Shown here piece by piece: positions 1-64,000 of a stretch of DNA of 64,000 nucleotides (its first letter is position 1; each line of letters begins with the position of its first letter). Source of the DNA: Bosea sp. RAC05 (GTDB lineage: Bacteria; Pseudomonadota; Alphaproteobacteria; Rhizobiales; Beijerinckiaceae); the NCBI RefSeq assembly GCF_001713455.1, contig NZ_CP016464.1, forward strand, positions 124,001-188,000, in the 5' to 3' direction. A program made the translations under genes and the position numbers. The notes under the pieces are model-generated. The model saw only the letters and a list, made by a program, of their open reading frames with translations. It was not told where the DNA came from and made no database searches.

Positions 1-267
1 GCCGGCGCCGCCCGGCTGCTCTTCGACCGCATGCTGATGACCACCGCCTGCATCTTCGAGGATGCCGACGTGCTCCTGGGCCTCCAGGCGGTCGACCGCC
101 TCATCGCCGAGGAGCGCCATTTCGAGGCACTGAAGCAGCTGCGGGCGCTTTATCCGGCGGAGGCCGCCATCCTCGCAAGCTCCGGGCAGGCCACGGAGCC
201 TAGCCTGTCGGCGAAGCTGAGGCCTGCCGCCGCCGCGCCCCTGCGGTGCGAGGCCGCGCTCGCCTGA
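1..267 (+). CDS. flbT: FlbT, flagellin translation regulator (C-terminal part)
   Basis: The reading frame is open from base 1 to the stop at 265-267, so only the C-terminal 88 residues are present and the start lies outside the window. The stretch from LLFDRML through FEALKQLRALYPAEAAIL matches the C-terminal half of rhizobial FlbT, where a helical segment ends in a similar FDALKxIRGLYxIE motif. FlbT family proteins bind flagellin mRNA and adjust its translation or stability according to flagellum assembly. In rhizobia flbT sits directly before flgD-fliQ-flhA-fliR, exactly as here. The identification rests on this short match plus synteny. The tail after residue 60 is Ala/Pro-rich and probably not conserved. 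Confidence 0.75.
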   Translation, partial: AGAARLLFDRMLMTTACIFEDADVLLGLQAVDRLIAEERHFEALKQLRALYPAEAAILASSGQATEPSLSAKLRPAAAAPLRCEAALA

Positions 268-324
268 CGAAACCGGGTCCGCCGCCACCGGCGGGCCGCC
301 ACACCGGGCCCGATGGAGCCGATC

Positions 325-594
325 ATGGACGTGAGCAGCATCCCGAGCACGACGACGAGCACGAGCTCGACGTCGACGAGCACCAAGAACGCCATGGGCG
401 ACTACAACACCTTCCTCCAGCTCCTGATCGCCCAGGCCAAGAACCAGGACCCGACCAACCCGACCGATCCGGCGCAATACGTCCAGCAATTCGCGGCGCT
501 CTCGCAGGTCGAGCAGTCGGTCACCGCCAACGCCAAGCTCGACCAGATCATCGCCGGCATCGCGGCGCTGAAGCCCGCCACGACGCAAGCCTGA
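325..594 (+). CDS. flgD: FlgD, hook-capping protein, short form
   Basis: The predicted protein has 90 residues. After a Ser/Thr-rich N-terminal stretch (about residues 3-20) comes the FlgD signature DYNTFLQLLIAQAKNQDPTNP, then QYVQQFAALSQVEQ, the conserved N-terminal FlgD domain. FlgD caps the growing hook and is exported through the flagellar secretion system; the Ser/Thr-rich start fits an export signal. I chose ATG 325 over ATG 313 because GGAG at 315-318 lies 6 nt upstream of it. It follows flbT and precedes fliQ, the usual rhizobial order. The protein lacks the C-terminal Tudor/FnIII-like part of enteric FlgD and is shorter than most rhizobial versions. No frameshift is visible, so it looks naturally minimal. 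Confidence 0.85.
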   Translation: MDVSSIPSTTTSTSSTSTSTKNAMGDYNTFLQLLIAQAKNQDPTNPTDPAQYVQQFAALSQVEQSVTANAKLDQIIAGIAALKPATTQA

Positions 595-604
595 GGCGGC
601 GGCC

Positions 605-871
605 GTGAACGAGGCCGACGCCCTCGATCTGATGCGCGACGCGGTCTGGGCGATCATCGTCGGCGCCGGCCCGGCGGTCGCCGCCGCGATGGCGATCGGC
701 CTGATCATCGCGCTGATGCAGGCCCTGACGCAGGTGCAGGAGGCGACGCTGACCTTCGTGCCGAAGATCGTCGTCATCCTGATCGTGATGGCGGCCACAG
801 GCGCCTTCACCGGCGCCCAGGTGTTCGCCTTCACCGAGCGCGTCTACGGGCGCATCGAGCGCGGCTTCTGA
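605..871 (+). CDS. fliQ: FliQ, flagellar export gate membrane protein
   Basis: This is an 88-residue protein with two hydrophobic segments (roughly residues 13-38 and 50-72) separated by the conserved motif ALMQALTQVQEATLTFVPKI, which is diagnostic of FliQ. FliQ assembles with FliP and FliR into the export channel of the flagellar type III secretion system in the inner membrane. Its length matches the family norm of about 88-90 residues. The start is GTG at 605, only 10 nt after the flgD stop and without a strong ribosome binding site, which suggests translational coupling. flhA follows after 48 nt. Confidence 0.93.
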   Translation: MNEADALDLMRDAVWAIIVGAGPAVAAAMAIGLIIALMQALTQVQEATLTFVPKIVVILIVMAATGAFTGAQVFAFTERVYGRIERGF

Positions 872-919
872 CCGCGCGCCGACGGGCGCGCATTTCCGAC
901 GACAGGACAGGGTGCCAGA

Positions 920-3031
920 ATGGCCACGCCCCATCTCATCACCGGCAAGGTCGCGCCCAGGGCGATGGCCGGCGAACCGCCGGCCAGCCGCCGCGACATC
1001 GGCTTCGCCATCGGCATCATCGGCATCCTCTCGATCCTGTTCCTGCCGATCCCGGCCTTCCTGATCGACATCGGGCTCGCGCTCTCGATCGCCCTCTCGG
1101 TGCTGATCCTGATGGTGGCGCTCTGGATCAAGAAGCCGCTCGAATTCTCCTCCTTCCCGACCATCCTGCTCGTCGCGACGATGCTGCGGCTGGCCCTCAA
1201 CATCGCCACGACGCGCGTCATTCTCTCGCATGGCAACGAGGGCTCGCATGCGGCGGGCTACATCATCGACGGCTTCGCCCGCTTCGTCATCGCCGGCGAC
1301 TTCGTCATCGGCCTGATCGTCTTCATCATCCTCGTGACGGTGAACTTCATCGTGATCACCAAGGGCGCGACCCGCATCGCCGAGGTCGGTGCCCGCTTCA
1401 CCCTCGACGCCATCCCCGGCAAGCAGATGGCGATCGACGCCGATCTCTCGGCCGGGCTGATCGACGCGCCCGAGGCGCAGCGCCGCCGCCACGAGCTGGA
1501 GGAGGAGAGCTCCTTCTTCGGCGCCATGGACGGCGCCTCCAAATTCGTCCGCGGCGACGCCATCGCCGGGCTGATCATCACCGCCGTCAACATCCTCGGC
1601 GGCATCATCATCGGCGTCACCCGCCACGGCATGTCGCTGTCCCAATCCGCCGACGTCTTCGTCAAGCTCGCGGTCGGCGACGGCCTCGTCACGCAGATCC
1701 CGGCGCTGATCGTCTCGCTCGCCGCCGGCCTGCTGGTCTCCAAGGGCGGCACCCGCGGCACGGCCGAGCAGGCGATCCTCGGCCAGCTCGGGCATTACCC
1801 CCGCGCCCTCTTCGTCGCCTCCTTCCTGATGGTGATCCTGGCTCTGGTGCCGGGCCTGCCGCTTCTGCCCTTTGCGCTGCTCGGCGGGTTGATGGCCTTC
1901 GTCGGCTACACGATTCCCAAGCGCAACGCCGAGCGCGCCGCAGCCGCCGAGGAGATCCGCGCCATGGAGGCCGAGGAGGCCGTGCGCGAGAGCCAGGACA
2001 CGATCAAGGAATCGCTGCGCACCGCCGAGATCGAGCTCAGCCTCGGCAAGCAGCTCGCCGCCGAGATGCTGACCTCGCACAGCGAGCTGGCCCATCGCGT
2101 CGGCAAGATGCGCAAGAAATTCGCGCAGCAATACGGTTTCGTCGTGCCCGAGATCAAACTCTCCGACAGCCTGACGCTGCCGCCCAAGCATTACGAGTTT
2201 CGCATCCACGGCACCGTCGCCGCCACGGGCGAGATGCGCCCCGGCAGCATGCTGGTCGTCGTCGGCGACGGCCGCCTGCCCGATCTGCCGGGCGAGGAGG
2301 TCCGCGAGCCCGCCTTCGGCGTCAAGGCGATGTGGGTCTCGGAAAGCTATGCCAACGAGGTCCGGCGCGAGGGCATGCAGCCGGTCGACCGGCTCTCGGT
2401 GCTGCTGACCCATCTCAGCGAGACGATCCGCAAGAATCTCGGCCAGCTCCTGTCCTACAAGGACATGCGCGCGCTGCTCGACCGGCTGGGACCGGAATAC
2501 AAGAAGCTGCTGGACGAGATCTGCCCGGCCCATATGTCGCTTTCGAGCCTGCAGGCGGTGCTGCGCCTGCTGCTGGCCGAGCGCGTCTCGATCCGCAACC
2601 TCCACCTCATCCTCGAGGTCGTCGCCGAGATCGCGCCCCATGTCCGCCGCGCCGAGCAGATCGCCGAGCATGTGCGCATGCGCATGGCCCAGCAGATCTG
2701 CGGCGACCTCACCCAGGGCGGCGTGCTCAACATGCTCAGGCTCGGCAACCGCTGGGACCTCGCCTTCCATGAGAGCCTGCGCCGCGACGCCAAGGGCGAG
2801 GTCGTCGAGTTCGATATCGATCCGCGCCTGATCGAGGAGTTCGCGGCCGAGGCGACGGCGGCGATCCGCGCCCGCATGGACCAGGGCCAGAGCTTCGTGC
2901 TCGTCACCAGCCCGGATGCGCGCCCTTACGTGCGCATGATCGTCGAGCGCATCTTCCCGGCGCTGCCCGTCCTCTCCCATGTCGAGATCGCGCGCGGGCT
3001 GGAGGTCAACCTGCTGGGGACCATCTCGTGA
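920..3031 (+). CDS. flhA: FlhA, flagellar export gate and substrate-docking protein
   Basis: A 703-residue protein of typical FlhA length. The N-terminal half (about residues 25-325) holds the hydrophobic segments of the export gate. The FHIPEP-region signature is present around residues 150-200 ([12 protein letters not shown], then [14 protein letters not shown]). The C-terminal half (about 340-703) is the soluble domain that docks chaperone-substrate complexes. FlhA couples proton flow to export of rod, hook and filament subunits. The gene overlaps fliR by 4 nt (GTGA). A long reverse-strand frame over the same bases is a high-G+C shadow. Confidence 0.97.
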
Positions 3032-3780
3032 CGCCGTTCACGCCCGACACGGTGCTGCATGCCTTCCTGATCTTCTGCCGCATCGGCGCCTGCCTGATGC
3101 TGATGCCGGGCTTCTCCAGCCCGCGCGTGCCGGTCCGCTTCCGGCTGATGATCGCGGTCGGCGTCACGCTGGCGCTCGCGCCCTATGTGCTGCCGGCCTT
3201 CGCCCATCTCGTCTCGCCCGGCCCGGCGACGCTGCTGCGCGTCGTGCTCGCGGAGACGATGACGGGGGCGCTGATCGGGCTGATGGCGCGCTTCTTCTTC
3301 CTGGCGCTCCAGACCATCGCCACCGCGATGGCGACGACCGCGGGCCTCGGCCAGCTGCCCGGCCTGCCGATCGACGAGGCCGAGGCCTCGGCCCCCTTCG
3401 TGACGCTGATCACCCTGACGGCGGCGACGCTGATGTTCGTCACCAACCAGCATGCCGAGGTCATCCGCGCGCTGGCGGGCTCCTACAGCCGCATCGCGCC
3501 GGGCACGCCGCTCGACGCCCAGGCCGGGCTGATCCAGATCGCCGACCGGGCGTCCGAGACCTTCAATCTGGCCCTGCGCGTCGGCAGCCCCTTCATCATC
3601 TATGCGGTCATCGTCAATCTCGCGATCGGCCTGATGAACAAGCTGACGCCGCAGATTCCGGTCTATTTCATCTCGCTGCCCTTCGTCATCGCTGGCGGGC
3701 TGTTCCTGCTCTACTTCTCGGGGCCGGAGGCACTGAGCCTGTTCATCACCGCCTTCTCCACCTGGCTGGCGCGGGGCTGA
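3028..3780 (+). CDS. fliR: FliR, flagellar export gate membrane protein
   Basis: A 250-residue, highly hydrophobic protein with several membrane segments. Family motifs include [23 protein letters not shown] near the N-terminus and [12 protein letters not shown] in the middle. FliR joins FliP and FliQ in the helical export channel. It starts at GTG 3028, overlapping the flhA stop by 4 nt, so the two are translationally coupled. fliQ-flhA-fliR is the conserved rhizobial arrangement. fliP is not in this window and must be encoded elsewhere. Confidence 0.95.
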
Positions 3781-3786
3781 GCGGCG

Positions 3787-4185
3787 ATGCAGGGCCAGCG
3801 CCTCAAGGCGATCGAGCGGATGCTGTCGATCCAGTCGCGCATCCGCAAGCTCGCGGAATGGCGCCAGAAGGCGATCGAGCTGCAGGCCACCGCGGCGCGC
3901 GCCGAATCCCGCGCGCTGGTCGCCGCGCTCAACGGCGAGGGGCCCACAGCCGGGCTCTTCGCCGACATGACCGCCCGGCGCCTGCACCGGACCGAAGTCT
4001 CGGCTGCGCGCTTCGAGGCGGCGGCGATCGTCCAGGCGAAGCAGGTCCTCGCCGAGACGGGCCGCGAGAAGCGAACCGCCCGCCTCGCCGACCATCTCCG
4101 CAAGGTGAAGCTGCGCGCCGACCAGGACGGCGCGCTCGTCGAGATCATGGACGCGCGTGAAGGCCAGCGGGCGGCAACGCTCTGA
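3787..4185 (+). CDS. FliJ-like coiled-coil flagellar protein (putative)
   Basis: The protein has 132 residues and is charged, Ala/Arg-rich and almost entirely helical, with heptad-like spacing from about residue 5 to 125 and no membrane segment. It starts 6 nt after the fliR stop and lies in the same transcription unit. Its size and coiled-coil character resemble FliJ, the export ATPase stalk that helps move substrates to FlhA. No FliJ is otherwise visible next to fliI in this window. I see no motif that proves FliJ identity, so this is inference from size, composition and position. It could instead be an unnamed flagellar protein specific to this order. Confidence 0.5.
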   Translation: MQGQRLKAIERMLSIQSRIRKLAEWRQKAIELQATAARAESRALVAALNGEGPTAGLFADMTARRLHRTEVSAARFEAAAIVQAKQVLAETGREKRTARLADHLRKVKLRADQDGALVEIMDAREGQRAATL

Positions 4186-4293
4186 GGGCTGGAGCCGCCG
4201 ACGGACGCCGAAACACCTCCCGCCCGCAAGCCTGAAACAAGCCTGATCCGCCATCATCGACACCAGATCGTTCAACGACCCTGGAAGGTGACA

Positions 4294-4926
4294 ATGGCGA
4301 TTTCTCCTCCGTCCGACATCGTGCTCGACGTGGCCCGCGCCGCCGATCCGGCGCGCCTGCAGCTCGCCGTCGACCGGCTCCAGAAGCTCGGCAACGGCAT
4401 CGCCGGCACGCAGTTCGCCGCCGCGGTGGACGAGGCCGCGCCGGCCGGGGGCATGCCCGGCCTCGCCGGCGCCCGCGAGAAATTCGCCGCTCTTGCGCCG
4501 GCAAAACTCGATAGCGCACCCCCGGCCGTCCCCTCGAAGACCGCCAAGACCATGCAGCAGTTCGAGGCGCAGGTGATCCAGACCTTCATCGAGCAGATGA
4601 TGCCCGAGGCGACGGCGAACAATTTCGGCAGCGGCACCGCCGGCGGCGTCTGGCGCTCGATGCTCTCCGAGCAGATCGCCAACCAGATCGCCAAGGCGGG
4701 CGGGCTGGGCCTGCGCGAGAAGGTCGAGGCCGCCATCGCCGCCCGCAACACCACGGGCTCCGCCGACGGCGCCGTCGCCGCCGCGCACAAGCTGCTCGAC
4801 GGCCGGATCGCCGGCGCCAATGCCCGCGACCTCGCCATCCCGCTCTCGGTCGAGCAGCGCTTCCTCAACCTGACCAAGCCGGCAAGCTCCGGTGGCGTCG
4901 CCCGCTCCAACTTCCGACAGGCCTGA
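4294..4926 (+). CDS. Rod-binding protein (FlgJ N-terminal domain type)
   Basis: A 210-residue protein. Residues about 85-145 carry the rod-binding signature: KTMQQFEAQVIQTFIEQMMP, then FGSGTAGGVWRSMLSEQIA and KAGGLGL. This is the N-terminal rod-capping domain of FlgJ; the glucosaminidase domain of enteric FlgJ is absent, so another enzyme must open the peptidoglycan. A candidate is the lytic transglycosylase at 21264-21845. I chose ATG 4294 over GTG 4288 because GGAAGG at 4283-4288 sits 5 nt before it. The gene is separated by about 100 nt from the FliJ-like gene and continues into the FlgN-like gene. Confidence 0.8.
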   Translation: MAISPPSDIVLDVARAADPARLQLAVDRLQKLGNGIAGTQFAAAVDEAAPAGGMPGLAGAREKFAALAPAKLDSAPPAVPSKTAKTMQQFEAQVIQTFIEQMMPEATANNFGSGTAGGVWRSMLSEQIANQIAKAGGLGLREKVEAAIAARNTTGSADGAVAAAHKLLDGRIAGANARDLAIPLSVEQRFLNLTKPASSGGVARSNFRQA

Positions 4927-4929
4927 GCC

Positions 4930-5409
4930 ATGACCGAGCTGTCCGACACCACCGCTCTCGCCGACATCCAGGCCACGCTCCCCGCGCTGGTGCCCCCGCC
5001 CGTGACCATGCAGGAGGAGCCCGCAGCACCCAGCGCCGCCTCCCGCGCCATGTGGGCCGTGCTCGACCGCCTCGAACAGGCGATCGATCATGAAACACGC
5101 GAGCTGATGGCGCTGCGCAGCGCCGACTTCAACCGCCTCAACGAGATCAAGAGCCGGCTGCTGCTCGACGCCAGCCGGGCGCTCCGCGCCATGCGCGACG
5201 AGGCCGGCGACGGCCCGCTGATCGCGCGCCTGTCGACGCTGCGGCTCAAGCTCGAGCACAACCGCATGGCGATCGGCATGCATCTCGAGGCGGTGCGCGA
5301 GATCGCCTCGGCGATGACGAGCACGCTGATCGACGCCGAGTCGGACGGCACCTATTCCGCGACCTCCCGCCTCGCGGCGGCGCCGGTCCCGCGGGCCCGC
5401 GCTTCATGA
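4930..5409 (+). CDS. FlgN-like flagellar chaperone (putative)
   Basis: A 159-residue protein whose central part (about residues 40-130) is a long charged helix pair. The sequence LDRLEQAIDHETRELMALRS followed by NEIKSRLLLDASRALR resembles FlgN-type chaperones, which are small helical proteins that carry hook-junction subunits FlgK/FlgL to the export gate. It lies directly after the rod-binding protein gene (3 nt gap) and overlaps the next gene by 4 nt. The FlgN assignment is from pattern and context rather than a hard motif. Confidence 0.55.
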   Translation: MTELSDTTALADIQATLPALVPPPVTMQEEPAAPSAASRAMWAVLDRLEQAIDHETRELMALRSADFNRLNEIKSRLLLDASRALRAMRDEAGDGPLIARLSTLRLKLEHNRMAIGMHLEAVREIASAMTSTLIDAESDGTYSATSRLAAAPVPRARAS

Positions 5410-5861
5410 CCACGGCGCGGCTGCTCGTCCTCGGCGCCTGGGTCTGCGGGGTCACGCTGCTCTCGGGCCATCTCGCCCTGACCTGGCGCGCCGAGACGCC
5501 GCCGGCTACCGAGGCGCCGTTCTTCGAGGGCCTCGAATACGAGGAAACCGCGCTGATCCATGTGCCGATCATCGCGAACGGAGATGTGCAGGGCTATGTC
5601 GCGGCGCAGTTCGTCTTCACTGCCGATGCCCGCACGCTCCGCCAGATGACCGTGAAGCCGCACGCTTATGTCCGCGACGAGGCGCTGCGGGCGATCTACT
5701 CCAACGGCAAGGTCGATTTCTCCCGGCTGGAGCGCGTCGACATCGACGCGCTGCTGAAGACGGTGAAGACCGGCGTCAACGCCCGCCTCGGCGGCGAGCT
5801 GGTCAAGGACGTGCTGGTCAAGGAATTCAACTACGTCCGCAAGGACCAGCTGCGCGGCTGA
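5406..5861 (+). CDS. Single-pass membrane protein, FliL-like (putative)
   Basis: A 151-residue protein with one N-terminal membrane segment (about residues 5-25) and an otherwise extracytoplasmic domain. The C-terminal part, a possible amphipathic helix followed by VNARLGGELVKDVLVKEFNY, resembles the end of FliL, which supports the stator at the motor. A beta-strand-rich centre (VPIIANGDVQGYVAAQFVF) would also fit a FliL-type periplasmic domain. The gene overlaps the FlgN-like gene by 4 nt (ATGA) and is the last in the forward operon, just before a perfect inverted repeat. The FliL relation is my inference. Confidence 0.5.
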   Translation: MTTARLLVLGAWVCGVTLLSGHLALTWRAETPPATEAPFFEGLEYEETALIHVPIIANGDVQGYVAAQFVFTADARTLRQMTVKPHAYVRDEALRAIYSNGKVDFSRLERVDIDALLKTVKTGVNARLGGELVKDVLVKEFNYVRKDQLRG

Positions 5862-5875
5862 CAGAGCGGCGTCGC

Positions 5876-5955
5876 CGTCATTGCGAGCGCAGCGAAGCCA
5901 TCCAGGAGACGTCGAGCACGCCCTCATGGATGGCTTCGCTGCGCTCGCAATGACG
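5876..5955. repeat. Perfect 29-nt inverted repeat (REP-like palindrome) between convergent genes
   Basis: The left arm 5876-5904 (starting CGTCATTGCGAGCGCAGCG) and the right arm 5927-5955 are exact reverse complements over 29 nt, with a 22-nt loop. The element sits between the convergent ends of the FliL-like gene (stop 5861) and fliI (stop 5982). There is no T-tract, so it resembles the dispersed palindromes (TCATTGCGAGC...) common in alphaproteobacterial genomes. It may also stop transcription in both directions or stabilise the 3' ends of both mRNAs. Confidence 0.85.
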
Positions 5956-5981
5956 ATGTGGCGCGTGGGCGGAGGCTGCCC

Positions 5982-7304
5982 TCAACCCTGCAGCGTGCTC
6001 GCCAGATCCTTGAAGGCATCCGCGCTGAGCGCTGCGCTCATTTCCTGGTGCAGGGCCTCGTAGATCTTCGGCACCAGCACGATCGCCTTGTCGAGCTCGG
6101 CATCGGCGCCGGCCTGGTAGCCGCCCATCAGCCGCAGGTCGCGCGTGTCCTCGAAGCGCGAGATCAGCGCCTTCATTCGCGAGGCGAGCCCGCGCTGCTC
6201 CGGCGTCCAGACATGGTGGGCGAGGCGCGACACCGAGCCGAGCACGTTCACCGCCGGATAGCGCCCCTGGTCGGCGATGGCGCGGTCGAGCACGAGATGC
6301 CCGTCCAGCGTGCCGCGGATCGAATCCGCGACCGGGTCGTTGTGGTCGTCGCCGTCGATCAGCACGGAGAAGATCCCGGTGATCGTGCCGGTGCCCTCGA
6401 CGCCGGGCCCCGCCCGCTCGAGCAGTTTCGGCAGCGTGCTGAAGACGCTCGGCGTATAGCCGCGGGCGACCGCGGGCTCGCCGGCCGCCAGCGCGACGTC
6501 GCGCGCGGCATGGGCGAGGCGTGTCACGGAATCGAGGATCAGCAGCACATCCTCGCCCTGGTCGCGGAAGTATTCGGCGACCGCCATGGCGGTGTTGGGC
6601 GCGAGCCGGCGCATCATCGCGCTCTCGTCGCTGGTCGAGACGACGGCAACCGCCTGGGCGCGCATCGGGCCCAGCGTGTCGTCGAGGAACTCGCGCACCT
6701 CGCGGCCGCGCTCGCCGACGAGGCCGATGACGATGGTGCTGAAGCCCGGCGCCCGCGCCAGCATCGAGAGCAGGCTCGACTTGCCGACGCCGGAGCCGGC
6801 GAAGATGCCGATGCGCTGGCCGGCGCAGAGCGGCGTGAACAGGTCGACGACCTTGACACCGGTGCGGATCGGCCGCGTCACCCGCGCCCGCCGCATCGCT
6901 TCCGGCGGCGGCCCCTCGGCCGGCATCGCGACGTCGCCGGCCGGCAGCGGCCCGCTGTCGTCGATCGGCTCGCCGAAGGCGTTGACGACGCGGCCCTTCC
7001 AGCCCTGGGAGGGGCGCAGCACGAGCGGCCCGGCGAGGCTGGCGCGAGCACCGAGCCCGACGCCGACCGTCGTCGCGAAAGGCTTCACCAGCACACCGTC
7101 GCGGTCGATCCGGATCGCCTCGCCCAGCTCGGCGCGGCCATGGGTCGAGAGCGCGATGCGCTCACCCAGCCGCACGAAGCGCGAAAGGCCGCCGACGCGC
7201 AGCGCCGCCGGCGTAACCTCGCTGACGCTGCCGCTGACCTGGACCAGATCATGCGGCTGCGGCCCGCCCGCGAGGGCCTGTTCGAGACGTGTCAGGGCGT
7301 TCAT
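5982..7304 (-). CDS. fliI: FliI, flagellar export ATPase
   Basis: A 440-residue protein when started at MNALTRLEQ (ATG 7304); the longer in-frame N-terminus is Arg-rich and lies over the flgF end, so I rejected it. Walker A is GSGVGKS at about residues 170-176, and Walker B lies in DVLLILDSVTRLAHA near residue 255. The F1-beta-like sequence GVKVVDLFTPLCAGQRIGIFAG precedes Walker A. FliI energises and orders substrate entry into the flagellar export gate as a hexamer with FliH and FliJ. It is the last gene of a reverse-strand unit DUF1217-flgF-fliI, 19 nt after flgF. Confidence 0.96.
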   Translation of the reverse strand: MNALTRLEQALAGGPQPHDLVQVSGSVSEVTPAALRVGGLSRFVRLGERIALSTHGRAELGEAIRIDRDGVLVKPFATTVGVGLGARASLAGPLVLRPSQGWKGRVVNAFGEPIDDSGPLPAGDVAMPAEGPPPEAMRRARVTRPIRTGVKVVDLFTPLCAGQRIGIFAGSGVGKSSLLSMLARAPGFSTIVIGLVGERGREVREFLDDTLGPMRAQAVAVVSTSDESAMMRRLAPNTAMAVAEYFRDQGEDVLLILDSVTRLAHAARDVALAAGEPAVARGYTPSVFSTLPKLLERAGPGVEGTGTITGIFSVLIDGDDHNDPVADSIRGTLDGHLVLDRAIADQGRYPAVNVLGSVSRLAHHVWTPEQRGLASRMKALISRFEDTRDLRLMGGYQAGADAELDKAIVLVPKIYEALHQEMSAALSADAFKDLASTLQG

Positions 7305-7323
7305 GGGGATGCCGTCCGGCCGC

Positions 7324-8046
7324 TCAGCTCTCGCCGAGCGAGCGGATCGCGCCATCGACCGCCTTCTCGCCCTTGTCGATCGCATTCGCCGCGCTCTCGA
7401 AGGCGCGCGTCACCGCGATCAGCTTGGTCATCTCGCGAATCGGGTTGACGTTCGAGCCCTCGACGAAGCCCTGGCGCACGCCGTTGCGGACGAAATCGAG
7501 GATCGGCGTTGCCGGGCGATCGGGGATCACGCCGGAATTGTCGTGGCGCTGCAACTTAGCGGCGGGGTCGATGGAAAAGAGGCCGATCGCCCCGACCTGC
7601 TGGCTGCCCTGCCAGATCATGCCGTCGCGCGCGATCACCGGAGGCCCGCCCTCGGGGTCGAGCTGCATCGGCGCGCCGCCGGCGTCGAGCACCGGGTGCT
7701 CCGCGAGCGTGCGCAGCTCGCCCTGCGGCGTCATCTTCATCCGTCCGTCGCGGGTGTAGACGGTGCCTGCCGGCGTGTTGATCGCGAGCCAGCCCTCGCC
7801 TTCGACGGCGACGTCGAGCGGGTTGCCGGTCTTGTCGAGCCCGCCCTGGAGGCGGCTGATATAGGTCTCCCCCGCCGAGGCGAAGGACACCGCATCCGGC
7901 CCCTTCTTCGACAGGAAGGTGCTGAACTTGACCTCCTCGGCGCGGAAACCGGCCGTGTTCATGTTGGCGACGTTGCGCGCCAGCGTCTCCATGCGCTTCT
8001 CCAGCACGAGCTGGGAGGACAGGCCGACATAGATCGAGGACTGCAT
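7324..8046 (-). CDS. flgF: FlgF, flagellar proximal rod protein
   Basis: A 240-residue rod protein. The N-terminus (SSIYVGLSSQLVLEKRMETLARNVANMNTAGF) is the flagellar basal-body rod signature. The C-terminal helix (GSNVNPIREMTKLIAVTRAFESAANAI) is the matching family motif. FlgF forms part of the proximal rod and is exported by the flagellar type III system. Two starts are possible: GTG 8052, overlapping the upstream stop, and ATG 8046. GGAGG lies about 9 nt before ATG 8046 but only 3 nt before GTG, so I prefer ATG. It is the middle gene of the reverse-strand unit. Confidence 0.93.
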   Translation of the reverse strand: MQSSIYVGLSSQLVLEKRMETLARNVANMNTAGFRAEEVKFSTFLSKKGPDAVSFASAGETYISRLQGGLDKTGNPLDVAVEGEGWLAINTPAGTVYTRDGRMKMTPQGELRTLAEHPVLDAGGAPMQLDPEGGPPVIARDGMIWQGSQQVGAIGLFSIDPAAKLQRHDNSGVIPDRPATPILDFVRNGVRQGFVEGSNVNPIREMTKLIAVTRAFESAANAIDKGEKAVDGAIRSLGES

Positions 8047-8048
8047 GG

Positions 8049-8834
8049 TCACACGCCTCCGAGGCGGAGATTCTGGATGCTGAACAGGACATCGGTGCTG
8101 ACCCCGGCCGCGACCGGCGGGCCGACGAGGATGGTCAAAGCGTTGTTGGCCGCGCTCTGGCTGGCGCCGATATCGGCGAGCGAGGTGAAGCGCAGCAGGA
8201 AGCGCTGGACGCCCTCGGCGTCCTTCAGCTGGTCGAAATCGAGTTTCTTCGAGATCATCTCCGCCTGCTTGTCGATCGGCATCATCGAGGTCGAGGCGGG
8301 GATGCCGAGCGCCGTCTGCACCACCTTCAGCAGCGCCGGATCGGCCAGCACCTCATAAGCGTTCTTGAGGCCCGACGCCTTGCGCTCGAAATAGAGCGCG
8401 AGCCGGACATTCTCGTTCTGGCTGCCCTGCTGCTCCTCGAAGACCTGGCGGACATAGCGCTCGGTCATCGGCTTCTGCGTGCGGTCGAAGCTCGTCGTCG
8501 CCGAGCCGTAGCGCGCGAAGTTGAAGGTCGTCGCCAGCTCCTTGTAGCGCGGGTCGGTCAGCTTGTTGGCGAAGCTGGAGGACGAGTCGACGCCCTCGGT
8601 CAGGACCTTGCGGATCAGGCCCTTGGCGTATGTCATCTCCTCCAGCCCGAAGGCCTTCATCGCGTAGCGAAAGATCCGGTCGTTGCCCAGGAAGTCGTCG
8701 ATCGATTTGATCTTGCCGATATTGGCGAGATAATAGGTGCTCTCATTGGCCGTCTGCGGCACCGCAGCCGCCCGCTCCAGCGATTTGGGCAGGTTCCGCG
8801 CCACGGCCTGGAACGCCATCGTCGTCGTGGTCAT
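8049..8834 (-). CDS. DUF1217 family flagellar-cluster protein
   Basis: A 261-residue protein with no signal peptide or membrane segment. It matches the DUF1217 pattern seen in rhizobial flagellar clusters: repeated motifs around a conserved YY.ANI.KIKSIDDFLGNDRIFRYAMKAFGL block near the N-terminus, and VRLALYFERKA in the centre. It is the first gene of the reverse-strand unit leading into flgF and fliI, and divergent from motA. Its molecular role is unknown to me. Cotranscription with a rod gene and the export ATPase suggests a part in rod or export assembly. Confidence 0.8.
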   Translation of the reverse strand: MTTTTMAFQAVARNLPKSLERAAAVPQTANESTYYLANIGKIKSIDDFLGNDRIFRYAMKAFGLEEMTYAKGLIRKVLTEGVDSSSSFANKLTDPRYKELATTFNFARYGSATTSFDRTQKPMTERYVRQVFEEQQGSQNENVRLALYFERKASGLKNAYEVLADPALLKVVQTALGIPASTSMMPIDKQAEMISKKLDFDQLKDAEGVQRFLLRFTSLADIGASQSAANNALTILVGPPVAAGVSTDVLFSIQNLRLGGV

Positions 8835-8885
8835 CGTCGCAATCCCGGCAGTGATCCGGGCGTGTACCCGGACGTTCGTGAGACA

Positions 8886-8918
8886 TCAGGCTCCCGCGCA
8901 AGGCTTGCGCGGGCCTGA
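8886..8918. repeat. Hairpin-forming palindrome in the DUF1217/motA intergenic region
   Basis: Bases 8893-8902 (CCCGCGCAAG) and 8904-8913 (CTTGCGCGGG) are exact reverse complements. The flanking TCAGG (8886-8890) and CCTGA (8914-8918) extend the stem past a 2-nt bulge. It lies between divergent genes in the 168-nt region that must contain both promoters. No T-tract follows, so it is more likely a dispersed palindrome or regulatory structure than a terminator. Confidence 0.6.
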
Positions 8919-9002
8919 CCCCCGGCTTCGACAGTCGTTTCAGCCTCGCGCAAGCCAGATCCTCTAGCGCTTCACTTGCAGATTGCGAGAAGGAGCGACG
9001 CC

Positions 9003-9905
9003 TTGAGCGTATTGATCGGTTTGTTGATTGCGGTCGGCTCGCTCATCGGCGGTTTCGCCGCGATGGGTGGGCATGTCGCCGTGCTCTGGCAGCCCTGGGA
9101 GCTGGTGATCATCCTCGGCACCGCCATCGGCACCTATTTCGTCGCCAACCCGATGAAGACGGTCACCGACACCGGCACCGCGGTGATGGAGGCGCTGCGC
9201 AACACCGCGCCGAGCCAGGCGCATTACTTCGAGGTGCTCGGCGTGCTCTATGCTCTGATGCGCGAGCTGCGCAACAAGGGCCGCGCCGAGATAGAGCAGC
9301 ACATCGAGACGCCCTATGAATCGACGCTCTTTGCGGGCTATCCCGGCGTCCTCGCCGACACCCAGCTGACCACCTTCATCTGCGACTATTTCCGCCTGAT
9401 CATCGTCGGCAAGGCGCAGGCCCATGAGGTCGAGGCGCTGCTCGACGAGGAGATCGGCAGCATCTTCCAGGACCGGCTGAAGCCGTATTATGCGCTCGGC
9501 ACGGTTTCCGAGGCCCTGCCGGCGCTCGGCATCGTCGCCGCCGTGCTCGGCGTCATCAAGGCGATGGGCGCGATCGACCAGTCGCCCGCCCTGCTCGGCG
9601 GCTTCATCGGCGCAGCCCTGGTCGGCACCTTCGCCGGCATCTTCTTCTCCTACGGGGTGATCGGGCCGATCTCGCTCAAGATCAAGGCGGTGCGCGAGAA
9701 GCAGCTGCGCGTCTACATCGTCGTCAAGCAGACCCTGCTCGCCTTCATCAACGGCGCCGCGCCCCAGGTCGCGCTCGAATATGGCCGCAAGGTCATCTCC
9801 GCCGCCGAGCGGCCCTCCATCGACGAGGTCGAGGACAAGACCATCAGCGGCGCCGGCCAGCGTGCGGCGCCCGCCAATGACCGCGCCCAGAAGGAAGCCG
9901 CCTGA
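9003..9905 (+). CDS. motA: MotA, flagellar stator subunit
   Basis: A 300-residue protein starting SVLIGLLIAVGSLIGGFAAMGGH, as in other MotA proteins, with four membrane segments (two near the N-terminus, two at about residues 170-225). The cytoplasmic loop has the conserved Arg and Glu of MotA (LYALMRELRNKGRAEIEQHI) that contact FliG. MotA and MotB form the proton channel that powers rotation. The start is TTG 9003, supported by AGGAG at 8991-8995, 7 nt upstream; an in-frame TTG at 8976 lacks such a site. It heads an operon running at least through flhB. Confidence 0.95.
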   Translation: MSVLIGLLIAVGSLIGGFAAMGGHVAVLWQPWELVIILGTAIGTYFVANPMKTVTDTGTAVMEALRNTAPSQAHYFEVLGVLYALMRELRNKGRAEIEQHIETPYESTLFAGYPGVLADTQLTTFICDYFRLIIVGKAQAHEVEALLDEEIGSIFQDRLKPYYALGTVSEALPALGIVAAVLGVIKAMGAIDQSPALLGGFIGAALVGTFAGIFFSYGVIGPISLKIKAVREKQLRVYIVVKQTLLAFINGAAPQVALEYGRKVISAAERPSIDEVEDKTISGAGQRAAPANDRAQKEAA

Positions 9906-10852
9906 TGAGCACCGCCGCCCAGGCCATCCGCGAGGACAAGCTCCTCGAATCGACCGGCATCTCGATCGACCGGCTGCCCATGCTGCGCATGGTCTTCGAC
10001 CGGCTCGCCACCGGCTGCGCCGACGCGGTGCGCCAGATGTCGACCTCGCCGACCTATTTCTCCGTCGCCAACGTCCAGAGCCAGCGCATCGGCGACGCGC
10101 TCAACGCCCATGCCCACAACACCATCGCCGGCATCTTCCACTCGCCGGAGTGGGATTCGCGCATCCTGATCGGCTTCGACCGGGACTTCGTCTTCACCCT
10201 GATCGAGGTGCTCTTCGGCGCCGACGGCAGCGAGCGCCCCTACAAGTACGAGCCGGACTTCCCCGACGACGAGCGGCCCTACACGCCCATCGAGATCCAG
10301 GTCGCGCAGGCGCTCTGCGAACTCGCGGCGCAGAACCTCCAGGCCGCCTTCAGCCCCGTCGCCGATGTCAGCTTCATCTTCGAGCAGATGGAGACACGGA
10401 TGTATTTCGCCGCCATCGGCAGCCGCAGCAACCTGGCGGTGAAGTCGCAGCTGCTCGTCCAGGGCCTCGACAATTGCGGGCAGATGTTCGTCATCATCCC
10501 GCAGACGGCGCTGAACCCGATCCGCCAGAGCCTGACCCGCGTCGTTTCCGGCCACACCACCGTGAAGGACCAGCGCTGGACGCGGCAGATCCAGACGGAG
10601 GTCCACAAGACCGAGGTCCGCCTGCAGGCGATCCTCGAGGAGCGCCCGATGACGCTGGGCGAGATCAGCGCCCTCAAGATCGGCCAGGTCATCGAGCTGC
10701 AGGCGTCGCCGCGCTCCCCCGTCCGCCTCCAGTGCAACGACGAGACCGTCTTCTGGTGCCAGCTCGGCCAGCGCGACGGATCCTATGTCCTGCGCGTGCA
10801 GGACAGCGCCAACCAGGAACAGGAGTTTTTCGATGATCTTCTATCTCGGTGA
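9905..10852 (+). CDS. fliM: FliM, flagellar motor switch protein
   Basis: A 315-residue protein. The middle portion (about residues 50-240) is the CheC-like FliM domain. The C-terminal part (about 245-310) is the surface-presentation (SpoA) domain, with MTLGEISALKIGQVIEL. FliM forms the C-ring with FliG and FliN and receives CheY-P. The first residues do not show the classic LSQxEIDALL CheY-binding peptide of enteric FliM, in line with divergent rhizobial versions. Its ATG overlaps the motA stop by one base. The FliM label rests mainly on position between motA and fliN plus the SpoA end. Confidence 0.88.
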   Translation: MSTAAQAIREDKLLESTGISIDRLPMLRMVFDRLATGCADAVRQMSTSPTYFSVANVQSQRIGDALNAHAHNTIAGIFHSPEWDSRILIGFDRDFVFTLIEVLFGADGSERPYKYEPDFPDDERPYTPIEIQVAQALCELAAQNLQAAFSPVADVSFIFEQMETRMYFAAIGSRSNLAVKSQLLVQGLDNCGQMFVIIPQTALNPIRQSLTRVVSGHTTVKDQRWTRQIQTEVHKTEVRLQAILEERPMTLGEISALKIGQVIELQASPRSPVRLQCNDETVFWCQLGQRDGSYVLRVQDSANQEQEFFDDLLSR

Positions 10853-11147
10853 AGCCGTCCTCTTCGTGGCCCTGCTGCTGACCAGCCTCCAGGTCTTGCG
10901 GATGCGCCGCGAGCTGCAGCGCATGCGCGCCTACCATGCCGAGTTCCAGCAGGTCTTCGGCAAGACCGAGACCGCGCTCTCCACCATCCAGGCGACGATC
11001 CGCGAGCTGCACGCCAGCGGCCGCGACGTCGTCGAGGAACTCGGCCAGCGCATCGACACCGGGCGCCGCCTGGCCGGCGAGCTGAAGCGGATCGGCGCCG
11101 GCCCCGACGCGCCCCATGCCGCCGTCCGCAAGGCCAACGCCGCCTGA
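10833..11147 (+). CDS. DUF6468-type membrane-anchored coiled-coil protein
   Basis: A 104-residue protein with one N-terminal membrane segment (about residues 3-22) followed by a basic junction (RMRRELQRMR) and a helical coiled-coil domain. It starts at ATG 10833, inside the last 20 nt of fliM, with AGGAG at 10821-10825 placed 7 nt before. A gene of this kind, annotated as DUF6468, lies between fliM and fliN in related alphaproteobacteria. The topology would place the helical domain in the cytoplasm beside the C-ring. Function is unknown; a scaffold between membrane and switch complex is my speculation. Confidence 0.65.
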   Translation: MIFYLGEAVLFVALLLTSLQVLRMRRELQRMRAYHAEFQQVFGKTETALSTIQATIRELHASGRDVVEELGQRIDTGRRLAGELKRIGAGPDAPHAAVRKANAA

Positions 11148-11183
11148 CGGCAGATCCCTTCGCCTTCCCGCCGGGAGACCACC

Positions 11184-11579
11184 ATGAAGAAGCCGACCAA
11201 ACCGATGAAGCTCTCCGACCTCGCCCTCTCCGATGAACAGGCCGACGTCGCCCTGATGGAGCCGCAGGCGACAACCGAGCCCGAAGCTGCGGAAGCTCCG
11301 CCGCCCGCCGACGACCCGCTCAATCTCGAGGCGGTGATGCGCATCCCCGTCACGATCCAGGTCGTGCTCGGCAGCGCCTCCATGCAGGTCGCCAATCTGA
11401 TGAAGCTGCGCCGCGGCGCGGTGGTGCCGCTCGACCACCGCGTCGGCGAGCCGGTCGACGTCGTCGTCAACGGGCGCATCGTCGCCCGCGGCGAGGTCGT
11501 GATCGTCGAGGACGACAACAGCCGCTTCGGCGTCTCGCTGACCGAGATCGTCGGCGTCCAGGCCAAGTTCGAAGAGTGA
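11184..11579 (+). CDS. fliN: FliN, flagellar motor switch protein
   Basis: A 131-residue protein. The first 50 residues are acidic and Ala/Pro-rich. Residues about 55-128 are the SpoA/FliN domain, with IPVTIQVVLGSASMQVANLM, LDHRVGEPVDVVVNGRIVARGEVV and the FGVSLTEIVG ending. FliN forms the base of the C-ring and binds FliH-FliI-substrate complexes. GGAGA about 6 nt before ATG 11184 supports the start. The gene lies between the DUF6468 gene and fliG. Confidence 0.95.
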   Translation: MKKPTKPMKLSDLALSDEQADVALMEPQATTEPEAAEAPPPADDPLNLEAVMRIPVTIQVVLGSASMQVANLMKLRRGAVVPLDHRVGEPVDVVVNGRIVARGEVVIVEDDNSRFGVSLTEIVGVQAKFEE

Positions 11580-11592
11580 GGCCTGGCGCAGC

Positions 11593-12654
11593 ATGACGGC
11601 GATCGCGAAGGACAACCGGGCCACAAGCCCCGCCACACCCGCCCCGGCGGGCAAGACGGTGGCGCTCGGCGGGGCCGGCAAGGCCGCCGTGCTCGTGCTC
11701 GCCATGGGCAAGCCGCTGGCCGGGCGGATGCTGAAGCATCTCGACACCGCCGAGGTCCGCGCCCTGATGCGGCGCGCCTCCGAGCTCGGCCCGGTCGCCG
11801 CCGACGACATCGCCGATCTCGTCGACGAGTTCAGCGACCAGTTCTCGCGCGGCATGAACCTGGTCGGCTCGCCCAGCGAGGTGCAGAAGCTGCTCACCGG
11901 CGTGCTGCCGCCGGAGGAGATCACCGAGATCATCGGCGAGACCGCCGAGGCCGCCAACCGCTCGATCTGGGACCGCATCTCGCAGATGCCCGAAAGCGCG
12001 CTCGCCGGCTATCTCGCCAAGGAGCACCCGCAGACGGCGGCGTATGTCCTGTCCAAGCTCAAGCCGGCCTGTGCCTCGCGCGTGATGACGCAGTGGCCGG
12101 CCGACAGGCGCCACGAGCTGATGCGCCGCATGCTGAACCTGAAGCCCGTGGCCGAGCAGCCGGCGGCGATCGTCGAGAAGGCGCTCTACGAGGGCTTCAC
12201 GCTCAACCTCTCGCGCAACAAGGGCGCCGACACCCATGCCCGCATGGCCGACATCCTCAACAAGATGGACAGTCAGGATATGGAGGAGGCGCTGGGCAGC
12301 CTGCAGCGCATCCGCCCGGAATCGGCCGAGATGCTGAAGGGCCTGCTCTTCACCTTCGACGACATCGTCAAGCTCTCGGCCCGGGCCCGCATGGCGATCT
12401 TCGACCAGGTCCCGACCGACCGGCTCGTGCTCGCGCTCAAGGGCACGGAAGCCGGCTTCCGCGACCAGATCCTGTCCTCGCTCGCGGCCCGTGCGCGCCG
12501 CATCGTGCAGCAGGACCTCGAGAACGGCGAGCCGGCGCTGCAGCGCGAGGTCGTCGATGCCCGCCGCGCCATCACCGACATCGCGCTGGAGATGGCCAGC
12601 CGCGGCGAGATCGAGCTCAACCCGGACCGCGAGGAGGGCGCCTATTTCCAGTAA
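11593..12654 (+). CDS. fliG: FliG, flagellar motor switch protein
   Basis: A 353-residue protein with the three FliG regions. The N-terminal part (about 20-115) contacts the MS-ring protein FliF. The middle part contains KEHPQTAAYVLSKL, the EHPQ motif. The C-terminal torque domain has charged helices (FDDIVKLSARARMAIFDQVPTDRLVLALKG). FliG converts stator motion into rotation. It follows fliN by 13 nt and precedes flhB by 32 nt. Its length is slightly above the typical 330-345 because of an N-terminal Ala/Pro-rich extension. Confidence 0.95.
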   Translation: MTAIAKDNRATSPATPAPAGKTVALGGAGKAAVLVLAMGKPLAGRMLKHLDTAEVRALMRRASELGPVAADDIADLVDEFSDQFSRGMNLVGSPSEVQKLLTGVLPPEEITEIIGETAEAANRSIWDRISQMPESALAGYLAKEHPQTAAYVLSKLKPACASRVMTQWPADRRHELMRRMLNLKPVAEQPAAIVEKALYEGFTLNLSRNKGADTHARMADILNKMDSQDMEEALGSLQRIRPESAEMLKGLLFTFDDIVKLSARARMAIFDQVPTDRLVLALKGTEAGFRDQILSSLAARARRIVQQDLENGEPALQREVVDARRAITDIALEMASRGEIELNPDREEGAYFQ

Positions 12655-12686
12655 CCGGCAGGACGCCGACGGGGAGGTGACGACCA

Positions 12687-13751
12687 GTGTCCGAACAGGA
12701 CCAGGAGAGCAAGACCGAGGAGGCCTCCGAGAAGAAGGTGCGCGATGCCGTCGAGCGCGGCAACACGCCTTCCTCCAAGGAGGCCCCGATCTTTGCCGCC
12801 ATCGCCGCGACGCTGATCGCCGGCGTCTTCCTGATGCGCGCCGGCGCCGGCGGCATGGCCCGCTTCCTCACCGATTTCCTGGCCGACCCCGCCGGCTTCG
12901 ACATCTCGACCAGCGGCAACACGACTGCGCTTCTGCTCTACGCCGCGATGCAGGCCGGCCTGTTCCTGTGGCCCGTCTTCGCGCTCTTTCTCGTCTTCGG
13001 CCTGAGTGCGGCCTTCCTGCAGCATCCGCCCCAGCTCGCCCTCGAACGGATCACGCCGCAATGGTCGCGGCTCTCGCCGTCCAAGGGCTTCGCGCGGATC
13101 TTCGGCAGCCAGGGCCTCGTTGAATTCGGCAAGTCGTTGGCCAAGTTCGCCGCCATCACGGTGACCGTCTGGCTGATCCTCAAATCGGACAAGAACACGG
13201 TGGTGACGGCCATGCTGAGGGACCCCAGCGCCCTTCCGGAACTGATCCTGACCATCGCGATCCGCCTGCTCTCGGCGGCCTGCGTGGCGACGATCGTGAT
13301 CGTCGCGATCGACCTGGTCTGGACCCAGAAATTCTGGCGCCGCTCGCTGCGCATGACCAAGCAGGAGGTCAAGGACGAGCACAAGCAGGCCGAGGGCGAC
13401 CCGATCCTGAAGTCCCGCCGGCTCTCGCTCGCCCGCGACCGCGCCCGCAACCGCATGATGGCGGCCGTGCCCCGTGCCACCGTCATCATCGCCAACCCGA
13501 CCCATTACGCCGTGGCGTTGCGCTATGTGCAGGAGGAGGGCGGCGCGCCGCTGGTGCTGGCCAAGGGCACCGACCTGATCGCGCTCAAGATCCGCGAGAT
13601 CGCGGAAGCCAACGACATCCCCGTGGTCGAGGACCGCGCGCTCGCCCGCTCGCTCCACGCCGCCGTCCAGCTCGACCAGATGATCCCGCCGGAATTCTAC
13701 AAGGTCGTCGCCGAGCTGCTCTGCCTCGTCTACGCCAAGAAGGTGGCGTGA
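12687..13751 (+). CDS. flhB: FlhB, flagellar export switch protein
   Basis: A 354-residue protein. Four membrane segments occupy about residues 30-210. The autocleavage site NPTH is present (ATVIIANPTHYAVALRY, Asn-Pro around residue 270), followed by the soluble C-terminal domain. FlhB switches export from rod/hook to filament substrates after self-cleavage. The N-terminus DQESKTEEASEKKVRDA is the typical cytosolic start. The start is GTG 12687, with GGGGAGG at 12671-12677. It ends the motA-fliM-fliN-fliG-flhB unit; a weak 6-bp hairpin overlaps its stop codon. Confidence 0.96.
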   Translation: MSEQDQESKTEEASEKKVRDAVERGNTPSSKEAPIFAAIAATLIAGVFLMRAGAGGMARFLTDFLADPAGFDISTSGNTTALLLYAAMQAGLFLWPVFALFLVFGLSAAFLQHPPQLALERITPQWSRLSPSKGFARIFGSQGLVEFGKSLAKFAAITVTVWLILKSDKNTVVTAMLRDPSALPELILTIAIRLLSAACVATIVIVAIDLVWTQKFWRRSLRMTKQEVKDEHKQAEGDPILKSRRLSLARDRARNRMMAAVPRATVIIANPTHYAVALRYVQEEGGAPLVLAKGTDLIALKIREIAEANDIPVVEDRALARSLHAAVQLDQMIPPEFYKVVAELLCLVYAKKVA

Positions 13752-13920
13752 GGGGCGCTGCGTCCCTCAAGCCCCGCGCAAGCTTCGCCCGCTACACCAG
13801 ACCCATGGCAGGTTGACCCGATGGGTGCGTCCCCGGCGTCAAAGGCATGAAGCCGCCCTGCCATCCCGGTGCAAACCCGGAATGTTCCCGCCAATCCCTT
13901 CCAGATTGAGGAACATCATC

Positions 13921-15174
13921 ATGACCAGCCTGCTCACCAACACCTCGGCGATGACTGCGCTGCAGACGCTGACGCAGACCAACAAGAACCTCGCCCAGTC
14001 GCAGAACCGCATCGCCACCGGCCAGCGCGTCTCGACCGCCTCCGACAACGCCGCCTACTGGTCGATCGCCACGACGATGCGCTCGGACAACAAGGCGCTC
14101 GGCGCGGTGCAGGACGCTCTCGGCCTCGGCGCCGCGACCATCGACACGATGTATACCGGCCTGAACGGCACGGTCGAAGTCGTCTCGGAGATCAAGGCCA
14201 AGCTCGTCGCGGCCCGCACCCCCGGCGTCGACCGCGACAAGATCCAGAGCGAGATCAAGGAGCTCCAGAGCCAGCTCAAGAACACGGCGGACTCCGCGGT
14301 GTTCAACGGCGAGAACTGGATCTCGGTCGACTCGACGGCGTCGAGTTACAACGCCACGAAGTCGGTCGTCTCGTCCTTCTCCCGCGCCGGCGGCCAGGTC
14401 CAGGTCGACACCGTCACCGTCGATCTGAACGCGATCAAGCTCTACGACGCGAACCTCGACACGGCCTATGCGGCGCAGACCTTCCCGACCGCCACCACCG
14501 CGGCCCGCGATCCCCTGCTCGACGTTGGCGGCAACATCACCGTCACGGTCGGTGCGGCTCCGGCTCTCAACATCGCGGTGGCCGCCGGCACCTCGCTGAA
14601 GGACATCGCCAAGGAGATCAACAAGCTCGGCGTCGAGGGTCTGTCGGTCGGCATCAACGCCGCCGGCGACGCCCTGGCGTTCAAGAGCCGCAACGACGCG
14701 AACGTCGCGATCGACGCCAGCGTCGCCGGTCTCGGTGCCGCCGTGACGCTGACGGCGCTGGCCACCCCGGTCGACAGCAACAAGGGCATCCTGGACAAGA
14801 CCTACGATGCCTACACCGGCACCGCCTGGGAGACCTTCTCCGTCGCCGACATCGACATCTCCAAGCTGACCGACAATGCCACGGACCTCGCCAAGCTCGA
14901 GACCTACATCTCGGCCGTCGACGATGCCCTGGGCACGATCACCGATGCCGCCACCAACCTCGGCGCCATCAAGAACCGCATCGGCCTGCAGCAGGACTTC
15001 GTGAAGGCCCTGAAGGACTCGCTCGATCGCGGTATCGGCCAGCTCGTCGATGCGGACATGAACGCCGAATCGACCCGCCTCCAGGCGCTGCAGACGCAGC
15101 AGCAGCTCGGCATCCAGGCGCTGTCGATCGCCAACTCCGGCAGCCAGAGCATCCTCTCGCTGTTCCGCGGCTGA
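13921..15174 (+). CDS. fliC: Flagellin
   Basis: A 417-residue flagellin. The N-terminal D0/D1 region (TSLLTNTSAMTALQTLTQTN, NRIATGQRVSTASDNAAYWSIATTMRSDN) and the C-terminal D0 region (ESTRLQALQTQQQLGIQALSIANS, ending SILSLFRG) are diagnostic. The centre (about 150-320) is the variable surface domain, poor in Cys and Trp. I chose ATG 13921 because GAGGA (13908-13912) lies 8 nt upstream and the protein starts like other rhizobial flagellins. It is the only flagellin gene in the window. The 169-nt upstream leader is the likely target of FlbT-type control, and a strong terminator follows. Confidence 0.97.
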   Translation: MTSLLTNTSAMTALQTLTQTNKNLAQSQNRIATGQRVSTASDNAAYWSIATTMRSDNKALGAVQDALGLGAATIDTMYTGLNGTVEVVSEIKAKLVAARTPGVDRDKIQSEIKELQSQLKNTADSAVFNGENWISVDSTASSYNATKSVVSSFSRAGGQVQVDTVTVDLNAIKLYDANLDTAYAAQTFPTATTAARDPLLDVGGNITVTVGAAPALNIAVAAGTSLKDIAKEINKLGVEGLSVGINAAGDALAFKSRNDANVAIDASVAGLGAAVTLTALATPVDSNKGILDKTYDAYTGTAWETFSVADIDISKLTDNATDLAKLETYISAVDDALGTITDAATNLGAIKNRIGLQQDFVKALKDSLDRGIGQLVDADMNAESTRLQALQTQQQLGIQALSIANSGSQSILSLFRG

Positions 15175-15202
15175 CGCGAAAGGCACGTCGTACGCCAGAC
15201 AG

Positions 15203-15236
15203 GGCCGCGCTCTCCCCCGGGAGCGCGGCCTTTTCC
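15203..15236 (+). terminator. Intrinsic terminator of the flagellin gene
   Basis: GGCCGCGCTC (15203-15212) pairs perfectly with GAGCGCGGCC (15221-15230) around an 8-nt loop. TTTT (15231-15234) and further pyrimidines follow directly. It starts 28 nt after the flagellin stop codon, as expected for a highly expressed single-gene transcript. Confidence 0.85.
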
Positions 15237-15335
15237 GTTGTCGCCCCGAAAGAGGCGGCCTGAACCCGCGCAATGCTCGCGCAAGGCTCGCCCAGCACAG
15301 TGCTTCCATCACCTGCCACGCATGAAGGAACGACG

Positions 15336-16961
15336 ATGCCGGGCCGGCAATACGCGGAAGAGATCTGGCTCAACCTCCAGCAACTGGGGCCGAAGCGACT
15401 GGCCGCGCTCGCCGCGATTGGCCTCTTCGTCTTTGCGGCGATCGGCATCAGCGCCTATCAACTGAGCCGGCCGGAGCTGACTGTGCTCTACAGCGGGCTG
15501 CAGCGTGAGGACGTCAACCGCATCGGCGCGGCGCTGCAGGAATCCGGCGTCGTCTTCGACGTCAATTCCGAGGGTACGCAGGTACTCGTCAAGCCGACCC
15601 AGGCGGCCCAGGCCCGCATGCTGCTGGCCGAGAAGGGCCTGCCGCGCAGCACCAGCGGCGGCTACGAGCTCTTCGACAAGCTCGGCTCGCTCGGCCTGAC
15701 CTCCTTCATGCAGGAGATCACCCGCGTGCGCGCCATGGAGGGCGAGCTCGCCCGCACCATCCAGCTCATGCGCGGGGTCAAGGCGGCGAGCGTGCATCTC
15801 GTGCTCGCCGACAAGGGCTCGTTCCGGCGCGACCAGCAGCCGGCTTCCGCCAGCGTCGTCGTCCGGACCGAGACCTCGGGCGCGGGAAATGTCGCGCAGG
15901 CGATCCGCCATCTCGTCGCCTCCGCCGTGCCGGGGCTGTCGGCCGAGAAGGTGACCGTGCTCAACACCGACGGCACCCTGCTCGCCACCGGCGGCGAGCC
16001 CGGCCAGATGGCCTCCTCCAAGCTCGCCGGCCTCCAGCAGAGCGTCAGCCGCGAAATCCAGGACAATGTCCGCAAGGCGCTGACGCCCTATCTCGGACTC
16101 GAGAATTTCGAGATCAGCGTCGCCACCGAGCTGAACACCGACCGCAAGGAAACCAGCGAAACCGTCTTCAACCCCGATTCCAAGGTCGAGCGCTCGGTCC
16201 GGGTCGTGCGCGAGAACGACACCTCCCAGAACGCCGCCACCCAGGAGCCGACCACGGTCGAGCAGAACGTGCCGGAGCGCGCCGTGCGCGCCGATGGCGG
16301 CCAGCGCTCCAGCGAGGAGAAGCAGCGCCGCGAGGAGCTGACCAATTACGAGATCTCCTCCAAGCGCATCCAGACCGTCAGCGACGGCTATTCGGTCGCC
16401 AAGATGTCGATCGCCGTGCTGATCAACCGGCCGCGTCTCATCGAATCGCTCGGCGCCTCGCCCAGCCCCGAGGCGATCGAGGCGCGGCTGGAGGATGTCC
16501 GCCAGGTCGTGGCCTCCGCCGCCGGCGTCAACAACCAGCGCGGCGACGCGGTCAAGGTGCTGGCGGTCGACTTCCTCCAGGGCAGCCGCACGCTGGAGCC
16601 GACGCCGCCCGTCGGCGTGGCCGAGGCGCTGCTGCGCCAGTCCGGCACGCTGATCAACGCGGTCACCATCCTCGGCCTCGCCGCGCTGATCATCTGGTTC
16701 GGCCTGCGGCCCTCGATCAACGCCATCCTCAAGCGCCCGGCGCCGGCCGCCGTCGCCGCGATCACCGAGGACGCGACCGTCTCGGCCGTCGATCCCCAGC
16801 TGCAGATCGCCGGCGGCGAAATCGGCCTCAACCTGATCGGCGACCTCACCAACGCCACGCAGCGCTCGCCGCTGCGCAAGCTGGAGCAGTTGATCGACTT
16901 CAACGAGGCCCAGGCTGCCGCGATCCTGAAGCAGTGGATCCATGAGGGAGAGCGCGCGTGA
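15336..16961 (+). CDS. fliF: FliF, flagellar MS-ring protein
   Basis: A 541-residue MS-ring protein. Membrane segments are at about 24-45 (LAALAAIGLFVFAAIGISAY) and about 440-460 (LINAVTILGLAALIIWFGL). The ring-building motif domain follows the first: LTVLYSGLQREDVNRIGAAL, KGLPRSTSGGYELFDKLGSLGLTSFMQ. The extreme C-terminus (PLRKLEQLIDFNEAQAAAILKQWI) binds FliG. ATG 15336 is supported by AAGGAA at 15325-15330; the longer upstream frame is not convincing. It opens the fliF-fliH-motB-motC-fliK unit after the flagellin terminator. Confidence 0.96.
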   Translation: MPGRQYAEEIWLNLQQLGPKRLAALAAIGLFVFAAIGISAYQLSRPELTVLYSGLQREDVNRIGAALQESGVVFDVNSEGTQVLVKPTQAAQARMLLAEKGLPRSTSGGYELFDKLGSLGLTSFMQEITRVRAMEGELARTIQLMRGVKAASVHLVLADKGSFRRDQQPASASVVVRTETSGAGNVAQAIRHLVASAVPGLSAEKVTVLNTDGTLLATGGEPGQMASSKLAGLQQSVSREIQDNVRKALTPYLGLENFEISVATELNTDRKETSETVFNPDSKVERSVRVVRENDTSQNAATQEPTTVEQNVPERAVRADGGQRSSEEKQRREELTNYEISSKRIQTVSDGYSVAKMSIAVLINRPRLIESLGASPSPEAIEARLEDVRQVVASAAGVNNQRGDAVKVLAVDFLQGSRTLEPTPPVGVAEALLRQSGTLINAVTILGLAALIIWFGLRPSINAILKRPAPAAVAAITEDATVSAVDPQLQIAGGEIGLNLIGDLTNATQRSPLRKLEQLIDFNEAQAAAILKQWIHEGERA

Positions 16962-17623
16962 AGCACCGGTCCGCCGCCGACTTCATCCCGAGCTTCGAGG
17001 TTGGCGAGGGCGAGCTCGCCCTGCTGCCGGAGGCCGGCACGGCCACGCCCGAGCCCGAGATCGAGCTGCCCGCCTTCCTGCCCCGCACCCCGCGCGAGCC
17101 ACCGCCCGATCTCGACGCGATCTACGAAAGCGGCCGCCAGGCGGGACTCGCCGAGGCCCGCGCCGAAGCGGAGGCCGCCGCCGCCCGCCAGGCTCAGGCA
17201 GCCGAGGCTGCGCTCGAACAGGCGAGGCTCGCCTGGACGGAGGCCGTCGCCACGCCGCTGGCCGCCGAGCTGCCGCGGGCGCTCGAGGCACTGGCCGAGA
17301 GCCTCGCCGAGACGACCGGGCGGCTGCTGCGGCCCTTCCTCGAGCGCGAGCTCAGCGACGCCGCCAGCCGCGCGCTGATCGACCAGATCCGCCCGCTGCT
17401 CAGCGGCGGGGACGGGGCCGTGATCCGCGTCGGCGGCCCGGCCGACCTGCTGGCGACCCTGCGCGGCGTCTTTCCCGCCGGGACGGCGGTCGAGTTCGCC
17501 GAGACCGAGGCGGTCGATGTGTCGATCGTCCTCGGCGAGACCGTCATCGAAACCCGCATCGCGGCCTGGGTCGCGCGGCTCCGCGGCCAGGGCCCGGACC
17601 GCCGCCGCCGGCCAGCCGCCTGA
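16958..17623 (+). CDS. fliH: FliH-like regulator of the export ATPase
   Basis: A 221-residue soluble protein with a Pro/Glu-rich N-terminus, then a helical Ala/Glu segment (about 55-100) with GRQAGLAEARAEAEAAAARQ. That pattern recalls the Ala/Gly-spaced repeat helix of FliH. A C-terminal domain (about 110-205) resembles the E2/V-ATPase stalk fold. FliH forms a dimer that inhibits and positions FliI at the C-ring. It starts at GTG 16958, overlapping the fliF stop by 4 nt. The assignment combines composition with position directly after fliF. Confidence 0.78.
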   Translation: MKHRSAADFIPSFEVGEGELALLPEAGTATPEPEIELPAFLPRTPREPPPDLDAIYESGRQAGLAEARAEAEAAAARQAQAAEAALEQARLAWTEAVATPLAAELPRALEALAESLAETTGRLLRPFLERELSDAASRALIDQIRPLLSGGDGAVIRVGGPADLLATLRGVFPAGTAVEFAETEAVDVSIVLGETVIETRIAAWVARLRGQGPDRRRRPAA

Positions 17624-17652
17624 CACCGCACGCCCGCATCGGAGGCAGCGCC

Positions 17653-18900
17653 ATGGACACCGACCGCCAGGACTTCATCATCCTCCGCCGCAGCGCCGGC
17701 CGCCCGACGGACCAGATCAAGACCGGCGTCTGGAAGATCGCCCATGCCGACTTCATGACGGCAATGATGGCGCTGTTCCTGGTGCTCTGGCTGGTCAACT
17801 CGACCAATCGCGAGACGCGCCAGACGGTCGCCCAGTATTTCAACCCGATCCGGCTCTCCGATACGACCTCGGACCGCAAGGGCGTGCGCAACCCGCAGGA
17901 CGCCGAGCCCGGCGAGGTCGACAGCACCAGCCGTCATGACGGCGACCAGGTCGGCGCCGCCAAGACCGGCTCCGACCGGCGGCCGAGCGCGACGCTGAAG
18001 GACCCCCGCCAGGGCAAGGCCGCCTTCGAGGATCCCTATGCCGTCCTCGCCGAGGTCGCCGCCGCCAAGCCCGAACCCGGCTCCGACCGGGCCTCGACCC
18101 TGACGCTCGGCACCACCGGCAGGCCGGGAATGAATGGCGGCGAGGCGATGCGCGACCCCTTCGACCCGAATTTCTGGCGCCAGACGCCGCAGACCGACAA
18201 GCCCGAGCGCCAGCAGGCCTTTGCGGGAGACGCCGCCCCGGCGCCAGCGGCCGCGAGTGACACCGCCCCGAAGCCGCAGCCCGCAGGCGAGACGACGACC
18301 ACCGCCCCTGCGAGCACGGCCGTCACCGATACGCCTCCGGTCATGGCCGTGACAGTCCCCGCGGTATCCCCCGCGATGTCGCCACGTCCGGGGCTTGCCG
18401 TCGCAGCCCCCGCCAGCACAACCGCCTTGGCCTCACGTGCCGACGAGGCGATGGCCACCGCCATCGCCTCGGCCATCGCGAAAGGCGGTCCCCAGCGGGC
18501 CGACCAGCCGCTGGTCGATGTCAAGAAGACCGACGAGGGCGTGCTGATCAGCCTGACCGACAACGCCAATTTCGGCATGTTCGGCATCGGCTCGGCCGAG
18601 CCCCATCCGCAGACGGTGGCCGCGATGCAGCGCGTCGCCGCTGTGCTGAAGGAGCGCGAGGGCGCCATCATCATCCGCGGCCACACCGACGCCCGCCCGT
18701 TCCGCGACGGCCGCAGCGACAACTGGCGGCTCTCCACCTCCCGCGCCCATACGGCGCAGGACCTGCTGGTCCAGGGCGGCATCAGCGCGACGCGCATCGA
18801 GCATATCGAGGGCCATGCCAGCCGCCGGCCGCGCGCGGGCGACCCCAACGCCGCCGAAAACCGCCGCATCGAGATCCTGATCCGGGAGAAGCGCGCATGA
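17653..18900 (+). CDS. motB: MotB, flagellar stator subunit with OmpA-like peptidoglycan-binding domain
   Basis: A 415-residue protein. The single membrane helix follows WKIAHADFMTAMMALFLVLW, whose Asp at about residue 33 is the proton-binding residue of MotB. A long low-complexity linker (about 60-270; Ala/Pro/Thr-rich) precedes the OmpA/MotB domain (about 285-410), with IIIRGHTDARPF and NRRIEILI. The linker makes it longer than enteric MotB (about 310), as is usual for rhizobial MotB. GGAGG at 17641-17645 supports ATG 17653. It overlaps motC by 4 nt. Confidence 0.96.
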   Translation: MDTDRQDFIILRRSAGRPTDQIKTGVWKIAHADFMTAMMALFLVLWLVNSTNRETRQTVAQYFNPIRLSDTTSDRKGVRNPQDAEPGEVDSTSRHDGDQVGAAKTGSDRRPSATLKDPRQGKAAFEDPYAVLAEVAAAKPEPGSDRASTLTLGTTGRPGMNGGEAMRDPFDPNFWRQTPQTDKPERQQAFAGDAAPAPAAASDTAPKPQPAGETTTTAPASTAVTDTPPVMAVTVPAVSPAMSPRPGLAVAAPASTTALASRADEAMATAIASAIAKGGPQRADQPLVDVKKTDEGVLISLTDNANFGMFGIGSAEPHPQTVAAMQRVAAVLKEREGAIIIRGHTDARPFRDGRSDNWRLSTSRAHTAQDLLVQGGISATRIEHIEGHASRRPRAGDPNAAENRRIEILIREKRA

Positions 18901-20105
18901 GGCGTCTGTCCCTGCTGGCCTTCGCGCTCGCGCTGACGACACCGGCCCTCGCGGCGCAGGAGTCCGCGCCTGCGCCGGCCCCACCCTATCAGCTCGTGCG
19001 CACCCTGCAGTCGCTGCAGAACGAGGCGGCGGCGGGAAACAGAGCCGCCCATGCCGCCCAGGGCAAGCTGCTGCGCGATCTCGAACAGGCGATGGCGGCG
19101 CAGCCTCCCGCCGTCTGGGACGATCCGCGCAACACCCGCGCCGCCGTGCAATATGTGCTGAGCGGCGGCCAGCCCGGCCCCCTGGCCGAGCTGGTCAGGC
19201 GCGGCGAGCCGGCCGGGCTGCCCAAGGGGCTGGCCGAGGGCGCGCTGGCCTATGTCATGGGCGACGGCGCCCGGGCAAAGGCGCTGCTGATGCCGCTCGA
19301 CCCCGCCGGCCTGCATGAAGCGCTGGCGGGCCATCTCGCCCTCGTCCAGGCGACTCTGATCCTGCGCGACGACCAGAAGCGGGCGCTGCAGCTGCTCGAT
19401 CAGGCGAGACTGGCCGCGCCCGGCTCGCTGGTCGAGGAGGGGGCGTTGCGCCGGGCCGTCTTCATCGCCGCCGAGATCAACGATCTCGACCGGCTGGAAA
19501 AGGCGACCGCCCAGTACATGCGGCGCTTCGACCGCTCGGTCTATGCCGAGCACTTCCGCCAGAGCTTCGCCACCGGGCTGGTGCGCTTCGACATCGGCCG
19601 CGACCCGGCCAAGTTCCCCAAGCTGGTGGCGACGTTGCGCGCCTTCGACCGCGAGCAGCAGCGCGCCGTGCTCCTGATCATCGCCCGCGACGCACTGGTG
19701 CGCGGGCGCTTCGAGCAGGCCCGCCTCGCCGCCGAGGAGGTGGCGCGGATCCCCGGCGCCGACCAGGCAACGGTCACCCGCGCCTCGCTCTACCGGGCCG
19801 CCTCCCGCATCGGGATCGACCGCGCCGGAGGAGCGATCGACACCCTGCGGAAGATCGACGCCGCCCGCCTGCCCCCGGAGGAAAAGGACATCCTCCGCAC
19901 CGCCCTGCGTGTCGCCGCCGAGATCGTCGATGCGCCCATGGGCGGCGCGCAGACGCCAGCGCCAGGGGCCACGGCAGAACCCGCCGATCTCGATCCGCGG
20001 ATGAAGCGCCTGCTGTCGGGGGCCGAGCGCAGCCTCGCCGAGGCGCAGAAGCTGCTCGCCGACCCCGTCTTCACCCCCGCCCGCTCCGGAGATGCCCGGC
20101 CATGA
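18897..20105 (+). CDS. motC: MotC, periplasmic motility protein
   Basis: A 402-residue protein with a signal peptide (RRLSLLAFALALTTPALAA, cleavage near residue 20) and a mostly helical, TPR-like mature domain. It starts like rhizobial MotC: PYQLVRTLQSLQNEAAAGNRAAH. In Sinorhizobium MotC is a periplasmic protein that interacts with MotB to keep the stator open. ATGA overlaps link it to motB upstream and to fliK/motD downstream, giving the standard motB-motC-motD order. The last 60 residues are rich in Pro/Ala and probably disordered. Confidence 0.9.
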   Translation: MRRLSLLAFALALTTPALAAQESAPAPAPPYQLVRTLQSLQNEAAAGNRAAHAAQGKLLRDLEQAMAAQPPAVWDDPRNTRAAVQYVLSGGQPGPLAELVRRGEPAGLPKGLAEGALAYVMGDGARAKALLMPLDPAGLHEALAGHLALVQATLILRDDQKRALQLLDQARLAAPGSLVEEGALRRAVFIAAEINDLDRLEKATAQYMRRFDRSVYAEHFRQSFATGLVRFDIGRDPAKFPKLVATLRAFDREQQRAVLLIIARDALVRGRFEQARLAAEEVARIPGADQATVTRASLYRAASRIGIDRAGGAIDTLRKIDAARLPPEEKDILRTALRVAAEIVDAPMGGAQTPAPGATAEPADLDPRMKRLLSGAERSLAEAQKLLADPVFTPARSGDARP

Positions 20106-21316
20106 GCCAGGTCGAGACACCTGCACCGCCCTCCGGCCGCAGCGCCGAGGCCGTGAAGTATTCGAAGGCGCGACTGGCCGTGGGCGGCCGCGAGGAGCGC
20201 GGCCAGGCCTTCCGCTCCCTGCTGCAGACGCTCGACAAGGGCGCTGGCAAGCCTGCAGCCGACAAGCCAGCCGAACCGGGTCGCGCGGAGCCCGGCGACA
20301 GGGCCGATGCCTTCCCCGCCGAGCGCCTCGCCGATCTCCTGGCCACGGCCCCGACGGAACCGACCATCCCCACCGACGGCGCGGCCGATGCGGCGCGGCT
20401 CCTGCTCGGCGCGGCCCACCCCCCCGCCCCGGAGACGCAGGCCGAGCCCCGGCGCGAGCCCGGCCCGCGGCGGGACGGCTTTGCCGCCCTGAACGGCGTC
20501 CTCGCCCGGGCCGCCACCGGCGCGGCCGACGCCCTGGAGCCGGCCTCGCGGCCCGCAACCGCCGAGGCGGGCGTCGCGCTGCCGACGGAGGAGGCCGCCC
20601 TGCCCGATCTGCAGGAGGCGACGGGCCCGCTCGATCCGAAGGCGTCCACGCCTGAGTCCGCGGCAAAGGACACCGGTGCAGACAAGCCCTTCACCATCGC
20701 CGTGATCCGGCAGGAGACGCATCTGCCGCCGGTGCTGCGCCTCTCGCCGCTGCAGCAGGTCGCCGAGCCGATCCGGCAGGCGGCCTCCGAGCTTGCGTCG
20801 CGCACGCAGGAGGTTCCCGATCTCGGGACGGCGAAGCCCGGCGGCATCGCCGAACCGACGAAGATCCTGCACATCCAGCTCAGCCCGGTCGAACTCGGCA
20901 GCATCGTCGTCAAGCTGCGCATCTCGCAGGGCGGGATGGAAATCAGGCTCGAGGCCAGCCGCGCCGAGACCGCGCAATTGCTCGCCCATGACCGCGAGGC
21001 GCTGCGCGAGATCGTCAGGGCGAGCGGCCATGCGCTCGATCAGGTCTCGGTCGAGACCGTTCATGTCGAGTCGGCCGGCGCCGATCCGCGCCCCGGCCAG
21101 GACGCGCCCCGCGACGGCGCGCGCGAGGAGGGGGCGGGCCGCGACGGCCGCGGCTTCGACCCCTCGCGCCAGCAGGATCGCCAGAACGATCGCCAGGGCG
21201 ACCGGCAGGAGCCGCAACGGCGGGACACCCGCAACGATGCCCTCATCAGCACGGAGGACACCCATGATCGCCGCGAAAGCCATCGCCCTGGCCGCGACCC
21301 TCATCGCTATCTCTAG
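20102..21316 (+). CDS. fliK: FliK (MotD), hook-length control protein
   Basis: A 404-residue protein. The first 230 residues are Ala/Pro/Glu-rich and disordered. The C-terminal FliK domain (about 255-330) is clear: EPTKILHIQLSPVELGSIVV, then LRISQGGMEIRLEA and LREIVRASGHALDQVSVETV. The tail is Arg/Asp/Gln-rich. In Sinorhizobium the gene called motD was shown to be the hook-length regulator FliK. FliK is secreted during hook growth and triggers the FlhB switch. It overlaps motC by 4 nt, and its last 53 nt overlap the transglycosylase gene in another frame. Confidence 0.9.
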   Translation: MSQVETPAPPSGRSAEAVKYSKARLAVGGREERGQAFRSLLQTLDKGAGKPAADKPAEPGRAEPGDRADAFPAERLADLLATAPTEPTIPTDGAADAARLLLGAAHPPAPETQAEPRREPGPRRDGFAALNGVLARAATGAADALEPASRPATAEAGVALPTEEAALPDLQEATGPLDPKASTPESAAKDTGADKPFTIAVIRQETHLPPVLRLSPLQQVAEPIRQAASELASRTQEVPDLGTAKPGGIAEPTKILHIQLSPVELGSIVVKLRISQGGMEIRLEASRAETAQLLAHDREALREIVRASGHALDQVSVETVHVESAGADPRPGQDAPRDGAREEGAGRDGRGFDPSRQQDRQNDRQGDRQEPQRRDTRNDALISTEDTHDRRESHRPGRDPHRYL

Positions 21317-21845
21317 CCTGTTCACGCCGGCCGCCGCCCAGACGGTCTGCGAGGAGCACATGATCCGGGTCTCGAAGGCCTATGACATCCCCGTCGGCGT
21401 GCTCTACTCCGTGGGGCTGACCGAGAGCGGCCGGCGCAACTCGCTGCAGCCCTATGCGCTCAACATCCACGGCCGCGCCTTCTTCGGCGCGAGCAAGCAG
21501 GAGGCGCTGGCCGAGTTCCACACCTCGCGCGCCAAGGGCAAGAAGCTGATCGACATCGGCTGCATGCAGATCAACCACCACTACCACCGCGACCAGTTCC
21601 CCAGCCTCGACGCGATGTTCGATCCGGCGCTGAATGTCGAATACTCCGCCAAGTTCCTGAAGCGGCTGAAGGCCCGCCACACGAGCTGGACCATGGCGGT
21701 GGCGCGCTATCACGCCGGGCCGCACAACAACCCGGCCCAGCATCGCTATGTCTGCACCGTCATCCGCAACATGGTCGCCACCGGCTTCGGCCAGTGGACC
21801 GACAATGCGCGCTCCTTCTGCGGGGCCAAGTACGCCCGCTCCTGA
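21264..21845 (+). CDS. Secreted lytic transglycosylase (SLT family)
   Basis: A 193-residue protein with a signal peptide (IAAKAIALAATLIAISSLFTPAAA). The lysozyme-like SLT domain has VGLTESGRRN (catalytic Glu), IGCMQINHHYH and ARYHAGPHNNP. It cleaves peptidoglycan in the periplasm. ATG 21264 has GGAGG at 21253-21257, 6 nt upstream, and lies inside the fliK end (53-nt overlap), so it is cotranscribed with fliK. Because the rod-binding protein at 4294-4926 lacks a hydrolase domain, this enzyme probably makes the hole for the rod. A 6-bp hairpin covers its stop and the convergent stop at 21856. Confidence 0.88.
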   Translation: MIAAKAIALAATLIAISSLFTPAAAQTVCEEHMIRVSKAYDIPVGVLYSVGLTESGRRNSLQPYALNIHGRAFFGASKQEALAEFHTSRAKGKKLIDIGCMQINHHYHRDQFPSLDAMFDPALNVEYSAKFLKRLKARHTSWTMAVARYHAGPHNNPAQHRYVCTVIRNMVATGFGQWTDNARSFCGAKYARS

Positions 21846-21855
21846 GGCGCCGCCC

Positions 21856-22968
21856 TCAGCGCAGGAAACGCCGGAAGCGCCGCAGCGACACCGCAAACAG
21901 CGCCGCGCCGATGCCGATGAGGGCGAGCAGCTGCGGCCAGACCACATCGAGCCCCGCCCCGCGGAACAGCACCGCCTGGGCGAGGATGACGAAATGGGTG
22001 TTGGGCGCCGCCAGCATGATCGTCTGCACGATCTCGGGCATGCTCTCGCGCGGCGTCATGCCACCCGAGAGCATCTGCAGCGGCAAGAGCACCATCATCA
22101 GCAGCAGGCCGAACTGCGGCATCGAGCCGGCGATGCTCGCCAGGAAGATGCCGAGCGAGGTCGTGGCGAAGAGCAGCAGCGCCGCGCCGAGCAGGAAGAG
22201 CGGAATGCTGCCCTCGATCGGCACGCCGAGCAGGCCCTGGACCACGACGATGAGCGACAGCGCCGAGGCGACGAGCACGACCAGCCCCATCGACCAGACC
22301 TTGCTCGTCATGATCTCGAAGGGCGTCACCGGCATCGCCAGCAGATGCTCGATCGTGCCGTGCTCGCGCTCGCGGATCAGCGCCGCCCCGGTCAGCACGA
22401 TCGAGAGCATGGTGATGCTCAGCACCACGTTCATCACCGCGCCGAACCAGCCCTTGTTGAGCTCCGGGTTGAAGCGCAGGCGCTGGACGAGCTCGACCGG
22501 CGACGCCGCCGCCCCCCGCGCCCGCTGGCTGAACTCCGTGATCTCCGCGCCGACGATGTTCTGGATGTAGACATTGCCGCTGAAGGCCTGGGTCATCCGC
22601 GTCGCGTCGATGTTGAGCTGGATCGCAGGCTTTCGGCCCGCGAGCAGGTCGCGCTGGAAATTGGGGGGAATGTCGAGCGCGAAGGTGTCGAGCCCGGCAT
22701 CCATGCGCCGGTCCATCTCGGTGGCGGTGATCACGCGCGGCGGCGTGAAATAGGGCGGGTAGAACGCCGTGACGATGCGCGAGGAGAGCGGGGAACGATC
22801 CTCGTCGACGATCGCGATGGCCGCGCGGTTTAGCGTCTCCGGCACCGCCTTGGTCTGGCTGTAGATCGCCAGCGTGAAGCTGTAGACGATCAGCACCAGC
22901 AGGGTCGTGTCGCGCAGCAGCCCGCGGATTTCCTTGATCCCGAGATGGAGGATGTTCGCCGGCCGCAT
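21856..22968 (-). CDS. ABC-2 type transporter permease (YhhJ-like)
   Basis: A 370-residue membrane protein. It has one N-terminal membrane segment, an extracytoplasmic domain of about 140 residues, and five or so segments in the C-terminal half, ending in a basic tail. The family motifs include REREHGTIEHLLAMPVTPFE and MLSGGMTPRESMP. It is the third gene of an HlyD - RbbA - permease operon, 3 nt after the RbbA stop. In the E. coli yhiI-rbbA-yhhJ operon the same order occurs. Substrate unknown. Confidence 0.88.
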   Translation of the reverse strand: MRPANILHLGIKEIRGLLRDTTLLVLIVYSFTLAIYSQTKAVPETLNRAAIAIVDEDRSPLSSRIVTAFYPPYFTPPRVITATEMDRRMDAGLDTFALDIPPNFQRDLLAGRKPAIQLNIDATRMTQAFSGNVYIQNIVGAEITEFSQRARGAAASPVELVQRLRFNPELNKGWFGAVMNVVLSITMLSIVLTGAALIREREHGTIEHLLAMPVTPFEIMTSKVWSMGLVVLVASALSLIVVVQGLLGVPIEGSIPLFLLGAALLLFATTSLGIFLASIAGSMPQFGLLLMMVLLPLQMLSGGMTPRESMPEIVQTIMLAAPNTHFVILAQAVLFRGAGLDVVWPQLLALIGIGAALFAVSLRRFRRFLR

Positions 22969-22971
22969 CGC

Positions 22972-25734
22972 TCACCGCGCCTGTTTCTTGAGGAGGAGCG
23001 TGGCGATGCCGAGCAGCACCGGCACGGCGATCAGCAGGGGCACGAAGCTCACCCCGAGATCGCCGAAACCCAGGCCCTTCGAGAAGGTGCCGCGCGAGAT
23101 CGTCATGAAATGCGCGGTCGGATAAATCCGCCCGACCAGCGCGCCCACCCCCTGCAGCGAGGAGACCGGGTCGGTCATGCCGGAGAACTGCGTCGCCGGC
23201 AGCAGGGTCAGGATGGTCGTGCCGAAGATCGCCGCGATCTGGCTGGTCATGAAGCTGGAGATCAGCAGCCCCATCGCCGTGGCCGCCACCACATAGACGA
23301 AGGCCGCAGTGGCGAAGGCCAGCAGATCGCCCGTGAACGGCACCCGGAAAACAAAGACGGCAAAGAGGGTCAGCAGCAGCGCGTTGGCGAGTGCGAGCGC
23401 GACATAGGGCAGTTGCTTGCCGAGCAGGAACTCGAACCGCGTCACCGGCGTGACATAGAGGTTGATGATCGAGCCCAGCTCCTTTTCCCTGACGACGCTG
23501 AGCGCCGCAAGCATCGCCGGGATCATCAGCAGGAGCAGCGGGATCACCGCCGGCACCATGGCGACGAGGCTCTCGATATTGGGGTTGTAGCGATAGCGCG
23601 TCTCGATGCGGAACGCGGCGCCGGCCGCATCCTCGCCGACGAGCAGGCGCATCTTCTGCGTCAGCCAGGCGCTGTGCAGGCCCTGGACATAGCCCTGCAC
23701 GGTCTCGGCCCGCTGCGGCATCGCCCCGTCGATCCAGGCCGCGACCTGGACCGGCCGGCCCCGCGCGAGATCACGGCCGAAGCCGGGCGGGATCTCGATG
23801 GCGAGCGCCAGTTCGCCGCGCCGCATCCGCCGGTCGAGATCGGCATAATCGACGATGGGGGCCTTCTCGACGAAGTAGCGCGATCCGGCCATGCCCAGCG
23901 CATAATCGCTGCTGGCGAGCGACCGGTCGTGATCGAGGACGGCGAAGGACAGCTTCTCGACGTCGAAATTGATGCCGTAGCCGATGACGAACATCAAAAG
24001 CAGGCTGCCGACCAGCGCCAGCGTGGCGCGGATCGGGTCGCGCCGCAGCTCCAGCGCCTCGCGCCTTGTATAGCTGAGCATCCGGCGCGGATCGAACAGC
24101 CGGCGCCCTTCATGGGGAGCGGCCACCGGCCCGGCGGCGGGCTGCGGAGCCGCCGGCATGGGTTGCGCCGGCGCTCCGGCCTCGCCGATCGCCTCCTCCA
24201 GATAGCCGATGAAGGCGTCCTCGAGCGTGGCGCTGCCGCGCTGCGCGACGATCGCCGCCGGCGTATCGCTGACCAGCACCCGGCCGGCATGCATCAGCGA
24301 GATGCGGTCGCAGCGCTGCGCCTCGTTCATGAAATGGGTCGAGATGAAGATGGTGACGCCGTCGCGCCGCGAGAGGTCGACCAGGATCTGCCAGAGCCCG
24401 TCGCGGGCGATCGGATCAACGCCGGAGGTCGGCTCGTCAAGGATCAGGATTTCCGGCGCATGGATCAGCGCCACCGCCAGCGACAGGCGCTGGCGCAGGC
24501 CGAGCGGCAGCGCGTCCGGCAGCGCATCCATCACGGAAGCGAGGTCGAACCGCTCAACCATCTCGGCGACGCGGGCGGGAATGGTCTCCGGCGGCAACCG
24601 GAACAGGCGGGCGTGCAGGTCGAGATTCTGCGCCACCGTCAGCTCGGAATAGAGCGAGAAGGCCTGCGACATGTAGCCGACGCGCTGGCGCACGCGCATG
24701 TCGCGCGGATCGACCTCCGCACCGAACAGCCGGGCCCGGCCCTCGCTGGCGGCCAGCAGCCCGGTCAGCATCTTCATCGTCGTCGACTTGCCGCAGCCAT
24801 TCGAGCCGAGGAAGCCGAAGATCTCGCCGCACTGGATCCGGAAGCTGACCCGGTCGACCGCGACGAAATCGTCGAAGCGCATCGTCAACCCTTCGGCTTC
24901 GATGGCGATCTCGGCATGGGTCTCCGCATCGCGCGGCGGAATGACGACGGCATGGTGGAGCTTGCGCTTCTCCTCCGGCAGCAGCGCGATGAAGGCCTCG
25001 TCCAGCGTGGCAGCGCCGGTCTGCGCCAGGAGGTCCGCCGGCGCACCCGTGGCGAGGACGCGTCCTGCATCCATCGCCACCAGCCAGTCGAAGCGCGCCG
25101 CCTCTTCCATATAGGCGGTGGCGACGACGACGCTCATGCCGGGGCGCCCGGCGCGGATCGTGTCGATCAGCTCCCAGAACTGGCGCCGCGACAAAGGATC
25201 GACGCCCGTGGTCGGCTCGTCCAGGATCAGCAGATCGGGATCGTGAATCAGCGCGCAGCACAGGCCGAGCTTCTGTTTCATCCCGCCCGAAAGCTTGCCC
25301 GCCGGCCTGCCGGCGAAGGGCGCGAGCCCCGTGCTCGCCAGAAGCTCGGCGATGCGGCGCTCGCGCTCGGCCCGGCCCTGCCCGAACAGCCGGGCGAAGA
25401 AGTCGACATTCTCGAACACCGACAGCGTCGGATAGAGGTTCTTGCCGAGGCCCTGCGGCATATAGGCGATGCGCGGGCAGGCCGCGCGCCGATGCGCCGC
25501 ATCCGCCATGTCGCCGCCGAGAACCGAGACCGAGCCGGCCTGGATCACGCGTGCGCCGGCCACGAGGGATAGGAGGCTGGATTTGCCGACGCCGTCCGGG
25601 CCGATCAGCCCGACCATGCATCCGGACGGAAGATCGAGGCTGACCGCGCCGAGCGCCTCCGTCTTGCCGTAGCTGAGGCCGACGCCGGCGAGGCTGACGA
25701 CCGGTGCCCCGGCCGCGGCCGGAACCGCACTCAT
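22972..25734 (-). CDS. rbbA: RbbA-like double ATP-binding ABC transporter with fused permease
   Basis: A 920-residue fusion. ABC domain 1 (about 12-235) has Walker A GPDGVGKS at 45-52, signature LSGGMKQKL and [14 protein letters not shown] domain 2 (about 275-500) has [10 protein letters not shown] and [11 protein letters not shown], but its signature reads LPLGLRQRL rather than LSGG. An ABC-2 permease domain (about 550-920) with six membrane segments follows. The length matches E. coli RbbA (about 911). RbbA was named for ribosome association, but its layout is that of an exporter. It overlaps hlyD by 4 nt. Confidence 0.92.
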
Positions 25735-26801
25735 TGCACGAGCCCGGTCTGCAGGCGCTGCGGCCAGGCCGCCTGCGGATCGAGCTGGACATAGGCCACG
25801 CCCGGCAGCCCGGTCTTCACCTGCTGGATGTGTTTGCGCAGCAGCGCAGGCGGAATCTGCGCCTTGATGCGGAACATCAGCTTCTCGCGCTCCTGCGTCG
25901 TCTCCACCGTCTTCGGCGTGAACTGGGCGACATCGGCGACGAAGGAGATCGAGGCCGGGATGACGAGCCTCGGCGCCGCGTCGAGCACGATGCGCGCCTG
26001 CGCGCCCAGGGCGACGCGGCCCGCCTGCCCGGTCGGCAGGAAGAAGGTCATGAACACGTCCTGGAGATCGACCAGGTTGAGCACGCGCCCGCCCGCCGCC
26101 ACGACCTCGCCAGGCTGGGCGACGCGATACTGGACGCGCCCGTCGCGCGGTGCCTTCAGCGCGCTGTCGTCGATGTCGGCATCGAAGCGCCGCACGGTCG
26201 CCTTCGCGGCCGCCACCGCGGCCTGCGCCCCAACGACCTGGGACACGGCCGAGCTGATGGCGGCCTCGCTGGCGGCGAGTTGGGCCTTGGCGGCACCGAC
26301 GGCGGCGGTGGCGCCCTGCGCCCGGGCCCGGTCGTCGTCGAGCACCTGGTCGGAGACATTGCCACGCTCGGAGAGCTGCTCCGACCGGCCGAGCTTGCGG
26401 CGCGCGGCATCGAACTCGGCTTCGCGCTGGGCGACGACCGCCGTCGCGGCGGTTTTCTCGGCCTGGCGCTGGACGACGAGGCTCTTGGCCGTGTCGACCG
26501 CGATCACCGCCCGCTCGTACTGCGCCTGCGCCTCGGCGCGCTGCGCCTCGAGCGTTTCGGTGTCCATCCGCGCGACGATCTGGCCGGCCGTGACGAAATC
26601 GCCCTCATTGGCCAGCATCTCCTTGATCCGGCCGGAGACGCGCGCCGCGACGTCGATCTCCACCGCCTCGATGCGGCCATTGCCGCCGGCGAGACCCTCC
26701 GGCAGGTCGCCTGCGCGCAGACGCTGCCAGGCGAGATAGCCGAGACCGGCGACGAGGAGGGCAGCGACCGGCAGCAGCCAGCCGGTTTTCGGGAGCTTCA
26801 T
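25731..26801 (-). CDS. HlyD-family periplasmic adaptor (YhiI-like)
   Basis: A 356-residue protein with an N-terminal membrane anchor ([24 protein letters not shown]). The biotinyl-lipoyl half-motif follows ([29 protein letters not shown]), then a long coiled coil (about 90-210) and barrel domains. It would bridge the inner-membrane ABC exporter to an outer-membrane channel. I chose ATG 26801 because the 87-residue upstream extension is Cys/Arg/Pro-rich and unlike protein, and AAGG lies about 9 nt upstream. It is the first gene of the exporter operon, divergent from the PHA synthase gene. Confidence 0.9.
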
Positions 26802-26948
26802 TGGATCGGCCTTCCGCGGACGGGACGACGGGCGGACCGCATCCGCGGCGCGGCAGCACCACGGAGGGTCGTGAGGGTGGCTTGCGCGGGACGGCTTCGC
26901 CCGTCTCGTCCCGCGGCTGCAGGGTCCAACGAGCGCGGCCCGACAGCA

Positions 26949-26962
26949 TTGATCGAGGTCAA
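26949..26962 (+). promoter_or_regulatory. FNR/FixK-type box upstream of the PHA synthase - pta - ackA operon
   Basis: TTGATCGAGGTCAA matches the FNR/FixK consensus TTGATNNNNATCAA at 9 of 10 defined positions. A TAGCGT at 26985-26990 lies about 32 nt from its centre, fitting an activator box near -41.5 with its -10 element. The downstream gene starts at 27078, 115 nt away. The rest of the 276-nt divergent region (26802-27077) shows no gene. Confidence 0.65.
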
Positions 26963-27077
26963 CACGCGCGGCTGGCGGCGCGGCTAGCGTGGCGATGGCC
27001 TGCGATGACGGATGTGGCGGGGCAGCCGATCCTCCGATCGGTCCCGCCGCCCCCACGATCAAGGCTCAGGATTGCCG

Positions 27078-28856
27078 ATGACTGTCCATGATGCGCTCGT
27101 GCCCCCGCCATCCGGGACGCGGGCCGATCCGCTCGGCCTTGAGGCCTTCGCCACCATCGACCGGATGCGCGAGGCGCTCAGCGCCCAATTCAGCGGCGGC
27201 CTCTCCCCGGCGGCGCTGGCGCTCGCCTGCCTCGACTGGTCGGCCCATCTCGCGGCGGCGCCGGGCAAGCGCTCCGAACTTGTCTGGAAGGCCGCCCGCA
27301 AGGCCACGAAGCTGACCGGCCATCTCGCCGCCTGCGGCCTCGGGGCCGGAGAGCCCGCCTGCATCGAGCCGCTGCCCGGCGACGACCGCTTCGCTGCAGA
27401 GCCGTGGCGCCACTGGCCCTACAGTCTCTGGTCGCAATCCTTCCTGCTGACGCAGCAATGGTGGCACAACGCCACCCGCGAGGTGCCGGGCGTGACCCCG
27501 CATCACGAGGAGGTGGTCGCCTTCGTCGCGCGCCAGCTGCTCGACATGATGTCGCCCGCCAACACGCCCTTCACCAATCCGGAGGTGGTGGCGCGCACGC
27601 TCGAAACCGGGGGCGCCAATCTCCTCGCCGGCTTCCGCAACGCGCTCGAGGACGCAGGCCGCCAGGCCTTGGGCCAGGGGCCGGTCGGCAGCGAGGCCTT
27701 CGTCGTCGGGCGCGACGTCGCGGCGACGCCGGGCAAGGTCGTCTTCCGCAACCATCTGATCGAGCTGATCCAGTATGCGCCCGCGACGGAGACGGTGCAG
27801 GCCGAGCCGGTCCTGATCGTGCCGGCCTGGATCATGAAGTACTACATCCTCGATCTCTCGCCGCGGAACTCGCTGATCCGCCATCTCGTCGCGCAGGGAC
27901 ACACCGTCTTCTGCATCTCCTGGCGCAACCCGACGGCCGCCGACCGCGATCTGGGCCTTGACGACTACCGCCGCCTGGGGGTGATGGCCGCGCTCGACGC
28001 GGTCACGGCGATCCTGCCAGGCCGGGCGATCCATGCCGCCGGCTACTGCCTGGGTGGCACGCTCCTGACCATCGCCGCCGCCGCCATGGCGCGGGCCGGC
28101 GACCGCCGCCTGGCATCCTTGACCCTGATGGCCGCACAGACGGACTTCACCGAGCCGGGCGAACTCGCCCTCTTCATCGACCACAGCCAGGTTCGCCTGC
28201 TCGAAAGCGTGATGTGGAATCGCGGCTATCTCGCCTCGGACCAGATGGCTGGGGCCTTCCAGATGCTGCGCTCGAACGACCTCGTCTGGTCGCGGCTCGT
28301 CCACGACTATCTCATGGGCGAACGCACGCCGATGAACGACCTGATGGCCTGGAACGCCGACGCCACCCGCATGCCCTACCGGATGCATGCCGAATATCTG
28401 CGCCGGCTCTATCTCGACAACGACCTCGCCACCGGCCGGCTGCTCGTCGACGGCCGCCCCGTCGCCCTGCAGAACCTGCGCCTGCCGCTCTTCGCCGTCG
28501 GCACGGAGCGCGACCATGTCGCCCCCTGGCGCTCGGTCTACAAGATCCACACCCTCGCCGACACCGACGTCACCTTCGTCCTGACCAGTGGCGGCCACAA
28601 TGCCGGCATCGTCAGCGAGCCCGGCCACCCGCACCGGCATTACCGCATCGCGACGCGCCGTCACGATGATGTCCGGATCAGCCCCGATGAATGGCTCGAA
28701 CAGGCCCGGACGTACGATGGCTCCTGGTGGGAGAGCTGGGTCGCCTGGCTCGGCGAGCGCTCGACCGGTCGCGTCGCACCGCCTGCGATGGGGGACGCGG
28801 CCGCAGGCCTTGCGCCCGTCGCGGACGCGCCCGGAACCTATGTGCTGCAACGCTGA
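27078..28856 (+). CDS. PHA synthase-family protein (class I PhaC type)
   Basis: A 592-residue protein. The lipase-like box GYCLGG places the nucleophile Cys at about residue 324. The other triad residues lie in GTERDHVAPW (Asp) and SGGHNAG (His). The conserved PWIxKYYILDL-type sequence (VPAWIMKYYILDLSPRNSLI) is present. Such enzymes polymerise hydroxyacyl-CoA into polyhydroxyalkanoate granules in the cytosol. It begins an operon with a MaoC-phosphotransacetylase fusion and ackA, so it is probably not the main housekeeping phaC. ATG 27078 was chosen over an upstream frame rich in Arg/Ser. Control by the FNR/FixK box is inferred. Confidence 0.88.
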   Translation: MTVHDALVPPPSGTRADPLGLEAFATIDRMREALSAQFSGGLSPAALALACLDWSAHLAAAPGKRSELVWKAARKATKLTGHLAACGLGAGEPACIEPLPGDDRFAAEPWRHWPYSLWSQSFLLTQQWWHNATREVPGVTPHHEEVVAFVARQLLDMMSPANTPFTNPEVVARTLETGGANLLAGFRNALEDAGRQALGQGPVGSEAFVVGRDVAATPGKVVFRNHLIELIQYAPATETVQAEPVLIVPAWIMKYYILDLSPRNSLIRHLVAQGHTVFCISWRNPTAADRDLGLDDYRRLGVMAALDAVTAILPGRAIHAAGYCLGGTLLTIAAAAMARAGDRRLASLTLMAAQTDFTEPGELALFIDHSQVRLLESVMWNRGYLASDQMAGAFQMLRSNDLVWSRLVHDYLMGERTPMNDLMAWNADATRMPYRMHAEYLRRLYLDNDLATGRLLVDGRPVALQNLRLPLFAVGTERDHVAPWRSVYKIHTLADTDVTFVLTSGGHNAGIVSEPGHPHRHYRIATRRHDDVRISPDEWLEQARTYDGSWWESWVAWLGERSTGRVAPPAMGDAAAGLAPVADAPGTYVLQR

Positions 28857-28863
28857 GGACATC

Positions 28864-30279
28864 ATGGACCAGATCATCCTCAGGAACCGGACCTTCGACG
28901 AACTGGCCGTCGGCGACAGCGCCTCGCTCCAGCGCAGCGTCGGGCGCGACGACATCGACCTCTTCGCCGCGGTCTCCGGCGACCTCAACCCGACGCATCT
29001 CGACCCCGGCTTCGCCGCCGGCGAGCGCTTCGGCCATGTCGTCGCCCATGGGCTGTGGACCGGCGCCCTGATCTCGGCCCTGCTCGGCACCCGCCTGCCC
29101 GGCCCGGGCACGATCTATCTCGGGCAGGAGCTGCAGTTCCGCCATCCGGTGGCACCGGGCGACACCATCACCGCCACCGTCCGGGTCCGCGAGAAGCGCG
29201 CCGACAAGCGCATCGTCGTCCTCGACACGACCTGCACCAACCAGGACGGCGAGGAGGTGCTGGCCGGCACCGCCACCGTCATCGCGCCGCTAACCAGCGT
29301 CGCCTGGCCGAGCCCGCATCTGCCCGAAGTCGCGCTGCGCCGGCATGACCGCTACGACGCCTTCGTGCGCGACGCCCGCGCCCTGCCTTCGCTGCGCGTC
29401 GCGGTGATCCATCCCTGCTCGCCGGAAGCGATCATCGCCGCCGTCGAGATCCGCGACGAGGGCCTGCTGGCGCCGATCCTGGTCGGGCCGGAGGCCAAGA
29501 TCCGCGCCGCTGCGGAAGCCGCCCGCGTCTCGCTCGACGGCATGCCGATCGAGTCGGTCGAACACAGCCACGCCGCCGCCGCGCGCGGCGTCGAACTCGC
29601 CATGGCCGGCCGCGTTTCAATCCTGATGAAGGGCAGCCTGCACACCGACGAACTGCTCGGCGCGGTGGTCGCGGTGGGCTCGGGCCTTCGGACCGAGCGC
29701 CGCATCAGCCATGTCTATGCGATGAGCATACCGGCCTATCCCAAGCCGCTGATCGTCACCGACGCGGCGATCAACATCCTGCCGACCCTCGAGCAGAAGC
29801 GCGACATCTGCCAGAACGCCATCGACCTGCTGCACACGCTCGGGATCGCGGAGCCGCTGGTGGCGATCCTCGCCGCGGTCGAGACCGTGAATGCGCGGAT
29901 GCCGGCGACACTCGACGCCGCGGCGCTGACGGTCATGGCTGCGCGCGGCCAGATCACCGGCGCGCGCGTCGACGGCCCGCTCGCCTTCGACAATGCGATC
30001 AGCCCCGAGGCCGCCCGCACCAAGGGCATCGTCTCGCCCGTGGCGGGCCAGGCCGACATCCTGCTGGTGCCCGATCTCGAGGCCGGCAACATGCTGGCCA
30101 AGCAGCTGATCTATTTCGCCGGCGCCGATGCGGCCGGCCTCGTGCTCGGCGCGCGCGTGCCGATCGTCCTGACCAGCCGCTCGGATTCGCTCAAGACCCG
30201 CATCGCCTCGGCCGCGCTCGCCAAGCTCGTCGCCTCGCGGCGCGGGCCCGGCATTCCCGCCAAGGGAGCCGGTGCGTGA
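28864..30279 (+). CDS. Bifunctional enoyl-CoA hydratase / phosphate acetyltransferase
   Basis: A 471-residue fusion. Residues 1-150 are a MaoC/hot-dog hydratase domain with the hydratase-2 motif SGDLNPTHLD (catalytic Asp40 and His45) and HVVAHGLWTGALIS. Residues about 165-465 are a phosphate acetyl/butyryl transferase domain (MKGSLHTDELLGAVV, THVYAMS-like RISHVYAMSIPAY, ILLVPDLEAGNMLAKQL). The fusion could convert enoyl-CoA to 3-hydroxyacyl-CoA (polymer precursor) and exchange acyl-CoA with acyl-phosphate for AckA. GAGGA at 28855-28859 supports ATG 28864. The gene begins 7 nt after the phaC stop and overlaps ackA. Confidence 0.9.
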   Translation: MDQIILRNRTFDELAVGDSASLQRSVGRDDIDLFAAVSGDLNPTHLDPGFAAGERFGHVVAHGLWTGALISALLGTRLPGPGTIYLGQELQFRHPVAPGDTITATVRVREKRADKRIVVLDTTCTNQDGEEVLAGTATVIAPLTSVAWPSPHLPEVALRRHDRYDAFVRDARALPSLRVAVIHPCSPEAIIAAVEIRDEGLLAPILVGPEAKIRAAAEAARVSLDGMPIESVEHSHAAAARGVELAMAGRVSILMKGSLHTDELLGAVVAVGSGLRTERRISHVYAMSIPAYPKPLIVTDAAINILPTLEQKRDICQNAIDLLHTLGIAEPLVAILAAVETVNARMPATLDAAALTVMAARGQITGARVDGPLAFDNAISPEAARTKGIVSPVAGQADILLVPDLEAGNMLAKQLIYFAGADAAGLVLGARVPIVLTSRSDSLKTRIASAALAKLVASRRGPGIPAKGAGA

Positions 30280-31469
30280 TGGGGAGTGACGACGGCCGCA
30301 TCCTGCTGACCTTCAACGCCGGTTCTTCCACGGTGAAGCTCGGCCTGTTCGCGCTCGGGCCGCAGGGCCCGCGACGCATCGGCAAGGGCATGATCGACTT
30401 CCGCCGCGAGCCCCTGCGCTTCGAGCTGACGGAAGGGCCGGACCGCTTCGACATCGCGCTCGAAGCCCGCCCCGGCGCGGAGCTCGACGATGTGCTGAGC
30501 GAGGTGCTGCGCCGCCTCTCCTGGCATGTCGATCTCGACGCCATCGCCGGCATCGGCCACCGCATCGTCCATGGCGGCGACCGTTTCACCGACCCGGTCC
30601 GCATCGATGACACGGTCATCACCGCCCTCGAGGCCCTGACGCCGCTGGCGCCGCTGCATCAGCCGCAGGGCTTGAGGCTGGTCCGCGCCGCCGCGCGACT
30701 GCGCCCCGGCCTGCCCCAGACCGCCTCCTTCGACACCGCCTTCCACCGCAGTCAGTCCGATCTCGCCCGCCGTTTCGCGATTCCGCGCGCGCTGCACGAC
30801 CAGGGCATCCGGCGCTACGGCTTCCACGGCCTGTCCTACGCTTTCGTCGCCGCCGAACTGGCCCGCCGGCGCCCCGATCTGGCGGGCGCGAAGGTCGTCG
30901 TCGCCCATCTCGGCAGCGGCGCCAGCCTCTGCGCGCTCGCAGGCGGCCTCAGCCGCGACACCAGCATGGGCTTCTCGACCCTGGACGGCGTGCCGATGGC
31001 GACGCGCTCCGGCGCGATCGATGCGGGCGTGCTGCTGCATCTGCTCGGCCCGATGGGGCAGAGCGTCGCGCAGGTGGAAGACCTGCTCTATCGCCGCTCG
31101 GGGCTGCTCGGCGTCTCCGGACTCAGCGCCGACAGCCGCGAACTGCTCGACAGCGCCGCGCCGGAGGCCGCGGAAGCGGTCGACCTCTTCACCTTCCGGA
31201 TTGCCGGCGAGGCGGCGCGGCTGGCGACCACGCTCGGCGGGCTCGATGCGCTCGTCTTCACCGCCGGCATCGGCGAGCACCAGCCGCGCATCCGGGCCGC
31301 GATCGCGAACCGCCTCGCCTGGCTGGGGCTGGCACTCGACGAGAGCGCCAACGCCGCCAACGCCGCAACGATCTCCGCCGCCGGCAGTCGCGTCGAAGCC
31401 TTCGTCATCGCCACCGACGAGGAGCAGGTCATCGCCGACGAGGCCTGCGCCCTGCTCCAAGCCGTCTGA
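30276..31469 (+). CDS. ackA: Acetate/propionate kinase
   Basis: A 397-residue protein of the acetokinase family: ILLTFNAGSSTVKLGLF near the N-terminus, RYGFHGLSY in the centre, GSGASLCAL, and FTAGIGEH toward the end. It makes ATP from acyl-phosphate, completing the acyl-CoA to acid route with the upstream phosphotransacylase. The start may be GTG 30276 (4-nt overlap) or ATG 30279 (TGATG); AGGGAG at 30263-30268 serves either. It ends the forward operon, convergent with the aminotransferase gene 6 nt away. Confidence 0.93.
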   Translation: MMGSDDGRILLTFNAGSSTVKLGLFALGPQGPRRIGKGMIDFRREPLRFELTEGPDRFDIALEARPGAELDDVLSEVLRRLSWHVDLDAIAGIGHRIVHGGDRFTDPVRIDDTVITALEALTPLAPLHQPQGLRLVRAAARLRPGLPQTASFDTAFHRSQSDLARRFAIPRALHDQGIRRYGFHGLSYAFVAAELARRRPDLAGAKVVVAHLGSGASLCALAGGLSRDTSMGFSTLDGVPMATRSGAIDAGVLLHLLGPMGQSVAQVEDLLYRRSGLLGVSGLSADSRELLDSAAPEAAEAVDLFTFRIAGEAARLATTLGGLDALVFTAGIGEHQPRIRAAIANRLAWLGLALDESANAANAATISAAGSRVEAFVIATDEEQVIADEACALLQAV

Positions 31470-31475
31470 ACCGGC

Positions 31476-32825
31476 TCAGGCCAGCCGCTCCAGCGCCGCC
31501 CGCAGCAGCGAGACCATCTCCTCGATCTGGGAGGGCTCGCAGATCAGCGGCGGCGAGAGCGCGATGACGTCTCCCGTGACGCGGATCAGCAGCCCCTTCT
31601 CGAAGCAGTCGACGAAGGCCTCATAGGCGCGCGCGCCGACGGCGCCGGGGCGCGAGGCGAGCTCGATTCCGGCGACGAGACCGATCGTGCGGATGTCGAT
31701 GACATGCGGCACGTCGCGCAGCGAGTGCAGCGCCTCCTCCCAGAGCGGCGCGAGGGATGTCACGCGCGTCAGCAGCCCCTCGCCGGCATAGATGTCGAGC
31801 GTGGCCAGCCCCGCCGCGCAGGCCACCGGATGGCCGGAATAGGTGTAGCCGTGGAACAGCTCGATCGTCGCCTCCGGCCCGCTCATCAGCGCGTCGTGGA
31901 CCTTGCGGGCGGCGAAGACGGCGCCCATCGGAATCGTGCCGTTGGTGATGCCCTTCGCCGTCGTCATCAGGTCCGGCATGACGCCGAAATACTCGCTGGC
32001 GAAGGGCGTGCCGAGCCGGCCGAAACCGGTGATGACCTCGTCGAAGATCAGCAGGATGCCGTGGCGCGTCGCGATCTCGCGCAGCCGCTCGAGATAGCCC
32101 TTGGGCGGCACCAGAACGCCGGTCGAGCCCGCCATCGGCTCGACGATCACCGCCGCGATGGTCTCCGCCCCATGCAGCGCGACCATCCGCTCGAGATCGT
32201 CGGCGAGCTCGGCGCCATGCGCGGGCTGGCCCTTGCTGAAGGCGTTGCGCTCCAGATCATGGGTGTGACGCAGATGGTCGGCGCCGGGCAGCAGCGGGAA
32301 GACGCGGCGGTTGTTGACCAGCCCGCCCACCGTGATGCCACCGAAGCCGACGCCGTGATAGCCGCGCTCGCGGCCGATCAGCCGCGTCCGCGTGCCCTGG
32401 CCGATGGCGCGCTGATAGGCGACCGCGATCTTCAGCGCGGTGTCGACCGATTCCGAGCCCGAGCCGGTGAAGAAGATCCGGTCGAGCTTGCCGGCGCCCT
32501 CGCCCGGCGCGATCGCCGCCAGCCGCTCGGCGAAATCGAAGGCGATCGGGTGGCCCATCTGGAAGGAGGGAGCGTAGTCCAGCGTCGCGAGCTGGCGCTC
32601 GACGGCTTCCGTGATCTGCTGGCGGCCATGGCCGGCATTGACGCACCAGAGCCCGGCCGTGCCGTCGATGACCTTGCGCCCGTCCTCGGTCGCGTAGTGC
32701 ATCCCCTGCGCCGAGGCGAGCAGCCGCGGCGCCGCCTTGAACTGCCGGTTGGCGGTGAAGGGCATCCAGTAGCTCTCGAGCGAACGGGCGTTCTGCAGGG
32801 CCTGCGGGGGCGTGGCGATGGTCAT
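31476..32825 (-). CDS. Class III omega-amino acid:pyruvate aminotransferase
   Basis: A 449-residue PLP enzyme. The Schiff-base lysine is K291 in TTAKGITNGTIPMGAV, and the PLP-ring Asp is D262 in LLIFDEVITGFGR. ESYWMPFTANRQFK near the N-terminus is typical of beta-alanine:pyruvate transaminases. It would transfer an amino group from an omega-amino acid or amine to pyruvate. AGGAG about 8 nt before ATG 32825 supports the start. It is divergent from an XRE-cupin regulator, an arrangement common for polyamine and amine catabolism. The exact substrate cannot be read from the sequence. Confidence 0.9.
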   Translation of the reverse strand: MTIATPPQALQNARSLESYWMPFTANRQFKAAPRLLASAQGMHYATEDGRKVIDGTAGLWCVNAGHGRQQITEAVERQLATLDYAPSFQMGHPIAFDFAERLAAIAPGEGAGKLDRIFFTGSGSESVDTALKIAVAYQRAIGQGTRTRLIGRERGYHGVGFGGITVGGLVNNRRVFPLLPGADHLRHTHDLERNAFSKGQPAHGAELADDLERMVALHGAETIAAVIVEPMAGSTGVLVPPKGYLERLREIATRHGILLIFDEVITGFGRLGTPFASEYFGVMPDLMTTAKGITNGTIPMGAVFAARKVHDALMSGPEATIELFHGYTYSGHPVACAAGLATLDIYAGEGLLTRVTSLAPLWEEALHSLRDVPHVIDIRTIGLVAGIELASRPGAVGARAYEAFVDCFEKGLLIRVTGDVIALSPPLICEPSQIEEMVSLLRAALERLA

Positions 32826-32848
32826 GGGTGATCTCCTCTTCCGGCAGG

Positions 32849-32890
32849 GAGCACCGTTCGACCAATCCGAACAAGTCTGTTTCGGTGCTC
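32849..32890. promoter_or_regulatory. Inverted repeat between the aminotransferase and its divergent regulator
   Basis: GAGCACCG (32849-32856) and CGGTGCTC (32883-32890) are exact reverse complements, 26 nt apart. Inside lie a smaller pair GTTCG/CGAAC and an imperfect CCGAACA/TGTTTCGG. The region is the AT-richest part of the 136-nt divergent spacer, so it is a plausible operator for the XRE-cupin protein. Confidence 0.45.
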
Positions 32891-32961
32891 TGGCAAACTC
32901 TTGTTTTTATTGAAACGAAGATCAGAATGGTGCGGATATCGACCAAGGAGACCAGGGTTCT

Positions 32962-33513
32962 GTGAGCGACACCGACATCGGCGCGCGGCTGCGCTATCTG
33001 CGCACCCGCCAGGGGCTCTCGCAGCGCGCGCTGGCCAAGCGCGCGGGCGTGACCCATTCCACCGTCTCGCTGATCGAATCCAACGGCGTGAACCCGTCCG
33101 TCGGCGCGCTGAAGCGGATCCTCGACGGCATCCCGATCGGCCTCTCCGAGTTCTTCGCGCTGGAGCCCGACCGCCCGCGCCAGGCCTTCTACCGCGCCGA
33201 CGAACTGGTCGAGATCGGCAAGGGCGGCATCTCCTATCGCCAGGTGGGCGAGAACCTCTTCGGCCGCGCCCTGCAGATCCTGAAGGAGCGCTATGAGCCC
33301 GGCACCGACACCGGCCGCGTGCCCCTCTCGCATGACGGCGAGGAGGGCGGCATCGTGCTGTCCGGCCGGCTCGAGGTCTCTGTCGACGACGAGCGGCGCA
33401 TCCTCGGTCCCGGCGACGCCTATTATTTCGAGAGCCGCCGGCCGCACCGCTTCCGCTGCGTCGGGCCGGTCGCCTGCGAGGTCGTCAGCGCCTGCACGCC
33501 GCCCTCCTTCTGA
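32962..33513 (+). CDS. XRE-family regulator with cupin domain (PuuR-like)
   Basis: A 183-residue protein. Residues about 5-62 form an XRE helix-turn-helix (LRYLRTRQGLSQRALAKRAG, STVSLIESNGVNPSVGALKRILDGI). Residues about 110-178 form a small cupin barrel (GEEGGIVLSGRLEVSVDDE, GDAYYFESRRPHRFRCVG). This architecture is that of PuuR and similar regulators that sense amines or amino acids through the cupin. The start is GTG 32962 with AAGGAG upstream. Divergent placement next to the aminotransferase suggests it controls that gene and itself. Confidence 0.88.
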   Translation: MSDTDIGARLRYLRTRQGLSQRALAKRAGVTHSTVSLIESNGVNPSVGALKRILDGIPIGLSEFFALEPDRPRQAFYRADELVEIGKGGISYRQVGENLFGRALQILKERYEPGTDTGRVPLSHDGEEGGIVLSGRLEVSVDDERRILGPGDAYYFESRRPHRFRCVGPVACEVVSACTPPSF

Positions 33514-33553
33514 CCCCCGGCGCTTGACCGCGACCCGTCCCGCGCCCACCTTG

Positions 33554-33572
33554 ACCTCTAATGACTAGAGGT
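33554..33572 (+). promoter_or_regulatory. MerR-type operator in the merR leader
   Basis: ACCTCTAATGACTAGAGGT has perfect 7-nt arms (ACCTCTA/TAGAGGT) around ATGAC. This is the 19-bp size typical of MerR-family operators that lie between -35 and -10. A TTGACC -35 element (33551-33556) overlaps its left edge. It lies 13 nt before the regulator's own start codon, pointing to autoregulation. Confidence 0.75.
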
Positions 33573-33585
33573 TTGGAGTGAACCC

Positions 33586-34032
33586 ATGCCCACCGCAGCC
33601 GCCGCAGAGCGCGTGATGCCGATCGGGGCGCTGGCCGAGCGCACCGGCGTCAAGGTCGAGACGATCCGCTATTACGAGCAGGTCGGCCTGCTGCCGCCGC
33701 CGGAGCGCTCGGAGGGCAACCAGCGGCGCTATGGCCGGCGCCATGTCGAGCGCCTCGCCTTCATCAAGCATGCCCGCGATCTCGGCTTCGCCGTCGAGGC
33801 GATCCGCGCCCTGCTCAGGCTCTCGGACAATCCGGCGATGGCCTGCGACGAGGCCCATGCGATCGCGGTCGCGCATCGCGACGAGGTCCGCCACAAGATC
33901 GCGCGTCTGCGCTCGCTGGAGGCCGAGCTGGAGCGCATCGCCGCGACCTGCTCCGGCGGCGTCGCCGCCTGCGACTGCGCCATCATCGAGGCGCTCGCCG
34001 ACCACGGCCGCTGCAGCCACGCCGCGCATTGA
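33586..34032 (+). CDS. MerR-family metal-responsive regulator
   Basis: A 148-residue protein. Residues about 11-80 are the MerR DNA-binding domain ([37 protein letters not shown]). A dimerisation helix follows at about 90-120. Cysteines at 87, 122, 129, 131 and 143 lie where MerR (Hg), ZntR and CadR relatives bind metal; Cys87 sits in ACDEAHAIA, like the first metal ligand of mercury MerR. The metal cannot be decided. GGAG (33575-33578) lies 7 nt before ATG. No pump, reductase or chaperone gene is adjacent, so the regulator is an orphan here. Confidence 0.85.
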
Positions 34033-34175
34033 CGCAAGGTCCGCAGCTCCCAGCGGGCACGGCCGGACGCGCAGCCTGTGGAGAAGCGCAGCCGCGGCGG
34101 CCTGCGGCGACGCATGGTGATTGCGGCACGAGCCGGCCAGACGCTAGCCTTGGCAGACAACCGTCGGGAGCCACA

Positions 34176-35063
34176 ATGTCCAGCGATTTCGCCACGCCGC
34201 CCGGTCTGAGGCATCGCCAGATCGCGGTCCGCGACACGACGCTGCACGTCGCCGAGGTCGGTTCCGGGCGGCCGGTGCTGCTGCTGCATGGCTGGCCGGA
34301 ATTCTGGGCCACCTGGTTGCCCCTGATGAACCGGCTCCACCCGGATTTCCGGCTGATCGCGCCCGATCTGCGTGGCTTCGGCGACAGCGCCAAGGCGGCC
34401 GCGCCGCGCAGCGACGTCGGCCCCAACAGCCATGCCGACGACATGGCCTCGCTGGTCGGCGCACTCGGCTTGGATTCGGTCGGCGTCGTCGGCCACGACG
34501 TCGGCGCCTATGCCGCACAGGCGTTGGCGCGGCGCCATCCGCAGCTGGTCGAGCGGCTGCTCTTCTTCAACTGCCCGACCCAGAGCATCGCCGGGCGCTG
34601 GGTCCATGACGGACATGTCAATGAGGTCTGGTACCAGTCCTTCCAGCAATTGCCGCTGGCCGAGACGCTGATCGGCCTCAGCCGCCAGTCCTGCGCGCTC
34701 TATTTCTCCTATTTCCTCTCGCATTGGTGCCATCGCAAGGACGCGTTCGATCCGGCGCTCGAGCTGTGGATCGACAATTTCATGAAGCCCGGCAATCTGC
34801 GCGGCGGCTTCGACTGGTATCGCAGCCAGAATGCCGCCCGGCTGGCGGCGATCGACGGCCACCCGACGCCCTCGGTGCGCATCCACCACCCGACGCGGGT
34901 GCATTGGGGCCGCCACGACCCGGTGCTGAAGTCGGAATGGGCCGCCTTCGTGCCCGAGCATTTCGACAACGCGCAGGTCACCTTCTGCGAGAGCGCCGGG
35001 CATTTCGTGCATGTCGAGGCGCCCGACGAAGCCGCGGAGATCTTCGCGGATGTCTTCGGCTGA
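34176..35063 (+). CDS. Alpha/beta hydrolase, epoxide hydrolase / haloacetate dehalogenase type
   Basis: A 295-residue protein. [10 protein letters not shown] forms the oxyanion-hole region, and [10 protein letters not shown] places an Asp nucleophile at about residue 108, as in epoxide hydrolases and haloalkanoate dehalogenases rather than Ser esterases. The triad His is in [11 protein letters not shown] near the C-terminus. A helical cap domain spans about 135-220. The likely reaction is hydrolysis of an epoxide or carbon-halogen bond in the cytosol. I chose ATG 34176 with GGGAG 5 nt upstream. It stands alone between merR and a 311-nt spacer. Confidence 0.88.
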
Positions 35064-35374
35064 GCGCCACGCGCGAAGCCAGGCCTCGTTTCCCGGCGAA
35101 GCGTGCCTAGATAGGCCCTGCGGCAGATGACGGGCGTCCTGCGCGCGACCATCGGAGGACAGGCGATGCCGAGACACCGACCCCCAGCCGGGAGACGCGC
35201 TGCGGCCCGAACCGCCGGTTGCGAGAACAAATCCCGATTCCCCGGGAGTCAGCGATTCGGGCCTGCTTCGTTCGGGACTCGTTCCGCTTCCTAGTTCACC
35301 GCTGGCTCCGGGCCGCAGCGACGCCCTTCTGCAGGCGCCCCCGGCCCGGCACTTCACCATGATCGGCGTCGGCC
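35064..35374. other. 311-nt spacer with a long-range 12-bp inverted repeat before the helicase gene
   Basis: I see no convincing gene here. CGCTGCGGCCCG (35198-35209) and CGGGCCGCAGCG (35309-35320) pair perfectly across 99 nt. A shorter internal pair, CCCGA and TCGGG, lies within. The structure ends 55 nt before the helicase start. It could be a structured 5' leader or a small RNA with a closing stem; no known RNA family is recognisable to me. Confidence 0.4.
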
Positions 35375-38300
35375 TTGCTCCCTCCACGCTCCCTGCCTCC
35401 CTCGGCCCGCGCCAACGGCGTCACTGCCGTCCTCGGCCCGACCAATACGGGCAAGACCCATCTCGCGATCGAGCGGATGGTCGCCCATCCAACGGGCATG
35501 ATCGGCCTGCCCCTGCGCCTGCTCGCCCGCGAGGTCTACCAGCGCGTCGTCGACAAGGTCGGCGCCGCTGCGGTGGCGCTCGTCACCGGCGAGGAGAAGA
35601 TCAAGCCGGAGCGTCCCCGGTTCTGGGTCTGCACGGTCGAGGCGATGCCGCGCGACCTCGCCGTGGACTTCGTCGCGATCGACGAGATCCAGCTCGCCGC
35701 CGATCTCGACCGCGGCCATGTCTTCACCGACAGGCTGTTGAACCGGCGCGGCCGCGCGGAGACGATGCTAATCGGTGCCGGCACGATGCGGCCCGTGATC
35801 GAGCAGCTCATCCCCGGCGTGAATGTCGTGACCCGCCCGCGCCTGTCGCAGCTGATGTTCGCCGGCGACCGCAAGATCACCCGTCTGGCCCCGCGCTCGG
35901 CCATCGTCGCCTTCTCGGTCGAGGAGGTCTATGCCATCGCCGAGCTGATCCGGCGCCAGAAGGGCGGCGCGGCGGTCGTGCTCGGCGCGCTCAGCCCACG
36001 CACCCGCAACGCCCAGGTCGAGATCTACCAGTCCGGCGACGTCGACTACCTCGTCGCCACCGATGCGATCGGCATGGGGCTGAACCTCGACGTCGACCAC
36101 ATCGCCTTCGCGGCCGACAAGAAATATGACGGCCATCATTTCCGGAAGCTGAACCCGGCCGAGTTCGGCCAGATCGCCGGGCGCGCCGGGCGCCATCTGC
36201 GCGACGGCACCTTCGGCACCTCGGGCCGCTGCCCGCCCTTCGAGGCGGATCTCGTCGAGGCGATCGAGAATCATCGCTTCGAGCCGGTGCGTCAGCTCCA
36301 GTGGCGCAACACCGATCTCGATTTCCGCTCGGTGGCGCAGCTTCTCGACAGCCTGAACCTGCAGCCGACGGAGCCCGGCCTGACGCGCGCCCTGATCGCG
36401 GAGGACATGTCGACGCTCGAAATTCTGGCGCGCGATCCCGACATCAAGGCGCTGGCGCAGGGTCGCCCCGCGGTCGAACGGCTCTGGGAGGTCTGCGGAC
36501 TGCCCGATTATCGCAAGATCGCGCCGCAGCAGCATGCCGACCTCGCAACCACCCTCTATTTGCGCCTGATGCGCCATGGACGGCTCGATATCGACTGGTA
36601 TCGGGCCCAGCTTGCGGCGCTGGATCGCACCGATGGCGAGATCGACACGCTGTCTGCGCGCATCGCGCAGGTCCGCACCTGGACCTTCGTCGCCAACCGT
36701 CCGGACTGGTTGCCCGATCCTGAGCATTGGCAGGGGGTTGCGCGTCTTGTAGAGGACAAGCTCTCGGACGCTCTGCACGAGCGTCTGGCCAGCCGATTTG
36801 TCGACCGGCGCACCAGCGTGCTGCTGCGCCGTTTGCGGGAGAATGCGATGTTGGAGGCTGAGGTCACCACGACGGGCGACGTGCTCGTCGAGGGCCAGCA
36901 CGTCGGAATGCTGCAGGGTTTCCGCTTCACGGCGGACCCCAAGGCCGGCGGGCCGGAGGCGAAAGCCTTGAACATGGCGGCGATGAAGGCGCTGGCCAGC
37001 GAGATCGAGGCGCGCGCCGCGCGCGTCGTCCTCGCCGGCGACGACGCCTTCGTGCTGTCGCATGACGGGCTGCTGCGCTGGGTCGGCGAACCCGTCGCCC
37101 GTCTCGTGGCCGGCGAGAAGGCCGTCGAGCCCCGCCTGCGCCTGCTGGTCGAGGAGCATCTCGCCGGTCAGGCGCGCGAGCAGGTCGAGGCCCGGCTGCA
37201 GCTCTGGCTCAAGAACCACGTCACCCGGCTGCTCGGTCCGCTGCAGCTGCTGGAGGACGCGACGACGCTGACCGGCATCGCCCGCGGCATCGCGTATCAG
37301 GCGGCCGAGGCGCTCGGCGTGCTCGAGCGCGCCAAGGTCGGCGAGGAGATGAAGGCGCTCGACCAGGAGGGCCGCGCCGCGCTGCGCCAGCTCGGCATCC
37401 GCTTCGGCGCCTTCCATCTCTATGTCCCCGCCCTGCTGAAGCCGGCGCCGCGCGCGCTGGCCGCCCAGCTCTGGGCCCTCAAGCATGGCGGCCCCGAATT
37501 GTCGGGCCTGGACGACATCGCCCATCTCGCCGCCTCGGGCCGGACCTCCTTCCCGGTCGACAAGGCCGTGCCCAAGGGGCTCTACCGCGCCGCCGGCTAC
37601 CGCGTCTGCGGCGAGCGCGCCGTGCGCGTCGACATCCTGGAGCGCCTGGCCGACCTGATCCGCCCCGCGATCGCCTATCGCCCCGGGGTGACACAAGGGA
37701 CGCCGCCGACGGGAACCGCCGATCAGGACGGCTTCGTCGTCACCGGCGCGATGACCTCGCTCGTCGGCTGCGCCGGCGAGGACTTCGCCTCGATCCTGCG
37801 TTCGCTCGGCTATGTCTCGGTGAAGCGCGCCGGCCCGGCCATCACCGTGCCGCTCGCAGCCGCTCCCGCCAGGCCCGCGCCGGCCGAGACGGCCGCGGAA
37901 GCGACCGAAGCCGAGACCGCTGGTGGCGCCGAGGCAGCCGAGGCCGCTGATGCCAAGGCCCCCTCGGCCGCGGGTGACGTGGCCGAAGCCACGGCCGATG
38001 TCGCCGCTGCGGAGGCCCCAGCCGCCGAAACGCCCGACATGCCGGCCCTGACGGCGCAGGAGCCCGAACCGGCCCACGAGCCCGTCCCGGCCGACCTGCT
38101 CTCCGCCCTGCCCGCGACCGAGGCCGAGCCGGCCGCCTCCGAGCCGGAAGCCACCGCGGCGGAGACGTCGGCCCCGACCGCCGCTACCCCGGCCGAGCCC
38201 GAGATGATCGAGGTCTGGCGTCCGCACCGCCACCAAGGCGGCCGGCGGCCCGAGCCGGCGCGCGGCGCCCGCGAAGGTGCACCCGGCGAACGCCAGCCCG

Positions 38301-38728
38301 GCGGCCGCCGCGGCGACAGGCCCAATCGCGGCCCGCGCCCGGGTGGTCCGCGCCGCGAGGGCGGCGATGCGCCCGTGCCCGTTCAGGCGGCGTCCGGCGA
38401 CGCGGCGGCACCGTCCCCGCGTCCCGAGCGCGAGCCCCGCCGCGATGAGCGCGGCCGCCAGGGCCCGCGCGGACCGCGTCCGGACAGCCAGCGCTCCGAG
38501 GCCCCGCGCGCCGAAGGTGGCGGCCGGCCGGAGCAGGGTCGCGGTCCGCGGCCCGATTTCAAGCGCGACGGTCGCCCCGGTGGCGGCGGCCCGCGCCGCG
38601 ACGACCGCGGCGGCGAGCGCTTCCAGCAACCGCCACGGCCACGCCCCGCCGACCGCGAGCCCGATCCGGATTCGCCCTTCGCCAAGCTCGCCGCCCTGAA
38701 GGCCCAGCTGGAGGGCCGCAAGAGCTGA
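35375..38728 (+). CDS. SUV3-like ATP-dependent RNA helicase with Arg/Gly-rich tail
   Basis: About 1117 residues. Walker A is GPTNTGKT at residues 21-28, the DEIQ box is in FVAIDEIQLAADLDRGHVFTD, and motif VI is QIAGRAGRHLRDGTFG. These are hallmarks of the Suv3/Ski2-like helicases of alphaproteobacteria and mitochondria. Residues about 330-830 hold SUV3-type accessory regions. From about 835 the protein is Ala/Glu/Pro-rich, then Arg/Gly-rich to about 1085 (repeated GGR, RGG, RRDDRG), a probable RNA-binding tail. The start is uncertain: TTG 35375 is the only in-frame candidate close to the conserved core, without a clear ribosome site. It is followed by an S4 RNA-binding gene. Confidence 0.9.
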   Translation: MLPPRSLPPSARANGVTAVLGPTNTGKTHLAIERMVAHPTGMIGLPLRLLAREVYQRVVDKVGAAAVALVTGEEKIKPERPRFWVCTVEAMPRDLAVDFVAIDEIQLAADLDRGHVFTDRLLNRRGRAETMLIGAGTMRPVIEQLIPGVNVVTRPRLSQLMFAGDRKITRLAPRSAIVAFSVEEVYAIAELIRRQKGGAAVVLGALSPRTRNAQVEIYQSGDVDYLVATDAIGMGLNLDVDHIAFAADKKYDGHHFRKLNPAEFGQIAGRAGRHLRDGTFGTSGRCPPFEADLVEAIENHRFEPVRQLQWRNTDLDFRSVAQLLDSLNLQPTEPGLTRALIAEDMSTLEILARDPDIKALAQGRPAVERLWEVCGLPDYRKIAPQQHADLATTLYLRLMRHGRLDIDWYRAQLAALDRTDGEIDTLSARIAQVRTWTFVANRPDWLPDPEHWQGVARLVEDKLSDALHERLASRFVDRRTSVLLRRLRENAMLEAEVTTTGDVLVEGQHVGMLQGFRFTADPKAGGPEAKALNMAAMKALASEIEARAARVVLAGDDAFVLSHDGLLRWVGEPVARLVAGEKAVEPRLRLLVEEHLAGQAREQVEARLQLWLKNHVTRLLGPLQLLEDATTLTGIARGIAYQAAEALGVLERAKVGEEMKALDQEGRAALRQLGIRFGAFHLYVPALLKPAPRALAAQLWALKHGGPELSGLDDIAHLAASGRTSFPVDKAVPKGLYRAAGYRVCGERAVRVDILERLADLIRPAIAYRPGVTQGTPPTGTADQDGFVVTGAMTSLVGCAGEDFASILRSLGYVSVKRAGPAITVPLAAAPARPAPAETAAEATEAETAGGAEAAEAADAKAPSAAGDVAEATADVAAAEAPAAETPDMPALTAQEPEPAHEPVPADLLSALPATEAEPAASEPEATAAETSAPTAATPAEPEMIEVWRPHRHQGGRRPEPARGAREGAPGERQPGGRRGDRPNRGPRPGGPRREGGDAPVPVQAASGDAAAPSPRPEREPRRDERGRQGPRGPRPDSQRSEAPRAEGGGRPEQGRGPRPDFKRDGRPGGGGPRRDDRGGERFQQPPRPRPADREPDPDSPFAKLAALKAQLEGRKS

Positions 38729-38766
38729 GGGAGACGGCGTCTCCCGCCTCCCGCTGAGGCCCACCG

Positions 38767-39078
38767 GTGCGCGACGACCGCCAAAGGCTCGACAAATGGC
38801 TCTGGTTCGGGCGGTTCGCCCGGACGCGGTCCGCCGCGGTGCGGCTGGTCGAAGAGGGGCATGTCCGGCTGGACGGGAAGCGGGTCCTGAACCCGGCGCA
38901 GGCGCTCAAGCGCGGCGACGTGCTAACGCTGGCGCTGCCCCACGCCACCGTTGTCGTCCGCCTCCTGGCGCTGGGCGAGCGCCGCGAAGCCTTCGAGCGG
39001 GCGCGGCTTCTCTATGAGCGTCTCGACGACGGCGAGCGCGGCGATCCGCCGCTTGCGGGCGACGACGACGGGGGTTAA
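38767..39078 (+). CDS. S4-domain RNA-binding protein (HslR-like)
   Basis: A 103-residue protein with an S4 domain at about 7-65 (QRLDKWLWFGRFARTRSAAVRLVEEGHVRLDG), then a basic helix and an acidic tail. Such heat-shock-type S4 proteins (HslR) bind stalled large ribosomal subunits. The start is GTG 38767, 38 nt after the helicase stop, so both RNA-related genes are probably cotranscribed. The helicase - S4 - fdxA - carD order is commonly seen in this order of bacteria, to my recollection. Confidence 0.88.
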   Translation: MRDDRQRLDKWLWFGRFARTRSAAVRLVEEGHVRLDGKRVLNPAQALKRGDVLTLALPHATVVVRLLALGERREAFERARLLYERLDDGERGDPPLAGDDDGG

Positions 39079-39087
39079 AACGGAAAG

Positions 39088-39105
39088 TCGTTTGTACACA
39101 AACGA
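39088..39105. promoter_or_regulatory. 18-bp palindrome upstream of fdxA
   Basis: TCGTTTGTACACAAACGA has perfect 8-nt arms and a 2-nt centre, too tight for an RNA hairpin loop, so a DNA operator is more likely. It lies 10 nt after the S4 gene stop and 145 nt before the fdxA start, in an AT-rich stretch. The protein that would bind it is unknown. Confidence 0.55.
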
Positions 39106-39250
39106 ATTCGAGGCACATCGCCGGCGCGCGTTGCAGCCCCGGAACCGGGCCGTATGCTGGTCCCTGCGCGAGGCAGGTCCGGAACGGTCTTGAAACGGAT
39201 GGCTTTGAAGGCTTTATGGGCGGCTCTGGGAGACGGGAAGGACCTGCGAC

Positions 39251-39589
39251 ATGACCTATGTGGTCACCGAGAACTGCATCAAGTGCAAGTACATGGACTG
39301 CGTCGAGGTTTGCCCGGTCGACTGCTTCTATGAAGGCGAGAACATGCTCGTCATCCATCCCGACGAGTGCATCGACTGTGGCGTCTGCGAGCCGGAATGC
39401 CCGGCCGAGGCGATCAAGCCCGACACCGAGCCGGGCCTCGAGAGCTGGCTGCAGCTCAACTCGAAATACGCCTCCAGCTGGCCCAACATCACGCAGAAGA
39501 AGGACGCTCCGGCCGACGCCAAGGCCTTCGATGGCGTCGCCGGCAAGCTCGAAGCGCATTTCTCGGCCAACCCCGGCGAGGGCGACTGA
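39251..39589 (+). CDS. fdxA: FdxA, 7Fe ferredoxin ([3Fe-4S][4Fe-4S])
   Basis: A 112-residue ferredoxin nearly superimposable in pattern on Azotobacter Fd[21 protein letters not shown], then [20 protein letters not shown]. By that alignment Cys9, 17 and 50 bind the 3Fe-4S cluster and Cys21, 40, 43 and 46 bind the 4Fe-4S cluster. The C-terminal extension ([21 protein letters not shown]) is also conserved. It is a small cytosolic electron carrier. GGAAGG about 10 nt upstream supports ATG 39251. The AT-rich region before it contains the 18-bp palindrome. Confidence 0.96.
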
Positions 39590-39974
39590 GCCGCTGCCAG
39601 GAGCGGCGCTCCGCGTCGCACGCGGCTGTTAACCACACGCCCGCTGTCCGGCCGAAGCTTGCGCCGGGCTTGCGTTTACCTTTGATTCGGCGTGTTTTTT
39701 ATGCTACAGGATAGCTTCAGTCGCATTCGTTCCGCATGCCCCTGCGAGGTTTTTCACAATCGGGGCGCCCCCAGAAAAGGATGACGAGAGCCGCCGGCAC
39801 CTTTGCCGGAGCATTCGCTGTCTTTGCTTGGCGGCACAGGAGAAACGACCGGCTGAGGGAGCATGAGGCGGCGGGCCCTGCCTGCCCGCCCCAGGCAGAG
39901 TGTCTCCGGCCATCCGGCTGGAGATTGAGAATCGCGAGCCCGCGTCCAGCGGTCCGGTCAGGAGTCTTAACGGC
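39590..39974 (+). promoter_or_regulatory. 385-nt fdxA-carD spacer with probable carD promoter and long leader
   Basis: No gene is supported here. Around 39670-39720 the DNA is AT-rich and holds TTGATT (39682-39687) and TATGCT (39700-39705), the best promoter-like elements, although their spacing is not ideal. TTATGCTACA recurs 17 nt upstream of the tRNA-Arg gene. The transcript would have a leader of roughly 260 nt before carD. GTG 39900 is in frame with carD, but the extra 25 residues are unlike CarD. Confidence 0.4.
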
Positions 39975-40577
39975 ATGTCCACGGTGAAGAAAGCTGTCGT
40001 GCGCCAGGGTTTCAAGACGGGCGAGTTCGTCGTCTATCCGTCCCACGGCGTCGGCCAGATCACGGCGATCGAGGAGCAGGAAGTCGCGGGCTTCAAGCTG
40101 GAATTGTTCGTCGTCAGCTTCGCCAAGGACAAGATGACGCTGCGCGTCCCCACCGCCAAGGCCGCCAGCGTCGGCCTGCGCAAGCTCGCCGATGCCGAGA
40201 GCGTCACCAAGGCGCTGACCACGCTGACCGGCCGTGCCCGCGTCAAGCGCACCATGTGGTCGCGCCGCGCCCAGGAATACGAGGCGAAGATCAATTCGGG
40301 CGATCTCGTCGCCATCGCCGAGGTCGTGCGCGATCTCTACCGGTCCGAGGCCCAGCCCGAGCAGTCCTATTCCGAGCGCCAGCTCTATGAAGCCGCCGTC
40401 GACCGCATGACCCGCGAGATCGCGGTCGTCGACGACATCACCGAGACCGAGGCCCTCAAGAAGATCGAGGGTCAGCTCGCCAAGTCGCCCCGCCGTCCGG
40501 CCAAGGGCGAGGTGGTGGAAGCCGCTGAGGGCGATGTCGAGGGCGACAATGACGACCTGCAGGAAGAAGCCGCCTGA
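39975..40577 (+). CDS. carD: CarD family transcription regulator
   Basis: A 200-residue protein. The CarD RNA-polymerase-interacting Tudor-like domain is at about 8-70 (RQGFKTGEFVVYPSHGVGQI, VSFAKDKMTLRVPTAKAASVGLR). A helical DNA-contacting domain follows at about 80-170 (RAQEYEAKINSGDLVAIAEVVRDLYR, SYSERQLYEAA). CarD stabilises open complexes at sigma70 promoters, including rRNA promoters. The acidic tail (about 175-200) varies in the family. ATG 39975 gives the typical family start. A strong intrinsic terminator follows at 40605. Confidence 0.95.
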   Translation: MSTVKKAVVRQGFKTGEFVVYPSHGVGQITAIEEQEVAGFKLELFVVSFAKDKMTLRVPTAKAASVGLRKLADAESVTKALTTLTGRARVKRTMWSRRAQEYEAKINSGDLVAIAEVVRDLYRSEAQPEQSYSERQLYEAAVDRMTREIAVVDDITETEALKKIEGQLAKSPRRPAKGEVVEAAEGDVEGDNDDLQEEAA

Positions 40578-40604
40578 TCAGGCGCTCTCCCTCTCGAGAC
40601 AGGC

Positions 40605-40634
40605 AAAACCCGGCGGGCAACCGCCGGGTTTTTT
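40605..40634 (+). terminator. Intrinsic terminator of carD
   Basis: AAAACCCGGCGG (40605-40616) and CCGCCGGGTTTT (40621-40632) form a perfect 12-bp stem with a GCAA tetraloop, running into six T residues (40629-40634). It starts 27 nt after the carD stop. It is the clearest terminator in the window. Confidence 0.95.
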
Positions 40635-40671
40635 CATGCTCGCCCGCGCGTCTCGGTGAGGTTCCGGAATG

Positions 40672-40694
40672 CGTCCCGGGTCAAGCCCGGGACG
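40672..40694. repeat. Short dispersed palindrome CGTCCCGGG-TCAAG-CCCGGGACG
   Basis: CGTCCCGGG (40672-40680) and CCCGGGACG (40686-40694) are perfect 9-nt arms around TCAAG. This palindrome type is frequent in intergenic DNA of alphaproteobacteria. Here it lies between the convergent carD terminator and the dienelactone hydrolase end, and may terminate the reverse transcript. Confidence 0.7.
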
Positions 40695-40742
40695 ACATGG
40701 TGTTTCCGCACACAGCCAGCCTGCTCCGGAGGCAGGTGGCCC

Positions 40743-41612
40743 TCACGCCGCCCCCGTCTCCGCCGCCAGGAAAGCGACCGCCTTGTCCCATGCCTGCTTG
40801 GCTGCCGCCGCATTGTAGCGCTCGGCGCTGGTATCGTTGTGGAAGGCGTGGTCGACGTCCGGATAGACGATGACCTCATGGCGGATGCCGGCCGCCTTCA
40901 GCGCCGCCTCGTACTCCGGCAGTTGCTGGACGAGGCGCGTATCGCGCGCCGCATGCTGGATCAGCAGCCGCGCCTTGATCTGCGGCACCTTGGCGAGATC
41001 AGGCGAGCGACCGTAGAACACCACCCCGGCGGTGAGTTCCGGCACTGAGACTGCGAGGTCGTTCACGGCGCCGCCCCCCCAGCAGAAGCCGACCGCGCCG
41101 GTCTTCCCCGTCGCATCCGGCCGCGCCGCGAGGAGCTTCAGCGCCGCCCGGCCCTGGCGCAACACATCCTCGGCCGACAGTTTCGGGAACAGGGCGCGCG
41201 CCTCGTCAGGGTCCTGCGGCGTCCCGCCCAGCGGCGTCAGGAAATCGAGGCCCAGCGCCGTGAAGCCCGCCAGCGCCATCCGCCGCGTCACGTCCTCGAT
41301 ATGCGGATTGAGCCCGCGGTTCTCGTGAATGACGAGCACGCCGCCGCGCCGGCCGGCCGTCTTCGGAACCGCGAGATAGCCCCGCAGGAGAACACCGTCG
41401 ACACGCGTCTCCAGCCGCTCGCTCGTCAAGCGGCCATCGTCGGGTGCGATCTGCTGGGCCTGGGCGTAGTTCGGCTCGAGCAGAGCGAGCGCGGCCTCCG
41501 CCGCCGCCGTCGACCCCGCCAGCACCATCAGCCGGTTGAAGAACACCCGCCGGTCGAGAGGCTTGTGGGTGTATTCGTCGTAGAGTTCGACGATGCGACG
41601 ATCGAGCGCCAT
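40743..41612 (-). CDS. Dienelactone hydrolase family protein
   Basis: A 289-residue alpha/beta hydrolase. GFCWGGG holds the Cys nucleophile of dienelactone hydrolases. Triad Asp and His lie in HAARDTRL and PDVDHAFHNDT. VIHENRGLNPHIEDVTRRMA is a strong family match. An N-terminal segment with twin Arg (DRRVFFNRLMVLAGSTAAAEAAL) resembles a Tat signal, suggesting export, as in many relatives. GGAGG about 5 nt before ATG 41612 supports the start. It stands alone on the reverse strand; no catechol-pathway genes are near, so its natural substrate is open. Confidence 0.9.
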   Translation of the reverse strand: MALDRRIVELYDEYTHKPLDRRVFFNRLMVLAGSTAAAEAALALLEPNYAQAQQIAPDDGRLTSERLETRVDGVLLRGYLAVPKTAGRRGGVLVIHENRGLNPHIEDVTRRMALAGFTALGLDFLTPLGGTPQDPDEARALFPKLSAEDVLRQGRAALKLLAARPDATGKTGAVGFCWGGGAVNDLAVSVPELTAGVVFYGRSPDLAKVPQIKARLLIQHAARDTRLVQQLPEYEAALKAAGIRHEVIVYPDVDHAFHNDTSAERYNAAAAKQAWDKAVAFLAAETGAA

Positions 41613-41743
41613 GAAATCCTCCCGGATCGCGGCACAGGCAAACCGCCTCGACCGCCTGTTCGCCGCAGCTTAGCGGGTCGCGGCAGGAGATCACTTCGCC
41701 CCGGCGCCTCATCGCGCCTTCGTGAAGCAGAGGCCCGCGCGCC

Positions 41744-43222
41744 TCATTCCGCGACGATCTTGTAGCGCTGCCCGGGCACCAGCGCGCCGCCGCGCTCGAT
41801 GCCGTTCAGCACCATGAACAGCTCCTGCGCCCGCTCCTGCTCGGCCATCCTGGCCGCCATCGTCGCCGGCGTGTCGCCCGCTGCCGCCGTCACGATCCGC
41901 ACGGTGATCGGCCGCACCGCCTGGGCCTCCTCCGGACTGAGCACGCGGAAACTCGCCATCAGCGCGCGCATCGGCCGCTCGGGATCGCCCCCGCCCTTGG
42001 CCGCGAGAATGAAGCGATAGACCCGGTTGCCGGCCTGCACGGCCGCCAGCCGGAAGGTCCAGTCCGTGCCCTTGCCGACCGCGATGACACCCGGCTGGCC
42101 GGCGATGTCGAGCGGCTCGATCGCGGTCGTCTCGACACCCTCGATCCAGCCGGCGGCGACATAGGATTGCAGCGTCTGGTCCGGTTTCAGCGTGACGAAG
42201 TCGAAGCGCAGCGCCTGGGCGCCGTTGGCGCTGACGCCAATGACCATGTCGCGCGCCGCCTCGAGGCTGAAGCCCTCCGGGGCGGTGAAACCGATCCGCA
42301 GCGCGCTGTTGACGTAGCGCCGCCCGCGCACGACGCCGTCGCGCGGCTCGTCGCCATAGGCGAGCCCGTCGATCGCGGCGAGCCAGCGCCCGCTATCCCG
42401 TTCGCCGATCCCCGGCGCGCCGATCTGCCGGGCCGCGGCTGTGACGGCGGCGATGCGCTCCGGCGTCTGCGGGTGGCTGGAGAGCATGTCGAGGCGCTTG
42501 TCGTCGGCGCTCTGGTTCTGGCCGCTGTTGCGGAAGGCGGTGTTGCGCCCCAGTGCCGCCAGGAAACGCCCTGCGCCATAGGGGTCGTAGCCGGCGCGCG
42601 CGATGTTGCGCACACTGATCTGGTCGGCGTCGAGCTCCTGCTGGCGCGAGAACTTCGCCAGCGACAGCTTCGACACCGCGCTCACGGCCGCCCCCTGCTG
42701 CGGATCGTTCAGCACCTGCGCGACGACCTGGCTCACCAGCGCCGACTCCAGCTCGCGCTCGGCCCGCTCGACGGCGTGCTGGGCCGTGACATGGGCGATC
42801 TCATGGGCGAGCACGGAGGCAATCTCGGCCGTGTCGTTGGCCAGCGCCAGCAGGCCGCGCGTGACGTAGAGCCGGCCATTGGGCAGGGCGAAGGCGTTGA
42901 CCGCCGGCGAGTTCAGGATGGTGATCTCATAGCTGCCGATCTGGCCGTCGCCCGCCTTGGCGAGCCGCTGCACCACCTCGTCGAGCTGCGCCCGCGCCTT
43001 CGGGGCGCGGTATTCGCCGCCGAAGGCACTCAGCAGCCGCTGATGCTCGCTGGCCGAGGCCCGCTGCAACGTGCTGACGCGGGGCGCGATCTCGCCCTCC
43101 GACGCCTGCGGCGGCAGCAGGATGCTCTGGTCGCCGGCGCAGCCGAGCAGCAGCAGCGTCGGGACCACGACCGCGCCCAGCCGGCGCCATCGCCGCCACC
43201 GATCTCGCCCAAACTCCAGCAT
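41744..43222 (-). CDS. M48 family metalloprotease lipoprotein (BepA/YfgC-like)
   Basis: A 492-residue protein. A lipoprotein signal ends in LLLLGCAG, with the lipidated Cys at about residue 28. The zinc motif HEIAH is at 140-144 (VLAHEIAHVTAQHAVERAE), and the third ligand Glu probably lies in QQELDADQISVRNI. The C-terminal half carries an extra domain and ends in a LysM-like segment (MFMVLNGIERG-type, LVPGQRYKIV). Such proteases act on misassembled outer-membrane proteins. The gene starts 4 nt after the secreted nuclease-like gene and is probably cotranscribed with it. Confidence 0.9.
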   Translation of the reverse strand: MLEFGRDRWRRWRRLGAVVVPTLLLLGCAGDQSILLPPQASEGEIAPRVSTLQRASASEHQRLLSAFGGEYRAPKARAQLDEVVQRLAKAGDGQIGSYEITILNSPAVNAFALPNGRLYVTRGLLALANDTAEIASVLAHEIAHVTAQHAVERAERELESALVSQVVAQVLNDPQQGAAVSAVSKLSLAKFSRQQELDADQISVRNIARAGYDPYGAGRFLAALGRNTAFRNSGQNQSADDKRLDMLSSHPQTPERIAAVTAAARQIGAPGIGERDSGRWLAAIDGLAYGDEPRDGVVRGRRYVNSALRIGFTAPEGFSLEAARDMVIGVSANGAQALRFDFVTLKPDQTLQSYVAAGWIEGVETTAIEPLDIAGQPGVIAVGKGTDWTFRLAAVQAGNRVYRFILAAKGGGDPERPMRALMASFRVLSPEEAQAVRPITVRIVTAAAGDTPATMAARMAEQERAQELFMVLNGIERGGALVPGQRYKIVAE

Positions 43223-43226
43223 TCCG

Positions 43227-44042
43227 TCAGTCGACCCGTTCGAGGGCGGCCATCGAGGTCACGTCCAGCAGCAGGCCGTCCTGCCCCGAGAGGACGCCGC
43301 GCGCCCGCAAGCGTTTACCGGCCAGCCCGCCCGCGGTCCAGCCGGCGTCCTGCAAGGCGCGCCAGAGGGTCTTCGACAGCACGATCGAGGCGGCCTCCCC
43401 ACGCCGGCGCGAAAAATTCAGATAGGTCCGCTGCGCCCGTTCGCCGACGGAGGCGACACGACCTTCGATGACGACGATGCGTCCCTGATGCGCCCTGAGC
43501 GCGGCGAGATCATGGCTGTCGAGAACGGATTCGCCGGCAATGGCCGGCGACGAGGCTGTCGCCGCCATCGGCGCCACGGGGCGCGGGGCCGCCGCGCGCG
43601 CGGTCCGCATCGGGGCGGCTGCGCCGCAGCGGGCGGGCCGCGCCTCCGGCAGGGCGAGCGCCGCCCCCTCCGCGATCAGGCGCTCGGCGAGACTGCTCGG
43701 CTCCTGCCCCTCCGCGCGCGCGAACAGGCGCGCCGGCAGCCGCCCCCAGCGATCGGGCGGACCGAGCAGCACCAGCGCCAGATCCTGCCCGCGCCAGCCC
43801 AAAAGCCCGGCGGCGAAGCGCGCGGCCTCCGCCTCGTCCTGCCGCGGCGCCAGGCCGACCAGCCGCAGGCGGCGCCCATCCACCAGCACCGGATCACCCG
43901 CCGCATCGACCCCCGACAGCCGCACCAGCGGGCTGTCGGGGGCGAGGACGGCGCAGGCATCGGCGGCAAAAGCCGCTCCCGCCGGGAATGGCCCGGCGGC
44001 GACGAGCGCGAGCAACAGGGCAAGAAACGGCTTCAAACGCAT
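43227..44042 (-). CDS. Secreted protein with staphylococcal-nuclease-like N-terminal region (putative)
   Basis: A 271-residue protein with a signal peptide (RLKPFLALLLALVAAGPFPAGAAFA). Residues about 45-130 show an SNase-like order (VLVDGRRLRLVGLAP, RWGRLPARLFARA, LAERLIAEGAALALP), but the catalytic Arg/Glu set is not clearly preserved, so it may be inactive. Residues about 185-265 resemble an OB-fold (GRIVVIEGRVASVGERAQRTYLNF). It lies directly upstream of the M48 protease, hinting at a shared envelope role. The start at ATG 44042 lies 28 nt from the tRNA gene on the other strand. Confidence 0.6.
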   Translation of the reverse strand: MRLKPFLALLLALVAAGPFPAGAAFAADACAVLAPDSPLVRLSGVDAAGDPVLVDGRRLRLVGLAPRQDEAEAARFAAGLLGWRGQDLALVLLGPPDRWGRLPARLFARAEGQEPSSLAERLIAEGAALALPEARPARCGAAAPMRTARAAAPRPVAPMAATASSPAIAGESVLDSHDLAALRAHQGRIVVIEGRVASVGERAQRTYLNFSRRRGEAASIVLSKTLWRALQDAGWTAGGLAGKRLRARGVLSGQDGLLLDVTSMAALERVD

Positions 44043-44070
44043 GCCGATTATGCTACACGGTTCTCCGCGC

Positions 44071-44147
<77 letters not shown>

Positions 44148-44466
44148 TTTCAGAACACATAATGACGCCGATCTGCTCATCGCATGGAGGTAATGTCAGC
44201 CGCCTGCGAGCCCGGTTGAGATCTTGGTCAGCGACGCCGTCCCAAACTGTTCGCGGGGCATCTCACAGGCGGAGCAATTGGAAAGCGATTCTGCTGAGCT
44301 CACGCGATTTGCCCACTGAGTTCCGGCCAGTTCGGCTCATGCGGGGCTGAAAATTTTTGTTGCCGCAGCTGACCGAAACACTGTCGGGCGCCTTGTTTTT
44401 CCCAGCGTGGAAGGCCATAAGCCCCAGCCGCGGCCAAATTTCCGCCGCAAGAGCAGACCGCGGGCG
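44148..44466. other. Gene-free, less G+C-rich flank between tRNA-Arg and the MBOAT gene
   Basis: No ORF here resembles a protein; a 62-codon frame at 44162-44350 has no recognisable features. By eye the sequence is clearly less G+C-rich than the core genome, with runs such as AAAATTTTTG near 44350. It probably contains the promoter of the MBOAT operon. I found no copy of the tRNA 3' end that would mark an att site. Confidence 0.4.
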
Positions 44467-46002
44467 ATGCATTTCAATTCTCTGAATTACATCTTCATCT
44501 TTCTGCCGCTGGTCGTGGCCGGCTGGGCGCTGTTGCGCACGACAGCCTATGGCAACCTGTTTATCGCCCTGGTCAGCCTGTATTTCTATGCTTCGGCCGA
44601 GCTTTGGTACCTTCTTCCGCTCTTCGCGACGGCGCTGCTGGATTATTGGATCGGCCAGAAGGTCCATGATGCCAAAGACCGCGCCTGGGCCAAGCGGATG
44701 GTCGTCATCAGCATCGTCGCGAACCTCGCACTGCTGGCGGTGTTCAAGTACACGACTTGGCTGACGACCTCCCTCTCGGGCCTGCTTGCGCCGCTGGGGC
44801 TGACGATCCCGATCATCTTGATCGTTCTGCCGCCCGCGATCTCGTTTTATACATTCCAGTCGATGAGCTATACGATCGACATCTACCGGAAGGAGTTCCA
44901 CCCCTACCGGAACGTTGTCGATTACATCTCCTTCGTCACCTTCTTCCCGCATCTGGTCGCGGGCCCGATCATGAGGGCGCGCGACCTGTTGCCGCAGCTG
45001 GCGCGATCGAGACCCCTGCCCAGTGCGCAGACCGTCTCTCTGGCACTCTTCATGATCCTGTTCGGCCTGTTCCAGAAGACGGTTTTCGCCGACAATGCCG
45101 GCGGGTTGGTCGAGACCGTGGTGCAGATGATGGGGCCGGGCGCGAAGACGCCGCTCCCCCCGGGCATCGGCCTGATCTTCGCCTATGGCTTTGCGATCCA
45201 GATCTACTGCGACTTCGCCGCCTATTCGACCATCGCGCGCGGCTCGGCGAAGCTGCTCAATGTCGAGTTGATGCGCAACTTCCTGACGCCCTATTTCTCG
45301 ACGAACCCGTCCGAGTTCTGGCGGCGCTGGCACATCTCGCTGTCGACCTGGCTTCGCGACTACCTCTATGTGCCGCTCGGCGGCAACCGTGGCGCGTCTT
45401 GGTTCGTCATGCGGAACCTCATGCTCACGATGCTGCTCGGCGGGCTTTGGCACGGCGCCGGGATTCTCTTCATTCTCTGGGGCGCCTGGCACGGCCTCCT
45501 GCTGATCCTGTACCGGCTGGTGCCGATCGACCAGTGGCTGGCCCGGTTCGGCTTCGCGGGCAAGGCTCTGGCCGCCTTCATCTTCTTCCATCTGGTCTGC
45601 ATCGGCTGGATCTTCTTCAGGGCGACGCCGGAACAGATCGGCCCGATCTGGTCCTCGATCCTTGCCACGCCCTCGATCATCCCGGATCTGCTGCAGCGCT
45701 ATGAGCAGTACATGCCCGCCTCCGGCGCGGGCTATGGCGCCTGGAGCGCCTTCATCGGCGGCGTGCTCCGGGGGCTTGTGTCGGAAAATTGGTACCTGAT
45801 CGTCTTCGGATGGGGGCTCGTGCTGTTTGCAGCTCCCGTGCTTGTGTTCGACTACCTCGGGCGTCGTCGCAACGAGGAGTTTCCCGATCTCTTCCTGAGA
45901 ATGAATACGGTCACGCGTGCCGTTCTCGCGCTGGTGTTCCTCTACGGAATCATCTTCTTCGCCCGGAGGCAGGCTGGTGAATTCATCTATTTCGCATTTT
46001 AG
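44467..46002 (+). CDS. MBOAT family membrane O-acyltransferase (AlgI-like)
   Basis: A 511-residue polytopic membrane protein. It starts MHFNSLNYIFIFLPLVVAG, typical of AlgI/PatA relatives. It carries PNPSEFWRRWHISLS-type sequence (TNPSEFWRRWHISLSTWLRDYLYVPLGGN) and the two conserved His in LWHGAG and WGAWHG; the former region holds the catalytic His. AlgI-type proteins pass acyl groups across the inner membrane to a periplasmic partner for O-acetylation of a polysaccharide. ATG 44467 was preferred over GTG 44407, whose extra 20 residues are basic and unlike the family. It overlaps the partner gene by 26 nt. Confidence 0.93.
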   Translation: MHFNSLNYIFIFLPLVVAGWALLRTTAYGNLFIALVSLYFYASAELWYLLPLFATALLDYWIGQKVHDAKDRAWAKRMVVISIVANLALLAVFKYTTWLTTSLSGLLAPLGLTIPIILIVLPPAISFYTFQSMSYTIDIYRKEFHPYRNVVDYISFVTFFPHLVAGPIMRARDLLPQLARSRPLPSAQTVSLALFMILFGLFQKTVFADNAGGLVETVVQMMGPGAKTPLPPGIGLIFAYGFAIQIYCDFAAYSTIARGSAKLLNVELMRNFLTPYFSTNPSEFWRRWHISLSTWLRDYLYVPLGGNRGASWFVMRNLMLTMLLGGLWHGAGILFILWGAWHGLLLILYRLVPIDQWLARFGFAGKALAAFIFFHLVCIGWIFFRATPEQIGPIWSSILATPSIIPDLLQRYEQYMPASGAGYGAWSAFIGGVLRGLVSENWYLIVFGWGLVLFAAPVLVFDYLGRRRNEEFPDLFLRMNTVTRAVLALVFLYGIIFFARRQAGEFIYFAF

Positions 46003-47578
46003 CTGGGTCGGGCTGGCGGTCGCCGGATTCGTTGCCATCGAGGCGACGATCTCCTGGTGGGCGCCGCGACCCGAGCATCAGCGCAGCAATTTTCTGGAGT
46101 ACGCCTTCGCCAAGACCGAGAGCGTGCAGCGCGCCTTTGTGATGGAAAAGGTCAGCCGTTTCGACGATGCGCGTCCCGACATTATCCAGGTCGGCGACAG
46201 TTCGGGCCTGCATGCCGTACAGTCACCGATCGTCGAATCCTATCTCGGCGGGCGCAGCTTTCTCAATCTCAGCGTCGCGTCCAATCTCGGATACCCCGGT
46301 TACTACGCCCTGGCGCGCCGCATCATGGAGCGGAGCGGCAGCGTCAAGGTGCTGGTGCTGTACTTCACGCCGGGCGGCGGAGCACCGCGTGAGGCCCTGC
46401 TGAACGCCAAGGACATCATGGGGCCCGATCTCCAGAGGGAATTCGCCAGCCCCTTCAACCGGCTTTTCCATGTGCCCTCTCTCGGCCTGAGGAAGGAGGT
46501 CACCGACAGTGTCTTCTATCTGAACGGCCGGCTGAACCAGACCGATCGCCCCCTGGTCAGCAACCCTGGCTATCTCATGTTGCGCGACATCATCGGGCCG
46601 AGCGGCGGCTGGGCCCGCGAGACAGATATCCCAGACGATCACATAAACGGGCTCTTCCAGATGGTCCGTCGCAACTCTCCGCCCTTGGCCGGCTACAGCG
46701 ACGATGAACTCGCGCAATACTACGGAACGGTGGCGGGCGTCGCTGGGGTTCCCAGCATGTTCGACTGGAAGAAGCTGTCCCGGCGGACTTACATCGAGGT
46801 CGTGCTGGACCAGTATCTCGCTTTGGCCCGTGAGCACGGTGCGCGCCTGGTGGTTGCCACCAATCCTATGCCACAAGCGTTCCAGAGAGAGGTCTTCCAG
46901 AAGACCTTTGATACGAGGGGCGTGGCACGCGAGCTGGCTGCCTATGCGGCGCGCCACGCCGATGTCTCGATCCTCAACATCGACTATTGGCCTGACGATC
47001 AATTCTCGGTCTTTTCGCATGTCGGGACGCCTTATGCCGTCGCAAGCTCGAAGCGTGTCGGCGAGCATCTTGCCGGCCTGATCGGCCAGCTGCCTCCCGT
47101 TGCTGCGCCGGTGCAGCCGTTTCGGAATGCCGGGCCTGTCAGCCTCGAAATGGCCGCTTCGCCCACAGTCTATGGGTTTTCAGATTCGGAGAAGGTCGGA
47201 TCGCGTGTGATCCGGCGAATCCGTCCAGGACGATTCGAGGCCCTCGCCTTTGCCAGGAGCGACAGCGAGAAGCCGCAGGAATTGCGAATCGCAACCGCGA
47301 ATGCCGCCGACGATCCCGTGTTGAAGACTCTGGGTGTGGCCATCTATGGGGTGAAGGCGACGCGGCTGCCCGACATCACGGAGGGCGACAGGCACTGGGT
47401 ACGGTTCGCACTGCCGGAGTCGGAGACGCGGCGCTACAATGGGTGGCTGGAAATCCTCCTGTCGACGCGCGGGGCGGCGACATGGCAAGGCGACGCGCTC
47501 CATGCGGACGCCACGGGGCCCACGCTCATGATCGAGCGGATCGAGATCGGGCCGCCAGCGGCGCCGCTGCAGAACTAA
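45977..47578 (+). CDS. SGNH-hydrolase-like partner of the MBOAT acyltransferase (putative)
   Basis: A 533-residue protein with an N-terminal membrane anchor (about 8-28). DIIQVGDSSGLHAV at about residue 70 resembles SGNH block I (GDSxG), and SFLNLSVASNLGYPGYYALARRI with VLVLYFTPGG resembles later blocks. DIYWP-like NIDYWPDDQFSVFSHVGTPYAVASSKRVGEHLAGL would carry the Asp/His region. The C-terminal 130 residues form a separate beta-rich domain. I chose GTG 45977, with GGAGG 45965-45969 placed 7 nt before it. In AlgI-AlgX, PatA-PatB and DltB-DltD systems such a partner completes acyl transfer in the periplasm. The substrate is unknown. Confidence 0.65.
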   Translation: MNSSISHFSWVGLAVAGFVAIEATISWWAPRPEHQRSNFLEYAFAKTESVQRAFVMEKVSRFDDARPDIIQVGDSSGLHAVQSPIVESYLGGRSFLNLSVASNLGYPGYYALARRIMERSGSVKVLVLYFTPGGGAPREALLNAKDIMGPDLQREFASPFNRLFHVPSLGLRKEVTDSVFYLNGRLNQTDRPLVSNPGYLMLRDIIGPSGGWARETDIPDDHINGLFQMVRRNSPPLAGYSDDELAQYYGTVAGVAGVPSMFDWKKLSRRTYIEVVLDQYLALAREHGARLVVATNPMPQAFQREVFQKTFDTRGVARELAAYAARHADVSILNIDYWPDDQFSVFSHVGTPYAVASSKRVGEHLAGLIGQLPPVAAPVQPFRNAGPVSLEMAASPTVYGFSDSEKVGSRVIRRIRPGRFEALAFARSDSEKPQELRIATANAADDPVLKTLGVAIYGVKATRLPDITEGDRHWVRFALPESETRRYNGWLEILLSTRGAATWQGDALHADATGPTLMIERIEIGPPAAPLQN

Positions 47579-47900
47579 CCGGGCGGCTTCGATCTCGGCT
47601 GAGACGAACACGAAGGGCGTCTTCGAGAATTCATCTTCCGTGGTGACCTGGCTTAGCTCAAGGCGTGCCGCAGAGCGGACCGCGTCTCCTTGGGAAAGCG
47701 CGCGCACAGGTCTTGATCGGTAGCGTCTTCCGGCCATTCGACCTTCACCTTGTGAAGCGGCTGCCCTTCCAGCTCACGAGGCCCGTCGAACGCATATCTC
47801 GCAGTGTCCGATGACGTGTGCGAGCGAGAAACCGAGCGCATCCGCGAGTTCGCTCCTGCGCCAGCGGAAAGGAAAAGCGGCCTTCCTGCGCCAGGCCGGC
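47579..47900. other. Spacer with possible remains of a small reverse-strand gene
   Basis: The 322 nt hold no intact convincing gene. On the reverse strand a frame at 47653-47841 reads RYAFDGPRELEGQPLHKVKV then EWPEDATDQDLCARFPKE. An adjacent frame reads RWRRSELADALGFSLAHVIG. A third downstream frame reads LELSQVTTEDEFSKTPFVFV. These protein-like pieces in different frames suggest one decayed gene, but I cannot name it. The DNA is less G+C-rich than its surroundings. Confidence 0.3.
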
Positions 47901-50900
47901 TCAGCGAGGCTCCGTGCCAAGCGCCGTCTCACCGGCAACGGGCGGGGCATCGGCACCGCGACGCCACCGGCTCTCCAGCTTCTGCAGCACGACGAAGAGC
48001 GACGGCACGACCACGACGGTCAGCAGGGTCGAGCCGATCATGCCGGTCAGCGTGGCGAAGCCGATCGAGCGCTGCGCATTGGCGCCGGCCCCGCTCGCCA
48101 GCACCAGCGGCACCAGCCCGAGGATGAAGGCGAGCGAGGTCATCACGATCGGCCGCAGGCGCAGCCGCGCCGCCTCGACCGCCGCCTCCGCCAGCGGCCG
48201 TCCCTGCTTGAGATGCAGGTCGCGGGCGAAGCCGACGATCAGGATTGCATTCTTGGCCGAGAGCGCGATCAGCAGCACGAGCCCGATCTGGGTGTAGAGA
48301 TTGCTGGAGAGTCCGAGCGCCAGCATCGCGCCCGCCGTCCCCAGAAGCGCCAGCGGCACGGAGAGGATGATGCCGAGCGGCGCGATCCAGCTCTCGTACT
48401 GGCCGGCGAGCACGAGATAGACCAGGAGCAGGCTCAAGCCGTAGACGAGGAAGACCTGCCCGGCCAGCTCCTTCTCCTGATAGGAGAGCCCCGCCCATTC
48501 ATAGCCCGTGCCGGGCGGCAGCGTCTGGCGCGCGATCTCGGCGAGGATGTCGAGCCCCTCGCCCGAGCTGACGTCGCGGTTGGGCGCGCCGATCAGCGTC
48601 GCCGCCGGGTAGAGATTGTGGAAGCTGATCAGGGACGGACCGATGCCGGGGCGGATGTCGGCGATGGCGCCGAGCGGCACCATCTCGCCGCTCTTGGCCC
48701 GCAGCTTCAGTGTCCGCAGCCCCTCGGCCTCCATGCGTGCCTCCGCCTGGGCCTGGACAAAGACCTGGAAGACGCGGCCGCCCTTGCTGAACTGGCCGAC
48801 ATAGGCCGAGCCGACATAGGCGCCGAGTGCATCGGTCGCGGCGCCGAAGGAGATCCCCAGCGCCTCGGCCTTGGTGCGGTCGATCGCCAGTTCCACCTGC
48901 GGCGCCTGGGCGCTGAAGGTGTTGCGCGCAGCCTGGAAGCGGTTCTGCGCGCGGGCCCGCTCGGCGATCGCGTCGGCGAGGCGCTGCAGCTTGGCGTAGT
49001 CGAAGCTGCCGTCGCGCAGCTCGACCTTCATGGTGAAGCCCGAGGCATTGCCGATGCCCTGGATCGGCGGCGGCGGCAGCACCAGCGCCGATCCATCCTC
49101 GAGATCGGCCATCGCCCGGTTGAGCGCGCCGTAGAGGCCGAGCAGATCCTCGCCCTTCCGGCGCGCCTTCCAGTCGGTCAGCATCACATAGGCGACGCCG
49201 GCATTGGCGAGGCTGGCATTGTCGTTGAGGGCCGAGAGGCCGGCGATCGCGATCACCTTGTCGACGCCCGGCACGGCGCGCGCCCGCCTGGTGACCTCGT
49301 CGAGCGCCGCCGTCGTGCGCGACAGCGAGGCCCCGTCCGGCAGTTGCACCGAGACCAGCATGTAGCCCTGGTCCTCGACCGGCAGGAAGGAGGTCGGGAT
49401 GCGGCTCAGCGCGTAGACGGAGGCCCCGACGAGCAGCAGCGTCACCGTGAAAACCACCCCGCTGCGCGCGACCAACCGGCGCACCAGCCCGACATAGGCC
49501 CGCTCGCAGGCGCCGTAGCCGCGCTCGAACATCCGGTAGATCCAGGCGCGCTGCGCGACGGGCTTGGGCGCCCGCAGCCAGAGCGCGCATTGCGCGGGCT
49601 TCAGCGTGACCGCGTTGACGGCGCTGATCAGCGCGGTGGCGGCGATCACCAGGGCGAATTGCTGGTAGATCTCGCCGCTCAGCCCCGGCAGGAAGGCGGC
49701 CGGCAGGAACACCGCCATCAAGACGAGCGTGATGCCCATGATCGGGCCGATCAGCTCCTCCATTGCCCGCACCGTCGCGTCATGCGGGCTCAGGCCCCGT
49801 TCCATGTGATGGGCGGCGCCCTCGACCACGACGATGGCGTCGTCGACGACGATGCCGATGGCCAGCACGACCGCCAGCAGCGTCGAGATGTTGACGGTGA
49901 AGCCGAGCGCCGCCATCGCCGCGAAGGCGCCGATGATCGTCACCGGCACCGTGGTGGCTGGCACCAGCGTCGCGCGCCAGTCCTGCAGGAAGATCAGGAT
50001 CACCAGCAACACCAGCACCGCCGCCTCGACCAGCGTCTTGTAGACCGCGCCCAGCGAAGCTTCGACGAAGCGCGTCGTGTCGAAGGGCACGCTCCAGCCC
50101 ATCCCCTCGGGAAAGCGCGCCGAGAGCGCGGTCATCCGCGTCTGCACGAGCTTCGCCACCTCGAGCGCATTCGCCTCCGGCAGCTGGAAGATGGCGAGCC
50201 CGGCCGAGGGCTGGCCGTTGAGGCGGAAATCCTGGCCATAGGCCTGGGCGCCGAGCTCGACGCGGGCGACGTCGCGCAGGCGGGTGATGCGGTTGCCGTC
50301 GGCCCGCACGATGATCGCCTCGAAGGCCTCGACCTCGTCGAGCCGGCCGGGCGTCAGCAGCGTCGTCTGGAAAGCCTGGTCGCCGGCTGTCGGAGCCATG
50401 CCGAGCTGGCCGGAGGCGACCGAGCGGTTCTGCTGGTTGACGGCATTGACGATGTCGGAGGGCAGCAGCCCGCGCAGCTGCATCTTCTGCGGATCGAGCC
50501 AGATCCGCATCGCATATTGCCCGGCGCCGAAGACGTTCACGGCGCCGACACCCGGCAGCCGCGCGATCTCGTCGAGCAGGTTCAGCGTCGCGAAATTCGA
50601 CAGGAACAGGCTGTCATGCCCGGCCCGGTCGGAGGTGAGCGCGACGATCTGGAGGATCGCGGTCGAGCGCTTGTTGGTCTGCACTCCTTGCGTCTGGACG
50701 ACGGAGGGCAGCTGCGGCAGCGCCGCGGCGACGCGGTTCTGCACCAGGATCTGCGCCTTGTCGGCATCCGTGCCGATCGCGAAGGTCACGGTCAGCGTGT
50801 AGAGGCCGTCGCTGGTGCTGGTCGAGGACATGTAGATCATGCCTTCGACGCCGTTGACCTTCTGCTCGATCGGCAGCGCGACCTCGCGGGCGATCACGGC

Positions 50901-51062
50901 GGCACTGGCGCCGGGATAGCGCGCCGTGACCTGCACCGTCGGCGGCACGACATTGGGATATTGCGCGACCGGCAGCCGCAGCAGCGCCACCAGCCCGAGA
51001 ATGACGATCAGGACCGCGATGACATTGGCCAGGACCGGCCGCTCGATGAAGAACTTGGCCAT
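47901..51062 (-). CDS. RND family multidrug efflux permease (HAE1 type)
   Basis: A 1053-residue protein of AcrB/MexF length. It starts MAKFFIERPVLANVIAVLIV; the transmembrane relay Asp pair is in LAIGIVVDDAIVVVE, and FLPVEDQGYM precedes the second half. Twelve membrane segments and two large periplasmic loops fit the proton-driven trimeric pump. Its ATG overlaps the adaptor stop by one base (TGATG). It is the last gene of a reverse unit that may begin at the Cys-rich gene 53406-53633. A 1148-codon frame on the opposite strand is a compositional shadow. Confidence 0.96.
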   Translation of the reverse strand: MAKFFIERPVLANVIAVLIVILGLVALLRLPVAQYPNVVPPTVQVTARYPGASAAVIAREVALPIEQKVNGVEGMIYMSSTSTSDGLYTLTVTFAIGTDADKAQILVQNRVAAALPQLPSVVQTQGVQTNKRSTAILQIVALTSDRAGHDSLFLSNFATLNLLDEIARLPGVGAVNVFGAGQYAMRIWLDPQKMQLRGLLPSDIVNAVNQQNRSVASGQLGMAPTAGDQAFQTTLLTPGRLDEVEAFEAIIVRADGNRITRLRDVARVELGAQAYGQDFRLNGQPSAGLAIFQLPEANALEVAKLVQTRMTALSARFPEGMGWSVPFDTTRFVEASLGAVYKTLVEAAVLVLLVILIFLQDWRATLVPATTVPVTIIGAFAAMAALGFTVNISTLLAVVLAIGIVVDDAIVVVEGAAHHMERGLSPHDATVRAMEELIGPIMGITLVLMAVFLPAAFLPGLSGEIYQQFALVIAATALISAVNAVTLKPAQCALWLRAPKPVAQRAWIYRMFERGYGACERAYVGLVRRLVARSGVVFTVTLLLVGASVYALSRIPTSFLPVEDQGYMLVSVQLPDGASLSRTTAALDEVTRRARAVPGVDKVIAIAGLSALNDNASLANAGVAYVMLTDWKARRKGEDLLGLYGALNRAMADLEDGSALVLPPPPIQGIGNASGFTMKVELRDGSFDYAKLQRLADAIAERARAQNRFQAARNTFSAQAPQVELAIDRTKAEALGISFGAATDALGAYVGSAYVGQFSKGGRVFQVFVQAQAEARMEAEGLRTLKLRAKSGEMVPLGAIADIRPGIGPSLISFHNLYPAATLIGAPNRDVSSGEGLDILAEIARQTLPPGTGYEWAGLSYQEKELAGQVFLVYGLSLLLVYLVLAGQYESWIAPLGIILSVPLALLGTAGAMLALGLSSNLYTQIGLVLLIALSAKNAILIVGFARDLHLKQGRPLAEAAVEAARLRLRPIVMTSLAFILGLVPLVLASGAGANAQRSIGFATLTGMIGSTLLTVVVVPSLFVVLQKLESRWRRGADAPPVAGETALGTEPR

Positions 51063-52219
51063 CAGCGCGCGGCCTTCGCGACATCGGTGACGGGGCGCAC
51101 CCGGCTGCCGGGGATGGCGTTCTGCATCAGGCCGACGACGACGCGGTCGCCCGCCGAGAGCCCGGCGCGGATGACCCTCAGACCGCCCTCGCTCGCCTCG
51201 CCGATTTCGACCGGACGCTGCTCGACCCGGTCCTGCCCGTTGACCACCAGCACATAGCGCCCGGTCTGGCTGGCACCGAGCGCCGCCTCCGGCACGAGCA
51301 GGGACGGCACGTCCTTCTGCAGCGGCAGCCGCACCCTGACATAGAGCCCCGGCAGCAGCACGCCCTTGGGGTTCGGCACGGAGGCCCGGACCGCCAGCGT
51401 GCCGCTGCCCATGTCGAGTTCGGGCGCGACATAGTCGAGCTGGCCGAGATGCGGATAGCCGGCATCGGTGTCGAGCCCGATCTCGACCGGAATGCTGCCG
51501 AGCCCGGCCAGCGTCAGGCCGCGCTGGCGCATCGCCTCGCGAATCCGCAGCACGGTCTGCTCATCGAGCGAGAAGCGCACCTTGATCGGGTCGCTCTGGA
51601 CGATCGAGGCCAGCAGCGTCGGCCCGCCGACGCCGACCAGCGCTCCCTGGTCGACGAGATGGGCCGAGACGATGCCGTCGAAGGGTGCCTTGACCTCCGT
51701 ATAGGCGAGGTTGAGCTGCGCCTGCGCCACCTGGGCGGCCGCCTGCTCGCGCGCGGCGGCGGTCGAATCGCGCCGGCTGAGCGCACTGTCGAGCGCGGCC
51801 TCCGAGGCGGCCTGGCGCTGGGCGAGCTGCTTCTGGCGGGCGAGATCAGCCTCGGCCTGGACCAGCAGCGCCTTTTGCTGGGCCTCGGCAGCCTCGGCCA
51901 GTTGCAGGTTCAGCCGGTAATTGTCCGGCTCGATCACGAAGAGCACGTCGCCCTGCTTCGCGGCGGCGCCGTCGCTGTAGCGAATCTCGCTCAGCGTGCC
52001 CGAGACCCGCGCCACGAGGTCGACCCGCTTCGCCGCTGCCGTCTGGCCCGTGAGCTCAAGATAGCGCGTCACCGGCCGCGACACCGGCGGCGCCACGCGA
52101 ACCTCGGCCGGGGGCGGCGCGGAGGCGGCCGGCTTGTCGTTGCAGGCGGCCAGCGTGGCGGCGAGGCCGAGCAGCACGGGCACAGCCGTCAGCCGTGAGG
52201 AGACGAGCGAGGCGATCAT
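51062..52219 (-). CDS. RND efflux periplasmic adaptor lipoprotein
   Basis: A 385-residue membrane fusion protein. The lipobox LAAC places the lipidated Cys at residue 26. The lipoyl half-motif VDLVARVSGTLSEIRYSDGA, a coiled-coil hairpin (about 105-165) and APFDGIVSAHLVDQGALV are classic. It connects the RND pump to an outer-membrane channel; no channel (TolC/OprM) gene is in this operon. It overlaps the preceding hydrolase gene by 4 nt and the permease by 1 nt. Confidence 0.95.
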   Translation of the reverse strand: MIASLVSSRLTAVPVLLGLAATLAACNDKPAASAPPPAEVRVAPPVSRPVTRYLELTGQTAAAKRVDLVARVSGTLSEIRYSDGAAAKQGDVLFVIEPDNYRLNLQLAEAAEAQQKALLVQAEADLARQKQLAQRQAASEAALDSALSRRDSTAAAREQAAAQVAQAQLNLAYTEVKAPFDGIVSAHLVDQGALVGVGGPTLLASIVQSDPIKVRFSLDEQTVLRIREAMRQRGLTLAGLGSIPVEIGLDTDAGYPHLGQLDYVAPELDMGSGTLAVRASVPNPKGVLLPGLYVRVRLPLQKDVPSLLVPEAALGASQTGRYVLVVNGQDRVEQRPVEIGEASEGGLRVIRAGLSAGDRVVVGLMQNAIPGSRVRPVTDVAKAAR

Positions 52220-53349
52220 CGTGATCCTCCCAGGGGTGGGCCGGGAATGAGGGCGTCGCCCAGCAGCGTCACGGAGCGGCCGAAGGTCTCGATGCGCTCG
52301 TTCAGGGACGATCTCTCCTGCCGGGCAGACCCCGCACCCTGGGAGATCGCCCGCCCGATCGCGGCAATGGTCGTGCCGTCCCCGAAGGCCTTGTTGTGGT
52401 TGCGGCCGAGGCCGCCGGCGACCTGCGACAGATCATGCGCCTCGATGCCGAGCGCGCGGAACTGGCTGAGATCGGTGTTGGCGCCCGCCCGGATCTTGCC
52501 GCCGAACAGCCGCCGCGACAGGTCGAGCGCATAGTCGTCGCGCGACGCGTAGAGCACGATGCGGGCGGTCAGCGGCCGCAGCCGCGCGATCTGGGTGCGG
52601 AACACGTCCATGTCGATGTCGGGCGCCGCCAGCACGATCGTGCCGAGACGCCCCAGCGTCTTCTGGTCGCCCGCGATCGAGAGCTGCCGCAGCGTCTCCA
52701 TCGTCAGCCAGTTGCCCATCGAATGGGCGAAGATGTCGATGCCCTCGATCCCCGGGTCGCGCGCCAGCCGCGCCAGCAGATCGGCCATCGCGTCCCGGCT
52801 GAAATTGGCGGAGTCCTTGTCGTAGCCGTAATCCCTGACCTCGCCCCGCGAGGGCCAGCTGAACAGGATCGGCAGGCCGCCATAGCCGGTGTCGTCGACG
52901 ATCTGGGCGAGGCGCACGACCGCCTCGTCGAATTGCGTGTTGTAGCCATGGGTGAAGACCAGCGCCCGGCGCCGCGTCTTCAGCTCGGCCCGGGCAAGCC
53001 CGGCGAACTGGGTCGCGTCGAGCTCGCGCGCTTCGACGAGCGCGATATGCTTGTCGGGGTCGGGACTGTCCGCATCGGTCGGAACCGAACCCGGCGCTCG
53101 TCCTTTCGGCAGCGACAGGGTGAGGCTGGCATAGCGCGCCGCGTCGCCGCGCTCGCCCGAGAAGAGATGGCCCGGCGGATCGAGAGCCGGGCCCCGCGTC
53201 GTCACCGCCAGCACGGTGCGGGTCTTCGCCTCGGCCGGCGGCTTCGCCACCGGCACCAGCAGCCCGCGGCCGGGGCCGGCGCAGCCGCCCGCCGCCAGCG
53301 CCAGCCACGCGGCTCCCATCAGGGCGATCCGGCCCAGCCCGCTTCGCAT
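52216..53349 (-). CDS. Alpha/beta hydrolase lipoprotein (DUF900 type)
   Basis: A 377-residue protein with a lipoprotein signal (LALAAGGCAG, Cys at about 23). The hydrolase core shows VFTHGYNTQFDEAVVRLAQI, PILFSWPSRG, the Ser nucleophile in IFAHSMGNWLTMETLRQL and TIVLAAPDIDMDVF. Members of this group (DUF900) are esterase-like and lie in the envelope. GGGGGA about 6 nt before ATG 53349 supports the start; an upstream extension is not protein-like. It overlaps the efflux adaptor by 4 nt, an unusual partner for an RND pump. Confidence 0.85.
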   Translation of the reverse strand: MRSGLGRIALMGAAWLALAAGGCAGPGRGLLVPVAKPPAEAKTRTVLAVTTRGPALDPPGHLFSGERGDAARYASLTLSLPKGRAPGSVPTDADSPDPDKHIALVEARELDATQFAGLARAELKTRRRALVFTHGYNTQFDEAVVRLAQIVDDTGYGGLPILFSWPSRGEVRDYGYDKDSANFSRDAMADLLARLARDPGIEGIDIFAHSMGNWLTMETLRQLSIAGDQKTLGRLGTIVLAAPDIDMDVFRTQIARLRPLTARIVLYASRDDYALDLSRRLFGGKIRAGANTDLSQFRALGIEAHDLSQVAGGLGRNHNKAFGDGTTIAAIGRAISQGAGSARQERSSLNERIETFGRSVTLLGDALIPGPPLGGSR

Positions 53350-53405
53350 CGGCAATCCCCCTGCCGCTCCCGTCCCCACGCCGCCGGCCGCGCCGGTACG
53401 GGCGA

Positions 53406-53633
53406 TCAGCCGCCGCGCGCCTCGACGACCTTGCGGCAGTCGCTTGAGAGCTTCGCCTTGTTGTCCTTCAGGCAGGCGTTCATCGGCTGCGGCTGGCCGA
53501 TGAAGGAGGCACAGAGTTTCTGCGCGTCCGGGCGGCAGGCCATCTGTTCGGCGCGCGTCGGGCCCGACTGGGCACCGGCGAAGGAGGTGCCCGCGACCAG
53601 GAGGGCGCAGGCGAGCAACAGCGATGTCTTCAT
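53406..53633 (-). CDS. Small secreted cysteine-rich repeat protein
   Basis: A 75-residue precursor. The signal peptide (KTSLLLACALLVAGTSFAGA) is followed by a mature part of about 53 residues with four Cys: MACRPDAQKLCASF, NACLKDNKAKLSSDCRKVVE. The spacing matches the Cys-rich GLG1-like repeats in small exported bacterial proteins. AGAGGA about 7 nt before ATG 53633 supports the start. The gene lies 56 nt upstream of the hydrolase-adaptor-pump genes without a T-tract terminator between, so it may lead that operon. A CCATGTTCATGG dyad lies about 90 nt upstream. Confidence 0.8.
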   Translation of the reverse strand: MKTSLLLACALLVAGTSFAGAQSGPTRAEQMACRPDAQKLCASFIGQPQPMNACLKDNKAKLSSDCRKVVEARGG

Positions 53634-53722
53634 GGGTCGATCCTCTCGGATGGCAGTCGCCCCCGCGGTCGCACGACCGGAGAGCCCACGGACCATGGCG
53701 CGATGCGCCTCCCCCGCCCATG

Positions 53723-53754
53723 CCATGTTCATGGGGAGCGCTTTCATGGGGAGC
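53723..53754 (-). promoter_or_regulatory. Dyad site A (CCATGTTCATGG) plus tandem TTCATGGGGAGC repeat
   Basis: CCATGTTCATGG (53723-53734, give or take one base) is an inverted repeat. TTCATGGGGAGC occurs twice, at 53728-53739 and 53743-53754, with a 15-nt period. It lies between the mscS stop (53757) and the Cys-rich gene start (53633), about 90 nt upstream of the latter. The same dyad recurs at 55735 and 58820. Confidence 0.7.
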
Positions 53755-53756
53755 CC

Positions 53757-55649
53757 TCACGCGGCGGCCTGGGGCAGGGCGTCCACCACGGGCACGGCAC
53801 TCGAGAGGGCGTCCGTGGCGACGGTCACGCTGCGGCGGATACCGGGAATGGCGAGTTCGTCGATCGCCTCCTCGACCAGTCGCTGGATCAGCGCCCGGCC
53901 GCGCTCGGCGCTCGCGGCACCGATGTTGAAGGCCAACACCAGCGAGGCGCTCTCGCCCTCCGCGGGCTCGTTGAGCTTCGCCGCGATGTCGCCGACGATC
54001 GCCTGGCGGATTGGCGGCTCGCTGCGCAGGGCAGCGGCGGCCTGGCGCGTGAACAGCATGATGTCGTTGCGGTCCGGCGCGCGGTCGAGCGCCACGGTGA
54101 CGCTCAGGCGCACCAGCTTGCGGCTGTGATTGGTGACCGCCCCGAGTTCGCCGAGTGGGATGGTGTGAAGCCGACCGTCTTCCTCGCGCAGGCGGATGCT
54201 GCGCAGGTTGATCTCTTCGACGAGGCCGCGTCGGGTGCCGACCTCGACCGACTCGCCGATCCGGAAGACGTCGTCGACGATGTGGAACACCCCTGAGACG
54301 ATGTCCTTGACCAGGGCCTGCGAGCCGAAGCTGATCGCCAGGCCGACGATTCCGGCACCGGCCATCAGCGGGGTGATGTCGACGCCGAGCGCCGAGAGTC
54401 CGACCAGCGAGAACACCACGCAGATCAGCGTGATCGTGGTCGCGCGCAGGATCGGCAACACCGTCGAGAGCCGGGCCAGGCGCGCATCCCGCTCCTGCGC
54501 CGTGCCGGCGGCTTCCGTCGGCGTCAGCGCCGCCTCGGTCCAGACATGCACGAGGGCGGCGCAGGCGGCTCCCAGCACGAAAACGATCGAGGCGAAGTTC
54601 AGCCGATAGCCGAGCATCTGTGCGCCATCGGCCGGGAGCCAGCCGAAGGCCCCGACCAGCCAGAATTCGAGGCCGATCCGCAGGATCATCACCGCCGCGA
54701 GGCTGTCGATGACCACGCGCAGCACGAAGAGCTGCCGCATCTCGGCCGGCTGGCGCGAATCGCGGATGCTGACGGCCACCGCCCGGTCGAGCGCGAGCGC
54801 CAGCAGCAGCACCACGATCGTCCCCACGGCGCCGTGATAGAGCGCGAAGGCGCCACTCACCCAGCCCCAGAGCCAGAAGACGAGGGCCAGCCCGCTGAGC
54901 CCGATCGCCAGCAGCCTCGCCCCCGCAGCCATGCCGTGGCGCCCCAGCGACACGAACATCTGGACCGCGCCCGCCGTCAGCGCGGCGGCGACGAGGCCGG
55001 AGATCAGCTTGGCGGCCTCGTCGCTCAGGCCCGACCGCTGCGCCGAGGCGAGCAGGACCGCATGCAGATGAGCGATCGCGAACAGGATGGCGAAACGGCG
55101 CACCGCCTTGCGCGCGCCCGCATCATCGACCCGCGTCAGCCGGAAGCGCTTCATCGCCGGCTGGAAGAGGATGATCAGCAGCGTCAGCCCCATCAGCCAG
55201 CGCACCAGCGCGATCACCATGTCGCGCGGCAGCGCCTCGGAGCCCGGCAGGATGCCGAGACCCCGCACCAGCAGCACCCGTCCGGCCAGCGCCGCCGCCA
55301 ACAGCGCGAGGATTTCGAGGCCGGCGAGACCTGCCATCCCGGCGAGCGCGCTTCGGGCCGAACCGGCCCGGAGGCGGGCCTGCGCCAGCCCGCTGCGCGT
55401 CGCGACATAGGCCAGCGCGACGACGAGGCAGACACCGAGCGTCACCGGCAGCGTCGTCGCCGACTCGGGCCAGCCGCGCTCGGCCACCGTCATCAGTTCG
55501 CCCGGCAGGCCGGGCAGGGCCGTCAGGGCCGTGACGACTTCGCGGTCGACGGTCTCGACGAGGCGCCGCATCGCATCGAGCGGCGCGATGCCGCTGCGGA
55601 GGGTTTCCGCCGCCGCCGCGGCGGCAGGCATGGCTGTTTCGCCCGGCAT
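53757..55649 (-). CDS. Mechanosensitive ion channel, MscS family
   Basis: About 630 residues. A large N-terminal membrane region with around nine segments precedes the MscS core. The pore-lining helix is in LMAGAGIVGLAISFGSQALVKD, followed by IVSGVFHIVDDVFRIGESVEVG and the cytoplasmic beta and alpha/beta domains. It releases solutes on hypo-osmotic shock and belongs to the long MscM/YbdG-like members. I chose ATG 55649 because GAGGA lies 5 nt upstream and because dyad site B would otherwise fall across the first codons of the longer form (ATG 55745). It is upstream of the Cys-rich gene on the same strand. Confidence 0.9.
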   Translation of the reverse strand: MPGETAMPAAAAAAETLRSGIAPLDAMRRLVETVDREVVTALTALPGLPGELMTVAERGWPESATTLPVTLGVCLVVALAYVATRSGLAQARLRAGSARSALAGMAGLAGLEILALLAAALAGRVLLVRGLGILPGSEALPRDMVIALVRWLMGLTLLIILFQPAMKRFRLTRVDDAGARKAVRRFAILFAIAHLHAVLLASAQRSGLSDEAAKLISGLVAAALTAGAVQMFVSLGRHGMAAGARLLAIGLSGLALVFWLWGWVSGAFALYHGAVGTIVVLLLALALDRAVAVSIRDSRQPAEMRQLFVLRVVIDSLAAVMILRIGLEFWLVGAFGWLPADGAQMLGYRLNFASIVFVLGAACAALVHVWTEAALTPTEAAGTAQERDARLARLSTVLPILRATTITLICVVFSLVGLSALGVDITPLMAGAGIVGLAISFGSQALVKDIVSGVFHIVDDVFRIGESVEVGTRRGLVEEINLRSIRLREEDGRLHTIPLGELGAVTNHSRKLVRLSVTVALDRAPDRNDIMLFTRQAAAALRSEPPIRQAIVGDIAAKLNEPAEGESASLVLAFNIGAASAERGRALIQRLVEEAIDELAIPGIRRSVTVATDALSSAVPVVDALPQAAA

Positions 55650-55734
55650 GATGTCCTCGCTCCGGCTCGCCGCATCTGCCAGTTCCGATACGTCAGGCCA
55701 TCGCATCACGCCATCGCGGGCGGGGTCCCGCCAC

Positions 55735-55748
55735 CCCATCTTCATGGG
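55735..55748. promoter_or_regulatory. Dyad site B (CCCATCTTCATGGG)
   Basis: CCCAT and ATGGG form perfect 5-nt arms around CTTC. It lies 85 nt upstream of the mscS start chosen here (55649, reverse) and 98 nt upstream of the forward gene at 55847, so it could serve both divergent promoters. It matches sites A and C at all but one base of the shared core. Confidence 0.7.
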
Positions 55749-55846
55749 ATACCGGCGGCGCGCAAAGAGCCCCAGATTGCAGCGACGTCGCGAAAGCGTG
55801 GCCGTCCGGCCAGGCCGCAGACGCGCAATGCAGGGAGCACCAGACG

Positions 55847-56140
55847 ATGGTTCGCATTCCAGGGTTCACGCGCAACGGCCTCGGCCTGGCTGCGCTTTCC
55901 GCGCTGGCGGGCCTGACGCTGGGCGCCGCACCGGCCGAGGCGGTGGTCTATTGCAAGACGGTGGGCGTGCCGAAGGGCTGCATCGTCCGCCCGGCCCCGG
56001 TCGTGGTCGGCGCGCCGGTCGCACGAGCGGCGGTGGCGACACCCTATCGCGGGGTCGGAGCCGGCGCGCGCGGCGTCGGCGTGCGTCCCGGCACGCCGGC
56101 CAATCGCGGCGGCCCGGTCAACCGCGTCGGCCGCCGCTGA
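55847..56140 (+). CDS. Small secreted protein, Val/Ala/Arg/Gly-rich
   Basis: A 97-residue precursor. The signal peptide (about 1-32, GLAALSALAGLTLGAAPAEA) is followed by VVYCKTVGVPKGCIVRPAPV with two Cys that may pair, then a Gly/Arg/Pro-rich basic tail ending GPVNRVGRR. Small proteins with a VVYC...GC(V/I)(V/A)R core are common in Hyphomicrobiales and have no assigned function that I know. GGGAG about 9 nt before ATG 55847 fits. It converges with the histidine kinase gene 7 nt away and shares dyad site B with mscS. Confidence 0.7.
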   Translation: MVRIPGFTRNGLGLAALSALAGLTLGAAPAEAVVYCKTVGVPKGCIVRPAPVVVGAPVARAAVATPYRGVGAGARGVGVRPGTPANRGGPVNRVGRR

Positions 56141-56147
56141 ACGCGGC

Positions 56148-58067
56148 TCAACGGCCGGGCGCGTCGAGATCGGCGAAGCGGCCCGGAAGGTCGAGCGTCA
56201 CGCGCGTCCCCTCCGGGCCCGAGACGATCGCCAGTTGCGCGCCGCAGCCTTCGGCGCGCCGGCGCATGTTGGCGAGGCCCCGCCCGGCCAAAGGCGGGGC
56301 GGCGCTGCCGGGCTGGGCGTCGAAGCCCCGGCCATCGTCCCGCACGCTGATGCGGCCGCGTTGACCGTCCGCCGCCGCGACGGTCTCGATGTCGACCATG
56401 ATCGTGCCGGCACCGGCATGCTTGACCGCATTGGTCACCGCCTCGTCGAGCAGACGCAGCATCTGGATGACGTGGCCCGGACGCAGTTCGGGATGGACGG
56501 GCAGCCCCTGCGGCGTCAGCACGCGCCACGCCAGCTCGATGCGATGCGCCCGCAACTGGGCCGCGGTCCGCTCCCGCCAGGCCCCGAGCGCCAGCATCAG
56601 ATCCCCGCCGATATCGTCCATGGCGTCGACCACCAGCCGCAGATCCTTCAGCGCGGCCCGCGCCGCCTCGCCGATCGGCGCGGCCTGCTGGCGTTCGCTC
56701 AGCGCGACGATGCTGACGAGCTGGCCGCCGAGCCCGTCATGCAGGTCGCGCATCAGCCGCGTCCGCTCGCCGGCCAGAGCCATCGCCCACGCCCGCTCCT
56801 CGTCCCGCGCCAGGGTCGCACGCAGCTTGTCCTCCGCTTCGCGCACGAGCGTGACCATCCGGCCGGCGAAGCTGTCGACCTGGTTCATGGCACGGGCAAA
56901 GCGCCAGGTCAGACCGATGCCGATCGCGATCACCATGGCCGAGTAGGACAGGCGCGAGAAGAACATCCGCCGGTCGGGCGCGATGTCGAGGATCGACAGG
57001 ATGTCGCGCGCGAAGAAGAACAGCACGACCGTGACCGCGCTGCCGAGCATGAGGCTGGTCGCATCCCGGCGTTGCAGGAAGGCAAGCGCGACCACGACGG
57101 CGATCAGGACCAGGCAGCACGCCACCGTCGCCGGACCGAGCATCAGATAGGCCGTGCGAACCGGGCCGGGGCCGCCGAACAGCCCTGTCGCGGTGATGAT
57201 CAGGCCGGGTACGAAGAGCAGCACGGCGATCCGTCGCAGCTTCATCCCGAGGAACAGGACGAAGAACAGCACCCCGAAAGCGCTCTCCAGCGGCGGCGAG
57301 GCGATCAGCACCGCGTTGAGCCCGGCATAGAGCGACTGGCCGCTCGGCGCCGAGATGAAGGTCTGCATCACGCCGATCGCCATCGAGGCGGCGAGCGCGC
57401 CATATTCCGGCTCGTGGCGTCGCATCAGCCACATCATGCCCAGGATGACCGCGAGGATGCTCTGCCAGGCGGCCAGCACAATCGGCAGCGTCACGAAGAG
57501 CAGGACGCGCTGGTCATGGGCCGGCCGCAGCATGGCGTCCGGACCGACATGGATGCGGTCGAGAAAGCCGGTGAGCGGCCCCCAGACGAAGAGCCTGACC
57601 GTCAGCTCGTTGCGCCCCTCCCGCAGCAGGGAGGACGGAACCACCACGATCTCGGGAGTGCTTCGGTCGGGCCGGTTCGCCGCCGGATTGCGGCGGCTGT
57701 CGAGAATCTCGACGCCGTTGACCGCGACCGCGACACCGTTGGTGAAGCGCGGCAGCAGCACCGACCAGGGCTCCTCCGGCAGGCCGGCAGGCCTGTCGAA
57801 GGCCAGCCCATAGCGGGGCGGAGCCGCCATCGTGAACCGGGCGCTGTGGTGATGCGGCAGGCTGACCATCACGCCCGGCGGCTCCAGCCACGCCTCGGTG
57901 AGCTGCCAGCGCGGCGGGGGCTCCGGCGTCGGCAGGGCCGCGAGCCCGAGACAGCCGACCACGACGAGCGCCTGCAGCGCGAGATAAAGCAGCAGCCGCA
58001 GCGCCAGCCCGGGGGTGCCAAGAGGCGCCACCGGGCGTGATTCCGGCTCGGCCGCCGCCGTGCTCAC
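56148..58067 (-). CDS. Membrane histidine kinase, 7TM-DISM-like with HisKA_3 domain
   Basis: A 639-residue sensor. One membrane segment (about 22-45) is followed by an extracytoplasmic beta domain (about 50-185), then seven segments (about 187-395), the arrangement of 7TM diverse-signalling receptors. The HisKA_3 dimerisation domain has the phospho-accepting His at about 443 (RLMRDLHDGLGGQLVSIVAL). The ATPase has DEAVTNAVKHAGA and VRDDGRGFD and ends in LANMRRRAEGCGAQL. It overlaps the response regulator by 4 nt and is cotranscribed after it. The signal is unknown. Confidence 0.92.
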   Translation of the reverse strand: MSTAAAEPESRPVAPLGTPGLALRLLLYLALQALVVVGCLGLAALPTPEPPPRWQLTEAWLEPPGVMVSLPHHHSARFTMAAPPRYGLAFDRPAGLPEEPWSVLLPRFTNGVAVAVNGVEILDSRRNPAANRPDRSTPEIVVVPSSLLREGRNELTVRLFVWGPLTGFLDRIHVGPDAMLRPAHDQRVLLFVTLPIVLAAWQSILAVILGMMWLMRRHEPEYGALAASMAIGVMQTFISAPSGQSLYAGLNAVLIASPPLESAFGVLFFVLFLGMKLRRIAVLLFVPGLIITATGLFGGPGPVRTAYLMLGPATVACCLVLIAVVVALAFLQRRDATSLMLGSAVTVVLFFFARDILSILDIAPDRRMFFSRLSYSAMVIAIGIGLTWRFARAMNQVDSFAGRMVTLVREAEDKLRATLARDEERAWAMALAGERTRLMRDLHDGLGGQLVSIVALSERQQAAPIGEAARAALKDLRLVVDAMDDIGGDLMLALGAWRERTAAQLRAHRIELAWRVLTPQGLPVHPELRPGHVIQMLRLLDEAVTNAVKHAGAGTIMVDIETVAAADGQRGRISVRDDGRGFDAQPGSAAPPLAGRGLANMRRRAEGCGAQLAIVSGPEGTRVTLDLPGRFADLDAPGR

Positions 58068-58714
58068 AGCCGGATCAGGCCCTGCTGCAGCGCCTCGAAC
58101 ACCGCTTCGCCGCGCGTGTTGACCTCGAGCTTGCGGTAGATGTTCTTGATGTGGCCGGGCACCGTCTGCCGCGACAGGCCGAGATGCCCGGCGATGTCGG
58201 CATAGCTGAAGCCCTTGGCGATGCCCCAGAGGATGTCGATCTCGCGAGGCGTCAGCCGCGCCGTGTTGAGCCCCTGCGGGGCCGGGGCCGCGGCGGGCTG
58301 CACCTGCGTGCGCCGCACGATGAAGCGCGCGATCGAGGCCGAGATCGGCGAATGGCCGGCGACGAGGTCGCGCACCGTCGCCGCGATGTCGGTCGGGAAG
58401 GCGTCCTTGAGGAGATAGCCGGTCGCACCCTGGCGGATCGCGGCGATGACGCTCTCCTCATCGCCGAGGATCGAGATCACCATGATCTCCGTCTCGGGAT
58501 GGCGATGGCGCGTCTCCCGGATCAGGTCGAGGCCATGGCCGTCGGGGAGTTGCAGATCGGTCAGCAGCACACGGGGCACCGCCTCGCAGAGATGGGTCCG
58601 GGCCTCAGTGACGGTCGCAACAGCGGTGACGGCGAACTCTCCGGTCGCCCCCAGCGCGTCCTGGAGGCGCCAGCGCGTCGGCGCGTCATCCTCGACGAGC
58701 AGCACCTTGATCAT
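58064..58714 (-). CDS. LuxR/NarL-family response regulator
   Basis: A 216-residue protein. The receiver domain (1-120) has acidic pocket EDD at 8-10, phospho-Asp53 in LLTDLQLPDG, and the conserved Lys in GYLLKDAF. The C-terminal helix-turn-helix (about 150-212) has LTPREIDILWGIAKGFSYAD and LSRQTVPGHIKNIYRKLEV. AAGG about 7 nt before ATG 58714 supports the start. It is the likely DNA-binding partner of the downstream kinase, and dyad site C lies 105 nt upstream of its own start. Confidence 0.94.
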   Translation of the reverse strand: MIKVLLVEDDAPTRWRLQDALGATGEFAVTAVATVTEARTHLCEAVPRVLLTDLQLPDGHGLDLIRETRHRHPETEIMVISILGDEESVIAAIRQGATGYLLKDAFPTDIAATVRDLVAGHSPISASIARFIVRRTQVQPAAAPAPQGLNTARLTPREIDILWGIAKGFSYADIAGHLGLSRQTVPGHIKNIYRKLEVNTRGEAVFEALQQGLIRL

Positions 58715-58819
58715 GCGCCGCCTTGCTCCCCCGCCCCGGCTCGCAGGCCGCCGACCCGCGCCCTGGCCCGCCCCCGTCAGGGCTGTCGCATGCTAGCCGC
58801 TGTCGGCCGGCGGCGACAG

Positions 58820-58833
58820 CCCATGTTCATGGG
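58820..58833. promoter_or_regulatory. Dyad site C (CCCATGTTCATGGG)
   Basis: CCCAT and ATGGG form perfect arms around GTTC. It lies in the 277-nt gap between the AraC gene end (58992) and the response regulator start (58714), 105 nt upstream of the latter. I see no gene in this gap. The position suggests autoregulation of the two-component pair. Confidence 0.7.
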
Positions 58834-58991
58834 GCACAGCTGCTCCCATCCGGAACGACGCGGCGAGGACCGGCCGTCCGGCCTGCATCTCGACGCAGAT
58901 GGCCGAGTTCCGAAGACCCGGAGGATCGATGTGCCGAGCGCTTGGTCACGGCCGCATGACAGGGAGGACATCGGTCTGCCGAAGCAGCCCT

Positions 58992-60002
58992 TCAAGCGGC
59001 TTTTCGCCAAAGCCCAGGCGATGTTCCGCTCCACCGACGAAAAGCGTGCACGAAGGAACTCGGGGTCGAATAGTCGAGCGTCGCAGCAATGTCCGCGATG
59101 CTCAGATCGCCCAACCTGAGCAGTTCCCTCGCTGCGACCTGACGCACCTCGTCCCTGATCGCGTCGAACGTGGTTCCCTCCGCTCGCAGCCGTCGCCTCA
59201 TGGCGCGCGGGTGCAAGCCAAGCCGCTCGGCCATCTCCGCCATCCTTGCATGGCCCCTCAGCAGGAAGGGGCGCAAGAGATGCCGGACATGCGCGGACAA
59301 GGGGAGCGGTGTCCCATGGCGGACCGAGAGAAGCTGGGCCAGCGCGAGATCATGCTGCGCCCTGTCGGCTGCCGGGAGCGGGAAATCCAGGACCGACGCC
59401 CGCAGGATCACACCCGTCTGGTGCTGGCCAAAGCGAACCGGGCATCGCGCCAGGCGCATGTAGCGGGTTGGATCGCGAGGGGCCGCCCTGGACATCACGA
59501 TTTCCTCTGGCGCAACCTGCCCGCCGGTCAGCTCGGCAATCAGATTGCAACCAACAGCAAGGACCAGATCATAGATCTGGTTCGTGATCGGTGCCGACGT
59601 GTCGTAAACGCCGTACCCCAATATGACGTCGCGGTCCGCCTGCATGATGTAGACCGAGCCGCCCGTCGAGTTGTGGCTCTGGAAGGCGGCAAAATCGCCG
59701 ATCGCCTCGCCCAGCGTAGCGGCATGGCGCAGGACGCGACCCAGCGGGCCAAGCGCAGCGAGTGTCTGGCGCTTCCCAAGCAGGATCCCGATGTCGTCCC
59801 GGCCGGTCAGGCGACATGCGTTGTCGAGGACCGACAGAAAGTCTGCATAAGCCACGAAGGCATCCGGCCGAACCTCAGCGGCCGAAATACCCGTGCCCTC
59901 CAGCACGGACGCCAGGCTGACACCGTGGTCTTCCAGCACGCCTGCCAACGGGACCAGGGCGGCTGCGCGTTGCATCGCCATCTTCGTCGTTGTCGGCGGC
60001 AT
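58992..60002 (-). CDS. AraC-family regulator with arabinose-binding-like N-terminal domain
   Basis: A 336-residue protein. Residues about 10-190 resemble the ligand-binding domain of OruR/ArgR-like AraC regulators. The HTH_18 domain is at the end (MAERLGLHPRAMRRRLRAEG, LSIADIAATLDYSTPSSFVHAFRRWSG). ATG 60002 has GAGGA 5 nt upstream; ATG 60041 lacks a site. It is divergent from the DUF1254 gene 77 nt away, so it probably regulates that gene. By eye its codon use is less G+C-biased than the neighbours, which may mean acquisition together with the DUF1254 gene. Confidence 0.88.
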   Translation of the reverse strand: MPPTTTKMAMQRAAALVPLAGVLEDHGVSLASVLEGTGISAAEVRPDAFVAYADFLSVLDNACRLTGRDDIGILLGKRQTLAALGPLGRVLRHAATLGEAIGDFAAFQSHNSTGGSVYIMQADRDVILGYGVYDTSAPITNQIYDLVLAVGCNLIAELTGGQVAPEEIVMSRAAPRDPTRYMRLARCPVRFGQHQTGVILRASVLDFPLPAADRAQHDLALAQLLSVRHGTPLPLSAHVRHLLRPFLLRGHARMAEMAERLGLHPRAMRRRLRAEGTTFDAIRDEVRQVAARELLRLGDLSIADIAATLDYSTPSSFVHAFRRWSGTSPGLWRKAA

Positions 60003-60079
60003 CGGTGTCCTCAAACCACAACGACCTGCATGCGAGTCCATCTACGGTGCGATCAGGATTGAAGTCGAGGGACCTCATC

Positions 60080-61600
60080 ATGACCATCAAATTGCTGACC
60101 ATCGCCAAAGGCATACTTCTCTGCCTGTACGTCAATGCGTTCGCGCTACCGGCCTCGGCCGACACCTACAAGATGAGGACCGAGATCGCTCCGGGTGTGG
60201 CGACGCCTGACACGCTGGAGACCACGATCGGGACGCTGAAGCTGAATGACGGCTTCCCGACCAAGGAAACGCAGGCGAAGATCTGGGACAACCTCGACCG
60301 CTCGCGCGCGCTGCAGGCCTATCTTCTGGCGATTCCGATCGTGAACCAGGCCGGAATGCGCGACAGTCTGCTGAAGTTCGGCCCGGTCAACAGGACCAAC
60401 GTGATCTGGGAGAACCTTGTCGACCCGCGCACGGTGGAACTGACCGCGAACGACAACACGATCTACAGCTTTATCTGGCTGGATACGAAGGACGGCCCGA
60501 TCGTCATCGAGATTCCCCCCAAGGTCTTGGGGTCGTTCAACGATTTCTGGTACAAATGGGTGGCTGACGTCGGGATCACAGGCGCCGACAAGGGCCAAGG
60601 TGGCAAGTATCTGATCCTGCCACCCGGCTATTCCGGCGACGTGCCGAGCGGCTATATCGTCGTGCGACCGAGCACCTATGGGCTCTGGACCTTCTTCCGG
60701 GCCTTCCTTGTCGATGGCAAGACCGAACCGGGCGTGCAGGGGGTGAGGGACCACCTCAAGATCTACCCGCTGGCCAGGAAGGACACCCCGGCGCCCGCGA
60801 CGCTGGTCAATGCCTCGGGCATCCCGTCCAACTTCGTGATGCCGACGGACTATTCCTTCTGGGGCCTCTTGAACAAGGTCATCCAGGAAGAGCCCCCCGA
60901 GGGGGCAGACCCGACAACGCTGGGGCTCTTCGCTTCGATCGGGATCGAAAAGGGCAAGCCCTTCGCGCCGGACGAGCGCATGAAGGTGATCCTGAGGGAT
61001 GCGGCCAACATCGGCGCGGTGACGGCGCGGGCGCTGGCGCTGGACATCAGGGGGCGCGACGCCTTCTTCTACCCCGACAGCAAGAGCAGTTGGCGGCTGC
61101 CCTTCTTCGGCGGCTACAAGTTCCAGTCGCAGCCGGGTGTGTCCAAACTCGACGGCGCCGTCTTCTACTACATGTTCGCCACAGGCGTGACGCCGGCGAT
61201 GGAAGAGAAGATGGTCGGTCGGGGGTCGCAATACCCCTGGACCGCGCTCGACGCTGACGGCAAGCCGTTCGACGGGAGCAAGACCTATCGGCTGACGTTG
61301 CCCAGGAACATTCCGGTCAAGGATTTCTGGTCGGTCATCGTCTACGACGTTCAGACGAGGTCGATGCTGCAGACCAACCAGCAGCGGCCGAGCGTGTCGA
61401 GCCAGGACAAGGATCTGCAGGTCAATGCCGATGGCTCGGTGGACGTTTACTTCGGGCCGAGCGCCCCCGCGGGCAAGGAAAGCAACTGGGTCCAGACGAT
61501 CCCCGGCAAGGGCTGGTTCACGCTGCTGAGGCTGTATGGCCCGCTGGAGCCGTGGTTCGACAAGAGCTGGAGACCGGGCGAAATCACGGTTGTCCAATAG
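60080..61600 (+). CDS. Secreted DUF1254/DUF1214 domain protein
   Basis: A 506-residue protein with a signal peptide (IKLLTIAKGILLCLYVNAFALPASA). DUF1254 occupies about 70-230 (NRTNVIWENLVDPRTVELTA, NDNTIYSFIWLDTKDGPIVIEI), and DUF1214 about 340-495 (DGAVFYYMFATG, YRLTLPRNIPVKDFWSVIVY, WFTLLRLYGPLEPWFDKSWRPGEI). Function is not established; members lie near catabolic genes. GAGGGA (60067-60072) is 7 nt before ATG 60080. The start regions of this gene and the AraC gene face each other, suggesting specific regulation. G+C content appears lower than in the flagellar region. Confidence 0.92.
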   Translation: MTIKLLTIAKGILLCLYVNAFALPASADTYKMRTEIAPGVATPDTLETTIGTLKLNDGFPTKETQAKIWDNLDRSRALQAYLLAIPIVNQAGMRDSLLKFGPVNRTNVIWENLVDPRTVELTANDNTIYSFIWLDTKDGPIVIEIPPKVLGSFNDFWYKWVADVGITGADKGQGGKYLILPPGYSGDVPSGYIVVRPSTYGLWTFFRAFLVDGKTEPGVQGVRDHLKIYPLARKDTPAPATLVNASGIPSNFVMPTDYSFWGLLNKVIQEEPPEGADPTTLGLFASIGIEKGKPFAPDERMKVILRDAANIGAVTARALALDIRGRDAFFYPDSKSSWRLPFFGGYKFQSQPGVSKLDGAVFYYMFATGVTPAMEEKMVGRGSQYPWTALDADGKPFDGSKTYRLTLPRNIPVKDFWSVIVYDVQTRSMLQTNQQRPSVSSQDKDLQVNADGSVDVYFGPSAPAGKESNWVQTIPGKGWFTLLRLYGPLEPWFDKSWRPGEITVVQ

Positions 61601-61765
61601 GGACGGCCGTTTTCGACCCCGAGGGGCCAGGCCTCGCCCCTCGGGGCTGATCCCGTCTGAATCTCGTTGTGTCCAGTGCGAGGACCAGAGCCTGAAGCGC
61701 AGCCATTGCTCGCAATCGCAGCTCATCGCGATCCGGCGCCGCCGCGCCGGATGCGGCCAAAGCGG

Positions 61766-63436
61766 TTACGTCCCGCGACGCGGCCAGTCCGGCCCATAAG
61801 CGCGAGCCGCCCCCTCCGGCGTGGCGTAGCCCCGTCTGAGATCATCCGTGATCTTGCTGGCCGGCCGCGCTTGCGGGTTGCCGAAGCCCGCGCCGCCGGC
61901 CTCGCGCAGCGTCAGGCGGTCGCCCGGCGCGAGTTCATGCCGCCCTTGCGGCGAGATCGTCGCGCCATTGACCAGATGTTCGCGGCAGGCGCCCGGCTGC
62001 CCGCCGGCGAAGCCCTGCGCCGGAAACTGGGTGCGGTTGGCCATGGAGAAGACGCTGACCGGATAGCCGCTGTCGTTGCGAAGCACGATTTCCTGCCCCG
62101 GACCGCCGCGATAGGCGCCGGCCCCGCCCGAATCCGGCCGCAGGCTCTTGCGCTCGACGACGAGCCCGCTCTCGGGCTCGAACAGCTCCGCCGACATGCC
62201 GCCCATATTCGACGAGCCCGGCGTCGTCGGCTGGCCGTCGAGATCGCTCAATGCGCCGAAGCCGCCCGCCGCGCAGAAGGTCGTGGCCATGCCCGAGCCG
62301 TCCGGCCGGCGGCCCTGCAGGGTGATGAAGTCGATCAGCCCGCTGCCCGCCATCACCCGGTCCGGCACGACCTCGGCCAGTGCGCCAAAAATCAGCGGGG
62401 GAATGAAATGGCCGATCACATGCCGCCCGGCCGACGGTGCCGGCGGCACGGCATTGAGCAGGCAGCCCACGGGCGCGCTGATCGCGATCGGCACGGTGGC
62501 GCCGTCATTGTTGGGCAGCCTCGGCGCGGTGATGCATTTCAGCGTGTAGAGCGCCATCGAGCGCGTATAGGACAGCGGCACATTGATGCCGGCGCCGACG
62601 CAGGGGCCGGTTCCGGCGAAGTCGATCGCCGCCTGGCTGCCGCGCTTGTCGATCCGGCAGACGAGCCGCCGGATATCGCCGAAGGCCTCGACCTCGACCT
62701 CGTTGCGGTAAGCGCCATCGGGAATCGCGACCAGCGCCGCCCTGACGGCGGCCTCGGTCTGGTCGATGATCGACACCGCGAGTTGATCGACATCGGCGAG
62801 CCCCGCTTCGGACAGGAACTCGCCGAGCTGCCGGTCGACAACCTCGAGGCAGCTCACGCTCGCCATGATGTCGCCCAGCACCTGCTCGGGCACCCGGACA
62901 TTCAGCTTGATCAGCTCGATCAGCGTCTCGTCGCGCTGGCCCGCCGCGAAGAGCTTCCAGATCGGCAGCCGCAGACCCTCATGGTAGATTTCGGTCGCGG
63001 CGGCAGAGAAGCCCATGCCGCCGATATCGGGCAGATGCGTGATGCTCATGGCATAGGCGACGATGCGCCCACCCCTGAAGATCGGCTTCATCAGGGCGAG
63101 GTCGAACATATGGCCCGTGCCGATGACGGGGTCGTTGGACGCGACGACATCCCCCGGCGCCAGCGTCTGCGGCGGAAACCGCTTGAGCATATGCGCCATC
63201 GTCACCGGCGCCGTGCCGATGAAGACGGGGATGCATTTGCGGCTCTGCGCGATCAGCCGGCCGCGCGTATCGAAGATCATCACCGAGAGGTCGAAGCCCT
63301 CGCGCACCAGCATCGAGAAGGAGGTGCGGATCAGGGCCGCCGCGCCTTCGTCGGTGATCGAGATCAGCCTGTCCCAGGCGATGGCGAGGTCGATCGGATC
63401 GAGGGTTCGGCGGGATGCCGTGACAGGGCTCGTCAT
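61766..63436 (-). CDS. Hydantoinase B / N-methylhydantoinase beta-type subunit
   Basis: A 556-residue protein of the hydantoinase B/HyuB and acetone carboxylase alpha family: DRLISITDEGAAALIRTSFS near the N-terminus, HMLKRFPPQTLAPGDVVASN, GTGHMFDLALM, and FEPESGLVVERKSLRPDSGGAGAYRGGPGQE near residue 440. It pairs with HyuA in ATP-dependent hydrolysis of cyclic amides such as hydantoins or 5-oxoproline. Its ATG 63436 overlaps the hyuA stop by 4 nt. The 165-nt gap to the DUF1254 gene has no clear terminator. Confidence 0.93.
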   Translation of the reverse strand: MTSPVTASRRTLDPIDLAIAWDRLISITDEGAAALIRTSFSMLVREGFDLSVMIFDTRGRLIAQSRKCIPVFIGTAPVTMAHMLKRFPPQTLAPGDVVASNDPVIGTGHMFDLALMKPIFRGGRIVAYAMSITHLPDIGGMGFSAAATEIYHEGLRLPIWKLFAAGQRDETLIELIKLNVRVPEQVLGDIMASVSCLEVVDRQLGEFLSEAGLADVDQLAVSIIDQTEAAVRAALVAIPDGAYRNEVEVEAFGDIRRLVCRIDKRGSQAAIDFAGTGPCVGAGINVPLSYTRSMALYTLKCITAPRLPNNDGATVPIAISAPVGCLLNAVPPAPSAGRHVIGHFIPPLIFGALAEVVPDRVMAGSGLIDFITLQGRRPDGSGMATTFCAAGGFGALSDLDGQPTTPGSSNMGGMSAELFEPESGLVVERKSLRPDSGGAGAYRGGPGQEIVLRNDSGYPVSVFSMANRTQFPAQGFAGGQPGACREHLVNGATISPQGRHELAPGDRLTLREAGGAGFGNPQARPASKITDDLRRGYATPEGAARAYGPDWPRRGT

Positions 63437-64000
63437 GGGGTCGCGATCTCCGCAACGAGGCTCATGTCGCCATGCACCGTAGCGCGATCACCCGCGTCGA
63501 GCAGGATCGTCGATTCGGGTTCCTCGACCAGGGCCGGCCCATCCAAGACCATGCCAGGCCGCAGCCGCGAGCGCGCCAGGACGGCGCAGTCGACAAGGCC
63601 GCCGGCGGCCGGGAAATAGGCCTGACGATGGCCCGTCATCGCCTCGCCGCCGTCGTTGTCGTCCACCGGGCTGGTCGAGAACGTGCGCGGAGCCGAAGCG
63701 CTCGCCTCGACCTTGCACCCGACGATCTCGATCGGCTCATCGAGACTGGTGTGGAAGATCTCGCGGTAGCGCGCGATGAAACGCATCCGCAGCGCCTCGC
63801 GAACATCCTCGCAGGCCTCGGGAAGCTCGACCTCGATGTCGTAGTGCTGGCCGCGATAGCGCATGTCGAAGCGCCGGTGCCAGTGCGTGGCTCCGCCGGA
63901 GCCGAGCGGCGCCGCAGCCTCGGCATCGAGCTCGGCGAGAAGGGCCTGGAGCTCGCCCTCCTCGACCGCGTCGAGCCTGCGCCGGAACGCCCGCACCGTC
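63433..64000 (-). CDS. Hydantoinase A / 5-oxoprolinase-type subunit (C-terminal part)
   Basis: The frame is open to the window edge, so only the last 189 residues are present. The GTG at 63996 is an internal Val codon, not a start. The visible segment has the HyuA C-terminal pattern: FDMRYRGQHYDIEVELP, FHTSLDEPIEIVGCKV, GPALVEEPESTILLDAGDRA. It partners with the overlapping HyuB. Substrate specificity (N-methylhydantoin, 5-oxoproline, or other) cannot be decided here. Confidence 0.9.
   Translation of the reverse strand, partial: TVRAFRRRLDAVEEGELQALLAELDAEAAAPLGSGGATHWHRRFDMRYRGQHYDIEVELPEACEDVREALRMRFIARYREIFHTSLDEPIEIVGCKVEASASAPRTFSTSPVDDNDGGEAMTGHRQAYFPAAGGLVDCAVLARSRLRPGMVLDGPALVEEPESTILLDAGDRATVHGDMSLVAEIATP

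Follow-up and report, generated by a model that had tools for sequence, protein, structure and literature searches.

A conserved dyad as the predicted operator of a probably autoregulated NarL/FixJ-type two-component system and two small-protein genes in Bosea and its relatives

Response regulators of the NarL/FixJ type, such as NarL, DevR, VraR, MadR and MctR, join a receiver domain to a LuxR-type helix-turn-helix (HTH) domain. The NarL half-site is TACYYMT, and the DesK-DesR system pairs a membrane-linked kinase of the HisKA_3 class with a NarL-type regulator. Class II activators bind at about -41.5, adjacent to the -35 region, at promoters with a -10 hexamer. EupR of Chromohalobacter salexigens is reported to be a NarL/FixJ-type regulator that controls ectoine uptake (PMC2964678).

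The response regulator analyzed here (RR) is encoded in a stretch of 64,000 nucleotides of a Bosea genome, hereafter the window, and resembles these proteins in its domain architecture and EupR in its NarL/FixJ type. Its best solved relatives are NarL (1a04) and DevR (3c3w), and both of its domains score above their Pfam cut-offs (Response_reg, 66.6 bits; GerE, 52.7 bits). We compared the best 80 of 417 confirmed RR relatives (the named loci), which comprise four Bosea records, a large majority from Bradyrhizobium, and single records from Mesorhizobium, Camelimonas, Agrobacterium and other alphaproteobacteria, so that most of the compared sequences come from one genus. The segment around the phospho-acceptor aspartate, VLL[T/S]D..LPDG, is found in 80 of 80 orthologues and the HTH segment SRQTVPGHIK[N/S]IYRKL in 64 of 80, three other variants shown having K in place of R. 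RR differs, however, from the named NCBIfam subfamilies, its equivalog scores being far below cut-off for MadR (the best, 118 against 300 bits), MctR (105 against 250) and NarL (102 against 300). By tblastn, every one of the 80 named loci has a histidine kinase (HK) gene next to RR; in L105 it contains a gap. Our main reading, which we hold at a probability of roughly 0.8, is that three dyads in the window (Table 1) are predicted RR sites through which RR would activate its own RR-HK operon and the genes for two small proteins, SEC and CYS, both predicted to be exported.

Table 1. Features of the RR-HK locus in window coordinates, with dyad sites and predicted promoter hexamers
Feature	Position	Strand	Description
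DUF900 alpha/beta hydrolase	52216-53349	-	downstream of CYS; in 3 of 80 named loci
CYS	53406-53633	-	75 aa, Cys-rich, hydrophobic start
-10-like hexamer CATGGT	53692-53697	-	24 nt after site A; predicted CYS promoter
Site A	53722-53735	-	GCCATGTTCATGGG; towards CYS reads CCCATGAACATGGC; 89 nt upstream of CYS start
MscS-type channel	53757-55649	-	neighbour of site B
Site B	55735-55748	+	CCCATCTTCATGGG; 99 nt upstream of SEC start; on the opposite strand, 86 nt upstream of MscS
-10-like hexamer CAGATT	55773-55778	+	24 nt after site B; predicted SEC promoter
SEC	55847-56140	+	97 aa, hydrophobic start; putatively secreted
HK	56148-58067	-	histidine kinase; 4-base overlap with RR
RR	58064-58714	-	response regulator, receiver plus LuxR/GerE HTH (NarL/FixJ type); predicted dyad binder
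-10-like hexamer TAGCAT	58790-58795	-	24 nt after site C; predicted RR-HK promoter
Site C	58820-58833	-	CCCATGTTCATGGG; towards RR reads CCCATGAACATGGG; 106 nt upstream of RR start (RR-HK)
AraC-type protein	58992-60041		encoded beside site C

The window holds exactly three perfect copies of the 12-mer CCATSTTCATGG, at 53723, 55736 and 58821, and 100 dinucleotide shuffles contain no exact match, which confirms the three dyads first noticed in a sequence-only reading of the window. With up to two mismatches, CCATSTTCATGG is found 25 times in the window against a shuffle mean of 6.8. The full dyad has the form of a 6-2-6 inverted repeat, CCCATG-NN-CATGGG, with a single-base mismatch in one arm of the 14-bp forms of sites A and B. 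The distances from dyad to start codon, which that reading had put at 85-105 nt, measure 86 to 106 nt (Table 1). Mechanical in-frame extensions of CYS and MscS reach or overrun sites A and B; despite these possible extensions, the homologues of both proteins align from the shorter starts. A genome-wide scan for the motif, proposed in the same reading, gives 11 copies of the CCATSTTCATGG 12-mer in 5.62 Mb (two contigs), 3 in the window and 8 elsewhere. All eight of the latter lie inside probable coding frames as assigned by a simple heuristic gene caller, seven of them in frames with high third-position GC and the eighth in an AT-rich stretch within a 655-codon open frame. Only two perfect copies of the 14-mer CCCATNNTCATGGG exist in the genome, both of them in the window.

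The dyad accompanies RR across genera and families, as expected of the dyad-binding role that the sequence-only reading had assigned to RR. In 78 of the 80 named loci it lies 20-260 nt upstream of RR when 10 or more of its 12 arm positions are required to match. Stretches drawn at random from these loci reach this level in 162 of 4,000 cases, some of them by falling on real sites. When the window is added to the named loci and the dyad is sought with at least 9 of 12 matches at 95-180 nt upstream of RR, it is found in 80 of 81 sequences, in keeping with the autoregulation claimed earlier, since the dyad precedes the regulator's own gene; the sole miss is evidently locus L115, which lacks a good dyad directly upstream of RR. 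That locus is from Agrobacterium. SEC is present in 78 of the 80 named loci and CYS in 76. A counterpart of site B is found upstream of SEC in 78 of 78 sequences (one locus cut by a contig end being excluded), and 76 of 77 have a counterpart of site A upstream of CYS, L061 being the exception. The intergenic comparison among relatives that had been suggested thus finds the dyads kept at near-constant distances from their genes: in 75 of the 76 loci with both genes, SEC is preceded by site B at 93-126 nt and CYS by site A at 75-119 nt, while the flanks diverge around a dyad that is kept. The distance between sites B and A, start to start, is 34-95 nt in 69 of 75 loci, with outliers at 221 and 616 nt (two loci) and about 2 kb (three Bosea loci), and is 0 in L060, where one site lies between SEC and CYS. 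Among 397 genomes drawn from the order, 11 have an RR orthologue, and in the nine of these from outside Bosea the dyad lies 112-120 nt upstream of RR; these nine are not all new, as at least one (G250) is also a named locus (L049).

The distribution of RR within genera provides a further comparison. RR (at least 84% identity) is found in 8 of 61 Bosea genomes, the next best match being 41%, and all eight have dyads upstream of RR, SEC and CYS. Two other Bosea genomes (G016 and G074) keep the MscS-CYS pair, with CYS at 61 and 67% identity, and have neither RR nor HK; no dyad is found upstream of their CYS genes, the best match being 8 of 12. G074 has a 10 of 12 partial dyad, CCCATGACGTTGGG, near the MscS start, possibly a remnant or a chance match. 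At 21 SEC relatives that stand alone, including one in the genome of the window, the best dyad match is 7-9 of 12. RR is present in 99 of 146 genomes of Bradyrhizobium, the genus of G250, and a close CYS (E<=1e-15) is found in 97 of the 99 with RR as against 3 of the 47 without it. In G570 and G497 the dyad is missing upstream of CYS (7 of 12), and G497 still carries pieces of HK. The third, G114, keeps both dyads beside CYS and is an exception to the loss of the dyad with RR; about eight codons of SEC are recognizable there by eye, and no RR, HK or SEC was found in the 19 kb covered. Since SEC seems to be cut after those eight or so codons, G114 probably reflects a recent deletion. Thus the CYS dyad is missing from four of the five genomes that have CYS but not RR, and in the remaining one the dyads are kept next to a truncated SEC. 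Co-conservation is expected in part from linkage, because the dyads lie near genes that travel with RR; the RR-less genomes and the spacing described below are the parts of the evidence that linkage explains least.

In the window, a -10-like hexamer (NANNNT) lies 24 nt after the dyad towards each of RR, CYS and SEC (Table 1), and it is the only such hexamer 8-39 nt past the dyad in all three directions. Any shared offset arises in 12 of 100,000 shuffles of the three stretches, and the offset of 24 in none. The same offset is found in eight MscS-bearing relatives for RR (6/8), SEC (7/8) and CYS (7/8). Over the larger set, the RR hexamer peaks at offsets of 23-24 nt (47 and 57 of 73 distinct segments, in overlapping sets) and the CYS hexamer at 24-25 nt (27 and 46 of 74 segments); for SEC the offset of 24 is not kept in this mainly Bradyrhizobium set (4 of 67), where 30 of 67 segments have an offset of 28, so that the predicted SEC promoter is less well defined in Bradyrhizobium. 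With the hexamer read as a -10 box spanning -12 to -7, the 24-nt offset predicts a dyad centre at about -43.5. The dyad-hexamer spacing of these predicted promoters would therefore fit an arrangement of the class II activator type.

The sign of the regulation is not given by the sequence, and a dyad beside the -35 region would suit a repressor too, so that RR could bind the dyads and repress, or act both ways. We consider this unlikely: the predicted centre, together with the lack of a good -35 box at all three promoters, fits an activator better, and the hexanucleotide at the -35 position varies among the three promoters while the dyad stays constant. Who binds the dyads is a separate matter. 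An AraC-type protein is encoded beside site C in the window and in G031, which would make it a candidate, but none of the 80 named loci holds this protein (E 1e-4) and 78 of them have the dyad; we have dropped this candidate, and binding by any regulator other than RR appears very improbable. Short palindromes of such a kind do occur as repeats, and the dyads could be a mobile or structural repeat devoid of any regulatory role. Such a repeat is hard to reconcile with a dyad that is kept while its surroundings diverge, stands at a near-constant distance from genes, is usually lost with RR and has its eight other genomic copies in probable coding frames, and we give this explanation almost no weight.

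The MscS channel requires closer consideration, because site B could be a shared operator of two divergent promoters. Its position upstream of MscS in the window is compatible with this, and MscS belongs to the module in all eight RR-bearing Bosea genomes and in two genomes of other families. The hexamer at the shared spacing is missing on this side, however: on the MscS side of site B the window has no NANNNT at 8-39 nt, and the eight MscS-bearing relatives all lack one at offset 24, four of them having one at another offset. In addition, most named loci keep the module without MscS, a homologue of which is found in only 5 of 80, including distant copies (33-34%) in L045 and L054 that lie farther off and on the opposite strand. 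Membership of MscS in the regulon is therefore doubtful, and the channel is probably just a neighbour in Bosea that is not controlled through the same layout, though a different layout could control it. The earlier claim of control from site B is thus not supported by spacing and distribution, and the module claimed, of a regulator, a channel and two secreted proteins, finds support in the comparison for RR, SEC and CYS but not for MscS, which we no longer count as a core member. We have also given up our first view of MscS as an insertion in Bosea; as modules of two other families hold it, its loss in Bradyrhizobium is an equally likely history.

RR acting on its own operon, SEC and CYS would, from the placement of the motif, have a mostly local regulon, as had been proposed. 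The 12-mer CCATGAASATGG is present in 61 of 61 Bosea genomes, with or without RR, in 2 to 11 copies each, and a wide regulon was rejected given that all of the non-module sites in the window's genome fall in probable coding frames. In eight Bradyrhizobium genomes, 17 of 21 non-module sites lie in frames and 4 outside, sites of the form CCATGATCATGG being excluded from this count. The spacer of that form is used by some RR sites. Among 20 sites chosen from those listed, 12 are in frames and 8 outside. Of the latter, four come from Camelimonas, two similar ones from a single genome may belong to a repeated element, one precedes an L,D-transpeptidase-like gene and one is unplaced. The dyad upstream of the transpeptidase-like gene is found in three related Bradyrhizobium genomes, outside frames in all three, and this recurrence suggests that the gene may be a clade-specific target. 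Extra targets are thus possible in some relatives, namely this gene, the four intergenic sites in Camelimonas and a gene for a small secreted-type EF-hand protein directly upstream of RR-HK in L115.

SEC has conserved motifs, YCKTVGVPKGC and NRGGPVNRVG, and belongs to a family with 2,330 relatives at E<=0.001 and no Pfam match. CYS scores 18.5 bits against Cys_rich_FGFR (PF00839; cut-off 22), a family that appears in the precomputed annotation of some homologues, and a four-cysteine pattern is found in 76 of 76 CYS proteins. The DUF900 hydrolase could be co-transcribed with CYS, though it is not a core member.

In the proposed mechanism, HK would sense something outside the inner membrane through its jelly-roll sensor domain and phosphorylate RR, an RR dimer would then occupy the dyad, centred at about -43 where a good -35 box is absent, and the bound dimer would recruit RNA polymerase by class II activation. 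The outcome would be positive autoregulation of RR-HK, with SEC and CYS turned on. A more speculative extension, which we rate as improbable as a whole, is a closed loop in which the kinase, with a jelly roll of the GH2 type exposed outside the membrane, senses a glycan. Through a dedicated operator almost unused elsewhere in the genome, it would drive the production of nothing but the system itself and the two tiny secreted proteins, and these would in turn act back on the kinase or on its ligand. If true, the locus would be a complete surface-glycan sensor of a kind undescribed in alphaproteobacteria.

For a system present in 99 of 146 Bradyrhizobium genomes, the analysis thus supplies a regulator together with its likely operator and a short list of targets, and gives the SEC family its first regulatory context. 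The operator may serve as a sharp reporter in the search for the signal of the sensor. More generally, a dyad read by eye in a single genome becomes testable through distance-keeping and co-loss.

Searches of the literature with the letters of the dyad gave no title on bacterial gene regulation, and searches with motif or family words gave, among the matches listed and with few subscription papers covered, no title or abstract start that describes the system; within that literature, neither this RR-HK member nor its operator was found. The dyad arm differs from the NarL half-site. HK has an N-terminal helix and a jelly-roll sensor domain, followed by a 7TM-like region and by a HisKA_3/HATPase_c core, in which HATPase_c is above its cut-off, HisKA_3 is close to it (23.4 bits against 24) and the segment RDLHDGLGGQL is found in 80 of 80 sequences. 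The jelly-roll fold is predicted for the sensor domain alone by structure prediction and fold search; a fold search with the whole of HK gave kinase cores only among the best 50 matches listed, and for this reason the domain was folded separately. By sequence, its single, weak match among solved structures is a carbohydrate esterase (E 0.059). The predicted fold is that of the jelly roll at the N-terminus of beta-glucuronidases and beta-galactosidases of family GH2, with 11% identity and no catalytic domain in HK, and this common fold does not show sugar binding. HK resembles 7TMR-DISM receptors in its order of parts, a predicted beta domain outside the cytoplasm, then a 7TM-like region, then a kinase, the Pfam 7TM match being weak. 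In the window protein 7TMR-DISM_7TM scores 16.5 bits, below its cut-off of 29, and at E<=0.01 it matches 5 of 21 homologues, the best at 5.7e-5. The beta domain differs from those of such receptors in having no Pfam match to a DISM-type extracellular family among 21 members at E 1. Unlike DesK, HK has an additional jelly-roll sensor domain, and its predicted targets are other ones. As an autoregulated NarL-type system with a local regulon, RR-HK would nevertheless belong to a known kind.

In one relative, a rearrangement splits the module (L308; G502:C1:8885000-8900000), with the histidine kinase gene in two pieces on opposite strands approximately 6.7 kb apart, and all three dyads are retained despite the split. 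Dyads are also still present in Bradyrhizobium centrolobii beside a gapped histidine kinase (L105:8699-10299), whose alignment covers residues 21-499 and 596-636 only, a pattern suggesting that the ATPase domain is partly missing. In Agrobacterium sp. a22-2, the usual dyad immediately before the response regulator gene is absent from the locus, and a dyad, ACCATGAACATGGC, occurs approximately 120 nt upstream of a gene encoding a small EF-hand protein (see table).

The channel gene MscS and the small secreted-type gene CYS remain paired in two Bosea genomes (G074, locus L225; G016, locus L226) that lack the response regulator and kinase genes; this persistence suggests that MscS and CYS may function jointly, independently of the regulator. 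At site A, the dyad preceding CYS in the window, a second copy of CCCCATGAA lies directly upstream, with a repeat of CATGG immediately after it (CATGGCATGG; window 53722-53760), and these repeats may provide extra half-sites.

Coordinates of features discussed in the window's own genome (G000) and in relatives
Feature	Location	Remark
Second SEC-like gene	G000:C2:2190338-2190571 (L200)	75% identity over matched part
AT-rich open frame, 655 codons	L007:3-1967 (G000:C2 near 3.43 Mb)	
Small secreted-type EF-hand gene with dyad	L115:7319-7720 (Agrobacterium sp. a22-2)	directly upstream of regulator-kinase pair
14-mer CCCATGAATATGGC	L252:1498 (G089), L253:1513 (G087), L254:1516 (G088)	intergenic

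Elsewhere in the window's own genome, no dyad is found upstream of the second gene resembling SEC, the other small secreted-type gene of the module. The AT-rich frame, the start of which we take to resemble a SIR2-type domain, is perhaps on an acquired island.

Dyads also occur away from the module. The 14-mer CCCATGAATATGGC precedes the same gene, presumably L,D-transpeptidase-like, in three related Bradyrhizobium genomes. Camelimonas (G100) contains four further dyads outside coding frames, as defined by our own gene caller (L241, L242, L244 and L245), including a perfect CCCATGAACATGGG, and the regulon in this genome is perhaps larger.
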